From assembly GCF_001592305.1 (NCBI RefSeq), contig NZ_BCWR01000005.1, positions 310,001 through 374,000 of the forward strand: DNA of 64,000 bases. Reading direction: 5' to 3'. A program made the translations under genes and the position numbers. Origin of the DNA: Hydrogenophaga taeniospiralis CCUG 15921 (GTDB taxonomy: Bacteria; Pseudomonadota; Gammaproteobacteria; Burkholderiales; Burkholderiaceae_C). The notes beneath the pieces were generated by a model, which did no database searches, was not told the origin of the DNA, and saw only the letters and a list, made by a program, of their open reading frames with translations. Below are positions 1 through 64,000 of this stretch, piece by piece (within the stretch, counting starts at the first letter, position 1; each line of letters begins with the position of its first letter).

Positions 1-1
1 G

Positions 2-208
2 CAGGACCTGCGCGACCTCGAAGGCGTGACCCCCGAGCTGATCGGCAAACTCGCCGATGCGGGCATCCACACCCGCGACGAGCTGGCCGACCTGGCCACC
101 GACGAGTTGACCGACATCACCGCACAGACGCCTGAAGAGGCCACAGCGCTGATCATGCTGGCCCGCGCGCACTGGTTTACCGGTGACGAAGCGCAATCCA
201 CGAATTGA
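2..208 (+). CDS. nusA: Transcription termination/antitermination factor NusA, C-terminal end (partial)
   Basis: The window opens inside a reading frame that runs to a TGA at 206-208. The 68 visible residues are rich in acidic and small residues and contain helix-hairpin-helix-like units ([20 protein letters not shown]) ending in [15 protein letters not shown], which is how proteobacterial NusA ends. NusA binds RNA polymerase and modulates pausing, termination and antitermination. Position just ahead of infB matches the classic nusA-infB operon. The start and the S1/KH domains lie outside the window, so the call rests on the tail and the context. Confidence 0.88.
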
Positions 209-239
209 CCAGCGGAGGCCCCAGCGGAGAAAAGAACCT

Positions 240-3110
240 ATGACAAGTACCACCGTCGCCGAATTGGCTGCCGAGCTGAACAAGCCCACCTCCGTTTTGC
301 TGGAGCAACTCTCCGCATCCGGGGTTCCCAAGACGTCCGGGACCGATCCGGTCACCGAATCCGACAAGCAGATGCTGCTGGGCCATCTCAAGGCCAGCCA
401 TGGCACGGTCGGTGGTGAGCGCAAGAAGATCACTCTCGTCAAGAAGTCGACCTCTGAAATCAAGCAGGCCGATGCCACCGGACGTGCCCGCACGATCCAG
501 GTGGAAGTGCGCAAGAAGCGCACCTTCATCAAGCGCGATGACGAAATCGTTGCGCCCGAGCCGGTTGCCGAGCCGGTGGCCCCCGCACCCGTGGTGGACA
601 AGGAAGAACTGACCCGGCGCGAGGAAGACGCCCGTCGGCAGGCTGAGCTGCTGCGCCGCCAGGAAGAAGAGCTGACCCAGAAGCGTCTGGAGCGCGAGGC
701 CGAAGAGGCGCGCCAGGCCGAGGCCGAGCGGGCCCGTGCTGCCGCCGAGGCCGCCCAGGCTGCCGCTCAGGCCGCGGCCGCGCAGCAAGAAGAATCCGTT
801 GTCACCGACGAAGCCGCGCAAGCCGAACGTGCGGCCAAGCAGACCCAGGCCAAGACCGCGACGCTGGAGCGTGAATCGGCGGCCCGCGTGCTGGCCGACA
901 AGAACGCAGAGACCAAGAAGACCGAGGAACTGCGTGCCCAGGATCTGGTGGAGCGTCGCCGCAAGGCCGAGGCCGAAGCCGCCAACATCCGCGCCATGAT
1001 GGCCGCCCCGGCCAAGACCCTGGTGGCCAAGAAGCCCGAGCCCACGCCCGACCCCAAGGCCGGCATCAAAGGCACTTTGCACAAGCCCGCAGGGACGCCC
1101 GGCAAACCCGCCCCCGCGGTGGCCGGTGCGACTGCCGCGCCGGGCGCGGCTGGGAAGAAGGAGGTCAAGTCCGAGAACCTGTCGTCCACCTGGAAGGACG
1201 ACGCGGCCAAGAAGAAGGAAATCAAGACCCGTGGCGACACCAGCGCCGGACGCTCCAACTGGCGCGGTGGTCCGCGCGGTGGCAGTGGCCGCCGCAACGA
1301 CCGCGACAGCCGCGATGCGGGCCAGAGCAGCTTCGTGGCGCCGACCGAGTTCAAGGTGCTCGAAGTGCATGTGCCGGAAACCATCACGGTGGCCGAGCTG
1401 GCGCACAAGATGAGCCTGAAGTCGTCCGAGGTCATCAAGCAGTTGATGAAGCTGGGCCAGATGGTCACCATCAACCAGCCGCTGGACCAGGACACCGCCA
1501 TGATCGTGGTGGAAGAGCTGGGCCACAAGGCCGTCGTGGCCGCGCTGGACGATCCGGAAGCCTTCACCGACGAAGATGCCTCGCAACACGAAGCCGAGTT
1601 GCTGCCACGTGCGCCTGTCGTCACCGTCATGGGTCACGTCGACCACGGCAAGACCTCGCTGCTGGACTACATCCGCCGCGCCAAGGTGGCCGCGGGCGAG
1701 GCCGGCGGCATCACGCAGCACATTGGCGCCTACCACGTGGAAACCCCGCGCGGCGTGATCTCATTCCTCGATACCCCGGGTCACGAGGCGTTCACCGCCA
1801 TGCGGGCCCGTGGTGCGCAGGCGACCGACATCGTGATCCTGGTGTGTGCCGCCGATGACGGTGTCATGCCGCAGACCAAGGAAGCCATCAAGCACGCGAA
1901 AGCGGCGGGTGTGCCCATGGTCGTTGCACTCACCAAGATTGACAAGCCCGGCATCAACCTGGAGAAGGTGCGTTCGGAGCTGGTGTCCGAAGAGGTCGTG
2001 CCCGAAGAATTCGGTGGCGACGTGCCCTTCGTGGGCGTGTCGGCCAAGACCGGCGAGGGCGTGGACGCGCTGCTCGAACAGGTGCTGCTGCAGGCCGAAG
2101 TGCTGGAGCTCAAGGCGCCGGTGGACGCCATGGCCAAGGGCCTGGTGATCGAAGCGCGCCTGGACAAGGGCCGCGGTGCGGTGGCCACGGTGCTGGTGCA
2201 GAGCGGTACGCTCAAGACCGGCGATGTGATCCTGGTCGGTCAGACCTCGGGCCGCGTGCGTGCCATGCTCGACGAAAATGGCAAGACCATCAAATCCGCT
2301 GGTCCGTCCATCCCGGTGGAGATCCAGGGTCTGGCCGAAGTGCCTCAAGCCGGTGACGATTTCATGGTGATGACCGACGAGCGCCGTGCGCGCGAGATCG
2401 CGACCTACCGCGCCGGCAAGTTCCGCAACACCAAGCTGGCCAAACAGCAGGCGGCCAAGCTGGAGAACATGTTCACCGATATGTCCGCCGGCGAAGTCAA
2501 GGTGCTGCCGATCATCGTCAAGGCCGACGTGCAGGGTTCGCAGGAAGCGCTGGGCGCCTCGTTGCTCAAGCTCTCGACCGACGAGGTCAAGGTGCAGCTG
2601 GTGTTCTCGGGCGTCGGCGGCATCAGCGAGTCCGACGTCAACCTGGCCATCGCGTCCAAGGCCGTGATCATTGGCTTCAACGTGCGTGCCGATGTGGGTG
2701 CACGCAAGCTGGCCGAGGGCAACGACGTGGACCTGCGTTACTACAACATCATCTACGACGCCGTGGACGAGTTGAAGGCGGCCATGTCGGGCATGCTGGC
2801 ACCGGAGAAGCGCGAAGAGGTCATCGGCTCGGCCGAGATCCGCACCGTCTTCGTGGCCTCCAAGATCGGTACCGTGGCGGGCTGTATGGTCACCTCGGGC
2901 ATGGTCACCCGCAACGCGCACTTCCGCCTGCTGCGCGACAACGTGGTGGTCTACACCGGCGAGATCGACACGCTCAAGCGCCTCAAGGACGATGTGCGCG
3001 AAGTCAAGGAAGGCTTCGAGTGCGGTATCAAGCTCAAGAACTACAACGACATCCGTGAGGGTGATCAGCTGGAGTTCTTCGAGGTCAAAGAAGTGGCCCG
3101 TACGCTTTGA
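240..3110 (+). CDS. infB: Translation initiation factor IF-2
   Basis: IF-2 is the GTPase that brings initiator fMet-tRNA to the 30S subunit and promotes 50S joining. The 956-residue protein has an N-terminal IF2_N unit starting [15 protein letters not shown], a long charged Ala/Glu/Arg-rich linker (about residues 100-350), a second IF2_N unit near residue 380, then the GTPase. G1 is GHVDHGKT near residue 464, G3 is DTPGHEAF, and G4 is TKID where many IF-2 proteins have NKID. The C-terminal domains extend to KEVARTL. I chose ATG 240 because it has AGCGGAGA just upstream and matches the family N-terminus; the frame is open further upstream but that stretch overlaps nusA. It is cotranscribed with nusA 31 bases upstream. 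Confidence 0.97.
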
Positions 3111-3130
3111 TGCCTGGAGCACAAGACACC

Positions 3131-3817
3131 ATGCGCCCGTCCAAAGGTTTCTGGCCAGAGTACAAGGGGCTGATGCTGTTCATCGGCTTCATGCTCGTGT
3201 TCCGCTCGGCCGTGGCCGACTGGAACTACGTGCCGTCCTCGTCCATGAACCCCACCCTGGTGGCGGGCGACCGTGTCGTGGTGAACAAGCTTGCCTACAG
3301 CCTGCGTGTGCCTTTCACGCTGACCCACATCACCCGCTGGGCCGAGCCCGAGGCGGGCGACGTGGTGACGTTCGACTCGCCCGCCGATGGCCTGAACCTG
3401 ATCAAACGGGTGGTGGCGGTCGGCGGTGACACGGTCGAGATGCTCGACAACACCCTGATCGTCAATGGCCAGGCACAAGAACGGGTATTGCTCGACAGTG
3501 CCCGCACCGTGCCCACCGAGCAGGGTCCGCTGTCTGTGGAGGTCTGGCTTGAGAGCCTCGGCCAGCGTCGGCACGAAACCGCGCTGATTCCGCCGCTCAA
3601 CCATGTCAAGGCGTTTGACCCGGTGCGGGTTCCCGAAGGGCATGTGCTGGTGTTGGGCGATAGCCGCGACAACAGCCGGGACTCGCGTTTCATCGGATTC
3701 ATCGACGTCCACCGCATCACGGGCCGTGCCGAGCGCGTGGCTCTGTCGCACAATCCGCAGCGCTTCTACGTGCCGCGCGCTCAGCGCTGGTGGTTGCCGT
3801 TGGAAAGCGGGGTCTGA
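3131..3817 (+). CDS. Signal peptidase I family protein (S26), second-copy type
   Basis: This is a short (228 residues) S26 serine peptidase, a type that cleaves signal peptides on the outer face of the cytoplasmic membrane. It has one N-terminal membrane segment ([19 protein letters not shown]), the catalytic serine in PSSSMNPTL, a lysine-containing box [10 protein letters not shown], and the late box [15 protein letters not shown]. The usual lepB beside lepA is longer and has two membrane segments, so this looks like a paralogue. It lies between infB and rbfA, where a peptidase is not normally found, and ends 5 bases before rbfA. ATG 3131 has GGAG 11 bases upstream; ATG 3110, overlapping the infB stop, is an alternative. 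Whether it acts on general or special substrates is not visible. Confidence 0.85.
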
Positions 3818-3822
3818 AGACC

Positions 3823-4197
3823 ATGGCCGTCAAGAAATCATCCACTCCCAATCGCGGCTTCCGCGTGGCCGACCAGATCCAGCGCGATCTGTCCGAGCTG
3901 ATCGCGCGCGAACTCAAGGACCCGCGGGTGGGCATGGTCACGATCAACGCGGTCGAGGTCACACCCGACTATGCGCACGCCAAGGTGTTTTTCAGCCTGC
4001 TCACCGGCGATCCGGCCGAGACCCTGCAAGGCCTGAACACCGCGGCTGGTTTTCTGCGCAGTGGCCTGTTCAAGCGCCTGCACATCCACACCGTGCCCAC
4101 GCTGCACTTCGTGTTCGACCGCACCACCGAGCGCGCGGCCGACATGAACGCCTTGATTTCCAAGGCGGTGGCCTCTCGTTCCAAAGACGGAGACTGA
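3823..4197 (+). CDS. rbfA: 30S ribosome-binding factor RbfA
   Basis: RbfA is a small KH-fold protein that binds the 5' helix region of 16S rRNA during late 30S maturation and cold adaptation. The 124-residue protein shows the family features: an N-terminal [14 protein letters not shown] helix, [17 protein letters not shown], the strand with YAHAKVFFS, and the C-terminal [19 protein letters not shown]. Start ATG 3823 is chosen because the protein then begins [15 protein letters not shown]; an upstream frame extension would overlap the peptidase gene. It sits 2 bases before truB in the conserved infB-rbfA-truB order. Confidence 0.96.
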
Positions 4198-4199
4198 CC

Positions 4200-5182
4200 A
4201 TGCAGCGCCTAAGCACCAGGGTGCAACGGCGCCCTGTGCATGGGGTGCTGTTGCTCGACAAACCGCTGGGTCTTTCCAGCAACCAGGCTCTGCAAAAGGC
4301 CAAATGGCTGCTGCGCGCCGAAAAAGCCGGCCACACCGGCACGCTGGATCCACTGGCGACTGGCGTGCTGCCCCTGTGTTTCGGTGCCGCCACCAAGTTC
4401 AGCCAGCTCCATCTGGATGCCGACAAGACCTACGAGACCACCGTGCGGCTGGGGGTGAAGACCCGCACCGGCGACGCCGAGGGCGAGGTGATCGAGACCC
4501 GGCCCGTGACCTGCAGCGTGGGTCAGGTGGTCGAGGTGCTGGACCGTTTCACCGGCCCGATCGAGCAGGTGCCGCCCATGCACAGCGCCCTGAAGAAGGA
4601 CGGCAAGCCGCTCTACGAATACGCCCGCGATGGCGAGACGGTCGAGCGCGAAGCACGCCATGTGGTGATCCACGAACTGGAGTTGCTCGACATGCAGCTC
4701 CAGGGCGAAGCCCCTCAGCTGCGGCTGCGCGTGCGCTGCAGCAAAGGCACCTACATCCGCACCCTGGGCGAAGACATCGGTGAAGCGCTCGGCTGTGGCG
4801 GGCACCTCATCATGTTGCGCCGCACCGCCACCGGCCCGTTCGACGAATCACAGTGCACCACGCTCGAAGCGCTGGAGGCCGACAGCGAAGCGCAACGCGT
4901 GGCCCGACTCTTGCCTGTAGACATCCTGCTGGGCGGGCACACACCGGTGGCGCTCGATGCCGAAGGCGCCGGACGCTTCCTCAGTGGCGTTCGCCGTCGG
5001 GGCAACTGGCCCGATCAGGGGCAGGTGGCCGTGTTCGGCCCCGGGCCCGGAGCCGAATCCAGCGAAAACGAACCATCGCCCAGGCCCGTCCTGCTGGGCA
5101 GTGGCCACACCCAAGGTGGTGAACTGATCCCGGGGCGGCTGCTGAGCCCCATCGAAATACAGCAAATCCTGGAAACCGCAAC

Positions 5183-5186
<4 letters not shown>
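4200..5186 (+). CDS. truB: tRNA pseudouridine(55) synthase TruB
   Basis: TruB converts U55 of the tRNA T-loop to pseudouridine. The protein of 328 residues carries the conserved [18 protein letters not shown] start, the catalytic aspartate in [17 protein letters not shown], and the [16 protein letters not shown] motif. The usual Lys-Pro-Xaa-Gly-xxS pattern is slightly altered (KPLGLSSN). The C-terminal part is longer than E. coli TruB, with a Gly/Glu-rich insertion around residues 275-300. Its TGA overlaps the typA ATG (ATGA at 5183-5186), so the two are translationally coupled. Confidence 0.96.
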
Positions 5187-7006
<1,820 letters not shown>

Positions 7007-7082
7007 GCCTGGACCCCACGCTCCGCCGCCGGGCCGTGCGCCTGGGGCGGGGCGACCGGGGCCACCGCGCGAACCACCCACC

Positions 7083-8105
7083 ATGCCCTTCAAGGCCCTG
7101 AACCGCCTGACCCACACCCAGGCGGTGTTCCTCATGCTGGCGGTGACCCTCATGTGGTCGATCGCCGGTGTGGTTTCGCGCCAACTGGAGTCGGCCGCGC
7201 GTTTTGAGGTGACGTTCTGGCGCAGCGCGTTCACCGCGCTCTCGCTGCTGGTGATCCTGCCGATCTGGCGCCACATGGACCGCGGCCAGGGCCTGCTGCC
7301 ACCAGAGCGGACCGACACCGGGCCGTGGCGCCTCTGGCTCAAGCGCCACTGGGGCCTGATTCCGGAGTCCGGGGCGTTCTGGATTTCCGGCGTGTGCTGG
7401 AGCGTGATGTTCACCGCCTTCATGCTCGCGCTGACCTTCACCAGCGTGGCCAACGTGCTGGTGATCATGTCGGTGGGGCCCTTGTTCACCGCGTTGATTG
7501 CGCGCATCTTCATCGGCCATCGCCTGGCCACACGCACCTGGCTGGCCATCGTGGCGGCCGGTGCAGGCATCGCCTACATGTACGGCAGCCAGTTCGTCGC
7601 TGCCGTGACCCACCCCGAGATCGATACCGGCGGACTGTTGCTGGGCTCGCTGTTTTCCCTGTGCGTGCCCGTGGCCGGTGCCATCAACTGGACGGTGGTG
7701 CAGCGCGGCCAGACCCATGGCGAAAAGATCGACCTGGTGCCCTCGGTGCTGCTGGGCGCGGTGATCTCGTCGCTGCTCACCTGGCCGCTGGCAATGCCTT
7801 TCGCCGCCACGGGCAGCGACGTGGCCTGGCTGGCCCTGCTGGGCCTGGTGCAACTGGCCATCCCTTGCGCGCTGTCGGTGGTCTGCGCCCGTGTGCTCAA
7901 GGCGCCCGAGGTCTCGCTGCTGGCCCTGCTCGAAGTCATCTTCGGCATTCTCTGGGCCTGGATCGGGGCCGGCGAAGTGCCGGGCGACGAAGTGCTGCTG
8001 GGCGGCAGCCTGGTCATCGGCGCCCTGGTGCTCAACGAACTGCTGGGCTGGCGTTCGCGCGCCGGCATGCCACGTATCCAGACGGTCGACAAACCGCCAC
8101 AATGA
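7083..8105 (+). CDS. DMT superfamily transporter, EamA type
   Basis: This 340-residue membrane protein has about ten hydrophobic segments arranged as two EamA repeats, the architecture of drug/metabolite exporters in the inner membrane. The first repeat starts VFLMLAVTLMWSIAGVVSRQLE with the usual Trp/Ser near the first helix; the second ends with a glutamate-bearing helix LLALLEVIFGILWAW, a signature of this superfamily, and a C-terminal helix LVIGALVLNELLG. The substrate cannot be told. The stop overlaps the ATG of the following hydrolase (8102-8105), suggesting cotranscription. Confidence 0.9.
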   Translation: MPFKALNRLTHTQAVFLMLAVTLMWSIAGVVSRQLESAARFEVTFWRSAFTALSLLVILPIWRHMDRGQGLLPPERTDTGPWRLWLKRHWGLIPESGAFWISGVCWSVMFTAFMLALTFTSVANVLVIMSVGPLFTALIARIFIGHRLATRTWLAIVAAGAGIAYMYGSQFVAAVTHPEIDTGGLLLGSLFSLCVPVAGAINWTVVQRGQTHGEKIDLVPSVLLGAVISSLLTWPLAMPFAATGSDVAWLALLGLVQLAIPCALSVVCARVLKAPEVSLLALLEVIFGILWAWIGAGEVPGDEVLLGGSLVIGALVLNELLGWRSRAGMPRIQTVDKPPQ

Positions 8106-9229
8106 ACGCTTCCTCCGGAAACACGAAGATGAACGCTCCCACCGCCGAAACCCACGTCGTCGCCGAGATCCAGGGCCGGGTCGGCTGCATCACGTTGAAC
8201 CGGCCCAAGGCGCTCAACGCCCTGTCGTTGGAGATGCTGCGCGCCATCACCCAGGCGCTGCTGGCCTGGAAAGACGACGGCATGGTGCTGGCCGTGGTGG
8301 TGCGTGGCGTGAACAAGGAAGGCCCGTTCGGCGCCTTCTGCGCGGGGGGCGACATCCGCTTCTTCCACCAGGCCGCGCTCGCAGGCAACCCCGCGCTGGA
8401 AGATTTCTTCACCGAAGAGTACGCGCTCAACCACCTGATCCACACCTACCCCAAGCCCTACATCGCGCTCATGGACGGCATCGTCATGGGCGGTGGCATG
8501 GGCATCAGCCAGGGTGCGAGCCTGCGCATCGTCACCGAGCGCAGCAAGCTCGCCATGCCCGAAACCAACATCGGCCTGTTCCCCGACGTGGGAGGCGGCT
8601 ACTTCCTGAGCCGTTGCCCGGGCCGCCTGGGCGAATACCTCGCGCTGACGGGCCATGTGCTGGGCGCACGCGACGCCATGGCTGCGGGCTTGGCCGACGG
8701 TTTCATCGAATCCGGCCGTCTGCCTGGCTTGTGGGCCTCGCTGGCACAGACTCCGTTTGAAAACGGCGCCTCGGTGGAGCGCTGGTGCGCCAGCCACCTG
8801 AGCACCACGGTCGTTCCCGGTGCCTGGCCCATGCCGGAAATCGATCGCGTGTTCGCGCTGCCCGATCTCACGCAGATCATCACCACGCTGGAGGCCACCG
8901 ACAGCGACTGGGCGCGCGCCACCGCCGCCACCCTGCGCCAGCGTTCACCGCTCATGCTGCATGTGGTGCTGGAGCAAGTGCGCCGCGCGCGCGCCATGGG
9001 CCTGGCCGACGACCTGCGCATGGAGCGGGACATGGTGCATCACTGCTTCCATCTGCGGCCCGGTGCGCAGAGCGAGACGGTGGAAGGCATTCGTGCGCTG
9101 GCGGTGGACAAGGACCACGCCCCGCGCTGGAACCCGCCGCGCATCGAAGACGTGACGCCCGCGCAGGTGGCCGCGTTCTTTGAGAGCCCCTGGGCTGCCA
9201 ACGCACACCCCTTGCGTCAGCTGGGCTGA
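8102..9229 (+). CDS. Enoyl-CoA hydratase/isomerase family protein, 3-hydroxyisobutyryl-CoA hydrolase-like
   Basis: The 375-residue protein belongs to the crotonase superfamily and is closest in layout to 3-hydroxyisobutyryl-CoA hydrolases of valine breakdown. Visible signs are NRPKALNALSLEML, the first oxyanion-hole strand FCAGGDIRFFHQ, the second IVMGGGMGISQGASLRI, and the hydrolase-type stretch MPETNIGLFPDVGGGYFLS. The long C-terminal region with FESPWAANAHPL is typical of that subgroup and absent from plain enoyl-CoA hydratases. No other valine genes are adjacent. ATG 8102 overlaps the transporter stop; ATG 8129 is an alternative and neither has a strong ribosome site. Confidence 0.85.
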   Translation: MNASSGNTKMNAPTAETHVVAEIQGRVGCITLNRPKALNALSLEMLRAITQALLAWKDDGMVLAVVVRGVNKEGPFGAFCAGGDIRFFHQAALAGNPALEDFFTEEYALNHLIHTYPKPYIALMDGIVMGGGMGISQGASLRIVTERSKLAMPETNIGLFPDVGGGYFLSRCPGRLGEYLALTGHVLGARDAMAAGLADGFIESGRLPGLWASLAQTPFENGASVERWCASHLSTTVVPGAWPMPEIDRVFALPDLTQIITTLEATDSDWARATAATLRQRSPLMLHVVLEQVRRARAMGLADDLRMERDMVHHCFHLRPGAQSETVEGIRALAVDKDHAPRWNPPRIEDVTPAQVAAFFESPWAANAHPLRQLG

Positions 9230-9239
9230 CCTCGATTCC

Positions 9240-10076
9240 TCAGAGCTGGCCGTGAACCGCACGGGCCAGCGCCAGCAGGGTCTCGCGGGGCAGGGGGCCT
9301 GCCAGGGCGTAGCCAAAGCCCTGATCCACCCAGTAAAAGCGCGGTACCGGGCCATCGTCCGTGAAGCGAAACGCGGTTTCATCCCCAGCCGCGCCGTTCG
9401 GGCCGGTGTCCAGTGCGCCCAGGTACAAGGTCAGTCGGACGCCGCTGGCGTCCTGGTACATGAACTGGGCGCGCGCGCCGGTGTCACCCGGCAGCAGGCG
9501 GCCCCCCATCAACTGGTAGCCCTGCGGGCCCAGGTCCGGCATGGCCAGCGGCTTGCCCAGGCGCTTGGAGAGCCATTGCACCAGATGCGCCTGTTCGCTC
9601 GCGGAAACTTCCACGGGGTGGCGGACCTCGGGTGAATACACCACGTGGGCCACGGCCGCCTGCTGCGCAAACGCCAGGCTCCGTTGCCCCGCCAAGCTGG
9701 GCGTGCCCGCCCGACCTGGCCATGACCCGTGGCTCAGCCAACCCAGGCCGAAGGCCACCACCACGCTGGCAGCCATGCCGCCCCAGCGCCACCAGTCGTT
9801 GGTCTGGCGGCGAGTGGCGGCGGCACGTCCCAGCACGTCGCGCATCGGCTGCGGCACCGGCGCCTCCAGCAGGGGAGCATGCAGTGCCCGCAGGGCTTCG
9901 CGCTGCGCACGCCAGTCGGCGAGCCGGCGGCTGGCCTCAGGCTGCTGCAAGAGCCGCGCTTCGATGGCCTGGCGGTCCGCGGGCGGCAGGTGGCCGTCGA
10001 TGAGGGCGTGCAGCTCATCGTCGGTCACGGGGGCGGCAACGGGCGGTGGCATCTCGGGTTTCATGGGTTCACTCAT
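9240..10076 (-). CDS. Anti-sigma factor, membrane anchored
   Basis: The 278-residue protein has an N-terminal cytoplasmic zone (about residues 1-90) with the anti-sigma pattern DDELHALIDGHLPPADRQ, one membrane helix (GGMAASVVVAFGLGWLSHG, about 100-118), and a periplasmic domain ending YALAGPLPRETLLALARA. This is the layout of transmembrane anti-sigma factors that hold an ECF sigma at the membrane. There is no HxxxCxxC zinc motif in the N-terminal part. It starts 9 bases after the sigma gene, which supports the pairing. It converges with the crotonase gene, leaving only 10 bases between the stops. Confidence 0.85.
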   Translation of the reverse strand: MSEPMKPEMPPPVAAPVTDDELHALIDGHLPPADRQAIEARLLQQPEASRRLADWRAQREALRALHAPLLEAPVPQPMRDVLGRAAATRRQTNDWWRWGGMAASVVVAFGLGWLSHGSWPGRAGTPSLAGQRSLAFAQQAAVAHVVYSPEVRHPVEVSASEQAHLVQWLSKRLGKPLAMPDLGPQGYQLMGGRLLPGDTGARAQFMYQDASGVRLTLYLGALDTGPNGAAGDETAFRFTDDGPVPRFYWVDQGFGYALAGPLPRETLLALARAVHGQL

Positions 10077-10085
10077 CCAGCAAAT

Positions 10086-10622
10086 TCACTTCAGCCGGCG
10101 CAACGGCACCGGCTCGGCTGCACGCGGCAAGCCGGCCGCGGTCGGTGCGCCATCCATCAGGGCCTGCAGCCGGTGGCGAGCCCGCGACAGCCGGGACATC
10201 ACCGTGCCTTCTGGCACGCCCGTGATCCGGGCCACGGTCTTGTACGACAGGTCTTCCAGCGTCACCAGCAGCAGCACCTCGCGCTGTTCCTCCGGTAATA
10301 GCAGCAGGCAGCGCTGCAGATCGAGCGCGGTGTCGGTGGGCAGGGCTGGCGCGATCAGTTCGGCTTCGCTGTCGTCCACATCCACCTCGCGTCCGGCGGC
10401 GTTCTGTCGTCGGACGCGTTGCAACTGGTTCATGTACAGGTTGTGCATCAGGGTGAACAGCCAGGCGCGCAGATCCGTACCCTCGCGCCACAGCCGGTGT
10501 TTCGTGCAGGCACGCTCCAGCGTGTCCTGCACCAGGTCGTCGGCCGCCCAGGCATCGCCCGTCAGCGCCCGCGCATAGCGCCGAAGACCGGGGATTTCGC
10601 TCAGGAGCTCGTTCGGATGCAT
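10086..10622 (-). CDS. ECF-type RNA polymerase sigma factor
   Basis: A 178-residue sigma-70 family factor that directs RNA polymerase to a small regulon. Region 2 is seen in LTGDAWAADDLVQDTLERA followed by LRAWLFTLMHNLYMNQ; region 4 is seen in LPEEQREVLLLVTLEDLSY with the helix-turn-helix GVPEGTVMSRLSRARHRL. No region 3 or extra domain is present. It is transcribed just before the anti-sigma gene and just after the small secreted protein gene, so a three-gene module is likely. The inducing signal cannot be read from the sequence. Confidence 0.93.
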   Translation of the reverse strand: MHPNELLSEIPGLRRYARALTGDAWAADDLVQDTLERACTKHRLWREGTDLRAWLFTLMHNLYMNQLQRVRRQNAAGREVDVDDSEAELIAPALPTDTALDLQRCLLLLPEEQREVLLLVTLEDLSYKTVARITGVPEGTVMSRLSRARHRLQALMDGAPTAAGLPRAAEPVPLRRLK

Positions 10623-10646
10623 GCGCAGGGCAGGGAAGAGCGGAAC

Positions 10647-11021
10647 TCAGGGCTTGGCCGCGTGCCAGACATTGTTGACGCCGTCGCCGGTGGCGTCGCC
10701 AGGTTTGCTGTCCTTGACCCAGTAGTACAGCGGCTTGCCTTTGACGGCCCATTGTTTCTTGCCGTCGTCGCGCGTGATCACGGTGAAATCGCCGCTGGGC
10801 TGGTCGCTGTCGGCCGCCATGAGTGGCGGCCAGTTGGTGGCGCAGGGGCCGTTGCAGACGGATTTGCCGCTGCCGGCCACATCCTTGTCGAAGATGTAGA
10901 GCGTCATCTGGTTGGGGCCCACCAGCATGCCGTTCATGGTTTTGGCCGGCACCTCAGCGTAAACGGATGCGGTGGCGCCCAGCAGGGCGAGGGTCAGGGT
11001 GGCGAGCACGGGGAACTTCAT
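10647..11021 (-). CDS. Secreted COG4315-type repeat protein
   Basis: A 124-residue exported protein. A signal peptide (MKFPVLATLTLALLGATASVYA) precedes two copies of the short secreted repeat found in COG4315 proteins: first MTLYIFDKDVAGSGKSVC with CNGPCATNWPPL, then the WAVKGKPLYYWVKDSKPGDATGDG unit. The function of the family is unknown; several members sit beside ECF sigma/anti-sigma pairs, as here. The start at 11021 is preceded by a strong GGAGG ribosome site; a frame extension upstream is not supported. It could be the target or a sensor of the adjacent sigma system (inference). Confidence 0.88.
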   Translation of the reverse strand: MKFPVLATLTLALLGATASVYAEVPAKTMNGMLVGPNQMTLYIFDKDVAGSGKSVCNGPCATNWPPLMAADSDQPSGDFTVITRDDGKKQWAVKGKPLYYWVKDSKPGDATGDGVNNVWHAAKP

Positions 11022-11079
11022 GGAAACCTCCAGTGGGGATGTTGCGGAACGCAGCACAGGGCTGCACTCACACAAACAC

Positions 11080-11092
11080 CCGGGAGACCCGG
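11080..11092 (-). terminator. Short GC hairpin downstream of smpB
   Basis: CCGGG at 11080-11084 pairs with CCCGG at 11088-11092 with a three-base loop. Read on the minus strand it lies shortly after the smpB stop and is followed by a GT-rich stretch, not a clean U-tract. It may be a weak terminator or only a chance hairpin. Confidence 0.3.
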
Positions 11093-11117
11093 TTTATTCC
11101 CGGTGCTCGCAAAAAAA

Positions 11118-11612
11118 CTAGCGGTGGCGCGACTTCATCACCCGCTCCACCTCGCGCTTGCCCTCGCGCTCCTTGATGGTGTCGCGCTTGTCGTGTTCGG
11201 CCTTGCCCTTGGCCAATGCCAGCTCGCATTTCACCTTGCCGTTTTTCCAGTGCAGGTTCAGTGGCACCAGGGTGTAGCCCTTCTGCTCGATCTTGCCGAT
11301 GAGGCGGCGGATCTGGTCCTTGTGCAGCAGCAGTTTCTTGGTGCGCACCGCGTCCGGGCTGATGTGGGTGGAGGCGGTGTTGAGCGGGTTGATCTGGCAA
11401 CCGATCAGAAACAGCTCGCCCGCCCGGATCACCACGTACCCGTCGGTGAGCTGCACCTTGCCTTCGCGCAGGGCCTTGACCTCCCAGCCTTCGAGCACCA
11501 CCCCGGCCTCGAAGCGCTCTTCGATCGCGTAGTTGTAGAACGCTTTTTTGTTGTCGGCGATGCGGGTGTCGACGCCCTTGGCGGGCGCGGTCTTGCTGGG
11601 TTTGGTGGCCAT
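11118..11612 (-). CDS. smpB: SsrA-binding protein SmpB
   Basis: SmpB is the tmRNA partner that rescues stalled ribosomes. The 164-residue protein shows [32 protein letters not shown], the core [19 protein letters not shown], the [12 protein letters not shown] helix and a basic C-terminal tail ([13 protein letters not shown], ending MKSRHR) that enters the mRNA channel. It faces away from ratA; the 103-base gap between them should hold both promoters. The tmRNA gene itself is not in this window. Confidence 0.96.
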
Positions 11613-11715
11613 GGGGTTTCAGTTGCGGCCGTTTCAGGCCAATACAATGGCAGCGAACACGCTGCGCGGGCGCCTTGCCGAATCTGGCAGATGGCCCTGA
11701 ATGCACGCCGATTGT

Positions 11716-12162
11716 ATGAAAACGATTCAAAAGTCTGTTTTGCTTTGGCACAGCGCGCACGAGATGTTCGCACTGGTGACCGATGTGCACCATTACCCGC
11801 AGTTCCTGCCCTGGTGCGATCACAGCGAAGTGATCGAGCGCGATGCGGGTGGCATGGTGGCCCGTGTCGGCATGGCGCTCAGTGGCCTGCGTCACAGCTT
11901 CACCACCCGCAACACCCATGTGGACGATCGCCAGGTGCTCATGGAGCTGGTGGACGGGCCGTTTTCACACCTGGAAGGTTGCTGGGATTTCACCCCGCTG
12001 GGCGACGGCAGTCAGCGGGCCTGCAAAGTGGAGTTTCGCCTGACCTATGGCTTTTCCAGCCAGACCCTGGCCACCCTCGTGGGGCCGATTTTCGACAAGA
12101 TCGCCGGCAATCTGGTGGACGCCTTCGTCAAGCGCGCCGACCAGGTCTATGGTGCGGGCTGA
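11716..12162 (+). CDS. ratA: RatA-type START/coenzyme Q-binding protein
   Basis: This 148-residue protein is of the SRPBCC polyketide-cyclase/dehydrase type related to RatA and the coenzyme Q-binding Coq10 proteins. Seen features are the start KTIQKSVLLWHSAHEMFALV, VHHYPQFLPWCDHSEV, and the C-terminal helix FDKIAGNLVDAFVKRADQVYG. E. coli RatA was described as blocking 70S formation, whereas homologues act in respiratory quinone function, so its role here is open. The next gene is rnfH, and smpB is divergent: this smpB/ratA/rnfH arrangement is widely conserved. ATG 11716 is preferred to 11701 because it matches the family start. Confidence 0.92.
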   Translation: MKTIQKSVLLWHSAHEMFALVTDVHHYPQFLPWCDHSEVIERDAGGMVARVGMALSGLRHSFTTRNTHVDDRQVLMELVDGPFSHLEGCWDFTPLGDGSQRACKVEFRLTYGFSSQTLATLVGPIFDKIAGNLVDAFVKRADQVYGAG

Positions 12163-12171
12163 GGGCACGGC

Positions 12172-12501
12172 ATGAACATCACCCTGATGTACGCCAGCGC
12201 CGCACGCGAGGTGCATGAGCAGGCGCTGTCGGTGGACGGAGCCTGTACCCTGTGGCAGGCGCTGGAGCAGGCGGGCTGGCTGCAGCGTTTTCCGGAGATC
12301 GCGGCGCAAGGTCTGAGCACCGGCATCTGGAACCACAAAGCCGGTCCCGACACTGTGCTGCGCGAGGGGGACCGGGTGGAGGTCTACCGGCGGCTGCGGG
12401 TGGACCCCAAGGTGGCACGTCGGGAGCGTTTCGTAGGGCAGGGCGCGCGCGGCGCCGGTCTGTTTGCCCGCAGGCGCCCGGGCTCCAAGGCGGGTTACTG
12501 A
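12172..12501 (+). CDS. rnfH: RnfH family ubiquitin-like protein
   Basis: A 109-residue beta-grasp protein of the RnfH family. It starts MNITLMYASAAREVHEQ and has the typical GDRVEVYRRLRVDPKVARRER motif. Family members are short and usually encoded right after ratA; here the gap is 9 bases. The molecular role of RnfH is not settled. The C-terminal tail is Arg/Gly-rich (RGAGLFARRRPGSKAGY) and likely disordered. Confidence 0.93.
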   Translation: MNITLMYASAAREVHEQALSVDGACTLWQALEQAGWLQRFPEIAAQGLSTGIWNHKAGPDTVLREGDRVEVYRRLRVDPKVARRERFVGQGARGAGLFARRRPGSKAGY

Positions 12502-12531
12502 GTCAAGTCAGACACAGCGCGCGAAACGCCT

Positions 12532-13071
12532 TCACTTGGGCGCAGGGAGCGGGCCGCAGTCGGAGCGCACGATGGCGTCGAGGCGCTTGCTTTCGGCCGC
12601 CCGGGCGTTGTCGTCCATGATTTCGCGCTCGCCCTTGGCGTTCATCGTGGCCATGCGCACACCCGAGTCGAGCGTGGTTTTGGCGCGCTTGGCACGTTCG
12701 CAGTTTTCAGCGCGGGCCTTGGCCAGTTTGGCCGCCTCGGCCTTCTTCTTGGCTTGCTCGGCTTCTTCGGCTTGTTTCTTCTTGGCTTCCAGTTCGTCGT
12801 CGCGCCCACTCAATTTCGGAGCGGTGGTCGGAGCGGTCGCGGCGGGAGTTGTTTCGGCGGCGGGCGCTTCGGCAGGCGTGGCGCGGGCGCCAGGGCCCTT
12901 CAGAATGTTCTTGTCCGGCACGCCCGCTGGTGGCGGCGTGTCGCTGAACACGCGGTTGCCGGAGCTGTCGATCCACTGCCATTGCGCCAGAACGCTGCCA
13001 CAGCCGAGCAGTGCCACAGCCGCGACGGACCAGGCGCGTTTGAATGTTGGGGAGAGTGTGCGATGAGCCAT
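12532..13071 (-). CDS. Exported DUF4124 domain protein
   Basis: The 179-residue protein has a signal sequence (FKRAWSVAAVALLGCGSVLA) followed by a DUF4124 unit: QWQWIDSSGNRVFSDTPPPAG, the pattern W-x-D-x-x-G-x-x-x-x-x-D-x-P-P. After it comes an Ala/Thr-rich linker and a Lys/Glu/Ala coiled-coil-like helix (KKKQAEEAEQAKKKAEAAKLA), then a conserved-looking tail with ENCERAKRAKTTLDSG. It is predicted periplasmic; its function is unknown. It is divergent from guaB. Start 13071 (MAHRTLSP) puts the signal peptide near the N-terminus; a longer frame upstream would reach into the guaB leader. Confidence 0.85.
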   Translation of the reverse strand: MAHRTLSPTFKRAWSVAAVALLGCGSVLAQWQWIDSSGNRVFSDTPPPAGVPDKNILKGPGARATPAEAPAAETTPAATAPTTAPKLSGRDDELEAKKKQAEEAEQAKKKAEAAKLAKARAENCERAKRAKTTLDSGVRMATMNAKGEREIMDDNARAAESKRLDAIVRSDCGPLPAPK

Positions 13072-13167
13072 GGGCCGCAGTTTAACGGCCTCGCCAGGCA
13101 AACGGCTTGACATACCACCATGCAAGGTCAACAAGAAGTGGTTTGGGTCGCTTTTTGTCACTCCCGT

Positions 13168-13189
13168 GCCCGGATTTTGACATCCGGGC
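13168..13189 (+). promoter_or_regulatory. Inverted repeat in the guaB leader region
   Basis: GCCCGGAT at 13168-13175 and ATCCGGGC at 13182-13189 form a perfect 8-base stem with a 6-base loop, ending 55 bases before the guaB ATG. It could be an operator, an attenuator-like hairpin, or a terminator for opposing transcription. No recognised purine-regulator consensus was matched by eye. Confidence 0.45.
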
Positions 13190-13244
13190 CTTGAATGGGC
13201 ATGAGGTGGTGGCGGATACAATGGCGCTTTTGGAGCTTTACCCC

Positions 13245-14710
<1,466 letters not shown>

Positions 14711-14714
<4 letters not shown>

Positions 14715-14950
14715 TCGTCGTGCGACCCACACCACCGCCCGAGCCCGTGCAATGGCAAGTGTGGGCGCTCTACGCGCTGGCGCTTTTGCTAGGCGGCATG
14801 GTGGTCTGCGGATTGCTGACCGGTGAAACCCCGGGGCGGCAACCGTTCAGCCGGGTCAATGATCCTGAAAAGTTCTGGCAGTCCCTGTCCCTGCTGTTCT
14901 TGCTGGCGCTCGCTGCCTTTTTCGGCGCGCGCTGGCTGAATCGGCGCTGA
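14711..14950 (+). CDS. Small membrane protein between guaB and guaA
   Basis: A 79-residue frame with two membrane segments, [19 protein letters not shown] and [19 protein letters not shown], joined by a polar loop. The GTG at 14711 overlaps the guaB stop and a second GTG follows at 14720; there is no ATG early in the frame. I do not recognise the family. The clean two-helix pattern, strong third-position GC and overlap with guaB argue that it is translated, but no function is implied. Confidence 0.65.
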
Positions 14951-14975
14951 TTCTTTTACCGCGGTCCCGTCCTCC

Positions 14976-16592
14976 ATGCAGCACCAGAAAATCCTCATCC
15001 TCGATTTCGGCTCCCAGGTCACCCAGCTCATCGCCCGCCGCGTGCGCGAAGCCCATGTGTATTGCGAGGTCCATCCCTGCGACGTGAGCGACGCCTGGGT
15101 GCGCGAGTTCGCCGCCGATGGCCAGCTCAAGGGCGTGATCCTCTCCGGTAGCCATGCCAGCGTCTACGAGGTGGACGACAAGGCCCCGAATGCCGTGTTT
15201 GAACTGGGCGTGCCCGTGCTGGGCATCTGCTACGGCATGCAGACCATGGCGCAGCAGCTCGGCGGCAAGGTGGAGGCGGGCCACACCCGCGAATTTGGCT
15301 ATGCCGAGGTACGCGCCCGTGGTCACACGCCTTTGCTCAAGGACATCGCCGACTTCCATACGCCTGAGGGCCACGGCATGCTCAAGGTCTGGATGAGCCA
15401 CGGCGACAAGGTCACCGAAATGCCACCCGGCTTCAAGCTCATGGCCAGCACCGACAGCTGCCCGATTGCCGGCATGGCCGACGAGGCGCGCGGCTACTAC
15501 GCCGTGCAGTTCCACCCCGAAGTGACGCACACGGTGCAGGGCAGGGCGCTGCTGGAGCGCTTCGTGCTGGAGATCTGTGGCACACGGCCCGACTGGATCA
15601 TGCGCGACCACATCGAGGAAGCGGTGCAGAAGATCCGCGAGCAGGTGGGCGATGAAGAAGTCATCCTCGGCCTGTCCGGCGGCGTCGATTCATCGGTGGC
15701 GGCCGCCCTGATCCACCGTGCCATCGGCGATCAGCTCACCTGCGTGTTCGTCGACCACGGCCTGCTGCGCCTGAACGAAGGCGACATGGTGATGGACATG
15801 TTTGTCGGCAAGTTGCACGCCAAGGTGATCCGTGTCGATGCGGCCGACCAGTTCCTCGGCCACTTGGCCGGGGTGAGTGATCCGGAAGCCAAACGCAAGA
15901 TCATCGGCCGCGAGTTCGTCGAGGTTTTCAAGGCCGAAGCCGCCAAACTCATTTCAAGTGGTGCATCAACAAAAGGCGCCAAGTGGTTGGCACAAGGCAC
16001 TATTTACCCGGACGTGATTGAGTCCGGTGGTGCCAAGAGCAAGAAGGCTGTCACCATCAAGAGCCACCACAACGTGGGCGGCCTGCCGGAGCAGTTGGGC
16101 CTGAAACTGCTGGAGCCGCTGCGCGACCTGTTCAAGGACGAGGTGCGCGAACTCGGCGTGGCGCTCGGTCTGCCGCACGACATGGTGTACCGCCACCCGT
16201 TCCCCGGCCCCGGCCTGGGCGTGCGCATCCTGGGCGAGGTCAAGAAGGAATACGCCGACCTGCTGCGCCGGGCCGACGCGATCTTCATCGAAGAACTGCG
16301 TTCCACCATCGACCACCCCTCTGGCAAGAGCTGGTACGACCTCACGAGCCAGGCGTTCACCGTGTTCCTGCCGGTCAAGAGCGTGGGCGTGATGGGCGAT
16401 GGCCGCACCTATGACTACGTGGTGGCCCTGCGCGCGGTGCAGACCAGCGACTTCATGACCGCCGACTGGGCCGAGCTGCCCTATGCCTTGCTGAAAAAGG
16501 TGTCGAGCCGGATCATCAACGAAGTGCGCGGCATCAACCGCGTGACCTACGACGTGTCGAGCAAGCCGCCCGCGACCATCGAGTGGGAGTGA
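14976..16592 (+). CDS. guaA: GMP synthase (glutamine-hydrolysing)
   Basis: GuaA aminates XMP to GMP using glutamine and ATP. The N-terminal class I glutaminase has [19 protein letters not shown], the nucleophile cysteine in [12 protein letters not shown], and the HPEVTHT histidine. The ATP-pyrophosphatase domain has the P-loop [15 protein letters not shown]. The dimerisation domain has [16 protein letters not shown] and ends [19 protein letters not shown], the standard C-terminus. At 538 residues it is slightly longer than E. coli GuaA because of a short insert ([19 protein letters not shown] region). It is 25 bases after the small membrane gene. Confidence 0.97.
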
Positions 16593-16624
16593 ACGGCGCC
16601 TGAAGCGCATTGGTCGTGACCACC

Positions 16625-17233
16625 ATGCCGGACACCCGCCGAAACCAACCCGCACCCCTGCAGGGCTCTCTGCCTGGGTTTGAAGCACCGGGGAAGCCCA
16701 CTGATCGCCTGTTCCTGGCGTTGTTTCCCGGTGCCGACGACGCCGCCAGGTTGTCGCGGCAGGCGAGCGCGTTGCGCGAGCAATTCGGGCTGACGGGCAA
16801 ACTGCTGGAGCCCGAGCGCTTGCACGTGACCCTGCACCACCTGGGCGACCATGTGGGCCTGCGCGAAGACATCGTGGACGCGGCGCGCCGTGCGGCCGAC
16901 ACGGTGCGTTTGCCGCCCGTGGAGGTGGCATTCGACCAGGCCATGAGCTTCACCACCCACCGGGGCACACACCCCTTGGTGCTGTGCTCCGGGCAGCCCC
17001 ACGAAGCCCTGCGGCAGCTGTGGCAGAAACTGGACCTGGCGCTGCAACGCGCAGCCTGCCCCAAGCCCCGCAGTGGAACCTTCACCCCGCACATGACCCT
17101 GCTCTACGATCGCGAGCGAACGCCTGTCCAGGCGGTTGAGCCGCTGGCGTGGACGGCGCGCGAGTTTGTGCTGGTGCACAGCCTGCTGGGCCAGACGAAG
17201 CACATTGTTCTGGGACGCTGGCCACTGCGCTGA
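16625..17233 (+). CDS. thpR: RNA 2',3'-cyclic phosphodiesterase (2H / LigT family)
   Basis: The 202-residue protein has both HxT signatures of the 2H phosphoesterase fold: HVTLHHLGD near residue 68 and HMTLLYDRE near residue 158. ThpR/LigT proteins hydrolyse RNA 2',3'-cyclic phosphates and can join half-tRNAs in vitro. The start RLFLALFPGADDAARL fits the family. ATG 16625 is used; the TTG at 16610 in the same frame is less likely. It lies 32 bases after guaA and may share its transcript. Confidence 0.88.
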   Translation: MPDTRRNQPAPLQGSLPGFEAPGKPTDRLFLALFPGADDAARLSRQASALREQFGLTGKLLEPERLHVTLHHLGDHVGLREDIVDAARRAADTVRLPPVEVAFDQAMSFTTHRGTHPLVLCSGQPHEALRQLWQKLDLALQRAACPKPRSGTFTPHMTLLYDRERTPVQAVEPLAWTAREFVLVHSLLGQTKHIVLGRWPLR

Positions 17234-17332
17234 AGCTGTGCGGTACACCTCAGCCGCATGACTGCGATGTGCTTTGGGCATCGGCGGCCTCAGTGATCGC
17301 CGCTACAGTCGGCACCCAGGAGCCACCCACCT

Positions 17333-17962
17333 ATGTACCTGCCACCCCAGTTCAACGACAAGGACCTCGTCCACGCACGGACGTTGGTGCGCGAGCACCC
17401 GTTCGCCAGCGTGATCTCGAACGACGACGAGGGATTTCCATTCGTCAGCCACCTGCCGCTGCACCTGGTGGCCGACGAAGAGCCCTGGCGGTTGCTGGGT
17501 CACTGCGCCAGAGCCAACCCGCACTGGCGTTACCTGCAGGCACGCCCCCGGGCCCTGGTGAGCTTTCTCGGGCCGCACGCCTACCTCTCGCCCAAGGTGT
17601 ATCCCGATCTGGCGCGTGTGCCGACCTGGAACTACCTCGCGGTGCACTGCACGGTGGAAGCGACCCTGATCGAGGCGCCCGACGCCAAGGACCGCTTGCT
17701 CAAGCAACTGATCGGTGACCACGAGCCGCCATACGCCGAGCAATGGCGCGGTCTGGACCCGACGCTGGCGCAAAAGATGCTGGCCGGCATCGTCGCCTTC
17801 GAGTTGTGCGTCACGGGCGTGCAGTGCAAGCTCAAGCTCAACCAGCACCGCCCCGAGTCCCATGCGGCCATGCTGGCGATGTATGAGAGCGGCAACGCCG
17901 ACGAGCGCGCGCTCGCTGGCTGGATGCACCGCCTGGGCATGACCGGGTCAGGCGCGGCATGA
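17333..17962 (+). CDS. FMN-binding PaiB family protein
   Basis: A 209-residue split-barrel FMN-binding protein of the PaiB family, first described as a negative transcription regulator of sporulation and protease genes in Bacillus. The family motifs are MYLPPQFNDKD at the start, HPFASVISNDDEGFPFVSHLP, and VPTWNYLAVHC, followed by a C-terminal helix with KLKLNQHRPESH. In proteobacteria the role is usually unknown and may be enzymatic. Its stop overlaps the start of the SGNH hydrolase (ATGA at 17959-17962). Confidence 0.9.
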   Translation: MYLPPQFNDKDLVHARTLVREHPFASVISNDDEGFPFVSHLPLHLVADEEPWRLLGHCARANPHWRYLQARPRALVSFLGPHAYLSPKVYPDLARVPTWNYLAVHCTVEATLIEAPDAKDRLLKQLIGDHEPPYAEQWRGLDPTLAQKMLAGIVAFELCVTGVQCKLKLNQHRPESHAAMLAMYESGNADERALAGWMHRLGMTGSGAA

Positions 17963-18612
17963 ACCGACGTGGGTGTCTGGCTGCGCTGGCGGCCCTGATC
18001 TGGACCCGTTCCCAAGCCCAGAGCGATTCACCGGCCGAACTGCGCTGGAAAGCCGAGCTGGACGCCTTCGCCGCGGCCGACGGGCAGCGGCCACCGGTGC
18101 CCGGAGGGGTGCTGTTCGTGGGCAGTTCGTCCATCCGGATGTGGACCGGGCTGGAGACGACGGCTTTCCCCGAACAGCCGGTGGTGATCCGGCGCGGTTT
18201 TGGCGGCTCGCGCCTGTCGGATTGCGCCGATCTGGTGCACCGTCTCGTGCTGCCATACCGGCCGCGGCTGGTGGTGCTCTACGCGGGTGAAAACGATCTG
18301 ACCGAGGGTGCCAGTCCACAGGACCTGCTGGCCCACTTTGTGCGGTTCGTGCAGCAGGTGCGGACCGCGCTGCCGAACACGCGGATCGCCTACCTGTCGA
18401 TCAAACCCAGCCCTTCGCGGCTGGCGCACATGATGGCCATGCGCGAGGCCAACCTGCTGATCCAGACCCATGTGCTGGCGCACGACGATCTCGATTACAT
18501 CGACGTGCACACGTCGATGCTGGACAACGACGGACAGCCCCGGCCCGAGCTGTATCAGCGCGACCGGCTCCACCTGAGCGCCGAGGGCTATGGCCTCTGG
18601 CGCCAGGTCGTC

Positions 18613-18633
<21 letters not shown>
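17959..18633 (+). CDS. Exported SGNH/GDSL-type hydrolase
   Basis: A 224-residue SGNH hydrolase with a signal sequence (MNRRGCLAALAALIWTRSQA). Blocks are visible: block I GSSSIRMW with the serine nucleophile, block II GFGGSRLSD, block III YAGENDLTEG with the Asn, and block V DRLHLSAEGY with the Asp/His pair. Such enzymes are esterases or lipases acting in the periplasm or outside the cell; the substrate is not evident. The final 21 bases overlap the opposing OpgC-like gene. Confidence 0.87.
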
Positions 18634-21208
<2,575 letters not shown>

Positions 21209-21239
21209 TCCTGCCCTTGACCGTTTTCGATCTTTTCAC

Positions 21240-22181
21240 ATGAGCCACATCTATATCTATTCCCCGTCCAGCGCAGTGCGCGACAAAGCAGCGTTCAAAC
21301 GCGGTGTGGCCCGCCTCAAGAATCTGGGGCACGAGGTCGAGGTCGACGAGGCCGCGCTCGCCAGCCACCTGCGTTTTGCAGGCGACGACGCCACACGTCT
21401 GGCGGCCATCACCCGCGCCGCGGCCAGCGGTGCCGATGTGGCGCTCATCTCGCGCGGTGGCTATGGGCTCACGCGCATCCTGCCCGAGCTGCCCTACAAG
21501 AAAATTGCCAAAGCCGTCGAAAAAGGCACCCGGTTCGTGGGCCTGAGCGATTTCACCGCCTTGCAGTGCGCGCTGCTGGCCAAGACCGGTGCCACCACCT
21601 GGGCCGGCCCCGCGCTGGGGGAAGACTTCGGCACCGAAGACGCGCCCGACGACATCATGGAGGCCTGTTTTGACGACATGGTCTGTGGGCAGGGTGAAGG
21701 CACGGGCTGGCAACTGCCCAGATCCGATCTGCCGGCGCTGGCGGCGCGGGCCCAAAAGCCGACCGAGGAAACGCCGCCACTGCAGGTGCGCAATGCCACC
21801 CTCTGGGGCGGCAATCTCTCGGTGCTGTGTTCGCTGGTCGGCACGCCTTGGTTGCCTCGCGTCAAAGGCGGCATCCTGTTTCTGGAAGATGTGAACGAGC
21901 ACCCTTACCGCGTCGAGCGCCAGCTTACCCAGTTGCTGCATGCGGGCATCCTGGGAGAACAGAAAGCGGTGCTGCTGGGCGCATTCAACCGATATCAGCT
22001 CAGCCCGCACGACCGCGGGTTCAAGTTGCAGACGGTGGTGGACTGGTTGCGCAGCAAGACCCAAACCCCGGTGCTGACCGGTTTGCCTTTTGGCCACGTG
22101 CCCACCAAGGTGATGCTGCCCGTGGGGCAGAAGGTGGAATTGCTGGTGCAGGGCAGGGATGCCCTGGTCTTCTGGGGGTGA
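21240..22181 (+). CDS. ldcA: LD-carboxypeptidase (S66 family)
   Basis: S66 peptidases remove the terminal D-Ala from murein tetrapeptides during cell-wall recycling in the cytoplasm. The 313-residue protein has ISRGGYGLTRILPEL, the catalytic serine in FVGLSDFTALQ, the glutamate zone GGNLSVLCSLVGTPW with ILFLEDVNEHPYRVER, and the histidine in LPFGHVPTKVMLPVG. All three triad positions are present. ATG 21240 is chosen because it starts MSHIYIYSPSSAV and leaves 31 bases after the fusion gene; a longer frame would overlap that gene. Confidence 0.92.
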   Translation: MSHIYIYSPSSAVRDKAAFKRGVARLKNLGHEVEVDEAALASHLRFAGDDATRLAAITRAAASGADVALISRGGYGLTRILPELPYKKIAKAVEKGTRFVGLSDFTALQCALLAKTGATTWAGPALGEDFGTEDAPDDIMEACFDDMVCGQGEGTGWQLPRSDLPALAARAQKPTEETPPLQVRNATLWGGNLSVLCSLVGTPWLPRVKGGILFLEDVNEHPYRVERQLTQLLHAGILGEQKAVLLGAFNRYQLSPHDRGFKLQTVVDWLRSKTQTPVLTGLPFGHVPTKVMLPVGQKVELLVQGRDALVFWG

Positions 22182-22230
22182 TTCCGGGGGCGGTACCCGT
22201 TCAGATGCCGGGTGGCGATGCCGCAGCGGC

Positions 22231-22563
22231 TCAGCGGCGCAGGCGGCAGGAGTCCATCAGACTCTGAGGCAGCAGGCCCTGGAAGAGGTGCGACAAGGCC
22301 ATGATGGTGTCCACGGCTTTTGCTTCGCCATGCAGGCTGCTGAGCACCGCCACCATTTCCGAGCGGGCAAACCACAGGGCATGCACATCGTGCAGGTACA
22401 ACAGTCTGTTTTTGAGGCGCGGGTTGAGCTTTGCCCCCTCTTGTCCCAGGGCTGCCAGCATGGCTTGGCGCACCGGCTCCAGGGCTTCGGGCGAGTCTTT
22501 GCGCAGTTCCGTACCCAGAAGGGCCGAAATGCTGTTGCGTAAACCGGGTTTGATCCAGCGCAT
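22231..22563 (-). CDS. Conserved-looking hypothetical protein
   Basis: A 110-residue, mostly helical protein without signal peptide or membrane segment: MRWIKPGLRNSISALLG, then VRQAMLAALGQEGAKLNP and an amphipathic stretch ending LFQGLLPQSLMDSCRLRR. I do not recognise a family. It converges with ldcA (49-base gap) and is followed upstream by a 396-base AT-richer spacer, which should contain its promoter. Confidence 0.6.
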   Translation of the reverse strand: MRWIKPGLRNSISALLGTELRKDSPEALEPVRQAMLAALGQEGAKLNPRLKNRLLYLHDVHALWFARSEMVAVLSSLHGEAKAVDTIMALSHLFQGLLPQSLMDSCRLRR

Positions 22564-22959
22564 GAAGTTGGCCTCAACGACTTTGTCTTTATTGGTCTCA
22601 AGAATACGCCGGTGGGCCGGTGCCCTGCAACGTTTTGTTATTGATGAAAATCAAAAAAACAACAAGCAAATCATGGGGTTAGTGAAGTCCTTTCATGCAA
22701 GATGTCTCCATTTTTAATACCTTGTGCATAGTCTTGGTGCGTGGCCAGTCGTTTTGCCCCCGTTATGTAGGACATTGGGACCAGAACCGGTGAAAACCCT
22801 CGTAGCGTTCCACAGCCGAAAATGTCACAGCGGGACCGTGCCAGGGCTTGGCAAGAATCGGGCCTGCGTCTGGCGAGACTCACGGTACTTTCCTGGCGAG
22901 ATCCGGCGATTCGGTGTGTTGTCGGTGTGTTGTAATTCCAGGCAATTTCTCTAGTACCC
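22564..22959. other. Intergenic spacer with an 11-base tandem repeat
   Basis: This 396-base spacer separates the divergent hypothetical gene and cyclase gene and is more AT-rich than its surroundings. It contains no convincing gene. TCGGTGTGTTG occurs twice in tandem at 22911-22921 and 22922-22932, about 30 bases before the cyclase start. It must hold two promoters, but no clear -35/-10 pair was found by eye. Confidence 0.5.
22911..22932 (+). repeat. Two tandem copies of an 11-base repeat before the cyclase gene
   Basis: TCGGTGTGTTG is repeated head to tail with no spacer. An 11-base period would place both copies on the same face of the helix, which is compatible with a regulator site, but slippage duplication explains it equally well. 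Confidence 0.6.
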
Positions 22960-23904
22960 ATGGCCGAACTGACGATTGCATTTGTGGATTTGACTGGCAG
23001 CGTGTCCGTGTTCGAGACACTGGGCAACGACCGCGCCACCCAGGCCGTCACCAAACTGACGCAATGGATCGGCTCGGTGGGGCTGGAGAACGGTGGCAAG
23101 GTGGTGAAGATGCTGGGCGATGGCGTGTTGCTCTCTTTTTCCAGCAATCGCCACGCCATTGAAACCATGGTGCAGATCCAGCAGGAGCATGCCCAGCGGG
23201 TTGCCACCTGGCCCGACCGACTCAAACTCATGATGCAGATCGGTATGGCCCGGGGCCAGGTGGTGCAGATCGATGGCGACTGTTTTGGCGACGCCGTGAA
23301 CCTGGCCTCGCGCCTGAGCGATCTGGCCGGGCCGGAGCAGATCCTGGTGAACGACGCGGTGGTGCGCAGGCTCAATCCCCGAAGCGGGGTGCGCAGCCGC
23401 AGCCTGGGGCCCATGCGCATCAAGGGTCGGGCCGAGCCGTGTGAGGTGTTCCGCATCGAGTGGCAGACCGAAATGCTGTCGGAGTTCCTGACCCTGCCCG
23501 CCGACCTGCACACCCTGGGCACGTCGGCCGAATCGGTGTTTGGTGGCATCGAGCTGGCCTGGCTCGACGCCACCCGTTCGTTCGGCGTCACCGATCTGCC
23601 GCTGACCATCGGCCGCGTGCCGGAAGCCGATTTCGTGGTCAACGATCCCCGGGTCTCGCGCACCCACGCCAGCATCGACATCCGTTCCGGCAACTATGTG
23701 CTGGAAGACGTCAGCAGCTACGGCACCTGGGTGCGGTTCGCCGGGGGTGACAACGTGATTGCACTGCGTCGGCAGGAGTGCCTGCTGCACAGCGATGGCG
23801 AGATCGCCATGGGGGCTCCGTTCTCGGATTTCAGCGCTCCGACCATCAGTTTCCGGCTGGTGGAGGGCAACGTGCTGCTCGGGCGCGGACAATTGCGTAA
23901 ATAG
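22960..23904 (+). CDS. Adenylate/guanylate cyclase with C-terminal FHA domain
   Basis: The 314-residue protein joins a class III nucleotide cyclase domain (about 1-165) to an FHA phosphothreonine-binding domain (about 205-285). Metal-binding aspartates are Asp10 in TIAFVDLTGSV and Asp54 in KMLGDGVLLSF; DCFGDAVNLASRL is the transition-state zone with the Asn and Arg expected of an active cyclase. The FHA part shows LTIGRVPEADF, VSRTHASI and SSYGTWV. No membrane segment is present. Product (cAMP or cGMP) is not certain. It suggests cyclic nucleotide signalling controlled by Ser/Thr phosphorylation, but no kinase gene is in the window. Confidence 0.9.
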   Translation: MAELTIAFVDLTGSVSVFETLGNDRATQAVTKLTQWIGSVGLENGGKVVKMLGDGVLLSFSSNRHAIETMVQIQQEHAQRVATWPDRLKLMMQIGMARGQVVQIDGDCFGDAVNLASRLSDLAGPEQILVNDAVVRRLNPRSGVRSRSLGPMRIKGRAEPCEVFRIEWQTEMLSEFLTLPADLHTLGTSAESVFGGIELAWLDATRSFGVTDLPLTIGRVPEADFVVNDPRVSRTHASIDIRSGNYVLEDVSSYGTWVRFAGGDNVIALRRQECLLHSDGEIAMGAPFSDFSAPTISFRLVEGNVLLGRGQLRK

Positions 23905-23993
23905 CCCGCGGAATCCCCGCCACGGGGACGGCTGCCGGGGGGGGCTGCTGGGCCTTCCGGCAGGAATCCACACAACCAACGAAGTGAGACAAC

Positions 23994-26480
23994 GTGCGCT
24001 GGACCAAACGTTTTGCATGGGCGTTGTTCGCCCTTCTGTGTGTGCTGGCGGTGGCCGCTGCAATCTACATCGGGCAAAGCCTGCCCCAGACCCGAGGTGA
24101 GCTGCGCCTGACAGGCCTTGGCGCGGGGGTGACCGTGCAGCGCGATGCGGGCGATGTGACCCACATCCAGGCCAGCGACCCGCGCGATGCTTGGATGGCC
24201 ATGGGCTATGTGCACGCACAGGAGCGTGGCTGGCAGCTGGAGTTCAACCGCCGCATCATGCGCGGCACGCTCTCCGAGGTGGTTGGCCCGGCCACGCTGG
24301 ACACCGACCGGCTCATGCGCACCCTGGGCATCCGCGAGGCCGCGCGCCGGCAGTTCGCCGGTTTGCCCGAGGAGGCGCAGGTGGCGCTGCAGGCCTACAG
24401 TGATGGCGTCAACGCGTTCTTTGCCCGCAGCGACCAGGCGCTGTCGCCCGAGTTCCACCTGATGGGCATCGACCCGCGGGAAGCGGCCCGGGCAGGACAG
24501 TACTGGGACCCGCTGGACAGCGCGGGCTGGGCGCTCATGATGGCGCTGGACCTGGGCGGCAACTGGGGCAACGAGCTCGCACGGCTCTCGGCCTTGAAGG
24601 TGCTGGACACGGCGCAACTGTGGCAGCTGTTCCCGCCATATCCCGGCGAGCCGCCGGCGGCGCAGGCCGATCTGGCGCGCCTGTACCGCGAGCTGGGCGT
24701 GTACCGCGCCGAGTCTGCCCAGACCTCGTCGCAAGCCGCCCCGGCGCCGACGATGATGGCGCAGATCGGCCGCGACATGCAGCTCTGGGCCAACGAGCTG
24801 GGCAACATCGAGGGCAAGGGCTCCAACAACTGGGTGGTGGCGGGCTCGCGCAGCGAAACCGGCCAGCCGCTGCTGGCCAACGACCCACACCTCGGCCTGA
24901 GCGCCCCGGCCATCTGGTATTTCGCGCATCTGCAGGCACCCGACGCGGGCGGCATCAAGGGCATGAACGTGATTGGCGCCACGCTGCCGGGCACGCCGTT
25001 CGTGGTGCTCGGTCGCACCGACCAGGTGGCCTGGGGTTTCACCAACACCGGGCCCGACGTGCAGGATCTGTACTTGGAGCAGATCAACCCCGCCGATCCT
25101 GCGCAATACCGCGTGCCGTCGGCCCCCGGCGCCCAGGCCTGGACCGCGTTTGAAAACCGGGTCGAGACGATCCGCGTCAAGGGCCAGGCCGACGTGCAGC
25201 ACACGGTGCGCAGCACCCGCCACGGCCCGGTGCTCAGCGACATCCCCGGGCGCACCCAGGAGCTGATCGACACCGCCCGCTATGTCGTCGCGCTGCGCTG
25301 GACCGCGCTGGATGCGGACAACCGCAACGTGCAGGCCACGCTCGAATCCAACCGGGCGCAATCGGTGGAAGAGCTGCTGCAGGCGTTTCGCCAGTTCCAC
25401 GCCCCGATGCAGAACGCCGTGATGGCCGATCGCAGCGGGCGCGTGGCCTACAAGGCGGTGGGGCGGGTGCCGGTGCGGTCCGCAGCGAACGACATCCGGG
25501 GCGTGGCCCCCGCACCCGGTTGGGACGCGCGCTACGACTGGGCTGGTTGGTTGCCGTACGAGGACACACCGCAGGACGACGGCGCCAAGGGCTGGATCGC
25601 CACCGCCAACCAGCGCATCCACGGCCCGGACTACCCGCATTTCCTGACCCAGGACTGGGCCGCCTCGTACCGCCAGGAGCGCATCGAGGCCCTGCTGGCG
25701 AAAACACCGCGTCACAGCATGGCCTCGTTCGAGGCCATGCACGCCGACCAGTTCTCCGCCGCCACCGTGCGCCTGCTGCCCTTCCTGCAGAAGACCACCT
25801 CCAGCCATCCACTGGCCGCCGCAGCCCAGGAAGCGCTCAAAGGCTTCGATGGCGTGATGCGCTCGGATGCCGCGGCACCGCTGATCTATACCGCCTGGGT
25901 CGACGAATTCACGCGTGGGGTGATCGGCGGCAAGCTGGGGCGAGAGCGCTTCGAGGGCATGTACGGCAAACGCCTGTTCCGCAACGCGGTGGAAGGCATC
26001 CTGGAGCGCGACGACGCCGGTTGGTGTGGCGCGCCAGGTTGTGCCGAGGCCAGCGCGCAGGCGCTGGGGCGCGCGCTCGACAGGTTGCAGGAAAAACACG
26101 GCCAGGACGTCTCGGCCTGGCGCTGGGGCGACGCGCATCCGTCGATTTCGGTGCACCGACCGTTGAGCAATGTGAAGACGTTGGCGCCGTTGTTCGAGGT
26201 GCGCGGCCCCACCGGCGGCGATCCGTTCACCGTCAACGTGGGGCAGTACCACCTGGACAAGGCCGATGCCCCGTTTGCCAACCGGCACGCCGCCAGCCTG
26301 CGCGCGTTGTACGACCTGTCCGATCTGGAGAACTCGCGTTTCATCTACCAGACAGGGCAGAGCGGCAACGTGTTTTCAAGCCGCTACCGCGACATGAGCG
26401 AGCCCTGGACCGCGGTGCAGTACCGGCCGCTGCGGATGCAGCCGCAGCGCTGGGCCAGCAGCCTGACCCTGGTGCCCTGA
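23994..26480 (+). CDS. Penicillin acylase family protein (Ntn hydrolase)
   Basis: The 828-residue precursor has a signal/anchor sequence (FAWALFALLCVLAVAAAIYIG) and the layout of penicillin/acyl-homoserine-lactone acylases: an alpha chain with the GDVTHIQASDPRDAW and GYVHAQERGWQLEFNRR motifs, a spacer, and the beta chain beginning at the serine of GKGSNNWVVAGSRS after self-cleavage. Later family landmarks are NDPHLGLSAPAIWY and VAWGFTNTGPDVQDLY. It would act in the periplasm on amide bonds of acylated substrates; whether it quenches quorum signals is unknown. GTG 23994 starts the frame, 89 bases after the cyclase gene. Confidence 0.9.
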   Translation: MRWTKRFAWALFALLCVLAVAAAIYIGQSLPQTRGELRLTGLGAGVTVQRDAGDVTHIQASDPRDAWMAMGYVHAQERGWQLEFNRRIMRGTLSEVVGPATLDTDRLMRTLGIREAARRQFAGLPEEAQVALQAYSDGVNAFFARSDQALSPEFHLMGIDPREAARAGQYWDPLDSAGWALMMALDLGGNWGNELARLSALKVLDTAQLWQLFPPYPGEPPAAQADLARLYRELGVYRAESAQTSSQAAPAPTMMAQIGRDMQLWANELGNIEGKGSNNWVVAGSRSETGQPLLANDPHLGLSAPAIWYFAHLQAPDAGGIKGMNVIGATLPGTPFVVLGRTDQVAWGFTNTGPDVQDLYLEQINPADPAQYRVPSAPGAQAWTAFENRVETIRVKGQADVQHTVRSTRHGPVLSDIPGRTQELIDTARYVVALRWTALDADNRNVQATLESNRAQSVEELLQAFRQFHAPMQNAVMADRSGRVAYKAVGRVPVRSAANDIRGVAPAPGWDARYDWAGWLPYEDTPQDDGAKGWIATANQRIHGPDYPHFLTQDWAASYRQERIEALLAKTPRHSMASFEAMHADQFSAATVRLLPFLQKTTSSHPLAAAAQEALKGFDGVMRSDAAAPLIYTAWVDEFTRGVIGGKLGRERFEGMYGKRLFRNAVEGILERDDAGWCGAPGCAEASAQALGRALDRLQEKHGQDVSAWRWGDAHPSISVHRPLSNVKTLAPLFEVRGPTGGDPFTVNVGQYHLDKADAPFANRHAASLRALYDLSDLENSRFIYQTGQSGNVFSSRYRDMSEPWTAVQYRPLRMQPQRWASSLTLVP

Positions 26481-26490
26481 GGGTTCAGGC

Positions 26491-27237
26491 TCAGGCCGCC
26501 TCGTTCAGGCCACCGGTGGTGCCGAGGCCGGCGAGCGCGGTTTCGTTGTACTTGCGGGTGGCGGCTTCGATCTGGCTGTTGAGCTGGCTGACGAAGGTGG
26601 TCAGTTCGCTGTCGCTGATCTGACCGTCGCCGTCGCTGTCCAGGCCATCCATCAGGGCCTGCAGCGGGTCGGCCGGGGCGGCTGCCACAGGGGTGGTGGC
26701 ATCGGTTTCGGCGGTGGTGGTGGCGGGCGCGACTTCACCGGTGGCCACCGGCGCGTCGGCATCGGAGCTCACCAGGGTGGTGGTGGTCGTAGTGGTGGAC
26801 ACGATGGACACCTCGGCCCCATCGGCCGGGACGCCCGTGAACTCCGCCATCGACAGGCTGCCATCCCCATCGGCATCCAGCGCCCCGAACTGTTCCTCGT
26901 TGCCGCGCGACTGCAGAAAGTCCTGGGTGTTCGTGGGTGGGGCGAACAGGTGCTGGATCACCTGGCCCAGCTCTTCACCATTCAGGGCGCCATCGCTGTC
27001 GCTGTCCAGGCCGGCAAACAGGGCCTTCGAATCCTGGCCCAGGTCGATGCCGTACTTGGTGGAAATCTTTTCCAGCGCGGCCTCGAACTCGGTCTGGCCG
27101 ACCGTGCCGTTGCCGTCGGTGTCCGCCTTCTTCAGCATCTTGTCCTGCAGCTTGCTGGACAAGGCCGATCCGATGGACGCCAGGGCCTGCGACCACTGGC
27201 CAGTGACGCTGCTTCCGACCGTTTCGGTGGTGCTCAT
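26491..27237 (-). CDS. EF-hand calcium-binding protein with four loops
   Basis: A 248-residue acidic protein with four clear EF-hand loops: DTDGNGTVGQTEF, DSDSDGALNGEE, DADGDGSLSMAEF and DSDGDGQISDSEL. A Thr/Ala/Val-rich low-complexity segment (TTTTTTLVSSDADAPVATG and following) separates the third and fourth. There is no Sec signal peptide; the start MSTTETVGSSVTGQW is Ser/Thr-rich. The layout resembles the XopAW-like calcium-binding proteins described as type III effectors, but no secretion genes are nearby, so a bacterial calcium buffer or sensor is equally possible. AAGGA precedes the start at 27237. It converges with the acylase gene (10-base gap). Confidence 0.87.
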   Translation of the reverse strand: MSTTETVGSSVTGQWSQALASIGSALSSKLQDKMLKKADTDGNGTVGQTEFEAALEKISTKYGIDLGQDSKALFAGLDSDSDGALNGEELGQVIQHLFAPPTNTQDFLQSRGNEEQFGALDADGDGSLSMAEFTGVPADGAEVSIVSTTTTTTTLVSSDADAPVATGEVAPATTTAETDATTPVAAAPADPLQALMDGLDSDGDGQISDSELTTFVSQLNSQIEAATRKYNETALAGLGTTGGLNEAA

Positions 27238-27374
27238 GGAATTTCCTTTCGTGTGGGACAACAGGGGGCGCCGTTCGGGCTGCGCCTATGTTCCGACAAA
27301 AGGAGGGGGGCCAAGCCGGCCAACAACAGGGCAAGATCCCCGCTGTTTCGCGTTTTTGACCGGGCGGGACCGGG

Positions 27375-28142
27375 TTATTTCAGGTTGCCCGAGAGAAACT
27401 GGGTCAGCCGCTCGCTCTTGGGCCGCGCCAGCACCTCGGCCGGCACGCCCTGTTCCTCGATGCAGCCCTTGTGCAGGAAGATCAGGTGGTTGGAGACTTC
27501 ACGCGCGAAACCCATTTCGTGCGTGACCACCAGCATGGTGCGGCCTTCTTCGGCCAGCAACTTCATGACGCGCAGCACCTCGCCCACGAGTTCGGGGTCC
27601 AGCGCGCTGGTGGGTTCGTCGAACAGCATCACCTCGGGCTCCACCGCCAGCGCGCGGGCGATCGCCACCCGCTGCTGCTGCCCGCCCGACATGTGCGTCG
27701 GGTACTTGCCCTCCACATCGCGCAGCCCGACCTTTTCCAGGTATTTTCGGGCCGTGGCAACCGCCTCGTCCTTGCTCTGGCCGAGCACGTGCATGGGGGC
27801 CTCAATGATGTTTTCCAGCACCGTGAGGTGCGACCACAGGTTGAAGTGCTGGAACACCATGGCCAGCCGGGAGCGGGCACGTTGCAGCTGCTTTTCGTCC
27901 GCGGCCTTGAGCATGCCGTCCTTGGTCTTGACCAGCTTGAGCTCTTCGCCGGCCACGATGATGCGTCCCTCCTGGGGACGCTCCAGCAGGTTCATACAGC
28001 GAAGAAAGGTGGACTTGCCCGACCCCGAGGAGCCGATGATGCTGATCACGTCGCCCGCGTTGGCGGTGACCGAAACGCCCTTGAGCACTTCGTGGCTGCC
28101 GTAGCTCTTGCGGATGTCGATGGCTTCGAGTTTGGTGGTCAT
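27375..28142 (-). CDS. aotP: Basic amino acid ABC transporter, ATP-binding subunit
   Basis: The 255-residue ATPase energises the importer encoded by the genes before it. Walker A is [11 protein letters not shown], the Q-loop region has [15 protein letters not shown], the signature is [15 protein letters not shown], and Walker B is [14 protein letters not shown], followed by the H-loop in VVTHEMGFA. Sequence type is HisP/GlnQ, the polar amino acid group. It is the last gene of a five-gene minus-strand operon and lies 16 bases after the aotO-like gene. The symbol follows the Pseudomonas aot cassette by order; substrate is inferred as arginine/ornithine/lysine. Confidence 0.88.
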
Positions 28143-28158
28143 GGGTATTGAAGAGGAT

Positions 28159-29280
28159 TCAAGGGCTGAGCAGGTTACCGGAACGGATGGGGGTGGCGCC
28201 GGCGACACGGCAGATTTCCAGGCCGCTGGTGGCCCAGCGCAGGTTGTGGCGGGCGTACACCACGCCGTCGATCGAACTCTGAATGGGGGTGGTACGTGGC
28301 GTCAGCGGGTCCACCACGTGGGCCAGCACCTGTCCGGCCTGCACCACGTCGCCCACCTCGCAGGTGAACGCGATCACCCCGGGGTGGGGCGCGTGCAGCG
28401 ACTCGGTGCCCGCCAGCGGCGTGGCATTGCATAGGGCTGGCGGCAGAGCCGGTACAGGGCCGGCGAGCACGCCGGCGTGCCGCAGGTACTGAACGATGGC
28501 CAGCGCGTCCTGGCGCGCCAGCGCTTCGGACACATCGGTCTGGCCGCGCAGCTCCACCGTGGTGCTGGCGCAGGCCAGAGGCACGGCAAACCGGTCGGCG
28601 AAGTGTTCGCGCAGCCGCCACCAGGGGCCGGAGAGGGCTTCATCAAACGAAATGGACGATCCCGATCCCCTGGCCCACAAAACCGCCCGCGCGCCCAGGA
28701 AGCGCGCCAGCGGCTCGATCTGGTCCAGCATGGGCTGCTCCACGTACAGGTGCACCGCCGCTTCGAAGTCGCAGTGCAGGTCGAGCACGATGTCGGCGTC
28801 GTAGGACAGCTGCATCAGCGTCCGCCGCAGGCTCTGCAGTTCGGTGGTGGGCTGCTGGGCGTCCAGGGCCCGGCGCATGGCGGCGCGGATGAGGCGCTTG
28901 TTGTCCTCGGCCTGCGGCCCCAGCTGGTCCGCCACCTCGTCCTTCACCAGCGCAAAGAAGTCCGGGTAGTTGCGGTTGAAGTTCTCCATGCTGGCCAGCT
29001 CGAAGCGACCCATCTGGTGGTGCATGGTGGTCTGGTCCAGACCGATCGGGTTGGCCAGCGGCACCAACACAACCTCACCCTGCAACTGGCCGTCCTGTTC
29101 GGCCACTTCGAGCAGGCCGCGCAGATGGTGGGCCACCAGCATGCCGGGCAGTTCGTCGGCGTGCAGGCTGGCCTGCACATAGACTTTGGGGCCACGGCCA
29201 GCCGGACCGAAATGCCAGCTGCTCAGGTGGCGCTGGGTGCCCAGCGCGGGCGAGAGGAGGGGGTGGTTGATCTGTTGCAT
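28159..29280 (-). CDS. aotO: Succinylglutamate desuccinylase/aspartoacylase family protein (AotO-like)
   Basis: A 373-residue M14-related deacylase. The zinc-binding motif is seen in [13 protein letters not shown] (His and Glu), the third ligand in [15 protein letters not shown], and the catalytic glutamate region in [14 protein letters not shown]. The C-terminal part is a lipoyl-like barrel ([16 protein letters not shown]). Proteins of this type are encoded inside some arginine/ornithine ABC importer operons, such as aotO of Pseudomonas aeruginosa, where the role is unproven. Here it sits between the permease and ATPase genes. It may deacylate imported acylated amino acids (inference). Confidence 0.82.
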
Positions 29281-29301
29281 ATCGACGTTCAAGGACCCCG
29301 A

Positions 29302-29369
29302 ACCCGCCTTGGGGCGGGTGTCGGCCTGGCCAGGCCGGTCGGGCAGCACAAGGCTAACCCAAGGCGGGT
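29302..29369. repeat. Long inverted repeat between aotM and aotO
   Basis: ACCCGCCTTGGG at 29302-29313 and its complement CCCAAGGCGGGT at 29358-29369 are perfect 12-base arms around a GC-rich loop that itself contains the palindrome GGCCTGGCCAGGCC. It falls in the widest gap inside the operon. It may form an mRNA hairpin that lowers downstream expression or protects the 3' end of the permease part. Confidence 0.6.
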
Positions 29370-29376
29370 GGTCGTG

Positions 29377-30093
29377 TCAGTGGGCAATGGGGCGCAGATA
29401 AGCGAGAAAGCGTCGCTCCAGCAGCCGGAACACGTACACCAGCGCGAAGGTCAGCATGAAATACAGAACCGCGACGAAGATGAACGGCTGGAACGCCAGG
29501 TAATAGGTCTTGTAGATGGCGTAGGCCGCGTTGGTCAGGTCGTACAGCGCGGGCACCACGCTGGCCAGCGAGGTGGCGTGCAACATCATGACCACCTCGT
29601 TGGAGTAGCCGGGCAGGGTGCGGCGCATGGCGCTGGGCAGGATCAGGCGGAACATCATGTTCCATTTGCCGAAGCCCGCCGCCTGGGCCGCCTCGATTTC
29701 ACCCGCCGGGGTTTCCTTGATGGCGCCGGCCAGCATTTCCACCGTGTAGGCGCAGGTGTTGAGCGTGAACGCCAGCACGGCGCAGAAGAAGGGGTCTTTG
29801 AACCAGGTGAAGGGCCAGTGGGTGTCCCACAGGCCCTGCACCCACTCCAGCTGGGCGATGCCGTAGTAGATGAAATAGACCTGGATCAGCAACGGCGTGC
29901 CGCGTACCACATAGGTGAACAGCCAGATCGGGGACGACACCCAGCGGTTGCGCGACACACGCATCAGCGTGAGCGGCAGCGTCAGCAGGGCGCCCGCGAT
30001 CAGGCTGACCCCGAGCAGCTCCATGGTGGCGATCAGGCCGGTCCAGTAGAGCTGCAGGTTCTGCGGCTGGAAAATGATGGCGAATTTGTCCAT
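29377..30093 (-). CDS. aotM: Basic amino acid ABC transporter, permease subunit (HisM/AotM type)
   Basis: A 238-residue permease of the polar amino acid (HisMQ) family. It starts MDKFAIIFQPQNLQLYWTGL and has about five membrane helices. The family EAA loop, which contacts the ATPase, is seen in GEIEAAQAAGFGKWNMMFRLILPSA. The fragment FTYVVRGTPLLIQVYFIYYG is typical of HisM proteins. Its start overlaps the last base of the partner permease gene, so translation is coupled. Confidence 0.92.
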   Translation of the reverse strand: MDKFAIIFQPQNLQLYWTGLIATMELLGVSLIAGALLTLPLTLMRVSRNRWVSSPIWLFTYVVRGTPLLIQVYFIYYGIAQLEWVQGLWDTHWPFTWFKDPFFCAVLAFTLNTCAYTVEMLAGAIKETPAGEIEAAQAAGFGKWNMMFRLILPSAMRRTLPGYSNEVVMMLHATSLASVVPALYDLTNAAYAIYKTYYLAFQPFIFVAVLYFMLTFALVYVFRLLERRFLAYLRPIAH

Positions 30094-30794
30094 CAGAAAT
30101 CCCCCCGCTTGACGCCGACCGAGTAGCGTTTTTCAGCGCGGCGCAGCAGCAGCAGGCTGATGCTGGTGATCAATAGGTACAACAGGCCGGCAAAGGCCAT
30201 GAAGATGATGGCCGCGCCGGGGATCTGTCCGCGGGCTGCGGCGCCGGCCTGTTTGGCCAGATTGGTGATGTCGGCCAGGCCGATCACCGACACCAGGGCG
30301 GTGGCCTTGAGCAGCACCAGCCAGTTGTTGGTGAAGCTGGGCAGGGCGAAGCGCACCATTTGCGGGAGCACCATGCGCCGAAACGTGTAGAACCGACTCA
30401 TGCCAAAAGCCCAGCCGGCTTCCGACTGGCCTTTGGGCACGCTCATGATCGCGCCCCGGAAGGTTTCCGTCATGTAGGCGCCATACACAAAACCGATGGT
30501 CAGCACACCCGCCACGAACGGGTTGATCTGTGGACCGCTGCGAAAGCCCAGGGCTTCCGCAATGTCGTTGACCAGGATCTGGCCACCGAAATACAGCAGG
30601 AGCATCCACACCAGATCCGGGACGCCCCGGATCACGGTGGAATAGATGTCACCGAGCCAGTTGAGCCATCGGTGGTGCGACAGCTTGGCTGCCGCTCCGG
30701 CCAGACCCAGCAGGGCGGCCACGATGAGCGCGCCCAGGGACACACCAATGGTGACCAACAGTCCTTGAAGAATGCTGAGAAGGTAAGTCGTCAT
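30093..30794 (-). CDS. aotQ: Basic amino acid ABC transporter, permease subunit (HisQ/AotQ type)
   Basis: A 233-residue permease, partner of the following gene. Helices include LQGLLVTIGVSLGALIVAALLG; the HisQ-like VIRGVPDLVWMLLLYFG precedes the EAA loop SEAGWAFGMSRFYTFRRMVLPQ. The C-terminal helix is LLYLLITSISLLLLRRAEKR. It lies 27 bases after the binding-protein gene, and its stop overlaps the aotM start by one base. Confidence 0.92.
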   Translation of the reverse strand: MTTYLLSILQGLLVTIGVSLGALIVAALLGLAGAAAKLSHHRWLNWLGDIYSTVIRGVPDLVWMLLLYFGGQILVNDIAEALGFRSGPQINPFVAGVLTIGFVYGAYMTETFRGAIMSVPKGQSEAGWAFGMSRFYTFRRMVLPQMVRFALPSFTNNWLVLLKATALVSVIGLADITNLAKQAGAAARGQIPGAAIIFMAFAGLLYLLITSISLLLLRRAEKRYSVGVKRGDF

Positions 30795-30821
30795 CGGTGG
30801 GTGGCCTCCGGGCGCTCAGGC

Positions 30822-31676
30822 TCAGGAGCCCCAGATGTCCACGCCAGGGACGTGCTTCTCGGCGAGTTCTTTCCACTTGCCGTTGTCGCGGATGGCCTTG
30901 ATGCCCGCATCCAGCGCATCACGCAGGGCCGTGTCTTCCTTGCGGATCGCCACACCGGCGCCAGCGCCAAAGTACTTCTCGAACTCGACCGGAACGCGGC
31001 CGCCCGCACAAGAGTAGTCCTTGCCGTCCGGGGTGGACAGGAAACCGCCGTTGACTTCGACCACGTCGGCCACGGTGCCGTCCAGGCGGCCGGACTTGAT
31101 GTCCAGGTAGACCTGATCCTGCGCGTCGTAAGGCACGATGGTGGCGCCCGCGGGCTGGAGTTCGCCCATGGCGTATTTCTCTTGCGTGGATGCCTTGAGC
31201 ACGCCGATCTTCTTGCCCTTGAAGTTGGCCGCTTCCGCACCCAGGTTCAGCGCCGACTTCACCACCACGCACGACGGCGTGTTGTAGTACTTGCCCGTGA
31301 AATCCACGGCCTGCTTGCGTTCCTCGGTGATCGACATCGAGGAAATGATGGCGTCGTACTTCTTGGCCTGCAGGCCGGGGATCATGCCGTCCCAGGCTTG
31401 CTCGACGAAGACACACTTGCTCTTGAGCTCGTCACACAGGGCCTTGGCGATGTCCACGTCAAAACCGGCGGGTTCGCCAGCTTCGGTCTTGTAGGTGAAC
31501 GGCTTGTAGGTCGGGTCGATGGCGACGCGCAACTCGGGCCACTGGCTGGCGGGAGCGGGTGCCGCAGCCGCGGGCTCGGCCGGTGCAGGCGCAGCAGGCG
31601 CTGGCGCTTCGGTCTTGCCGCAGCCCACCAACGTGGCTGCACCAATCAGGCTCAGGGAAAGAATCAGGTTTTTCAT
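30822..31676 (-). CDS. aotJ: Amino acid-binding lipoprotein of the ABC importer
   Basis: The 284-residue protein is a family 3 solute-binding protein for basic or polar amino acids (HisJ/ArgT/AotJ type). Unlike most soluble ones it carries a lipobox (LVGC at the end of the signal peptide), then an Ala/Pro/Glu linker of about 25 residues. The binding fold shows RVAIDPTYKPFTYK, GFDVDIAKALCDEL, the WDGMIPGLQAKKYDAIISSMSITEERK signature split over one region, and VPYDAQDQVYLDIKSGRLDG. It is first in the operon. Promoter sequences should lie between 31677 and the dif-like site at 31860; no clear pair was seen. Confidence 0.92.
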   Translation of the reverse strand: MKNLILSLSLIGAATLVGCGKTEAPAPAAPAPAEPAAAAPAPASQWPELRVAIDPTYKPFTYKTEAGEPAGFDVDIAKALCDELKSKCVFVEQAWDGMIPGLQAKKYDAIISSMSITEERKQAVDFTGKYYNTPSCVVVKSALNLGAEAANFKGKKIGVLKASTQEKYAMGELQPAGATIVPYDAQDQVYLDIKSGRLDGTVADVVEVNGGFLSTPDGKDYSCAGGRVPVEFEKYFGAGAGVAIRKEDTALRDALDAGIKAIRDNGKWKELAEKHVPGVDIWGS

Positions 31677-31859
31677 GGATGTCCTTGGTCATCAAATAAA
31701 CGGATCGACAGGATTGGCCTCCTGACGGGCGCACCAATTGTAGGTCTGGGCAGTCCAATTTCGGGGCATCGCCAGCAGGTGTTTCCCCGCATTGGCGACA
31801 CCAGGCATGGCTGACGCAATATTTGGGCCGGGGGTGGATAGGCCTTTGCGGATTCTTTT

Positions 31860-31887
31860 GCTTAACATAATATACATCGTGGAACAT
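31860..31887 (-). other. dif: dif-like XerC/XerD recombination site (complete)
   Basis: The XerD arm GCTTAACATAA (31860-31870), core TATACA (31871-31876) and XerC arm TCGTGGAACAT (31877-31887) give the 11-6-11 layout. On the minus strand the core and XerD arm read TGTATATTATGTTAAGC, nearly identical to the E. coli dif half (TTATGTTAAAT). The XerC arm departs from the usual GGTGCGCATAA. It is probably the functional chromosome dimer-resolution site. Confidence 0.8.
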
Positions 31888-31930
31888 CAAACCACCAGCC
31901 CGAAAACAGCCCTGCAGCCCTGAAGCCCGC

Positions 31931-32863
31931 ATGGAACAAGGAACCCGGTTCAAAGCCATGTACGCCAGCCTGGGCCTCACGGTCGATGACGTGGCGAATT
32001 TTCTTCAGGTGTCACCTCGCACGGTGCAACTGTGGATCTCGGGGCGCGTGCGCATCCCTTACGCGGCCTACAAGCTGATGCGGCTGCAACTGCGCTACGA
32101 GCTGCCGGGTGATGCCTGGAAAGGCTGGCACCTGAGCGCTGGCCGGCTGTACACGCCTGAGGGCCTTGAGCTGAACCCGCACGATTTCAGCTGGTGGGGT
32201 CTGCTGGTGCGACGGGCTGCGATGTTCTCGGTCTGTTACACGGAACTGGTGAGCTTGCGGGCCGCCTGGTTGGGGGCGCTTGCGCACACGTCCGGGCGGC
32301 CCGCAGGCGATGTTCGGAGCTATGCTGAACCATGTGCTCAAAGTTTTGCGCCCGCCCTGGAAGTGTCCGCGCGAAGCGCCCCCGATGGTAATCACGGGGA
32401 GATTTATGTTGTAGGTGGGGCCAGTTTGGGGCCATACTGCTACGCATGGCCATCAACATACGTCTTTCACCCACTCTCGAAGCCCTTGCGCGGCAGTACT
32501 GCGAGCGCGTCGGCATCAGTCTTAACTCGCTCGTCGGCGTCTCTCTTGACGCCTATTTGCGACAGTCTGAGCGACCGTCTGTCACCTCTGCATCTGAGCC
32601 ACCTGCTCCGGCACTCGGTCCAAGTCCTGCCCCTGTCGTGCCTTTTGCCCCGCCTGACCCTGCCCTGCTCCAGCGGCATCGAGACCTCAAAGCAGAAGAG
32701 CAGCAGCGCATTCAGCGGTTCCGGGAACTCAAGGAAGCACAGCAAGGGCTCGCGCCATCTGATCCCAAGCCAGTGTTACCGGCGAACCCCACGAAGGCCG
32801 ACCGCACTCGCCTTGCGCAGTGGCACCAGCGCAACCCCTCCAAGTGATCAAGGGGGGCACTGA
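31931..32863 (+). CDS. VC1465 family Xer recombination activation factor (XafT-like), with doubtful C-terminal extension
   Basis: The first 110 residues match the VC1465/XafT type: a helix-turn-helix LTVDDVANFLQVSPRTVQLW, then RVRIPYAAYKLMRLQLRYELPG and DAWKGWHLSAGRLYTPEG with NPHDFSWWGLLVRRA. XafT of the TLC satellite phage activates XerD so that XerCD can recombine sites lacking a good XerD arm. The frame continues to 310 residues, but from about residue 172 it overlaps the next gene in another frame and becomes Ser/Leu/Pro-rich, which looks like shadow sequence. A lost stop codon or frameshift after about residue 150 is likely. Ribosome site is weak. Confidence 0.75.
   Translation: MEQGTRFKAMYASLGLTVDDVANFLQVSPRTVQLWISGRVRIPYAAYKLMRLQLRYELPGDAWKGWHLSAGRLYTPEGLELNPHDFSWWGLLVRRAAMFSVCYTELVSLRAAWLGALAHTSGRPAGDVRSYAEPCAQSFAPALEVSARSAPDGNHGEIYVVGGASLGPYCYAWPSTYVFHPLSKPLRGSTASASASVLTRSSASLLTPICDSLSDRLSPLHLSHLLRHSVQVLPLSCLLPRLTLPCSSGIETSKQKSSSAFSGSGNSRKHSKGSRHLIPSQCYRRTPRRPTALALRSGTSATPPSDQGGH
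32446..32847 (+). CDS. Small protein with ribbon-helix-helix-like N-terminus
   Basis: The 133-residue protein begins MAINIRLSPTLEALARQY, then VGISLNSLVGVSLDAYL: a strand followed by two helices, as in Arc/CopG-type DNA-binding proteins. The rest is Pro-rich and charged (PAPVVPFAPPDPALLQRH, then EEQQRIQRFRELKEAQQG). It may regulate the element or its copy number (inference). The start overlaps the extended XafT-like frame; codon pattern and a plausible fold favour this frame as real. Confidence 0.65.
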   Translation: MAINIRLSPTLEALARQYCERVGISLNSLVGVSLDAYLRQSERPSVTSASEPPAPALGPSPAPVVPFAPPDPALLQRHRDLKAEEQQRIQRFRELKEAQQGLAPSDPKPVLPANPTKADRTRLAQWHQRNPSK

Positions 32864-33150
32864 TGCACTCCCTGGACACGAAAAGCGCCGCGTACATGCG
32901 TGGCTATCGGGCTGGGTTCCGTGTCGGCTCTGGACGGGCGCAGAAGCCGGTGGACCCTGAATATCGGCGCGGCTATCGCTCTGGTCATCAGGCTGCGGTG
33001 CGTCGAAAGCTTGCGAATCAAGCTGCATCGGCTGTTCTGCGTACACCGCGCAAACGGGTATCGCATGCCCTCCCTGAGGGTCAGGCACTGCGGATCGTGC
33101 AGGCCGACCCCTTGATGGCCGCATTCCGGCCGCTGGGGGGTGTGTCTTAA
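32863..33150 (+). CDS. Small basic protein of the element
   Basis: A 95-residue basic protein that I do not recognise. It contains two related Tyr/Arg/Gly units, AAYMRGYRAGFRVGSGR and EYRRGYRSGHQAAVRR, separated by a short linker, suggesting a tandem nucleic-acid or membrane-surface binding motif. A purine-rich ribosome site (AAGGGGGG) lies just before ATG 32863, the best in the element. It starts 15 bases after the stop of the ribbon-helix-helix-like gene. Confidence 0.6.
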   Translation: MHSLDTKSAAYMRGYRAGFRVGSGRAQKPVDPEYRRGYRSGHQAAVRRKLANQAASAVLRTPRKRVSHALPEGQALRIVQADPLMAAFRPLGGVS

Positions 33151-33178
33151 GTCCTCTGGTAGGCGTTTACAAAGCGAA

Positions 33179-33207
33179 ATGCCCAGGTGGTAGCAACACC
33201 CGGGCAT
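33179..33207 (+). other. Stem-loop within the element
   Basis: ATGCCCAGGTG at 33179-33189 pairs with CACCCGGGCAT at 33197-33207 with a single mismatch and a 7-base loop. It lies in the 91-base gap between two element genes. Such a hairpin could be a terminator or processing site, or a single-strand origin or packaging signal if the element is phage-derived. It has no U-tract right after it. Confidence 0.5.
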
Positions 33208-33241
33208 CTCTAACCAAATTGAAAAATCTGAGGTCTCAAAA

Positions 33242-33583
33242 ATGGCTAAGCCTAAGTCTACATCTCGTGTCCGTCGTGGTGATCCTGAATTTGAACGCGA
33301 CTATCTGTTGCGTATGGGATTGGTGAAAGCGGCGGGCCTTGCTCCCCTTGACTGGTCTGCTCACCTGGGTGAGCTGCAAGAGCTGCTCTCCTCCTGTGAG
33401 TTCCTGCTGCCGGTGGCAGAGGTGTCGGCGCGTCCTGGCAACGCTCCTGAGGTGGTTGCGCTGTGGCTCAAGGCCGTTGCCGCGACCGCTCGTATTCGAA
33501 TCGCCAATTGTGGGGGTATGGGGGCTGTGGCCCCCATGGTGACACAAGAGGTTGATAGCCAATTGATCAATACGCGGAAGTAA
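33242..33583 (+). CDS. Small hypothetical protein of the element
   Basis: A 113-residue protein with a basic start (MAKPKSTSRVRRGDPEFER), a central helical part (LGELQELLSSCEFLLPVAEV, then VVALWLKAVAATARIRIA) and a short glycine-rich tail. No family recognised and no membrane segment. GAGG sits 8 bases before the ATG. Codons rich in T at third positions differ from neighbouring chromosomal genes. It is last before the element terminator. Confidence 0.6.
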   Translation: MAKPKSTSRVRRGDPEFERDYLLRMGLVKAAGLAPLDWSAHLGELQELLSSCEFLLPVAEVSARPGNAPEVVALWLKAVAATARIRIANCGGMGAVAPMVTQEVDSQLINTRK

Positions 33584-33609
33584 CCTAGTTACGCCAATTA
33601 AGTCATTCG

Positions 33610-33634
33610 CGCCCTGAAAAACGGGCGTTTATTT
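33610..33634 (+). terminator. Rho-independent-type terminator of the element
   Basis: CGCCC (33610-33614) pairs with GGGCG (33623-33627) around an A-rich loop, followed by TTTATTT. It lies 27 bases after the last element gene and 36 bases before the second dif-like site. Confidence 0.65.
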
Positions 33635-33669
33635 GCGCTTCAATTGAAAGAATTTCGCTATGATTAAAT

Positions 33670-33697
33670 CTAATTCGCGATATACATCGTGGAATAT
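33670..33697 (-). other. Second dif-like site with degenerate XerD arm
   Basis: The core TATACA (33681-33686) and XerC-arm side TCGTGGAATAT (33687-33697) repeat the first site with one mismatch, and similarity continues about 6 bases beyond. The XerD arm position reads CTAATTCGCGA and lost the TTAACATAA match. This is the arrangement expected for a phage-type attachment site that needs a Xer activation factor. Confidence 0.7.
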
Positions 33698-33831
33698 CAA
33701 ATCGGTAAGAACCAGGGGAACACTTTGATACAGAAAACCGCTGTGGCCTCCCATGTCGGCTGCCGATACAGGGTTAGCTTCCGGCGCACACCACAGGCCG
33801 AGATGTTCGTTCACCTTCAGAGACCAAGACC

Positions 33832-33927
33832 ATGGTTGACCATCCATTCCTGACCATCGGCGCCATCATCAGTGCCTTCTTCTGGGTGCTGCAATGGGCG
33901 GGCGAACATCTGCGCATGTTTCTCTGA
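33832..33927 (+). CDS. Possible 31-residue hydrophobic peptide
   Basis: ATG 33832 opens a short frame: MVDHPFLTIGAIISAFFWVL followed by QWAGEHLRMFL. It would be a single membrane helix with polar ends. GAGACC lies upstream at a workable distance. It lies between the second dif-like site and the tct terminator in a 440-base stretch with no other gene. Length is too small to be sure it is translated. Confidence 0.35.
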   Translation: MVDHPFLTIGAIISAFFWVLQWAGEHLRMFL

Positions 33928-33951
33928 TCCATCCGCTCGGATCAAAGAAAA

Positions 33952-33967
33952 GGCGCCTGCAGGCGCC
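33952..33967. repeat. Perfect 16-base palindrome
   Basis: GGCGCCTGCAGGCGCC is fully self-complementary. It lies just before the tct terminator (plus-strand view) and may be part of the same terminator region or a protein-binding site. Confidence 0.55.
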
Positions 33968-33972
33968 CATGA

Positions 33973-34006
33973 AAAAAGCCCGGCCAATCTCTGCGCCGGG
34001 CTTTTT
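33973..34006 (-). terminator. Bidirectional rho-independent terminator after tctA
   Basis: AAAAAGCCCGGC (33973-33984) pairs perfectly with GCCGGGCTTTTT (33995-34006) with a 10-base loop. On the minus strand it follows the tctA stop by 17 bases and ends in a U-tract; it would also stop transcripts from the left. Confidence 0.9.
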
Positions 34007-34023
34007 GTGTTCAACGGGAGCAC

Positions 34024-35535
34024 TCAGTCTTCGACAAAGGCCTCTTCGCGTTTCTTCTTGATCGACGGCATGAGCACCACCACCAGCAACAGGGCCGCGA
34101 TGGCCAGCAGGCTGGCGGACAACGGCCGCGTGACGAACACCGACCAGTCGCCGCGTGAGATCAGCAGCGCCCGGCGCAGATACTCTTCCATCATCGGCCC
34201 CAGGATCAACCCGAGCAACAGAGGCGCAGGCTCGCAGCCGAGCTTGATGAAGATGTAGCCGATCAGGCCGAACAACGCCACCATCCAGATATCGAACACG
34301 TTGTTGTTGGTGGAATAGACCCCCACGGCACAGAACAGCACGATGGCCGGGAACAGCCACTTGTACGGCACGGTCAGCAGCTTGATCCAGATGCCGATCA
34401 GCGGCAGGTTCAGGATGATCAGCATCGCGTTGCCGATCCACATCGAGGCGATCAGGCCCCAGAACAGTTCCGGGTTGCTGGTCATGACCTGCGGGCCGGG
34501 CTGGATGTTGTGGATGGTCATGGCACCGACCATGAGCGCCATCACGGCGTTGGGCGGAATGCCCAGGGTCAGCAGGGGGATGAACGAGGTCTGGGCTCCC
34601 GCGTTGTTGGCGGCTTCCGGTGCGGCCACGCCGCGGATATTGCCCTGTCCAAAGGGCACTTCACCCGGGTGCAGCTTGGTTTTCTTCTCGATCGTGTAGG
34701 CCGTGAACGAAGACAGCAAGGCGCCGCCACCGGGCAGGATGCCCAGCACCGACCCCAGCGCGGTGCCCCGCAGCACGGCGGGAAGCATGCGTTTGAAATC
34801 GGCGGCCGTCGGCATGATGCCGTGCACATCGCCCGTGAAGACCTCGCGGTGTTCATCGGGCCGAGACAGATTGCTGATGATCTCGCCGTAACCGAACACG
34901 CCCATGGCGATGGCCAGGAAGCTGATGCCGTCGGTGAGTTCGGGAATGTCGAAACTGAAACGCGCCACCCCGGAGTTCACGTCGGTGCCCACCAGACCCA
35001 GCAGCAGACCGAGCACGATCATGGCCAGCGCCTTGAGCAGCGAGCCCGAAGCCAGCACCACGGCACCGATGAGACCCACGACCATGAGGGCGAAATACTC
35101 CGCGGGGCCGAACTTCAGCGCGATTTCGGTCAGCGGAGGCGCGAAGGCGGCCAGGATGAGGGTGCCCACGCACCCGGCGAAGAAGGACCCCAGACCGGCC
35201 GCGGCAAGGGCGGGCCCCGCCCTGCCCTTGCGCGCCATCTGGTAGCCGTCGATCACCGTCACCACCGACGAAGACTCGCCGGGCAGGTTCACCAGGATGG
35301 CGGTGGTGGAGCCGCCGTACTGTGCACCGTAGTAGATGCCGGCCAGCATGATCAGCGCCGCCACCGGGGGCAGACCGTAGGTGGCGGGCAGCAGCATGGC
35401 AATGGTCGCCAGCGGACCGATGCCTGGCAGCACGCCGATCAGGGTGCCCAGCAGGCAGCCGACGAAGGCGTAGATGAGGTTCTGGAAGGTGAAGGCGACG
35501 CCGAACCCCAGCGACAAGTGGTCAAACAGTTCCAT
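34024..35535 (-). CDS. tctA: Tripartite tricarboxylate transporter, large membrane subunit TctA
   Basis: A 503-residue membrane protein with about twelve helices, the large permease of tripartite tricarboxylate transporters that import citrate-like acids using a periplasmic binding protein. Family motifs include GVLPGIGPLATIAMLLPATYGL, YGAQYGGSTTAILVNLPGESSS split over the loop, and the second GILPGGGALLSSFTAY, both the repeated Gly-rich loops of TctA. The C-terminus is basic (IKKKREEAFVED). It lies 15 bases after tctB. No tctC binding-protein gene is adjacent, so it likely works with a binding protein encoded elsewhere. Confidence 0.93.
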   Translation of the reverse strand: MELFDHLSLGFGVAFTFQNLIYAFVGCLLGTLIGVLPGIGPLATIAMLLPATYGLPPVAALIMLAGIYYGAQYGGSTTAILVNLPGESSSVVTVIDGYQMARKGRAGPALAAAGLGSFFAGCVGTLILAAFAPPLTEIALKFGPAEYFALMVVGLIGAVVLASGSLLKALAMIVLGLLLGLVGTDVNSGVARFSFDIPELTDGISFLAIAMGVFGYGEIISNLSRPDEHREVFTGDVHGIMPTAADFKRMLPAVLRGTALGSVLGILPGGGALLSSFTAYTIEKKTKLHPGEVPFGQGNIRGVAAPEAANNAGAQTSFIPLLTLGIPPNAVMALMVGAMTIHNIQPGPQVMTSNPELFWGLIASMWIGNAMLIILNLPLIGIWIKLLTVPYKWLFPAIVLFCAVGVYSTNNNVFDIWMVALFGLIGYIFIKLGCEPAPLLLGLILGPMMEEYLRRALLISRGDWSVFVTRPLSASLLAIAALLLVVVLMPSIKKKREEAFVED

Positions 35536-35550
35536 CGTGTGTACTCCTGA

Positions 35551-36069
35551 TCAGTTCGAGAGGAACGCAGGCCACACCGGGAACTGCAGATTCAACAGAT
35601 ACACAAACGCGCCATAGCTGCCGATGGCCAGGAGGGTGGCCAGGATCAGCGACTCTTTCAGACTGGAGCCCTTGCGCGCCATGCTCGCAATCAGTACCAG
35701 TGCGTAGATCGAGACAATGAAGCCCATGGCGGGAATGCCCAGGGCCGGCAGACCCACCAGCAATGCGCCGAAGGCCAGGTTGGCACCCAACACGAAACCC
35801 AGGGGACGCCAGGCAAACGCACCGATGCGGTCCCCACCGGGAGGGCCGGCCTTGAACGAGTTGAATGTGACGATGATCCCCAGGATCACCAGCAGGATGC
35901 CCAACATGAGTGGGAAGTAACCAGGGCCCATGCGTGCGCCCTCTCCCACTTCATAGGTGGTGGCGCCCCAGGCAAAGGCGCCGCCCACTGCTGTGAACAT
36001 GAGTCCCGAGAAAAAATCCTTCTGACTGGCCAGGGCCACGGTGCGTCTCCTCAAGTTTTGGATGTGCAC
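35551..36069 (-). CDS. tctB: Tripartite tricarboxylate transporter, small membrane subunit TctB
   Basis: A 172-residue protein with four hydrophobic segments, matching TctB in size and pattern: DFFSGLMFTAVGGAFAWGA, then ARMGPGYFPLMLGILLVILG, which is the family hallmark (GPGYFP). Precedes tctA as in normal tct operons. The gene before it is the ankyrin gene, whose stop is 47 bases upstream; that gap may hold a promoter, or readthrough from the mltG-tatD-ankyrin operon could occur. Confidence 0.9.
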   Translation of the reverse strand: MHIQNLRRRTVALASQKDFFSGLMFTAVGGAFAWGATTYEVGEGARMGPGYFPLMLGILLVILGIIVTFNSFKAGPPGGDRIGAFAWRPLGFVLGANLAFGALLVGLPALGIPAMGFIVSIYALVLIASMARKGSSLKESLILATLLAIGSYGAFVYLLNLQFPVWPAFLSN

Positions 36070-36116
36070 GCATTCTGAAGGCCGCAGGGGCCCCCGGCCA
36101 TGTGGGTTACACCTAT

Positions 36117-36800
36117 CTACCAGCGGCCCTTGGGCTGCCGAGCGCGCACGAAGGATGCGATCAGGCTGGCATGGGCGTCGCGCTGGGCCCGGCGGGCGAA
36201 GTCGATCGCGGTCATGCCCTGCTCATTCCGGATCATCGGGTCCGCGCCCTCTTCCAGCAGGAGCTGGACCACTTCCGTCGAGCCATAGTGCGCGGCCATC
36301 ATCAGCGGTGTGCTGCCGTTGGGCGAGGCAGCATCGATGTAGGCATGGTGTTCCAGCAGCAGGCGCACCATGTCCACGCTCACCGGCGCTGCGTTGCTGG
36401 CCGCATAGTGCAGCGGCGTCCAGCCCGGTTTGTTGACCTCGGCCTTGCGCTGGATGAGCCGGCGAGCCTGGGCCAGATGGCCCTTGAGTGCCGCCATCAT
36501 CAGCGGGCTCTCACCCTGGGGGTTGCGCGCTTCGACTTGAACCACCGTCTGGTCAAGCAGGAAGTCCGCCACTTTCAAGGAGTCCTCGCGCAAGGCCAGA
36601 AACAGGGCGTGGTCTCCGTCGGGATTTCGGGTGTTGAGGTCAAAGCCCCGCAGGGTCAGCGCGATCACCGTCGACTCGTCGTCGCGCACGGCGGCGCTGA
36701 AATAGTCTTCAAAAGAACCGGCCTGAAGGAGTCCGGAAAAACATAAAACACATGAAATAACAAATGACTTTGCAAATTTGTTGAAGTGATTTCTTAACAT
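36117..36800 (-). CDS. Exported ankyrin-repeat protein
   Basis: A 227-residue protein with a signal peptide (FVISCVLCFSGLLQA, cleaved about residue 27) and about five ankyrin repeats. Clear ones are GESPLMMAALKGHLAQARRL, the WTPLHYAASN unit, and GSTPLMMAAHYGSTEVVQLL, followed by GMTAIDFARRA. It is predicted periplasmic. Ankyrin repeats bind proteins; the partner is unknown. It starts 3 bases after the tatD stop, so it is the tail of that operon, and its first codons are more AT-rich than the rest. Confidence 0.88.
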   Translation of the reverse strand: MLRNHFNKFAKSFVISCVLCFSGLLQAGSFEDYFSAAVRDDESTVIALTLRGFDLNTRNPDGDHALFLALREDSLKVADFLLDQTVVQVEARNPQGESPLMMAALKGHLAQARRLIQRKAEVNKPGWTPLHYAASNAAPVSVDMVRLLLEHHAYIDAASPNGSTPLMMAAHYGSTEVVQLLLEEGADPMIRNEQGMTAIDFARRAQRDAHASLIASFVRARQPKGRW

Positions 36801-36803
36801 TTA

Positions 36804-37619
36804 TCACCCCACCACACGGTCAAATAGCTGCTCAAAGTTGCGGCTCGTCGCCTGGGCCACTTCGTCCAGCGGCAGCCCTTTGATCTCGGCAATCTGCTGC
36901 GCCACGAATGGCACGAAAGAGGGGTTGTTGGTCTTGCCGCGGTGCGGCACCGGTGCCAGATAGGGGCTGTCGGTTTCGATGAGGATGCGCTCCAGGGGCA
37001 CGAAACGGGCCACCTCGCGCAAGTCGGCGGCGTTGCGAAAGGTCAGGATGCCGGAAAACGAGATGTAGAAATCCAGGTCCAGCGCCGCACGGGCCACCGC
37101 CTCGGTTTCGGTGAAGCAATGAAACACACCGCGTGAAACCGCGTGGTCGGACGATGGCTGGGCCGGACTGGAAAACCCCCCCTCTTCGCGCAGGATGGCC
37201 AGGGTGTCGTCGGACGCGCTGCGGGTGTGGATCACCAGAGGCAGACCGGTCTGCCGCCCGGCCCGGATGTGCGTGCGGTAGCGGTCGCGCTGCCATTCCA
37301 TGTCGGCCACGCTGCGCTCGCCCAGGCGGTAATAGTCCAGTCCGGTTTCGCCGATGCCCACCACGCGCGCGCGCGCGGCCCGCGTCAACAAATCGTCCAG
37401 CGTGGGTTCGAGCACGCCTTCGTTGTCCGGGTGCACACCCACGGTGGACCACAGGTTGGTGTGCTCGCGCGCCAGCGCGTGCACATCTTCAAACTCTTCC
37501 AGCGTGGTGCAGATGCACAGTGCGCGCTCCACCTGGGCCTGCTGCATGGCCTCCAGGATGGCGGGCAATCGCTCGCGCAACTCGGGAAAACTCAGGTGGC
37601 AGTGGGAGTCGGTGAACAT
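36804..37619 (-). CDS. tatD: TatD family metal-dependent hydrolase
   Basis: A 271-residue TIM-barrel deoxyribonuclease-like enzyme. Metal ligands are visible: DSHCHLSFPEL at the start, the glutamate in GIGETGLDYY, histidines in LVIHTRSASDDTL and FHCFTETEA, and the aspartate in LIETDSPYLAP. TatD proteins are Mg-dependent 3'-5' exonucleases linked to oxidative DNA damage repair and quality control. Start 37619 is set by the MFTDSHCHL motif. It lies after pilZ in the holB-pilZ-tatD order. Confidence 0.94.
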   Translation of the reverse strand: MFTDSHCHLSFPELRERLPAILEAMQQAQVERALCICTTLEEFEDVHALAREHTNLWSTVGVHPDNEGVLEPTLDDLLTRAARARVVGIGETGLDYYRLGERSVADMEWQRDRYRTHIRAGRQTGLPLVIHTRSASDDTLAILREEGGFSSPAQPSSDHAVSRGVFHCFTETEAVARAALDLDFYISFSGILTFRNAADLREVARFVPLERILIETDSPYLAPVPHRGKTNNPSFVPFVAQQIAEIKGLPLDEVAQATSRNFEQLFDRVVG

Positions 37620-37705
37620 GAAGCGAAACGATCCATCAAAGACAGCGCCCGCCGGCAATGCGGGCGGGCGCTCGGGTGTTCAGCGGGCTGGCGAGTGCCG
37701 CGGGC

Positions 37706-38077
37706 TCAAATGGTCTGGGTCGATCGTTCCGAACCCAGGTGGGAACCCAGGATCTCCTCGATCCTGTTCTTGAGCTGGCGCGATTTTTCGTCGGCCGGGA
37801 AACGGATGCCCACGCCCTGGGTGCGTCCCCCCTGCGCCTTGGCGGGGGTCACCCAGGCGACCTTGCCGGCCACAGGGTAACGCTGCGCATCATCGGGCAG
37901 GCTGAGCAACACGTACACGTCGTCGCCAAGGCGGTACTCACGCGCCGAGGGGATGAAGATGCCCCCATCGGAAAACAGCGGGATGTAGGCCGCGTAGAGC
38001 GCCGCCTTCTCCTTGATGGAGAGCTGGATCACGCTCGGGCGCGCTGCATTGGCCGATAAAGAGGGAGAGGTGCTCAT
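37706..38077 (-). CDS. pilZ: PilZ domain protein, type IV pilus type
   Basis: A 123-residue protein of the small PilZ group first found as a type IV pilus biogenesis factor. The pattern is LSIKEKAALYAAYIPLFSDGGIF, RLGDDVYVLLSLPDD and GKVAWVTPAKAQ then GVGIRFP. The N-terminal RxxxR motif used for c-di-GMP binding is absent, as in the classic PilZ, so it probably works by protein contact. Location in mltG-tmk-holB-pilZ-tatD is the standard position. Confidence 0.92.
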   Translation of the reverse strand: MSTSPSLSANAARPSVIQLSIKEKAALYAAYIPLFSDGGIFIPSAREYRLGDDVYVLLSLPDDAQRYPVAGKVAWVTPAKAQGGRTQGVGIRFPADEKSRQLKNRIEEILGSHLGSERSTQTI

Positions 38078-38150
38078 GGCGCTCAAGTTTAGCGGCAAAC
38101 CCGTGGCCAGCGACCGTCTTGCTGGCCGCCCCGCCGGTTCACATCGCGGC

Positions 38151-39197
38151 TCAGCCGCGAGGGGGACGGCTACCGAGTGCCTGGCGGGTACTGGCGATCC
38201 AGGCTTCTTGCATCAGGCCCGGGTTGAACGGGTGTTCCACCGTGCGCGCGGCGTCCATCAGTTCGCGCGACCAGCGCGCCAGGATGCCCCAGCGTGGGGC
38301 CGTGGGCAGGTGCTCGGCGGCAAAAAAGCGCGGCGCAGCGCCCGAGGCCGACGCCATCAGATCGTGGCAGAGCTTTTGCAGCACCTCGAGCTGCTGTGCC
38401 GCGGGCCAGTCGGCCAGGGTGGTCCAGTCGCCCTGGGCCAGTGCCTTGGGCAGCAGGCCCCAAGACTGGGCGCTCAACCCCGCGCGTGCCCAGGCGAGCG
38501 CATCGTCGGGCCGCCCGCCCGCGGCGAGCAGCCACACCCGGGCCTCTTCGGCCGTGGCTTTCGGCGCACCCTGGGTGCGGGCCTGCGCCAGCAGCCATTC
38601 CAGCGCCTCGGCGGGTTCCGGCCAGCTCATGGCATGGGTCTGACAGCGGCTGCGGATGGTGGGCAACAGCTGGTGCGTGGCTTCGCTGGCCAGCACAAAG
38701 CGTGTGTCGCCCGGCGGCTCTTCCAGGGTCTTGAGCAGGGCGTTGGCGGTGACGTGGTTCATACGCTCGGCCGGGTACACCAGCACCGCGGTGCCACGCC
38801 CGCGCGCGCTGGTGCGCTGGGCAAAGGCGACCGTGTCACGCATCGCCTCCACACGGATTTCCTTGCTCGGCTTGCGCTTCTTGTCGTCGATCTCTTTTTG
38901 CGCCGATTCGGACAGCGGCCAGCCCAGCGCCAGCATCACGGTTTCGGGCATGAGGACGACGAAGTCCGGGTGGGCGTGGCTGCCGACCAGGTGGCAACTG
39001 CTGCACACCCCGCAGGGGCCCACGGCGGTGGGCGCTTCACACAGCCAGGCCTGGGCCAGGGCCAGGCCCAGTTCGTACTGTCCCAGGCCCGAGGGCCCTT
39101 GCAGCAGCCATGCGTGTCCACGCTGGCCGAGCAGCCGCGAAAGCTGGTGCTGGATCCAGGGCGCGGGCACCGTTGCGGCGTGGGACGGTTCCGTCAT
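38151..39197 (-). CDS. holB: DNA polymerase III, delta prime subunit
   Basis: Delta prime is part of the clamp loader that opens and loads the sliding clamp. The 348-residue protein begins with [27 protein letters not shown] (the altered P-loop of delta prime), then the zinc-type cluster [17 protein letters not shown], and [18 protein letters not shown], the SRC-type motif following as TIRSRCQTH. The stop codon lies inside a hairpin (TCGCGGCT and AGCCGCGA, 38144-38160). Start 39197 is chosen 10 bases after the tmk stop. Confidence 0.95.
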
Positions 39198-39207
39198 AGT
39201 CGCGCGC

Positions 39208-39903
39208 TCAATGCGAACCACCCGGGGCCAGCGGCGCGCCAAGCCACCAGCCGCGTTGCACAAAGGTGTGGGTGATGTCTTGCCAGACCCGCTCGCGCGG
39301 CTGGTCGGCGTTGATGCGGGCGAAGCGCTGCGGTTCGGCGGCGGCGCGCGCCGCATAACCGGCCGACACGCGCCGGAAGAACTCGACAGGCTGGGCCTCG
39401 AAACGATCGGGCGCGCGGGCATCGGCCAGGCGTGCCGCCGCGGTTTCGGCGGGCAGGTCGAACCACAACGTCAGGTCGGGCTGGCGAATGGCGGGTGCCT
39501 GCATGGCGGGCGTGGCCTGGACCCAGCGCTCCAGCACCGAGAGGGTGGCCAGGTCGAAACCCCGCCCACCGCCCTGGTAGGCGAAGGTGGCATCGGTGAA
39601 GCGGTCGCACAACACCACATCGCCGCGCGCCAGCGCCGGCTCGATCACGCTCAGCAGGTGGTCGCGTCGTGCGGCGAACACCAGCAACGATTCGGTCAGC
39701 GGGTCCATGGCATCGCCCAGCACCAGGGCGCGCAGCTTCTCGGCCAGCGGTGTGCCACCGGGTTCGCGCGTCAGCGTGACACGGCGCCCCTGCTCACGAA
39801 ACGCCTCGGCCAGCCCGGCGATGTGCGTGGACTTGCCCGCACCGTCGATGCCCTCAAAGGTGATGAAGAGTCCGGCGGGTGGGAGCGTGCTGGTTTCGGC
39901 CAT
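39208..39903 (-). CDS. tmk: Thymidylate kinase
   Basis: dTMP kinase makes dTDP in the dTTP pathway. The 231-residue protein has the P-loop [13 protein letters not shown], the substrate motif [14 protein letters not shown], the DRF motif [17 protein letters not shown], and the LID region [12 protein letters not shown]. The tail beyond residue 215 is slightly longer than in E. coli. It lies 8 bases after mltG and before holB, all in one transcript. Confidence 0.96.
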
Positions 39904-39911
39904 GGTGGTGT

Positions 39912-40916
39912 TCAGCGCTTCAGCTGGAAGCGGCGCACCGCCGCATTGTGCTCATCGAGTGTGGCGCTGAACTGGCTGGTGCCGTCGCCACGCGCCACGA
40001 AATACAGCGCGCGCGAGGCGGCCGGCTGCACGGCGGCGCGCAACGAGTTCCAGCCCGGCATGGCGATCGGAGTGGGCGGCAGGCCGGCGCGCGTGTAGCT
40101 GTTGTAGGGCGTGTCGGCCAGCAGGTCCGCGCGGCGCAGGTTGCCGTCAAAGCGCTCGCCCAGACCGTAGATCACGCCCGGGTCGGTCTGCAGGCGCATG
40201 CCGATGCGCAGTCGGTTGTTGAACACGGCGCCCACCATCGGGCGGTCGCGCTCGATACCGGTTTCTTTTTCGATGATGCTGGCCAGGATCAGAGCTTCGT
40301 CGGCCGACTGCAGCGGCGTGTCGGGCGTGCGCTCGGCCCAGGCCTGGGCCAGCCGCTCGTCCATGGCCTGCGCGGCCTGGCGCAACACGGTCGACGCGGG
40401 GGTGTGCTTGACCATGCGGTAGGTGTCGGGGAAAAACCGCCCTTCGGGGTGGCGCTCCGGGTAACCGATGCGCACCATCACCTCTTCGGGGCTCAGACCG
40501 TCCAGGTCCTGCGTCAGGTCGGGCGAGCTGCGCACCGCCTGCAACAGCTCGCGGATGTTCCAGCCCTCCACCAGGGTCAGACTGCGCAGCGCCTGCTCGC
40601 CACGCACCAGCTTGTCCAGCAGGCTGCGCGGCGTGGTGTCTGGCGTGAATTCGTAGGTGCCGGCCTTGATCGCACGCGACTGGCCGGACAAACGGAACCA
40701 GGCGTACAGCAGCACGGAGGAAGTGCGTACCCCGGCTTGGCTCACCGCCTGAGCGACTGCTCGGGCCGATGCCCCGGGGGGCACGTTCACTTCCAGCGGG
40801 GTTTCCACGCTCACTGAAGGCGGCATGTCCAGGGGATTCTGCAGCCACCAGGCGCCCAGCGCGGGCAGCAACGTAGCGACGATGACAGCGACGACCAGCA
40901 GTTTGAAAGCACGCAT
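39912..40916 (-). CDS. mltG: Endolytic murein transglycosylase MltG
   Basis: MltG cleaves nascent glycan strands and sets their length at the inner membrane. The 334-residue protein has one N-terminal membrane helix ([20 protein letters not shown]), a LysM-like part, and the catalytic YceG domain: [10 protein letters not shown], the glutamate in ASIIEKETG, and [17 protein letters not shown] with [16 protein letters not shown]. It is the first of the operon mltG-tmk-holB-pilZ-tatD-ankyrin, and it diverges from ygfZ; the 119-base gap between them should hold both promoters. Confidence 0.95.
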
Positions 40917-41035
40917 CGGGGGCTTGGTTTGAACAGGGACAGGAAAGGGGATAAACCAGGGTCAGCCCGGCGGCGGATCGGGCCAAAGATCATAATCGAC
41001 CGCAGCTTTCCCGCCCTTTGACCTCCCGGCCCACC

Positions 41036-41989
41036 ATGACCCTCGTCACCCCTTCCACTCCTGCCCCCACACCCGATCCGGCCCGGCTCCAGGGCGCCAC
41101 GCCCCTGCCCCATCTGGGCGTCATCCGCGCCCAGGGCGAGGACGCGGCCAAGTTCCTGCACGGTCAGTTGACGCAGGACTTTTCGCTGCTCGGCCTGTCC
41201 GAGGCGCGGCTGGCCGGGTTCTGCTCGGCCAAGGGGCGCATGCTGGCCAGTTTTGTCGGCTTCAAGCGGGCGCACGACGACATCCTGCTGGTCTGCAGCC
41301 GCGACGTGCTGGCGGCCACGCTGAAACGGCTGTCGATGTTTGTGTTGCGCGCCAAGGTCAAACTGGTCGACGCCAGCGATGCGTTCCAGATCTGGGGCCT
41401 GGCGGGTGGCGCCGCGCTGCCCGGTGGCGCGCCAAAACCCTGGAGCCTGAGCAATGGGCCCGATGGCGGCCAGACGGTGCAGCTGTACCCGGCTGCGGGC
41501 GTGGCGCGCGCCCTGTGGGTGGCGCCCGCCGAGCAACCGGCCCCGGCCGGCGAGCGCCTGCCCGAAACGCTTTGGGCCTGGCTGGAGGTGCACAGCGGTG
41601 TGGCCACCCTCACCCAGCCCATCGTCGAGGCCTTCGTGCCGCAGATGCTCAACTACGAGTCGGTCGGCGGCGTGAACTTCAAGAAGGGGTGTTACCCCGG
41701 CCAGGAGGTCGTGGCCCGCAGCCAGTTTCGCGGCACGCTCAAGCGCCGGGCCTATCTGGTCCATGGCGACGGGCCGCTGCAGGTGGGGCAGGAAGTGTTC
41801 CACGACAGCGATGGCAGCCAGCCCTGCGGCACCGTGGCCGCGGTGGCGCCCCACCCCGAAGCCGGTTGGGACGCCATCGTCTCCATGCAGACCAGTGCCG
41901 CGGCCGGGGGCCACCTGCACGCGGGTGCTGCCGACGGCGTGGCGCTGACCCTGTTGCCCCTGCCCTACCCGCTGCTGGACGACATCTGA
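41036..41989 (+). CDS. ygfZ: tRNA-modifying/iron-sulfur cluster maturation protein YgfZ
   Basis: YgfZ is a folate-binding GcvT-like protein that helps iron-sulfur enzymes such as MiaB work. The 317-residue protein starts with a GcvT-like fold (LGVIRAQGEDAAKFLHGQLTQD, FCSAKGRMLASFVGF) and carries the hallmark KGCYPGQEVVARSQFRGT with its conserved cysteine near residue 219. The first 20 residues are Pro/Thr-rich and may be disordered. ATG 41036 is preferred over the TTG at 41018. Confidence 0.93.
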   Translation: MTLVTPSTPAPTPDPARLQGATPLPHLGVIRAQGEDAAKFLHGQLTQDFSLLGLSEARLAGFCSAKGRMLASFVGFKRAHDDILLVCSRDVLAATLKRLSMFVLRAKVKLVDASDAFQIWGLAGGAALPGGAPKPWSLSNGPDGGQTVQLYPAAGVARALWVAPAEQPAPAGERLPETLWAWLEVHSGVATLTQPIVEAFVPQMLNYESVGGVNFKKGCYPGQEVVARSQFRGTLKRRAYLVHGDGPLQVGQEVFHDSDGSQPCGTVAAVAPHPEAGWDAIVSMQTSAAAGGHLHAGAADGVALTLLPLPYPLLDDI

Positions 41990-42021
41990 GCGCCTGAGCC
42001 CGCCACGGCACGGACACCGCC

Positions 42022-42903
42022 ATGTGCCTGATCGCTTTCGCCATCGACGCCGATCCGGCCTGCCCGCTGCTGATCGCGGCGAATCGCGACGAGTTTTTCG
42101 ATCGCCCCACCGCACCGCTGCACCGCTGGACGCTGCCCGACGGCCCCACCGTGGTGGCCGGACGCGACCTGCGCGATGGCGGCACCTGGCTGGGCGTGAG
42201 CGACGCCGGCCGTGTGGCCATGCTCACCAATGTGCGCAGTGCCCAACCCGGCCCCGGCCAGCGCAGCCGGGGCGAGCTGGCCACCCGCTGGTTGCGCGGT
42301 GACGGGGACGAAGCGGCCCTGCTGGCGCACATCGACCCAGCCGCCTACGGCGGGTTCAATCTGGTGGTGGGCGACTTCCGCCGTGGTGTCTGGGCCTGGT
42401 TCAGCAACCGCCACCCCGAGCGCCCCCACGACGACGGCGCCGCGGCCCTGCACCACCGGCGCTTGCCGGGCGGTGTGTACGGTCTGTCCAACGCCGCGCT
42501 GGACACGCCCTGGCCCAAGACCGAGCGTTTGAAGGACGCGCTGGGCGCATCGTTGCGGCGGATGGCGGCGACCGACGAAACCTGCGGCTGGTTGCCGCCA
42601 TTGACCGAAGCGCTCGCCGATCGGCAGGTGTCGGCCGCGCACGAACTCCCGTTGACCGGTGTGTCGCCCGAGGTGGAATCGGTACTGTCCAGTTCCTTTG
42701 TGCACATGCCCGAACGCGGCTACGGCACACGCAGCAGCATGGTGCTGCGCGTGCGGCCCGCGACGAGGCCCCCTCAGACCGTGGCGCATGCCCCTCGCTG
42801 GCAGGTCCAGATCAGCGAATGGACACACGCCCCGGGCCCAGCGATGGACGGCCCGCGCGCCTGGGCCGAGCAGGCCCGGCGTAGCGAAACCCTGGTCTGG
42901 TAA
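42022..42903 (+). CDS. NRDE family protein (TANGO2-like)
   Basis: A 293-residue protein of the NRDE (TANGO2) family. It starts with the invariant MCLIAFAID, followed by LLIAANRDEFFDRPTAPL (the NRDE motif) and AGRDLRDGGTWLGVSDAGRVAMLTN. The second residue cysteine after Met suggests an N-terminal nucleophile fold, although the biochemical role is not settled; haem trafficking has been proposed for TANGO2. It lies 32 bases after ygfZ. Confidence 0.92.
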   Translation: MCLIAFAIDADPACPLLIAANRDEFFDRPTAPLHRWTLPDGPTVVAGRDLRDGGTWLGVSDAGRVAMLTNVRSAQPGPGQRSRGELATRWLRGDGDEAALLAHIDPAAYGGFNLVVGDFRRGVWAWFSNRHPERPHDDGAAALHHRRLPGGVYGLSNAALDTPWPKTERLKDALGASLRRMAATDETCGWLPPLTEALADRQVSAAHELPLTGVSPEVESVLSSSFVHMPERGYGTRSSMVLRVRPATRPPQTVAHAPRWQVQISEWTHAPGPAMDGPRAWAEQARRSETLVW

Positions 42904-42949
42904 GCACAGGCAGATCGCATCCGTCGCTTCACGCGACCCGCTATGCATG

Positions 42950-43036
42950 AAGCGGTCCAGCCGGGGACACCGCCGGGCCGGCTTCTCCGGACGGCTGGTG
43001 TCGCCCCTGGGGGTAGCGCGAAGCGCTGCGGGGGCG
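42950..43036. repeat. REP-like palindromic element between convergent genes
   Basis: The gap between two convergent genes contains CCGGGGACACC and, inverted and slightly changed, GGTGTCGCCCC, then GGGGGTAGCGCGAAGCGCTGCGGGGGC, a GC-rich imperfect palindrome. Related GC-rich dyads occur near 38144-38160 and 53473-53503. It may act as a terminator for both genes. Confidence 0.5.
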
Positions 43037-43038
43037 TC

Positions 43039-43908
43039 CTAGTTCAGTGGAACGAACATCTCCTGGTGGGCGATGCCCGCTTCTTCGAACGGCTCGCCCC
43101 GCCGCTGCCAGCCCAGCCGCTCGTAGAAGCCGATGGCGCTGCTCTGCGCGTGCAACATCACCTCGCGCTCGCCGCGCGCGCGGGCCGCATCCGTCAACGC
43201 CTGCAGTACCTGCTGGCCCAGATGGCCGCCGCGCAGTACCCGGTGCACCGCCAGCCGGCCCACCTGCGACACGCCCGTTGCGCCGGTGGGGATCAGCCGC
43301 CCGGTGGCCACCGGCTGGCCCAGCCGGTTGTAGGCCACCCCGTGCAGCGCCGTCAGGTCCGCCGCGTCATGCTCCAGGTCTTTGGGAATGCGCTGCTCCT
43401 GCACGAACACCTCGGTGCGGATGTGCTGCGCGTCGGCGCCGAGCTCGCTCCAGGCGCCCAGCTTCACCGTGCTCATGGCCTCACCGGCCTCGTAGCCCAT
43501 GAGAATGTCGCGCAGCGCCTGCGGCACCGGGCGCGAGCGCTGGCTGGCCGGGTCGGCGAACACGTAGACGATGTCGCCCGAGATCAGGTGCTCGTCGCCC
43601 CGGAAGATGGCGCCGGTGAACTGGATCGACGAGGTACCGACGCGGCTGCATTTCATGGCCACCTCGATTTGGTCGTCCACCCGCGCCGAGGCGTGAAACT
43701 CCAGCGTGGCCTTGACCACGTACAGATCGCCTTCGAGCTGTTGCATGGCCGCCTCGTAGGGCAGCGCCAGCGCCCGCCAGTAGTCGGAGATGGCGGTGTC
43801 GAAGTACATCAGATAGTGCGCGTTGAAGACAATCTTCTGCATGTCCACCTCGGCCCAACGCACACGCAGGCGGTGGACAAAGCGGAAGTCGGATCGTTTG
43901 AGGTTCAT
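43039..43908 (-). CDS. Fusion: 4-hydroxybenzoyl-CoA-type thioesterase + GNAT acetyltransferase
   Basis: A 289-residue protein with two domains in one frame. Residues 1-140 are a hotdog acyl-CoA thioesterase: FRFVHRLRVRWAEVDMQKIVFNAHYLMYF in outline, with the catalytic-type Asp22, and LEFHASARVDDQIEVAMKC. Residues 145-289 are a GNAT acyltransferase: EVFVQEQRIPKDLEHD, VGRLAVHRVLRGGHLGQQVL (acetyl-CoA loop) and HAQSSAIGFYERLGWQRRG. GGAG lies 10 bases before the start. Joining a thioesterase to an acyltransferase suggests the two handle the same acyl-CoA pool (inference). The gene is followed 2 bases downstream by the REP-like repeat. Confidence 0.87.
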   Translation of the reverse strand: MNLKRSDFRFVHRLRVRWAEVDMQKIVFNAHYLMYFDTAISDYWRALALPYEAAMQQLEGDLYVVKATLEFHASARVDDQIEVAMKCSRVGTSSIQFTGAIFRGDEHLISGDIVYVFADPASQRSRPVPQALRDILMGYEAGEAMSTVKLGAWSELGADAQHIRTEVFVQEQRIPKDLEHDAADLTALHGVAYNRLGQPVATGRLIPTGATGVSQVGRLAVHRVLRGGHLGQQVLQALTDAARARGEREVMLHAQSSAIGFYERLGWQRRGEPFEEAGIAHQEMFVPLN

Positions 43909-43952
43909 GTCGGGGTCTCCGGGTCGGTGGCTGTGGGTTGCTGTCTGTGGGG

Positions 43953-44942
43953 TCAGGTCGCGCCCGGTTCCCAGGCGTGGCGCAGCGCGCGCGCCGCGTC
44001 GTTGTGGGCCTGGAGCGCCTGCGGAATGGCGCGGCCGAACTGGATGAAGCCGTGCACCATGCCGGCGTAGATTTCCAGATCCACCGCCACGCCGGCCATG
44101 CGCAGCCGGTCGGCGTACAACACGCCTTCGTCCACCAGCGGGTCGCATTCGGCCAGCCCCATCCAGACCGGCGCCATGCCCTCCAGGTCGCGCGGCTGGC
44201 CGCTGTCGTCCACGCCGTCGAGCGGGGCAAAACGCCAATCGTCGCGCTCGGCCGCGCTGCGCAGGTAGTGGCCAAAGAAAAAACCGATGTGGGCCTCTTC
44301 GAGCAGGAAGCCTTTGGCGAAGGTGTGGTGCGACGGCGTGTTCTGGTGGCCGGCGGTGCCGGGATAGAACAGCAGTTGCAGCGCCAGCGGCCAGCCGGCG
44401 TCGCGTGCGGTGATGGCCGTCACGGCCGACAGCGTGCCGCCCGCGCTGTCACCGCCCACGGCGATCCGGGCGCCGTCCAAGCCCAGCGCTGCTGCGTGCT
44501 CGCGCAGCCAGGCCAGGCTGTCCCAGGCGTCATGCACCGCCGTAGGAAAGGGCCAATCGGGCGCGAGCCGGTAGTCCACCGAGATCACCGCGCAGTGGGC
44601 CAGGTGCGCCAGGTGCCGGCACAGCGGTTCGTGCGTGGCCACGCTGCCGATGGTGAAGCCGCCGCCGTGAAAGAACAGCAGCACCGGCAGCGCCTGCCCG
44701 GCCACGGGCGCAAACAGACGTGCCGGCAGGGCGTGGCCGTCGCGTGCGGGGATGCGCAGGTCCTCCACGCGCGCGAGCTTGTGCGAGGGAACGTCGAGCA
44801 CGCCCGCGCTCGCTTCGTAGCTCTGCCGGGCCTGAGCGGGTGACAGTGCGTGCATGGGCGGATGCCCGGCGCGGGCGATGCGGTCGAGCAATCCGCGCAT
44901 GGCGGGTGTGAGCAGGGTTCGGGGGTTGGCGTGGTGCGACAT
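43953..44942 (-). CDS. Alpha/beta hydrolase fold-3 esterase (hormone-sensitive lipase family)
   Basis: A 329-residue esterase. The oxyanion motif HGGGF is in [19 protein letters not shown], the nucleophile in [13 protein letters not shown], the acid in [16 protein letters not shown] and the histidine in [10 protein letters not shown]. These are the marks of the HSL/bacterial type IV lipase family, acting on short or medium acyl esters. It is upstream of the thioesterase-GNAT gene (44-base gap) and divergent from the alcohol dehydrogenase. Start 44942 is the second of two reasonable Met codons; it matches the family length. Confidence 0.9.
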
Positions 44943-45088
44943 GGGTGAGGGATTTTCACGCATGGCCTGGCGGCCGAAGTGGCCCATGTCCTGTGCGGGA
45001 CCGCCACAGTGGGCATGGCATTGGCCCGGGAGCGGTGCGGCCGTATAGTTTTGAATCCCCATTCAGACCAACACACCGCGAGACAAAC

Positions 45089-46225
45089 ATGGCCCAGATA
45101 CTCTATGTGACCAACATCCTGATCGACTTCGGCGCGCTGGCGCAGCTGCGGGCCGAATGTGAGCGGGTGGGCATCACGCGTCCGCTGATCGTGACCGACG
45201 CGGGCGTGAAGGCCGCAGGCCTGCTGGACAAGGCCCTGGCCGCCCTGCCCGGCCTGAAGCCTGCGGTGTTCGACCAGACCCCGTCGAACCCCACCGAAGC
45301 CGCCGTGCGCGCGGCCGTGGCGGTGTACCGGGCGCAAGGCTGCGATGGACTCGTTGCGCTGGGCGGTGGCAGCGCCATCGACTGCGCCAAGGGCGTGGCC
45401 ATCGCCGCGGTGCACGAAGGCCCGCTCAAGACCTACGCCACCATCGAAGGCGGCTCGCCGAAGATCACCGACCGCGTGCCGCCGCTGATCGCAGTGCCCA
45501 CCACGGCCGGCACCGGCAGCGAAGTCGCGCGCGGTGCGATCGTGATCGTGGACGACGGCCGCAAGCTCGGTTTCCACAGCTGGCACCTGGTGCCCAAGAC
45601 CGCCCTGCTCGACCCCGAGCTCACGCTCGGTATGCCGCCCCTGCTGACCGCCGCCACCGGCATGGACGCCATCGCCCACTGCATGGAAACCTTCATGGCG
45701 CCGGCCTTCAACCCGCCGGCCGACGGCATCGGCCTGGACGGCCTGGAGCGCGGCTGGGCCCACATCGAGCGCGCCACCCGTGACGGCCAGGACCGCGAGG
45801 CGCGGCTGAACATGATGAGCGCCTCCATGCAGGGCGCGATGGCGTTTCAGAAAGGCCTGGGCTGCGTGCACTCGCTCAGCCACAGCCTGGGCGGCGTGAA
45901 CCCGCGCCTGCACCACGGCACGCTCAACGCGATGTTTCTGCCCGCCGTGATCCGCTTCAACGCCGAGGCCGATTCGATGAAAAAGGACCGGCGCCTGGAC
46001 CGCATGGCCCATGCCATGGGCCTGGCGAGCGGCAGCGACGTGCCCGAGGCCATCCAGGCCATGAACACCCGCCTGGGTCTGCCCAGCGGCCTGGCCGCCA
46101 TGGGCGTCACGCCCGACCTGTTCGACCAGGTGATCGCCGGCGCGCTGGCCGACCACTGCCACAAAACCAACCCGCGCATCGCTAGTGCGCAGGATTACCG
46201 CGCCATGCTCGAAGCGGCCATGTGA
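45089..46225 (+). CDS. Iron-containing alcohol dehydrogenase
   Basis: The 378-residue protein is of the Fe-ADH family, which reduces or oxidises alcohols with NAD(P). The nucleotide loop is in [15 protein letters not shown]; metal-binding positions are visible in [34 protein letters not shown]; the start [17 protein letters not shown] is a little unusual because the typical MxxFxxPxxIxxG pattern is reshaped. A histidine triad (HC, HSLG, HHG) is present. Natural substrate is unknown. It is 146 bases from the divergent esterase, the gap holding both promoters. Confidence 0.9.
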
Positions 46226-46290
46226 ACGGCCCGCACGGCGCCCCCGATCGGGGGATACTTGGCGCCCTGCTTCAATCAACCGGAGACCGC

Positions 46291-47211
46291 ATGAAAGCCT
46301 TGAACATCCTCAAGACCATTGGCAACACGCCACACGTCCGCATCAACCGTTTGTTTGCCGGGGCCTCGCAGCAGGTGTGGATCAAGTCCGAGCGCAGCAA
46401 CCCGGGCGGCTCCATCAAGGACCGCATCGCGCTGTCCATGGTGGAAGACGCCGAACAGTCCGGCGCCCTGCAGCCCGGCGGCACCATCGTCGAGCCCACC
46501 TCGGGCAACACCGGCATCGGCCTGGCCATGGTGGCCGCCGTCAAGGGTTACAAGCTGGTGCTGGTCATGCCCGACAGCATGTCCATCGAGCGGCGTCGAC
46601 TGATGCTGGCCTACGGCGCCTCGTTCGATCTCACGCCGCGCGAAAAGGGCATGAAAGGCTCCATTGCCCGGGCCGAAGAGATCGTGGCCAGCACGCCCGG
46701 CGCCTGGATGCCACAGCAGTTCAACAACCCGGCCAACGTCGCGATCCACGCCAAGACCACCGCCGCCGAAATCGCTGCCGATTTCCCAGAGGGGGTGGAC
46801 GTGCTGATCACCGGCGTGGGCACCGGGGGTCACATCACCGGCTGTGCGCAGGTGCTGAAGGCCAAATGGCCCCAGCTCAAGGTGTACGCGGTGGAGCCGG
46901 TGGCCTCGCCCGTGATCTCGGGCGGCAGCCCGGCGCCCCACCCGATCCAGGGCATTGGCGCGGGCTTCATTCCCAACAACCTCGACACCACGCTGCTCGA
47001 CGGCGTGATCCAGGTGGACGCCGAACCCGCCCGCGAGATGGCGCGCCGTTGCGCGCGCGAAGAAGGCATGCTGGTGGGGATTTCTTCGGGCGCCACGCTG
47101 GCGGCGATTGCGCAGAAGCTGCCCGACCTGCCGGCCAACGCCGTGGTGCTGGGCTTCAACTACGACACCGGCGAACGCTACCTGTCGGTCGAAGGCTTCC
47201 TGCCGGCCTGA
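46291..47211 (+). CDS. cysK: Cysteine synthase (O-acetylserine sulfhydrylase A)
   Basis: CysK makes cysteine from O-acetylserine and sulfide. The 306-residue PLP enzyme shows [15 protein letters not shown], the PLP lysine in [14 protein letters not shown], the substrate loop [14 protein letters not shown], the glycine-rich phosphate loop [10 protein letters not shown], and [11 protein letters not shown]. The short form without a C-terminal regulatory domain fits CysK more than CysM. It begins 65 bases after the alcohol dehydrogenase stop and converges with the carbonic anhydrase gene across a hairpin. Confidence 0.93.
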
Positions 47212-47239
47212 GGTCCCTGAGCATCTGAGACCTGCGAAA

Positions 47240-47264
47240 GGGATGTGCCCCGAGGGCACATCCC
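47240..47264. terminator. Perfect hairpin between convergent cysK and carbonic anhydrase genes
   Basis: GGGATGTGCCC (47240-47250) and GGGCACATCCC (47254-47264) form an 11-base perfect stem with a 3-base loop. There is no U-tract directly after it, so it may work with Rho or as an mRNA 3' end. Confidence 0.65.
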
Positions 47265-47295
47265 ACCCCATGATTTCCATGGGTGGCGGGCTACT

Positions 47296-48054
47296 TCAGG
47301 TGCTTTCCTTGACGACGCGCCCATTGAGCGGCTGCAGTGGCCGCGCGTTGGCGTTGTACAGCTGGCGGAACGCCTTGATCTGCTGGGCGCCCAGCTTCAC
47401 GGGTTCCTTGAGCACCATCCACTGCACGCCCTCGGAGCACGGTGGCGTGGTCAAGGAACCGGCAAAGCTGTAGTAGCCCTTCTGGGCGGGTAACAAGGTG
47501 CTGGCATCCAGGGTGAGACCGTCCACCGTCACATGTTCACCCACGCGCGGCAGGTGCTCGAAGATGGGCGCCCAGGCCGCGTTGGTCTTGCCCGGCTGGA
47601 TCAGCACGGCCACCACACCCAGCTTGCCGTCCTCGCCCTTGTGCACGAAATGCGCCACCATGGCCGCGCGCTTGCCGCCAATGGCTTCTTCGCTGGGGGT
47701 GTGGAAGTGGAACTGCAGCAGCTCCATCGCCTTGCCATCCACCACCAGCTTGCTGCCAGCGGGCATGTTCACCTGCACGGTGTGCCCGTTGTTGACCAGC
47801 GTGGGGGCGCCAGCCGCGTACTGGAAGTCCAGCGCGGGCAGTGCTTCTTTCACAGTGTTTTGAATGTCGATGGGGCTTTGCGCCATGCCGCGTGCGCAGG
47901 CCTCGAAGCCTGGCTCCAGCGCGCCCCAGTGGGCGGCGCCGTGTTCGCCCTTGTATGCCCAATGCGGGCGAGCCCCTTCGGCGCCGGCCCAGGTGGTGGC
48001 GCACAGTGCGAGAGCGGCCACCGCAGTGTGCCGAATCAGTGTCTGGTAATTCAT
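47296..48054 (-). CDS. Alpha carbonic anhydrase, periplasmic
   Basis: The 252-residue enzyme interconverts CO2 and bicarbonate. It has a signal peptide (TAVAALALCATTWAGA) and the alpha-class features: WAYKGEHGAAHWGALEP, QSPIDIQ, the zinc ligands in LLQFHFHTPSEE (two His) and MVAHFVHKGEDGK (third), and LTTPPCSEGVQWMVL with the conserved threonine. All three zinc histidines are present, so it is likely active. Start 48054 is set by the signal peptide; the long upstream frame has no coding character. Confidence 0.95.
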   Translation of the reverse strand: MNYQTLIRHTAVAALALCATTWAGAEGARPHWAYKGEHGAAHWGALEPGFEACARGMAQSPIDIQNTVKEALPALDFQYAAGAPTLVNNGHTVQVNMPAGSKLVVDGKAMELLQFHFHTPSEEAIGGKRAAMVAHFVHKGEDGKLGVVAVLIQPGKTNAAWAPIFEHLPRVGEHVTVDGLTLDASTLLPAQKGYYSFAGSLTTPPCSEGVQWMVLKEPVKLGAQQIKAFRQLYNANARPLQPLNGRVVKEST

Positions 48055-48219
48055 GGTGTTGTTGAAGACGGGTGAGGAAGCGCTACAAAGCACTGGCCCC
48101 GCAAGATGCAGGGCCGCCCGGATTCTCAACAACGCGCTACGGCGCGGCAACGTGCATCGCACAAGGCCCTGATGCCGTGTCAGGCAAGCCAATCGGCGGC
48201 CTTAGATAGGGTATATGCG

Positions 48220-48246
48220 CGCCTGATTTTTCAAAGAAATCAGGCG
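48220..48246 (-). terminator. Hairpin with A/T-rich top, distal to the lipoprotein gene
   Basis: CGCCTGATTT (48220-48229) pairs with AAATCAGGCG (48237-48246), a perfect 10-base stem with 7-base loop. It lies after a first hairpin (48268-48295) downstream of the lipoprotein stop at 48318 and upstream of the carbonic anhydrase gene. Confidence 0.55.
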
Positions 48247-48267
48247 ACTACAACCGTTTCTTCAACA

Positions 48268-48295
48268 AGACCTTGAAGTCAAGCCTTCAAGGTCT
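48268..48295 (-). terminator. Perfect 11-base stem just downstream of the lipoprotein gene
   Basis: AGACCTTGAAG (48268-48278) and CTTCAAGGTCT (48285-48295) pair perfectly with a 6-base loop, 23 bases after the lipoprotein stop on the minus strand. It is the likely terminator of that gene; the second hairpin at 48220-48246 backs it up. Confidence 0.6.
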
Positions 48296-48317
48296 GGGAG
48301 GTCGCCAGAACCCCCGA

Positions 48318-48827
48318 TCAGATGCGCGAGAGCTTGTACTCGATGAACTCGCTGGGGTAGCCTTCGGCGTCCTTGCCGGAGTCCGGGTCACCGATCTGCA
48401 GCAGGGTGCCATCGCTGTGCAGCAGCACCTTGCTCGAACCCTGGTCGGAGGTACCGGTGAACTTGTCGGCGGTCACACCCGCGGCCGGCTTGGTGCCCAC
48501 GTGGGTCATCTGCAGATTCGTCAACACCTTTTCGGTCTTCACGCTCGGGCCGGAGCACGAGCGCCCGATATATGCGTAGGCGATCACGTCGCCCGAAAAA
48601 CTGGTGGCGCTGGTCTTGGTGAAGTCGGCCCGCAGGTGGGCGGAGGCGCCGTCGTCGGTGTAGCACTCGCTTTCCCACGATCCGATGTATTTGGCCACCA
48701 CGTCAGCCGACGCATCACCGGGCAAAGGATCATCGTTGCCACCACCGCAGGCGGTCAAGGCGGCAATGGCCAGACCCAGACCAAGCAGTTTGAAACTGAG
48801 GCGGGTGTTTGTAGTCTTCGTCATCAT
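48318..48827 (-). CDS. Hypothetical lipoprotein
   Basis: The 169-residue protein has a lipoprotein signal: FKLLGLGLAIAALTACGGG, with the lipobox cysteine in LTAC. The mature part is small, neutral and beta-rich, with three cysteines besides the lipid one or so (SECYTDD, GRSCSGP) that could form a disulfide. No family recognised. It is a single gene with its own terminator hairpins; function unknown. Confidence 0.75.
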   Translation of the reverse strand: MMTKTTNTRLSFKLLGLGLAIAALTACGGGNDDPLPGDASADVVAKYIGSWESECYTDDGASAHLRADFTKTSATSFSGDVIAYAYIGRSCSGPSVKTEKVLTNLQMTHVGTKPAAGVTADKFTGTSDQGSSKVLLHSDGTLLQIGDPDSGKDAEGYPSEFIEYKLSRI

Positions 48828-49033
48828 GGAATTTCCCAGGTTGGGTGAAACGGTGGCGCCGGGCCCTGGGTCGGGCCGTGGGCCACCGCTTCACGGGTCA
48901 AAGTAGCGCGGATTGTGCAGTACGGAAAACACATGCTCGGTGCGATCGGACACAGAGCCCGTCCGGGAGTCCCGGTTTTACACCTGCTTGCATCCGTGAA
49001 CGGTCGACAGCCGGCTGCAGGAGGCCGGGTCCT

Positions 49034-50005
49034 TCAGCCGCCCCGCACCATCGCCAGCACCTTGCCCGCGTCCAGTGTTTGCGCCGTGGCCTGGATCTGC
49101 GGCAGGTATTGCGTCTGCATCTGCTTGGCCGGCGCCAGCAGGCTCTGGAAGGTTTCCTGCAGCAGTGCGGTGCTCATCACCCGGCCGCCCGCGTAGTAAC
49201 GCTTGGCCACCTGACCCAGCGCGTAAGTGGTAGCAAAGGAAAACGCCACACCCGTCGCGGCACGGCCCAGCCCGCCCACGGCGCGCCCTGCCATCTTGCC
49301 GAGCAGGCCCCCGAGCAGCTTGCGACCGAATTGTTCGAGGTACTGCGACGTGGCGCCCACTCCTGCGGCGGCGATGAACTCGCGGATGTGGCCTTGGTCC
49401 AGTTCCACGCCGTGGACCTGGCCGATGTTGTAGACCAGCCGAACCTGCAGCGGAATGATGGCCATCGAGGCCCAGGACTGCGGCAACAGCTCCAACGCAC
49501 CGTTGAGCAGCGCCGCGTTCAGGATGGTCTTGTCCAACTGGGCGTCGAGGGCGGCATCGCGTGGTGCAGCCTGTGGCACCGGCGGAGCGGTCATGGCTGT
49601 GGCAGCCACCGGAGTGGCTTTGTCGGCCGCATCGAGGATGGCCGCTTCTTCGCGCTCGAACGCCAGGGTCTGTGCTACGTCCAGCTTCAGACGGGTTTTC
49701 AGGTCGGCCAGGAAGGCGGTCTCGGCCGGGCTCTGGCGCCCGTCTGCATCGCAGACACACACGGCCATTTCGTAGGCGAGCTGGCGCTGGCCTGGGTCCG
49801 CCAGACCGGCCACAGCGTCGCCCAGTGAAACGCGCTGGAGCAGCACGTCCTGATACAACTTGGCAAGCCCGGCGCCGCCGGGCTCCTGGCCCAGGGTGTC
49901 GGCCAGGTGGCGGATGGCCTCGCGCTCGGCATCGGCCTTGTGACCGTCAGAGAAAGCGGCCAGCAAGGCGATGCTCAGAATGGACTGTTGTTCTTGAGGG
50001 GACAT
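49034..50005 (-). CDS. TerB-like / DUF697-containing protein
   Basis: A 323-residue protein. The N-terminal 100 residues look like a TerB/DjlA-type helical bundle, with acidic metal-site-like positions in [14 protein letters not shown] and [17 protein letters not shown]. An Ala/Pro linker is followed by a C-terminal DUF697-like part with hydrophobic stretches: [19 protein letters not shown] and [20 protein letters not shown]. The first part is found in tellurite and stress-related proteins. There is no ter operon here. It is divergent from yciB. Confidence 0.7.
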
Positions 50006-50158
50006 GGGCTGGAATCTCCTGGGTTGGATGGAATGGCGCCGAGTATGGGCCGCGAACATTTCGGGGCTCATGCTTCTGGTATCAAGACCTTTGCGGGTTC
50101 AACGGGATACCCGGAGCGCCAGAGCGGTTCCCCGAGCCGCAACCCCGATAATCCCCAC

Positions 50159-50716
50159 ATGCGCTTTCTGATCGACTTTTTCCCCATCGGCCTTTTCGTT
50201 GCGGCCTACAAACTGCACGACATCTACACCGCCACCGCCGTGCTCATGGTGGCCACCGTGGTGCAGACCGGCATCATCTATGCCATTGACCGGCGGTTGC
50301 AGACCTTGCACAAGGTGACGCTGGTGCTGGTGCTGGTGTTTGGCACGCTCACCCTGGTCCTGCAGGACGAACGCTTCATCAAGTGGAAGCCGACCGTGTT
50401 GTACGCGAGCATGGCCGTCGTGCTGGGCGCCGCGCTCTGGGGCTGGAAGAAGAATTTCCTGCAGTTGCTGCTGGGCAGCCAGTTGACGCTGCCCACACCG
50501 GTGTGGGCGCGGCTCACGGTGATCTGGATCGGCTACTTCCTGTTCATGGCGGGCATCAACGCCTACGTGGCCGCGTACTATTCCACCGAAGACTGGGTGA
50601 ACTTCAAGCTCTGGGGCTATGTGTTCCCGGTGATCTTCATCGTGGGCCAGGGGCTGTACATCGCGCGCTATCTGAAAGACGACGGTTCCGCCGCGGACGG
50701 GGAGCCGAAACCATGA
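50159..50716 (+). CDS. yciB: Inner membrane septation protein A family (YciB)
   Basis: A 185-residue membrane protein with five helices: [59 protein letters not shown], and a C-terminal [18 protein letters not shown]. The [13 protein letters not shown] motif is typical of YciB (ispZ/septation protein A), which affects cell envelope and division in E. coli. Overlaps bolA by 4 bases (ATGA at 50713-50716), the standard yciB-bolA-parvulin order of this group. Confidence 0.94.
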
Positions 50717-50988
50717 CAGAGACGACCCTGCCCACCGCCGAGGCGCTGGACGCGGTCCTGCGCGCTGCGCTCGCACCCACCTCGCTGGAGGTGATCGACG
50801 AGAGCGCCGCGCACGCTGGCCACGCGGGCGCGAACGCGCTGGGGTACGGCACCCATTTCCGGGTGCGCATCGGCGGGCCGGCGTTTGCCGGCAAGAGCCG
50901 GGTGGCCCAGCACCGGCTTGTGTATGATGCGCTGCAAAAATTCACCAGTGCGGGCCTGCACGCGCTGGCGATTGAAATCAGGCCCTGA
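50713..50988 (+). CDS. bolA: BolA family protein
   Basis: A 91-residue BolA-type protein. The family helix-strand pattern is clear: [44 protein letters not shown] and a final strand HALAIEIRP. BolA proteins work with monothiol glutaredoxins in iron-sulfur trafficking and also act in stress-linked shape control. The conserved histidine in RVAQHRLVY is present. Its start overlaps the yciB stop. Confidence 0.93.
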
Positions 50989-51128
50989 ACCCACCCGTTG
51001 ATGCACGCACCGCCAACCGCCCTGCCCGTTGGCCCCGACCGACCCTGACACCCTTTCCCCGGCCGCCGCGCCATGCAACTTCACCGCACGCGGCCGCTCC
51101 AACCCCTTTTTTCAACCCGAGGAACACC

Positions 51129-51908
51129 ATGAAATTTTCCCTGTCGGCCCTGACCGCGGCCGCCCTGATCGTCGCTGCGCCCTGGGCTGCCGCGCAGAAC
51201 GTGGCCGTCGTGAACGGCAAAGCCGTGCCCACCGCGCGCGTGGAGGCGCTGGCACAGCAGGTGGCGGCGTCCGGCCGCCCGGTGGATGACACCGTGCGTG
51301 CGCAGCTGAAAGAAGAAGTGGTGCTGCGCGAGATCTTCGTGCAGGAAGCGCAGAAGCGCGGCATCGCCGCCACCCCCGAATACAAGACCCAGATGGAACT
51401 GGCCCGCCAGACCATCCTGATCCGTGCGCTGTTCGCCGACTACCAGAAGAAGAACCCGGTGAGCGACGCCGAGGTGCAGGCCGAGTACGACAAGTTCGCC
51501 GCGGCCAATGGTGGCAAGGAATACCGCGCCCGCCACATCCTGGTGGAAAAGGAAGACGAAGCCAAGGCCATCATCGCCTCGCTCAAGGGCGGTGCCAAGT
51601 TTGAAGATCTCGCCAAGAAGCAGTCCAAGGACCCGGGATCCGGCGCCAACGGTGGCGATCTGGACTGGGCCGCGGCCGGCAGCTACGTGGCTGAGTTCTC
51701 CGAGGCCATGGTGAAGCTGGACAAGGGCCAGATGACGCAGGAACCGGTGAAGAGCCAGTTCGGCTGGCACATCATCCGTGTGGACGACGTGCGCCAGGCC
51801 CAGTTGCCCAAGCTCGAAGAGATCAAGCCGCAGATCGCCCAGCAGATGCAGCAGCAGAAGCTGATGGCGTACCAGCAAAGCCTGCGTGAGAAGGCCACCG
51901 TCAAATAA
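51129..51908 (+). CDS. Periplasmic parvulin-type peptidyl-prolyl isomerase (PpiC/SurA-like)
   Basis: The 259-residue protein has a signal peptide (SALTAAALIVAAPWAAA), an N-terminal helical chaperone-like region (residues 25-130) with EEVVLREIFVQEAQKRG, and one parvulin domain (about 134-228): YRARHILVEKEDEAKAI, FEDLAKKQSKDPGS, and VKSQFGWHIIRVDD. It would catalyse prolyl cis-trans changes and assist folding of outer-membrane proteins. AGGAA precedes the start. It follows bolA after 140 bases and is terminated by the strong hairpin at 51951. Confidence 0.94.
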   Translation: MKFSLSALTAAALIVAAPWAAAQNVAVVNGKAVPTARVEALAQQVAASGRPVDDTVRAQLKEEVVLREIFVQEAQKRGIAATPEYKTQMELARQTILIRALFADYQKKNPVSDAEVQAEYDKFAAANGGKEYRARHILVEKEDEAKAIIASLKGGAKFEDLAKKQSKDPGSGANGGDLDWAAAGSYVAEFSEAMVKLDKGQMTQEPVKSQFGWHIIRVDDVRQAQLPKLEEIKPQIAQQMQQQKLMAYQQSLREKATVK

Positions 51909-51950
51909 GAAAGAAGCGATGCGGCGCTCCGGCGCCCCTTCCCTCCCTGC

Positions 51951-51981
51951 AAAAAGCGCGACTCCGGTCGCGCTTTTTTTT
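51951..51981 (+). terminator. Rho-independent terminator of the parvulin gene
   Basis: AAAAAGCGCGAC (51951-51962) pairs perfectly with GTCGCGCTTTTT (51967-51978), with a TCCG tetraloop and a run of eight T ending at 51981. It lies 42 bases after the parvulin stop. Confidence 0.95.
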
Positions 51982-52020
51982 GCCCATGCGCGTGGCGTGG
52001 AACATTGACGCAACCCTATC

Positions 52021-52031
52021 ATTTGATCAAA
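52021..52031. promoter_or_regulatory. Upstream copy of TTTGATCAAA palindrome
   Basis: ATTTGATCAAA lies 76 bases before the ligase ATG. The same palindrome recurs at 52073-52084, 52 bases on, close to five helical turns. Paired identical palindromes in front of an operon containing a GntR regulator suggest an operator pair. Confidence 0.6.
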
Positions 52032-52072
52032 CAAGACATATTCATGGCTTAATTGTCATAATTCATGCCTTG

Positions 52073-52084
52073 ATTTGATCAAAT
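52073..52084. promoter_or_regulatory. Downstream copy of TTTGATCAAA palindrome
   Basis: ATTTGATCAAAT is a perfect 12-base palindrome ending 12 bases before ATG 52097 and immediately before ATG 52085. Binding here would block ribosome or polymerase access. The AT-rich stretch between the copies (52032-52072) likely contains the promoter. Confidence 0.6.
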
Positions 52085-52096
52085 ATGGTGACTTCC

Positions 52097-53443
52097 ATGT
52101 ATCCACCCAAACTCAGCATCCAGGACTTTCTGTCCCAGCACCGCATCCAGGAAGTGGAGTGCGTCATCCCCGACATGACGGGCATCGCACGCGGCAAGAT
52201 CCTGCCCAAGGACCTGTTCCTCAACTCCGGCCACATGCGCCTGCCCAAGAGCGTGCTGCTCAACACGGTCAACGGCCAGCAGCCCGACAACGCCGCCTTC
52301 GTGGGCGATACCGACCCGGACATGGTCTGCGTGCCTGACCTGGCGACCGCGCGGGTCGTGCCCTGGGCGGCTGAACAGGTGGCGGTGATCATCCACGACT
52401 GCGAGGAGTTCGACGGGTCGCCGGTGAGCCTGTCGCCGCGCTGCGTCTTGCGCCGCGTGCTGCGGCTGTACCAGGAGCGTGGCTGGGAAGCGGTGGTGGC
52501 GCCCGAGATGGAGTTCTACCTGGTGGCACGCCACCAGAACCCGCACGAACCGCTGCAGCCACCGCTGGGCCGCACCGGCAAGCCCGAGGCCGGCCGCCAG
52601 TCGTATTCGATCGATGCGGTGAACGACTTCGACCCGTTTTTCCTGGAGCTCTCGCGTTTCTGCGAGGTGCACCGCCTGGGGGTGGAAACCCTGATCCACG
52701 AAGCCGGCGCTGGCCAGATGGAGATCAATTTCACCCACGGAGACGCCATGGACCTGGCCGACCGGGTGTTCCTGTTCAAGCGCACGGTGCGCGAGACCGC
52801 GCTGCGCCACGGCATCTTCGCCACCTTCATGGCCAAACCCATGGAGGCCGAGCCAGGCAGCGCCATGCACATCCACCAGAGCATCCTGGACGCGAAGACG
52901 CGCGACAACATCTTCAGCCTGCCCGACGGCTCGGTGAGCCCCGCGTTTCACCACTACATCGCCGGTCTGCAGCGCTACGTGCCGCAGCTCATGCCCATGC
53001 TTGCGCCGTATGTGAATTCGTACCGCCGGCTCGCACGCCACATGTCGGCGCCGATCAACGTGCAGTGGGGCTACGACAACCGCACCTGCGGCATCCGTGT
53101 GCCCGAGTCGGACGCCACCAACCGCCGGCTGGAGAACCGCGTGCCCGGCGTGGACGTGAACCCCTACCTGGCCATGGCCGCCACGCTGGCCTGCGGCTAT
53201 CTGGGGATGGTCGAGCAGCGCCAGCCCACCGAACCCATGAACAGCAGCGCCTGGGCCATGGACCACGAACTGCCGAGCCACATGGAAGACTCGATCCGCC
53301 GCATGCGCGAATGCGAGCCGCTGCGCGAGGTGCTGGGCGGCGCCTTCATCGACGCCTTCCTGGCCGTCAAGGAGGTGGAGTACGCCACCTACAACCGCGT
53401 CATCAGCTCGTGGGAGCGTGAACACCTGCTGTTGTTGGTCTAG
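52097..53443 (+). CDS. Glutamine synthetase family protein (gamma-glutamylpolyamine synthetase-like)
   Basis: The 448-residue protein is in the glutamine synthetase superfamily, close to PuuA-type enzymes that join glutamate to putrescine or other amines. N-terminal beta-grasp residues include IPDMTGIARGKILPK. Catalytic metal and substrate sites are seen in VAPEMEFYLVAR, EAGAGQMEINF, the ATP site GSAMHIHQSI, and NRTCGIRVPESD. It lacks the adenylation loop of GlnA. ATG 52097 has GGTGA 5 bases upstream; ATG 52085 is directly against the operator and less likely. With the next genes it forms an amine/amino acid catabolic unit. Confidence 0.9.
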   Translation: MYPPKLSIQDFLSQHRIQEVECVIPDMTGIARGKILPKDLFLNSGHMRLPKSVLLNTVNGQQPDNAAFVGDTDPDMVCVPDLATARVVPWAAEQVAVIIHDCEEFDGSPVSLSPRCVLRRVLRLYQERGWEAVVAPEMEFYLVARHQNPHEPLQPPLGRTGKPEAGRQSYSIDAVNDFDPFFLELSRFCEVHRLGVETLIHEAGAGQMEINFTHGDAMDLADRVFLFKRTVRETALRHGIFATFMAKPMEAEPGSAMHIHQSILDAKTRDNIFSLPDGSVSPAFHHYIAGLQRYVPQLMPMLAPYVNSYRRLARHMSAPINVQWGYDNRTCGIRVPESDATNRRLENRVPGVDVNPYLAMAATLACGYLGMVEQRQPTEPMNSSAWAMDHELPSHMEDSIRRMRECEPLREVLGGAFIDAFLAVKEVEYATYNRVISSWEREHLLLLV

Positions 53444-53472
53444 AAGAGCACCCCCTGCGCCGCTGCGCGGCT

Positions 53473-53503
53473 TCCCCCTCTCTCGCCTGCGGCGGGAGGG
53501 GGA
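53473..53503. repeat. REP-like GC-rich palindrome
   Basis: TCCCCCTC (53473-53480) pairs with GAGGGGGA (53496-53503), and the inner part CGCC-TGC-GGCG extends the hairpin. It lies 30 bases after the ligase gene and resembles dyads near 38144 and 43000. It may serve as a transcript 3' end. Confidence 0.55.
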
Positions 53504-53591
53504 CGCAACCAGGGGCCCGGCGAAGCCGGTTCCTCGGTTGCCCTGGATGGTGCACGTGCTCCGGCTGAACCCTTGAAGTCATTGATCACCG

Positions 53592-54986
53592 ATGTCCATG
53601 AACGCCACTTCCTCCCCCAGCCGCTCCGGTCTTGACTGGGCTCGTGCCCAGGCCTTCCTCGCTCGCGAGCGCGCCAGCTTTGCCAGAGCCAACCCGCGCT
53701 CCGCCGAACTCGCCGCACAGGCCCGGCAGCACCTGCTGTTCGGCGTGCCGCTGCACTGGATGAACGACTGGGGTACGCCGTTTGCCCTGCACGTGGACAG
53801 CGCGCAGGGTGCGCTGGTGATCGACGCGGACGGCCACACGCTGGTGGACTTCTGCCTCGGTGACACCGGCGCGATGTTGGGCCATGCGCCCGCGCCGGTG
53901 GCCGCCGCGCTGGTGCGGCAGGCCACGCGGGGGTACACCACCATGCTGGCTACAGCCGATGCGGCGGCGGTGGGCCAGGCCTTGAGCGAGCGCTTCGGCC
54001 TGCCGTTCTGGCAGTTCGCCCTGAGCGCGACCGACGCCAACCGCTACATCGTGCGCTGGATCCGCGCGGCCACCGGGCGCCAGAAGCTGCTGGTGTTCAA
54101 CGGCTGTTACCACGGCACCATCGAAGACGTGTTCGTCGATCTGGTCAACGGCCAGCCGGCCCAACGCGACAGCCTGCTCGGCCAGGTGCACGACCTCACC
54201 GAGCACACCGTCGTGATCGAGTTCAATGACCTGCCCGCGCTGGAAGCGGCCCTCAAACAAGGCGACGTGGCCTGCGTGCTGGCCGAACCGGTCATGACCA
54301 ACATCGGCATGGTGCTGCCCGAGCCCGGCTACTGGCAGGCCGCGCAGGTCCTCATCCAGCAACACGGCGCCTTGCTGGTGATGGACGAGACCCACACCAT
54401 CAGCACCGGCCCCGGCGGCTATGCCCGCGCCCACGGCATCGAGGCCGACGCCCTGGTGCTTGGCAAGCCGGTGGGCGGCGGCGTTCCCTGCGCGGTCTAC
54501 GGCATGAGCGCCCGCCTGGCCGAGCGCGCCGTGAAGGCCAAGCAGGATGCGCCACCCGGCCACAGCGGCATCGGCACCACGCTCACCGGCAACATGCTGG
54601 CCATGGCGGCCATGCGCGCCACGCTGGCCGAGGTGATGACGCCCGCCGCGTACGAGCACATGCTGGCCCTCTCGGCACGGCTCGCGGACGGGATTCGCCA
54701 GACCCTCGCGCGCCACGCGCTGCCCTGGTGCGTGACCCAGATGGGTGCGCGTACCGAATTCCAGTTCTGCCCCCAGGCACCGCGCAATGGCAGCGAGGCC
54801 GGGCATGCGCTCGACGGCGAGCTGGAACACTTGATCCACCTCGGCCTGCTCAACCGCGGTGTGATGATCACGCCCTTTCACAACATGATGCTGGTCTGCC
54901 CGCAGACCACTGTGGCCCAGGTAGAGCAGTTGCTCACCGCGCTGGACGAAGTGATCAGCCAGATCAAGGCCCCCGCAAGCCGATGA
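53592..54986 (+). CDS. Class III aminotransferase (GSA-like)
   Basis: A 464-residue PLP-dependent aminotransferase. The fold-type I class III motifs are seen: HTLVDFCLGDTGAMLGHAP, NGCYHGTIEDVF, MDETHTISTGPGGY (aspartate contacting the PLP ring), and the PLP lysine in LGKPVGGGVPCAVYG. A second landmark, TTLTGNMLAMAAMRATL, holds the phosphate-binding threonine. It is nearest in layout to glutamate-1-semialdehyde-type mutases and omega-aminotransferases, but hemL is a different gene. Its partner, the glutamine-synthetase-like ligase, suggests use of an amine. Overlaps the regulator start (54983-54986). Confidence 0.88.
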   Translation: MSMNATSSPSRSGLDWARAQAFLARERASFARANPRSAELAAQARQHLLFGVPLHWMNDWGTPFALHVDSAQGALVIDADGHTLVDFCLGDTGAMLGHAPAPVAAALVRQATRGYTTMLATADAAAVGQALSERFGLPFWQFALSATDANRYIVRWIRAATGRQKLLVFNGCYHGTIEDVFVDLVNGQPAQRDSLLGQVHDLTEHTVVIEFNDLPALEAALKQGDVACVLAEPVMTNIGMVLPEPGYWQAAQVLIQQHGALLVMDETHTISTGPGGYARAHGIEADALVLGKPVGGGVPCAVYGMSARLAERAVKAKQDAPPGHSGIGTTLTGNMLAMAAMRATLAEVMTPAAYEHMLALSARLADGIRQTLARHALPWCVTQMGARTEFQFCPQAPRNGSEAGHALDGELEHLIHLGLLNRGVMITPFHNMMLVCPQTTVAQVEQLLTALDEVISQIKAPASR

Positions 54987-55633
54987 AACACACCACCGCC
55001 ACCACCCAGCAGGACAGCACCTACCTGCGCCTGCGCCAGTGGGTCACGGTGGGCAAATTCCTGCCGGGCGAACGGCTCAAGATCCACCCCATCGCCGAGC
55101 AACTGGGCGTCGGCGTCATGCCTGTGCGCGCCGCTCTGCAGCGGCTGGCGGCCGAGGGTGCGCTGGTCAATGTGCCGCACAGCGGCATGCTGGTGCCCAG
55201 GCTGTCGCTCGCCGAGTTCGATGACGTGCTGCAGACGCGGTTGCTGCTCGAAGGAGAAGCCGCCGAACGTGGCGCGCACCGGCTGGACGCCGCAGGCGTG
55301 GCCGAGCTGCTGGCGCTGGAACAGAAGATGCGCGACGCGCTCAAGGTCAACGACGCCAAGGCTTACCTGGACGCCAACGAGCTCTTTCACCAGCGCCTGT
55401 ACCAGGCTGCCGCGTCGCCCACCCTGCTCTCGCTGATCGAAACCGTCTGGCTCAAGGTCGGGCCACTGTCCAACAAACTGTTCGAGGTGCCTGCCTCGCT
55501 GCGCGTGATCAACGAGGCGCACGGCGACGCGGTGATGGCGCTGCGGCTGCGCGACAGCGCCGGGGTGCGGCGCGCGATCGAGAAAGACCTCTTTGTGGCC
55601 GGGCAGTTCCTGCGGCCGTTCTGTGCTGGCTGA
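54983..55633 (+). CDS. GntR family transcriptional regulator with FCD domain
   Basis: A 216-residue regulator. The N-terminal winged helix-turn-helix is seen in YLRLRQWVTVGKFLPGERL and IAEQLGVGVMPVRAALQRLAAEG. The FCD ligand domain follows: DVLQTRLLLEGEAAERGA, LDANELFHQRLYQAA and VINEAHGDAVMALRLRD, with histidines that commonly bind a metal and a carboxylate ligand. It is the third gene of the 52.1-55.6 kb cluster and the obvious candidate to bind the paired palindromes at 52021 and 52073. Confidence 0.92.
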   Translation: MKHTTATTQQDSTYLRLRQWVTVGKFLPGERLKIHPIAEQLGVGVMPVRAALQRLAAEGALVNVPHSGMLVPRLSLAEFDDVLQTRLLLEGEAAERGAHRLDAAGVAELLALEQKMRDALKVNDAKAYLDANELFHQRLYQAAASPTLLSLIETVWLKVGPLSNKLFEVPASLRVINEAHGDAVMALRLRDSAGVRRAIEKDLFVAGQFLRPFCAG

Positions 55634-55707
55634 AGATGGGCGCCCCACGCTCCACGGGTCGCACCACCCAAGGGGGCTGATCCACCCTGGGACGGCCAGG
55701 CGGGGGG

Positions 55708-56475
55708 TCAGGGCCCGCGCAGCCAGACCAGGGCCGTCAGCAATCCGATCAACACCGGCTGGTGCAGCAGGTAGTAGCTCAGGCTCCAGCGCCCCAGCGT
55801 CACCAGGCCGCGTTGCAGGCCGGTGGCCGGCGCGTCCCCCGAGCCCAGCCACTGCGGCCGGTGCAGCAAGGCCCAGCGCCCCGCGGCCACGCCCCACCAC
55901 ATCACGCCCAGCCAGGGCAGCAGCGGCACGTAGTCCTCCGTCACCGGCAGGCGGCTGATGAAGCCCAGCGCATTCAGGCCCGGGCTGTTGAACACGGTCA
56001 GTGCCGGCACGGCGGCGATCACCACCGGGGCGATGAATTTGGCCGCGATCGCCAGCGCGCCCAGCGGCCACAGCCAGGCGCCCCAACCAGCGGTCAGCCG
56101 CACCACGATCAGCATCACCGCGATGCCGTGCAGCACCCCGAAGTAGATGAAGCTCTTGGGAAACATCAGCATCGAGCCCACCGTGACCAGCAGGGCCGCG
56201 CCCGCCACCTGTCCCCAGCGCCGCCAGAAACGCGGCCAGCCCTGCCCCTGCGACAAGGCCACCGCCTGCGACAGCCCGGCGGTGAACAGGAACAGGCTCA
56301 CGATGGCGCTGCGCTGCCAGGTCCAGAACGGATCGTGGTGGAAGTCCGCGCGGATGAACCCGAAGTGGTCGAGGTCAAAGCAGAAATGGAACACCGTCAT
56401 CCACAGCATGGCGGTGGCGCGCAGCAGGTCGATGCGGTCGAGACGGCTGGCCATCGGGCCCACGCGCTGCATCAT
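55708..56475 (-). CDS. DUF1624 / heparan-alpha-glucosaminide N-acetyltransferase-like membrane protein
   Basis: A 255-residue protein with about seven membrane helices. The start RIDLLRATAMLWMTVFHFCFDLDHF is the DUF1624 signature with the histidine-containing first helix, followed by FLFTAGLSQAVALSQG and LGRWSLSYYLLHQPVL at the end. Related human HGSNAT transfers acetyl groups across a membrane; the bacterial substrate is unknown. Its ATG overlaps the stop of the next gene upstream (56472-56475). Confidence 0.88.
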   Translation of the reverse strand: MMQRVGPMASRLDRIDLLRATAMLWMTVFHFCFDLDHFGFIRADFHHDPFWTWQRSAIVSLFLFTAGLSQAVALSQGQGWPRFWRRWGQVAGAALLVTVGSMLMFPKSFIYFGVLHGIAVMLIVVRLTAGWGAWLWPLGALAIAAKFIAPVVIAAVPALTVFNSPGLNALGFISRLPVTEDYVPLLPWLGVMWWGVAAGRWALLHRPQWLGSGDAPATGLQRGLVTLGRWSLSYYLLHQPVLIGLLTALVWLRGP

Positions 56476-58007
56476 GGCGGCGCGATGTTCGCTTTGCGCC
56501 GATCGTCACACGACAGCCCCCAGCCGGGACGCGCGGCCAGCTTGTTGCTGGCGATTTGATGACCTTTCCTGGCGGCGGCCTGCAGCCAATAGCCCGCCGC
56601 CGCATCCACATCGGCCCGTTGAGCGGCGTCCTTCACGATGCGAGGCAACAGCACCGCCACGTCGTGGGCGGAATTGCTGTGCCCGCCCCGTGCGGCCATC
56701 AGGTGCCAGCGCAGGGCTTCTCGATGGTCAATGCGCGCGCCACCAAATCCTTCGGTGTGGGACGACCCCAGGCAATTGGCACCGCTGGGCAAGGCCAGAG
56801 CACCCGCCATCTGGCAGTGAGCGTACAGGCCGGCGAAGTCTTTCAGTGGGCGCCCCATGCCACCCCGCACATGGCTTTGGATCACTTCGCTCATGGCCCA
56901 GTCGCTGCCGACGGTGGCCGCGGCCATGGCCGCCTGGTACGCCTCATGGGGGCGGTCCATCTGTTTGAGGGCCCAGCTCCTGACTTCCCAGGCGCGGCGG
57001 TGCTGCGGGTACAGGACGTGAATGCGCTGCGTGATGTCCAGCAGCAGCGGCCAGTTCGTCAGGCGGTACTCGGCCTCCATCCAGTCCACCAGATTGTGCA
57101 GTGTCGGCGCCGCCGACACGCGCGCTTCCCAGTACGGGCGCACCGCCTGCGGGTTGGCGATGCGTTCGGGTGGGCGATCGATGGCGTCAAACGCCTGCTT
57201 CAGCGCGGTCATGTGCGGCTCGGGAAGCCGGTGCCGGTGCGCCAGGGCCAGCAGGGCCCGGAGGCGCATGGGCGAGGTGCCGCTGGACCACCGGGGATGT
57301 GCATACCCGGCAGCGATCTGGTAGAGGTTCTCGTCGTGCGGCGCGTAGGCAATGACCTCCATGAGCGCGGACCACCCCGCGCTGGAGCTGCCCCCCAGCA
57401 TGCCGCGAGTGGCCAACAGGTAGCGCGCACCCATGCCGTAGATATCTTTTCTAGGCAACAGTGCCTCGATCAACGGGTCGGCGAGTTGGAAGCGCGCGCG
57501 CATGTGATCCAACTGGATCGAGCGCGTAAACCCAATGGCATTTCCGCCCCTGGCCTCCGTCGCAGCTTCGACGTAGGCCGTCGCCAAGGTCAATTGAGCC
57601 GCGGGGGACTGGGGGTGACGGGTCAACCAGGCCTGCGCCTTGTCCAAGAGCATCAGGCCCCGCCCATCCAGAGAAAACAGGCTGCGGGTCATCGCCCTCG
57701 TCTGCTGCTCTCGCACGGCCAGCTGGGCTATCTGGTCCCAATGGGCCTGGGCACCCGAAAAATCACCTGCGGCCAACAAAGGTGCCAGGCGCACGGGGCC
57801 TTTGGCGTAGCGCTGAACAATGTCCGTTGGCAGCGCCCCTCCTTTGACCGGGCCCGGGCTGGGCAGATCAAGACCGAACGTGACCAGGCCCCAGTCCTTG
57901 TCCGAACGTTCGCAATTGGCGAGGACCGCCACAGGCCATGCCATCAGCAAGGCGACCCAGGCCAAGTTCCGGCGGATCGCTCGCCGGATAGTGATCGAAA
58001 AGCTCAT
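56472..58007 (-). CDS. Exported DUF4034-like protein with C-terminal Sel1-like repeats
   Basis: The 511-residue protein has a signal peptide (LAWVALLMAWPVAVLA). The central part (about residues 60-210) resembles DUF4034: LLDKAQAWLTRHPQSPAAQLTLATAYVEAATEARG pattern with long helical pairs, and GSSSAGWSALMEVIAYAPHD. Near the C-terminus are Sel1-like helical pairs: REALRWHLMAARGGHSNSAH and AAAGYWLQAAARKGHQIASN. Helical-repeat proteins of this type bind other proteins; no enzymatic site is seen. The start at 58007 puts the signal peptide at the N-terminus. It is coupled to the DUF1624 gene. Confidence 0.72.
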   Translation of the reverse strand: MSFSITIRRAIRRNLAWVALLMAWPVAVLANCERSDKDWGLVTFGLDLPSPGPVKGGALPTDIVQRYAKGPVRLAPLLAAGDFSGAQAHWDQIAQLAVREQQTRAMTRSLFSLDGRGLMLLDKAQAWLTRHPQSPAAQLTLATAYVEAATEARGGNAIGFTRSIQLDHMRARFQLADPLIEALLPRKDIYGMGARYLLATRGMLGGSSSAGWSALMEVIAYAPHDENLYQIAAGYAHPRWSSGTSPMRLRALLALAHRHRLPEPHMTALKQAFDAIDRPPERIANPQAVRPYWEARVSAAPTLHNLVDWMEAEYRLTNWPLLLDITQRIHVLYPQHRRAWEVRSWALKQMDRPHEAYQAAMAAATVGSDWAMSEVIQSHVRGGMGRPLKDFAGLYAHCQMAGALALPSGANCLGSSHTEGFGGARIDHREALRWHLMAARGGHSNSAHDVAVLLPRIVKDAAQRADVDAAAGYWLQAAARKGHQIASNKLAARPGWGLSCDDRRKANIAPP

Positions 58008-58035
58008 GTCTTCCCTGTACATCTGTCTGTCTGAA

Positions 58036-58785
58036 TCATGCGGCCCTGTGGATGCCCAACAGCAACTCAGCCAACTCCTGCGGCGCGCTCACCATCGGGT
58101 CGTGCCCTGTCGCCAGTTCGTACACCGTCCAGCCCGGTTCGCTGCGCACGCGCTGGCGCGACGCCGCGATGGTGGCCAGCGGCGGGTTGGTGCAGTCGAT
58201 GAAGCTGTGTGGCACGGCCCAGACCAGGTTCGGGTCGAAGTGCAGCGGCTCCTGGTACAGCCGGAACGGCTGGGGCGTCTGCCGGCGGTTGACCCAGTCG
58301 CGGTCGGCGCCTTCCAGGCCGAACAACGAAGCGTCCGGCGGCGGAAAACTCAGGCCGCCGCTGGCCTGCGATTGCTCCACGCGCTTGGCCACGGTTTCCG
58401 GGCTGTGTGGCGTGCTCCAGCTGTCGCCGGGGTTGGGCACGCCCGCGTCCACGTAAACGAGGTGGCGCAGCAGACCCGGGTGCGCGCGCTGCAGGCGGTC
58501 GGCCACGCAGGTGATGAGGTTGCCCCCATAGCTGTGGCCCACCAGCACCACGCGCTGCAGCTCTTCGGCCTCGATCAGACCGACCACGTCCTGGGTGTGG
58601 GTATCGATGCCGACCTCGGGGCTCAGCAGATGCGCCCGCTCGCCCACGCCGGTGAGCGTGACGGCATGGGTTTCGACACCCGCGCCGCGCAGCAGCGGCA
58701 GCACGCGGCGCCAGCACCAGGCGCCGTGCCAGGAACCGTGCACGAGCACGATGGCGGTGTTTGGAGTTTCGGTGGCTGCGTTCAT
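58036..58785 (-). CDS. Alpha/beta hydrolase (esterase-like)
   Basis: The 249-residue protein is a compact alpha/beta hydrolase of the salicylate esterase-like (AB hydrolase 6) group. The oxyanion part is VLVHGSWHGAWCWRRVLPLL, the nucleophile serine in VLVGHSYGGNLI, and the histidine near the C-terminus in ATGHDPMVSAPQEL. GVGERAHLLSPEVGIDTHTQDV is also typical of the group. Substrate is unknown; esters of small aromatic or alkyl acids are usual. It is divergent from rlhA. Confidence 0.87.
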   Translation of the reverse strand: MNAATETPNTAIVLVHGSWHGAWCWRRVLPLLRGAGVETHAVTLTGVGERAHLLSPEVGIDTHTQDVVGLIEAEELQRVVLVGHSYGGNLITCVADRLQRAHPGLLRHLVYVDAGVPNPGDSWSTPHSPETVAKRVEQSQASGGLSFPPPDASLFGLEGADRDWVNRRQTPQPFRLYQEPLHFDPNLVWAVPHSFIDCTNPPLATIAASRQRVRSEPGWTVYELATGHDPMVSAPQELAELLLGIHRAA

Positions 58786-58856
58786 GGGCGTTCTCCAGGA
58801 CAATACCGGGTTTGGTTTTTTCCCCGATTCTGCCTCTTCGCCCAGCCCCACCGACC

Positions 58857-60824
58857 ATGCTGCCGCACCAACTCGAACTGCTCTCCCCCGCGCGCGACGC
58901 CGACATCGGCATCGAGGCTGTGAACCACGGGGCCGACGCGGTCTACATCGGTGGACCGGGCTTCGGCGCCCGTACCAGCGCCGACAACCGCGTGCAGGAC
59001 ATCGTCCGGCTGGTGAAACATGCGCACCGCTTCGGCAGCCGCATCTTCGTGACCATGAACACCATCCTGCGCGACGACGAGCTGGAGCCGGCGCGCAAGC
59101 TGGCCTGGCAGCTCTACGACGCGGGGGTGGACGCGCTCATCATCCAGGACATGGGCCTGCTGGAGATCGACCTGCCACCGATCCAGCTGCACGCCAGCAC
59201 CCAGACCGACATTCGCACACCCGAGAAAGCCCGCTTCCTGCAGGACGCCGGCCTGTCCCAGATCGTGCTCGCGCGTGAACTCACGCTGCAGCAGATCGCC
59301 GCCATCCGCGCCGCCACCGACCCGGATCGCTGCACGCTGGAATTTTTCATCCACGGCGCACTCTGCGTGGCCTACAGCGGCCAATGCTTCATCAGCCACG
59401 CCCACACCGGGCGCAGTGCCAACCGCGGCGACTGCTCGCAGGCCTGCCGCCTGCCCTATGAAGTGAAAGACAGCCAGGGCCGCATCGTCGCGCACGACAA
59501 GCACGTGCTGAGCATGAAGGACAACAACCAGAGCGACAACCTGCGCGCCCTGATCGACGCCGGCGCGCGCAGCTTCAAGATCGAAGGCCGCTACAAGGAC
59601 ATGGGCTACGTGAAGAACATCACCGCCCATTACCGGGTGTTGTTCGATGCGATTCTGGAAGAGCGCCCCGAGCTGGCGCGGGCCTCCAGCGGCGAATGCA
59701 CCTTCCACTTCCAGCCCGACCCGGACCAGAACTTCAACCGCGAGTTCACCGACTATTTTGTGCAGGGCCGCCAGCAAGACATCGGTGCCTTCGACACCCC
59801 CAAGAACCCCGGTCGCCCCATCGGCTACGTGACCAAGGTCGGCCCCAACTTTGTGGAGCTGGAGACCGACGACCCCGCCACCGTGATCCACAACGGTGAC
59901 GGCCTGTGTTACCTGGACCTGCAGAAAGAGCTGGTGGGCCTGCAGATCAACCGGGCCGAAAAACTCGGCAACCACTGGCGCGTCTATCCCAAAGACCCGA
60001 TGGACAGCTTCAAGGACCTGAAGCGCGGTGTGCAGGTCAACCGCAACCGCGACATGGACTGGGTGCGCGGGCTGGAGAAGAAGTCGGCCGAACGCCGGAT
60101 AGGCGCCTGGCTCAGACTGGACGAAACCACCGACGGCCTGAGCCTGACGGTCACCGATGAAGACGGCCACAGCGCCACGGCCACCCTGCCCTGCAAGCTG
60201 GAGCCCGCGAAAGACCCGGCGCAGGCCGATGCCCGGCTGCGCGACAGCCTCTCACGCCTGGGCGAAACCATCTTCCAGCCCATTGACGTGGCGCTGAATT
60301 TGAGTGGACCCCGCTTCGTCCCCGCCTCGCTGCTCAACCCCTTGCGCCGCGAAGCCATCGACAAACTCGAAGCCGTCCGCGCCGCCGCGTGGCAGCGCTT
60401 GCCGCGCGCAAAACCGGTGGAGCCGCCCGCCCCCTACCCCGAAGACACGCTGAGCTACCTGGCCAACGTGTTCAACCACAAGGCCCACGACTTCTACGCG
60501 AAACATGGCGTGAACGTGATCGCCGCGGCCTACGAGAGCCACGAGGAAGAAGGTGAAGTCAGCCTGATGATCACCAAACACTGCGTGCGCTACAGCCTCA
60601 GCCTGTGCCCCAAGCAGGCCAAGGGCGTGACGGGGGTTCAGGGCACCGTGCGTGCCGAACCCATGCAGCTCATCAACGGCCACGAAAAACTGACGCTGCG
60701 CTTTGACTGCAAGCCCTGCGAAATGCACGTGGTGGGCAAAATCAAGCGCAGCGTGTTGAACGCCGTCCCGGCGAGCCCGGTGACGTTCTATAAGGCGCGG
60801 CCGAACCGCTCGGCGGCGGGCTGA
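58857..60824 (+). CDS. rlhA: U32 family peptidase-like RNA hydroxylation protein (RlhA type)
   Basis: The 655-residue protein has the U32 domain plus a C-terminal DUF3656 extension, the form of E. coli RlhA (YdcP), which hydroxylates C2501 of 23S rRNA. The start is MLPHQLELLSPARDADIG, with AVYIGGPGFGARTSADN. The four conserved cysteines that bind an iron-sulfur cluster are seen in ALCVAYSGQCFISHAHTGR and NRGDCSQACRLPYEV. The length separates it from the shorter TrhP group that modifies tRNA. The C-terminus (PASPVTFYKARPNRS) may be disordered. Start 58857 follows a 72-base divergent promoter gap. Confidence 0.9.
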   Translation: MLPHQLELLSPARDADIGIEAVNHGADAVYIGGPGFGARTSADNRVQDIVRLVKHAHRFGSRIFVTMNTILRDDELEPARKLAWQLYDAGVDALIIQDMGLLEIDLPPIQLHASTQTDIRTPEKARFLQDAGLSQIVLARELTLQQIAAIRAATDPDRCTLEFFIHGALCVAYSGQCFISHAHTGRSANRGDCSQACRLPYEVKDSQGRIVAHDKHVLSMKDNNQSDNLRALIDAGARSFKIEGRYKDMGYVKNITAHYRVLFDAILEERPELARASSGECTFHFQPDPDQNFNREFTDYFVQGRQQDIGAFDTPKNPGRPIGYVTKVGPNFVELETDDPATVIHNGDGLCYLDLQKELVGLQINRAEKLGNHWRVYPKDPMDSFKDLKRGVQVNRNRDMDWVRGLEKKSAERRIGAWLRLDETTDGLSLTVTDEDGHSATATLPCKLEPAKDPAQADARLRDSLSRLGETIFQPIDVALNLSGPRFVPASLLNPLRREAIDKLEAVRAAAWQRLPRAKPVEPPAPYPEDTLSYLANVFNHKAHDFYAKHGVNVIAAAYESHEEEGEVSLMITKHCVRYSLSLCPKQAKGVTGVQGTVRAEPMQLINGHEKLTLRFDCKPCEMHVVGKIKRSVLNAVPASPVTFYKARPNRSAAG

Positions 60825-60842
60825 AGCCGGCCCAGCACCCGA

Positions 60843-61382
60843 TCAGATATAGGCGTTCACCGGCGGCACATGCCGCATGTGCAGCGACATCCCCAGCGCG
60901 GCCATGTGGTTGCTGTTGCGACCGAGGATTTCTTCGCTCAGGGGCAGGAACTCGGTTTCCTCGAAGGTGGCGTGGGCCTTGTATTCGGTGACGAGGCGGT
61001 GCAGCTCGCTCACGTCCAGCCGGGTGCTCTGGCCTTTGGCGACCGGCTTCAGGCCTTTTTCCAGCTGTTTCCAGAGGGCCTCAATGGCGCGGTGTTCATC
61101 GGTCAGACGCTTGGCCATGGCCTTGACCCGTTCGAGTTCCGCGCCGGGCTGGGCACTGGCGATCACCGCGGGGAACAGTTCACGCTCTTCTTCCAGGTGG
61201 TGTTCGAAGATGGCTTCGCGGAAAAATTCGAGCGATTCCTCGGCAATTTGGCGCGCCCTGGCGGCAGGCTCCAGCAAGGCGGGCAACTCGTCAAGCGCGG
61301 TCAGGCGCTTGACGATCCCTGCGTGGCAGTTGGAAAAGTTGTTCAGCGGGGCGTCGGCATCGACCGGGGGCTGGGCAATCAT
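60843..61382 (-). CDS. Hemerythrin HHE-domain protein
   Basis: A 179-residue four-helix-bundle protein with the di-iron or heme-type HHE pattern. Iron ligands are visible in NFSNCHAGIVKRL, FEHHLEEERELFPA, LTDEHRAIEALWKQ and YKAHATFEETEFLPL. Such proteins bind oxygen or help repair iron-sulfur clusters after nitrosative stress. The last residues MAALGMSLHMRHVPPVNAYI suggest a conserved C-terminal tail. It converges with rlhA (18-base gap). Confidence 0.9.
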   Translation of the reverse strand: MIAQPPVDADAPLNNFSNCHAGIVKRLTALDELPALLEPAARARQIAEESLEFFREAIFEHHLEEERELFPAVIASAQPGAELERVKAMAKRLTDEHRAIEALWKQLEKGLKPVAKGQSTRLDVSELHRLVTEYKAHATFEETEFLPLSEEILGRNSNHMAALGMSLHMRHVPPVNAYI

Positions 61383-61513
61383 GGGGGCTCCTGAGAGGTG
61401 TGAGGGTGATCAGCGCGGCGCATGGCGCCCGACCGCTGGGAATGGTTCTTTGTACCGCATGACCGGGCGTTCAGGGACGGGGCGTGAGCAAGGCTTGATG
61501 CATGTCAAGCGGC

Positions 61514-63286
61514 CTAGGGCTGGCGGTGCGCCACGAGTTCGAACACGTCTTTCTCCATTTCGCTGCCGGCCGCGGACAGAATGCGGCGCTGCATCTTCAC
61601 GTAGCGTCTCACCTCGGGCGCGTACCACACCAGGTAGTGCACACGCACCGGTTCGACCTGGGCCACGGTAGGTCCGCCCGTGGCGCCACGGCTACTCCAG
61701 ACCTCAACCTTGTGGGCCGAGAAGCTGCCGGCGGGCACGCTGACCGGCTCCTGCCCCAGCACCTTGGCCTGCGAATACCAGTTGCCCCACTGCGGGTCGT
61801 GGTCGGGGGTGGCGAAGCCGCGCTGCGAGCCCATCTCGGCGAGCGAGACGGACGCGCCCAGATAGGGACTGAACTCGAAGCCGATCTCGCTCCAGGTGAC
61901 GAAGCCCGGTACGCCACTGCGCGAGCGCCGCGATTCGGCCCTCGGCCCGGCGTCGGGATCGACGGGGCGAAGGGCATCGGTGGCCAGGCCGTCGACCAGC
62001 GACTGGATCGTCACCTCGAACCGGCGCTTCGGGCTGGTGCGCCATTTGCCGGACGACTGGTAGACCCAGCTCTCGCCCCTGCGCGGCAGGGCCGAGGCCG
62101 ACGACGCGGGCACGGTCGGGACGGGTCGCGCCTCGGGTGCCACGGGCACGACAGGCGCCACAGGTCTCGCCACGATGACCCGGGGCGGCGACACCCGCAG
62201 GGTCTTGCGCACCGCCTGGTCCGCGTGGCGCGCGGTGAGCGTGAACGTGGTGATGGCATCCACGTCCACCACCACACAGTCGCGGCCGGAGCGTTCGAGT
62301 TCACCGGGGCGCGGTGACAGCGTGACGCTGTCGGCGTTGCTGACCCGGTAACACAGGCGCGTGCCGCCCTCGCCCGCCTCGGCCCTGAATTCGTGGATCA
62401 GTGGCGGTGTGACCACCGGTGCCGGCGCCGGCGCCGGCGCCGGGGTTGGGTTTGGTGTTGGGTTTGGCAGGGATGGGGATGGTTTCACCACCTCGCCCGA
62501 TGCCTTCGGGGCCGCCGGTGGCGGGGTGGTCGCACTGGGGACCACCACAGCCACCGGGGTCGGCGTTTCGGTCTTCGGCGCGGAGGCGACCACCACCGGC
62601 GCGGCCGGCTCGGGCTCGGCCGCCACCAGCGGCGGCGCTGGCGCCCGTGCTTCGGAAGGCGGCCCGCCCAGCGGCAGCAGCCACCACAAGCCCGCACCCA
62701 GCAGCACAGTGCCCGCTGCGGCGGCCGGCCAGACCCAGGGCACCTTTCTCCCCACGGCCTTGCTCGCCAACGCGGCCGGGCCCCGGCGGGCAACCTTGAG
62801 CGGCAACGGCTCCGGGCCGCCCTCGTGCACCAGAATCCGCTCCAGCGTGGCAATCAGTTCGCTGGAGGATGCGTCCCACTGCTTGTGGTTGATCTCCACC
62901 GCCTGGCGGCGTGTCAGCGGCTTGAGGTCCTCGGGCAATTCTTCGGCGCGCGGCATGACTGCACCGCCCACCAGCACCGGCACCACACGGATACCGCGTT
63001 GGAGCGCCGCGCTGGTTTCGAGCCGGACAAAGTCGTTGGGGTCGTCGAGCCGGCGGCGCCCGGCGGCGTCGGTGCCGTGGGTCCATTCGTCACCGATCAT
63101 GACGATGAGCACGCGGCAGGAGCTCACCGCCTCTTCGATCGCGTTGACGAAATCGGCACCGGGTTCGATGCCCTCGACGTCCATGAACACGCGCTCGGTG
63201 CCGAAGTGGGTGGCCAGCCGGTCGTACAGGCGCCCGGCGTAGCCCGCCGAGTCGTCGCGTCGGTAGCTGATGAAGATCCCGTCCAT
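61514..63286 (-). CDS. Membrane-anchored TIR-domain protein with extracytoplasmic C-terminal region
   Basis: The 590-residue protein has a TIR domain at residues 1-150: GIFISYRRDDSAGYAGRLYDR (box 1), RVFMDVEGIEPGADF, and a possible catalytic Glu90 in DFVRLETSAALQRG. A single membrane helix follows (VPWVWPAAAAGTVLLGAGLWWL, about 183-208). Then comes a Pro/Ala/Val-rich linker (about 210-320), an immunoglobulin-like strand region (TRLCYRVSNADSVTLSP), and a beta-rich end with WSEIGFEFSPYLGASVSL and HYLVWYAPEVRRYVKMQ. TIR domains often cleave NAD; this one may do so from the cytoplasmic side. Start 63286 gives the TIR at the N-terminus. It is not in a recognised defence operon. Confidence 0.88.
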   Translation of the reverse strand: MDGIFISYRRDDSAGYAGRLYDRLATHFGTERVFMDVEGIEPGADFVNAIEEAVSSCRVLIVMIGDEWTHGTDAAGRRRLDDPNDFVRLETSAALQRGIRVVPVLVGGAVMPRAEELPEDLKPLTRRQAVEINHKQWDASSSELIATLERILVHEGGPEPLPLKVARRGPAALASKAVGRKVPWVWPAAAAGTVLLGAGLWWLLPLGGPPSEARAPAPPLVAAEPEPAAPVVVASAPKTETPTPVAVVVPSATTPPPAAPKASGEVVKPSPSLPNPTPNPTPAPAPAPAPVVTPPLIHEFRAEAGEGGTRLCYRVSNADSVTLSPRPGELERSGRDCVVVDVDAITTFTLTARHADQAVRKTLRVSPPRVIVARPVAPVVPVAPEARPVPTVPASSASALPRRGESWVYQSSGKWRTSPKRRFEVTIQSLVDGLATDALRPVDPDAGPRAESRRSRSGVPGFVTWSEIGFEFSPYLGASVSLAEMGSQRGFATPDHDPQWGNWYSQAKVLGQEPVSVPAGSFSAHKVEVWSSRGATGGPTVAQVEPVRVHYLVWYAPEVRRYVKMQRRILSAAGSEMEKDVFELVAHRQP

Positions 63287-63476
63287 GGGCGCTCGACCCC
63301 CGTTCTTCACGACTGTCGATCCCCGGGCGCAGGCGCTGCGCCGTGGCGCGGCCCGCCCGGGCCAGATCAAGGCGTATTAGGGGCTCATCACCCGCAATTT
63401 GCAAGGGCCCCCGCCCCTCTGATGGGGGATACGCCCGCCGTGCAAGCCGTGTGGGTTCAGGACGTGCCGCGCGCGC

Positions 63477-64000
<524 letters not shown>

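What the first reader, a model, noticed from the sequence alone, without database searches (positions are those of the whole stretch)
31860..33697. Candidate minimal Xer-dependent integrative element inserted at dif
A dif-like site is followed by a VC1465/XafT-like gene, three small lower-GC genes with no recognised family, a terminator, and a second dif-like site 1,810 bases on. Known IMEX (TLC and CTX types) are several kilobases long and carry replication genes; this one has none I can recognise. It may be a very small satellite that depends on a helper phage, or a decayed filamentous prophage.
Basis: partly seen in the sequence, partly recalled or inferred. Interest (0 to 1): 0.85.

Follow-up and report, generated by a model that had tools for sequence, protein, structure and literature searches.

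The report
Tiny filamentous-phage satellites inserted at dif
This 1.8-kb piece of DNA looks like a natural "phagemid", a tiny genetic hitchhiker that inserts itself where bacteria resolve their chromosomes and seems to borrow a filamentous phage's copying and packaging machinery, and many relatives of it exist in related bacteria.

Summary
In detail: an intact dif (31860-31887), a VC1465/XafT gene, three small ORFs, and a second dif-like site with a degenerate XerD arm 1,810 bp on; these are the genome's only two dif cores. It is one of a family: I cut 40 such elements (window included; 875-2728 bp, median 1413), some in tandem. Against seven inovirus Reps one of 40 has a full match; Zot matches none. 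In blastn against 61 inovirus loci every hit lies in the att site, the stretch after xafT, or the right-end region, except five in that one Rep. The post-xafT motif has at least four types, each matching inoviruses of one Rep class (46 of 46 typed hits, not all independent). Most right-end hits are a GC hairpin that follows Zot in inoviruses of several Rep classes. Best reading: helper-dependent, TLC-type satellites moved by host XerCD plus XafT, copied by the helper's Rep and packaged in its coat. These roles are inferred, not tested. Against: no helper in this genome, and of 13 inoviruses with the window's motif type only two have the hairpin, neither after Zot. "Decayed prophage" is not supported. 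New variant of known inovirus satellites.

The parts
31860..31887 (-). attL: intact chromosomal-type dif (XerD arm GCTTAACATAA on the left as read on +, XerC arm GGAACAT on the right)
   Evidence: Sequence; only two core matches in the genome; left XerD arm within 2 of 9 mismatches of TTAACATAA in 31 of 40 elements
31931..32266 (+). xafT: VC1465-family Xer recombination activation factor (domain; the reading frame stays open to 32863 over ORF2)
   Evidence: NF040522 3.8e-26, over cut-off; DUF3653 over cut-off; alignment of 16 sequences
32379..32399 (+). T3 motif CCCCCGATGGTAATCACGGGG: candidate rolling-circle (plus-strand) origin for a Rep_trans-type helper Rep
   Evidence: 27 of 27 bp (32376-32402) identical to inovirus locus L229, where a PF02486 Rep ORF starts 32 bp after the motif's first base; the 13 inovirus loci with T3 all have a RepTrans-class Rep; once in the genome
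32416..32434 (+). two direct TGGGGCCA repeats just upstream of ORF2: candidate operator
   Evidence: Sequence; other repeats/palindromes at the same place before other RHH genes, by eye only
32446..32847 (+). ORF2: HicB/RHH-like DNA-binding protein, candidate autoregulating repressor / immunity or copy-control protein
   Evidence: Cluster of 14 proteins in 14 elements; 9 of 11 aligned members hit HicB weakly, best E 0.002; pN/pS 0.11-0.45 in 7 chosen pairs
32863..33150 (+). ORF3: 95-aa protein, no family, function unknown
33242..33583 (+). ORF4: 113-aa protein; its C-terminal GGMGAVAPM is the translated hairpin
   Evidence: Resembles the G076 element's protein (by eye); no family
33512..33537 (+). 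Hairpin A GGGGGTATGGGGGCTGTGGCCCCCAT: candidate filamentous-phage packaging signal (or minus-strand origin)
   Evidence: In 27 of 40 elements, never on the other strand; 5-620 bp after the Zot stop in 10 of 40 family inovirus regions; folds as a hairpin; 33-bp 94% match to inovirus L096; once in the genome
33610..33635 (+). terminator-like inverted repeat with T-run
   Evidence: Sequence; not better than shuffles
33670..33697 (-). attR: dif-like site with degenerate XerD arm (CTAATTCGCGA), TLC type
   Evidence: Sequence; right XerD arm 4-7 of 9 mismatches in 40 of 40 elements

Best explanation
A helper-dependent satellite of filamentous phages (inoviruses), built like a natural phagemid and integrated at dif. 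Inferred life cycle: (1) host XerC/XerD, activated by the element's XafT instead of FtsK, recombine the circular element's attP (dif-like, XerD arm degenerate) with dif; this leaves an intact dif on the left and a degenerate copy on the right, so further elements can join (arrays). (2) Excision is the reverse reaction. (3) When an inovirus with a Rep_trans-type Rep enters the cell, that Rep nicks the T3 motif and copies the element by rolling circle. (4) Zot/pI and coat proteins of that or another inovirus recognise hairpin A and extrude the single strand in a short filament. (5) The RHH protein at ORF2 probably represses its own operon and/or sets immunity or copy number. Shown here by sequence: the att anatomy, XafT, conserved architecture, lack of matches to Rep/Zot, and sharing of both cis motifs with inoviruses, one origin type per Rep class. 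Inferred: every functional step.
For: Att anatomy as for TLC-phi: left XerD arm intact in 31 of 40 (of the 9 others, 5 are downstream copies of tandems; L127 had no located left site; L134, L148 and G076 remain), right arm degenerate in 40 of 40. XafT core in all 40 without stops, pN/pS 0-0.5 in 11 chosen pairs. Against seven Rep seeds one of 40 has a full match (G312a, the largest), L166 a 42-residue one; Zot 0 of 40. Unguided blastn of the 40 elements against 61 inovirus loci: 64 hits in att, 67 after xafT, 43 at the right end (37 overlapping hairpin A), 5 in G312a's rep, none elsewhere; 1 hit in 319 kb of control flanks. Origin type matches Rep class in 46 of 46 hits of typed elements at classed loci (24 elements, 18 loci; 41 without identical copy L157b; 32 at loci that gave no Rep seed). 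Each typed element carries only one motif type. Same-genome pair: G198 has a T4 element and a T4 inovirus on one contig, 83% identical over about 113 bp at the motif. Viral contigs L242, L243, L245: inovirus genes, with Zot ending 1.7-2.1 kb left of a dif, then XafT element(s); L245 has two identical 1958-bp copies.
Against: The window's genome has no Zot match and no second copy of either motif, so no resident helper was found. Of the 13 inovirus loci with T3, only two (L233, L112) have hairpin A and neither has it just after Zot, although all six T3 elements have it; so one phage supplying both functions is shown for T1, T2 and T4 loci but not clearly for T3. Hairpin A is missing by pattern in 13 of 40 elements and in 42 of 61 inovirus loci; origin type unassigned in 8 of 40 elements. 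None of 68 element loci (some overlapping) has Zot in the flank held. Co-occurrence with Zot is moderate: 6 of 17 XafT genomes against 44 of 382 others, Fisher p 0.012, taking both calls as the same 399 genomes. RHH and the other small proteins have no convincing homolog in the inovirus loci. No packaged or circular form was seen; contigs L242-L246 come from a viral collection. Rep seeds were chosen from motif-positive loci; Rep types outside the seeds would be missed. The motif scans also missed three neighbouring elements in the control flanks. Confidence lowered from 0.83 after the T3/hairpin recount.
Confidence: 0.78

Rival explanations
1. Decayed filamentous prophage: remnants of ordinary inoviruses left between dif sites after loss of most genes.
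For: Origin-like and hairpin sequences are shared with inoviruses; G312a (2728 bp) keeps a Rep.
Against: Same order att-xafT-motif-small genes-att in 40 elements, no XafT stops, pN/pS 0-0.5 in XafT and 0.11-0.45 in RHH; no Zot match and only one full Rep; small genes not found in inovirus loci; identical tandem copies.
Confidence: 0.06
2. An Xer-only mobile cassette (pdif-module or island like): moves by XerCD/XafT and other gene transfer; the motifs are relics or regulatory sites, not origin and packaging signals.
For: Own genome has no helper; no Zot in the flanks of 68 loci; hairpin rarely found in T3 inoviruses.
Against: Strand- and position-specific sharing with inoviruses and pairing of motif type with Rep class are hard to explain without replication by the helper.
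Confidence: 0.11
3. Satellite as proposed, but hairpin A is the minus-strand (conversion) origin or another replication signal rather than the packaging signal (a variant of the best explanation, so its odds overlap with it).
For: In filamentous phages both signals lie in intergenic regions (general knowledge); hairpin A is found with several Rep classes, as either would be.
Against: Its place right after Zot in 10 of 40 family loci also fits a signal read by the assembly machinery; the two are not separable here.
Confidence: 0.35
4. Self-sufficient micro-phage: one of the small ORFs is an unrecognised coat or Rep.
For: ORF3 and ORF4 have no known family.
Against: Small genes differ between elements while cis signals recur; elements of 875-991 bp leave room for little beyond XafT and one small ORF.
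Confidence: 0.04

Closest known systems
TLC-phi, toxin-linked cryptic satellite phage of Vibrio cholerae (TLC-type IMEX)
   Same: dif integration, attP with a degenerate XerD arm, no morphogenesis genes (passages of PMC4246890 and PMC5357621); XafT-family gene (NF040522 name; the XafT papers are recalled, not held)
   Different: TLC-phi has an autonomous replication module (PMC4246890 passage); the window element has no Rep match and 39 of 40 elements have no full match to the Rep seeds, but an origin-like motif matching inoviruses of one Rep class; 0.9-2.7 kb
RS1 satellite of CTX-phi
   Same: Inovirus satellite at dif (PMC4246890 and PMC11389934 passages)
   Different: Listed in the CTX integration class (PMC4246890 table); carries its own rst genes (recalled); no XafT (recalled)
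pDolos, plasmid satellite of an inovirus in Shewanella
   Same: Depends on an inovirus (one sentence in PMC13230959; title only in the references of PMC11389934)
   Different: A plasmid, not a dif insert; its own paper is not held, so its genes were not compared
Laboratory phagemids and miniphage
   Same: Phage origin plus packaging signal, helper supplies the rest (general knowledge)
   Different: Here natural, integrative, with a dedicated Xer activator
PICMI, minimalist phage satellites
   Same: Satellites with reduced gene content (PMC10803314, start of abstract in a listing only)
   Different: Satellites of virulent phages in Vibrionaceae; no Xer/dif use known to me

Membership tests
TLC-type IMEX | Integration at dif giving two dif-like sites | tested here: met
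   Two sites, unique in the genome; single dif beside one or the other flank in relatives, not both in one genome
TLC-type IMEX | attP with XerC arm and centre like dif, XerD arm degenerate | tested here: met
   Right arm 4-7 of 9 mismatches in 40 of 40
TLC-type IMEX | XafT activator gene | tested here: met
   NF040522 over cut-off
TLC-type IMEX | XerD-first, FtsK-independent recombination | not testable with these tools
   Needs experiment
TLC-type IMEX | Own replication initiator, as in TLC-phi | tested here: not met
   No Rep match in the window element; 1 of 40 has a full match to the Rep seeds. So TLC-type in integration, not a TLC-phi
Filamentous phage satellite | Lacks coat and assembly genes | tested here: met
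   Zot 0 of 40; no family hits for ORFs 2-4 of the window element; small coat proteins could escape profiles
Filamentous phage satellite | Shares origin/packaging sequences with helpers | tested here: met
   Shared motifs; their function is untested, and both together after Zot were not seen in a T3 inovirus
Filamentous phage satellite | Mobilised and packaged by a helper | not testable with these tools
   No reads or filtrates available
Inoviridae (prophage) | Zot/pI and coat genes | tested here: not met
   Zot: for the elements, for the genome

The most novel reading that the evidence does not exclude
A widespread class of natural phagemids in Comamonadaceae-type bacteria: 0.9-2.7-kb satellites of filamentous phages whose shared equipment is a dif att site, a Xer activator, one helper-specific origin (at least four interchangeable types, each for a different helper Rep class) and, in most, a packaging hairpin; arrays at dif hold satellites for different helpers side by side. 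They would be among the smallest phage satellites known.
Probability: 0.71. Interest if true: 0.85.

Novelty: new variant of a known kind. Interest (0 to 1): 0.79.

Why it matters
If right, phage parasitism can be reduced to cis signals plus one Xer activator in about 1 kb, and ssDNA filamentous phages carry a load of satellites outside Vibrio that is easily overlooked. Motif types predict which helper Rep copies which satellite, and the motif-Rep pairs give ready candidate origins for several little-studied inovirus Rep families. It may also explain some tiny inserts at dif sites.

Tried and rejected
Pfam/NCBIfam/PHROGs on ORFs 2-4 gave nothing above cut-off. XafT in phage and plasmid collections by tblastn: no match; the whole element against phages by distant blastn: no match. 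A short-stem hairpin pattern in the own genome found nothing, not even the window copy; the long-stem pattern found the window copy alone. First T1 pattern had the wrong spacer and undercounted; corrected. First blastn control held three flanks (L139, L148, L152) with neighbouring mini-elements and gave 104 hits; without them 1 hit in 319 kb. Those three flanks were also in the 548 kb of the motif control, which still gave 0, so the patterns missed those copies. PDB search with the RHH profile: nothing useful. Homologs of the small proteins in inovirus loci: none convincing, one weak hit at E 0.042. A looser hairpin pattern added no T3 inovirus. L127's left att was not found; its start was set by the usual distance to xafT, so its length is an assumption. 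18 of the 47 loci gave no resolved att pair and were left out of the counts (L139 because it repeats G312a). Identical copies L157/L157b are counted as two elements. Pairs for pN/pS were chosen by me.
Full report
What is there. Between an amino-acid ABC transporter gene (30822-31676, -) and a tctA-like gene (34024-35535, -; both labels are mine from the sequence) lies an insert bounded by an intact dif (31860-31887) and a dif-like site with a ruined XerD arm (33670-33697). These are the only two such cores in the genome. The insert reads: attL, xafT, T3 motif, RHH-like ORF2, ORF3, ORF4 with hairpin A at its end, terminator-like repeat, attR. T3 and hairpin A each occur once in the genome.

Insertion. 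Orthologs of the two flanking genes surround elements in G052, G001 and G012 as well; single dif sites lie beside the left-gene ortholog in G005 and G021 and beside the right-gene ortholog in G007. The element at this place differs: 2010 bp in G052, 1417 + 1507 bp in tandem in G001, 991 bp in G012. No genome examined shows both flanks around an empty dif.

Family. XafT passes its cut-off in 6 of 67 genomes of the genus and 16 of 399 of the family, but in only 2 of 369 sampled from the class, both of the window's genus. A scan of named genomes gave 47 loci (Hydrogenophaga, Polaromonas, Rhodoferax, Acidovorax, Variovorax, Xylophilus, Comamonas and others). From 29 of these 47 loci, plus seven elements from the window and other genomes, I cut 40 elements: 875-2728 bp, median 1413. 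Left XerD arms are intact (at most 2 of 9 mismatches) in 31 of 40; the nine others are five downstream copies of tandems, L127 (left end assumed), L134, L148 (an upstream element lies in its flank) and G076. Right XerD arms have 4-7 of 9 mismatches in 40 of 40. This is the TLC pattern: PMC4246890 and PMC5357621 (passages seen) say that the TLC-phi attP resembles dif in the XerC arm and centre and diverges in the XerD arm. L157 and viral contig L245 hold two identical tandem copies each. Three of the 47 loci (L152, L171, L172) showed no dif core near XafT.

No engine found. Against seven inovirus Rep proteins the elements give one full match (G312a, the largest) and one 42-residue match (L166); against the Zot set they give nothing. 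Rep types unlike the seeds would be missed. 40 of 40 XafT cores are free of stops; XafT pN/pS is 0-0.50 in 11 chosen pairs, RHH 0.11-0.45 in 7.

Shared cis signals. Pattern scans first showed the hairpin in three IMG/VR contigs, each an inovirus with Zot, right after the Zot stop. I then fetched 40 Zot regions, mostly from family genomes. Hairpin A lies 5-620 bp after the Zot stop in 10 of 40 and elsewhere in 2, always on the Zot strand. In elements it is in 27 of 40, never on the other strand. Its outer stem is fixed by my pattern; the seventh pair is C-G 20, G-C 14, T-A 7, T-G 1 and unpaired 2 among 44. By Rep class it is in 5 of 23 RepTrans, 6 of 13 RepT2, 6 of 12 RepT1, 1 of 4 CRI and 1 of 9 unclassed loci. 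Between xafT and the cargo, elements carry one of four motifs, never two: T1 14, T2 8, T3 6, T4 4, none 8 of 40; 0 of any motif in 548 kb strand-bases of flanks, though three of those flanks hold neighbouring elements that the patterns missed.

Pairing with Rep. In 61 inovirus loci (40 regions and 21 viral contigs), T3 occurs in 13, all with a Rep_trans-class Rep; T1 in 3, all with the phrog_3419-type Rep; T2 in 8: 6 with the phrog_2969-type Rep, 1 with no classed Rep, 1 (L207, a loose three-mismatch hit) in a locus with a Phage_CRI Rep; T4 in 1, that same L207. L236 has T2 only on the strand opposite to Zot. An unguided blastn of the 40 elements against the same loci hit only att (64), the post-xafT region (67, four of them on the minus strand of L236) and the right end (43, of which 37 overlap hairpin A), plus 5 hits in G312a's rep. 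Of the post-xafT hits from typed elements to loci with a classed Rep, 46 of 46 agree with the pairing (T1 11, T2 16, T3 16, T4 3). They come from 24 elements and 18 loci; 41 remain without the identical copy L157b and 32 lie at loci that gave no Rep seed. Control flanks of 319 kb gave 1 hit after I removed three flanks that hold neighbouring elements. For the window element the only two hits are 27 of 27 bp at T3 to L229, where a Rep_trans ORF starts 32 bp after the motif's first base, and 33 bp at 94% at hairpin A to L096.

A result against a simple reading. All six T3 elements have hairpin A, yet of the 13 T3 inoviruses only L233 and L112 have it, and neither just after Zot; a looser pattern adds none. 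T1, T2 and T4 loci with both signals exist (2 of 3, 2 of 6, 1 of 1). Either T3 phages use a variant signal that my pattern misses, or packaging comes from another inovirus, or the hairpin has another role.

Linkage to helpers. G198 carries a T4 element (C22, about 16 kb) and a T4 inovirus (C22, about 72 kb), similar over about 113 bp at 83%. In viral contigs L242, L243 and L245 inovirus genes, with Zot ending 1.7-2.1 kb before dif, are followed by dif and XafT element(s); in L242 the element is cut by the stretch held. 10 of 40 inovirus regions have dif-like sites, some with up to 3 mismatches. Zot co-occurs more often with XafT than without it (6 of 17 against 44 of 382, p 0.012). Against: none of 68 element loci (some overlapping) has Zot in its held flank, and the window's genome has no Zot match.

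How it works (inference). Host XerCD plus XafT for entry and exit; helper Rep for rolling-circle copying from T3; inovirus assembly for export through hairpin A, which could instead be a minus-strand origin. The ORF2 family occurs in T2 and T3 elements, and different operator-like repeats precede it in different elements (by eye), which suggests a repressor with type-specific immunity; this is a guess. ORF3 and ORF4 are unexplained.

Known or new. TLC-phi has an autonomous replication module (PMC4246890 passage); RS1 has its own rst genes (recalled); pDolos is a plasmid (one sentence in PMC13230959; title in the references of PMC11389934; the paper itself not held). The listings of full-text searches showed no description of Rep-less dif satellites; that library lacks preprints and most subscription papers, and I opened only four papers (passages), so absence there is weak evidence. 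The XafT mechanism papers are not held and are recalled.

Noticed in passing
L134, L136, L141, L144, L151, L154, L155, L157 (two copies) and G254 elements, just before hairpin A where one is found: A conserved micro-ORF start like M-S-x-F-T-D-R-L-Y-x-x-W (10 of 40 elements), not found in the 61 inovirus loci or in 548 kb strand-bases of flanks. Function unknown.
   Followed up: partly
L243:5457-5813 (-), also L221, L237, L112, L216, L228, L225, L106, L215, L230: Small HTH-like gene of inoviruses, in several cases near a dif-like site; no Pfam match at E 0.01. Possibly the helpers' own Xer accessory factor.
   Followed up: partly
L019 (G007:C1, around 2362156): Element beside a tRNA-like sequence with hairpin A, a Rep_trans Rep and a phage integrase next to an IS-like gene; I noticed no Zot-like ORF but did not search for one. 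Perhaps a second, integrase-using kind of inovirus satellite.
   Followed up: partly
L151 element, post-xafT region; L113, L199, L107, L110, L112: A likely fifth origin type shared with inovirus loci, four of them with a Rep my seeds did not classify.
   Followed up: no
L128, L154, L156: Tandem arrays hold elements with different origin types (T1+T2, unassigned+T2, T1+T2), as if satellites for different helpers coexist at one dif.
   Followed up: no
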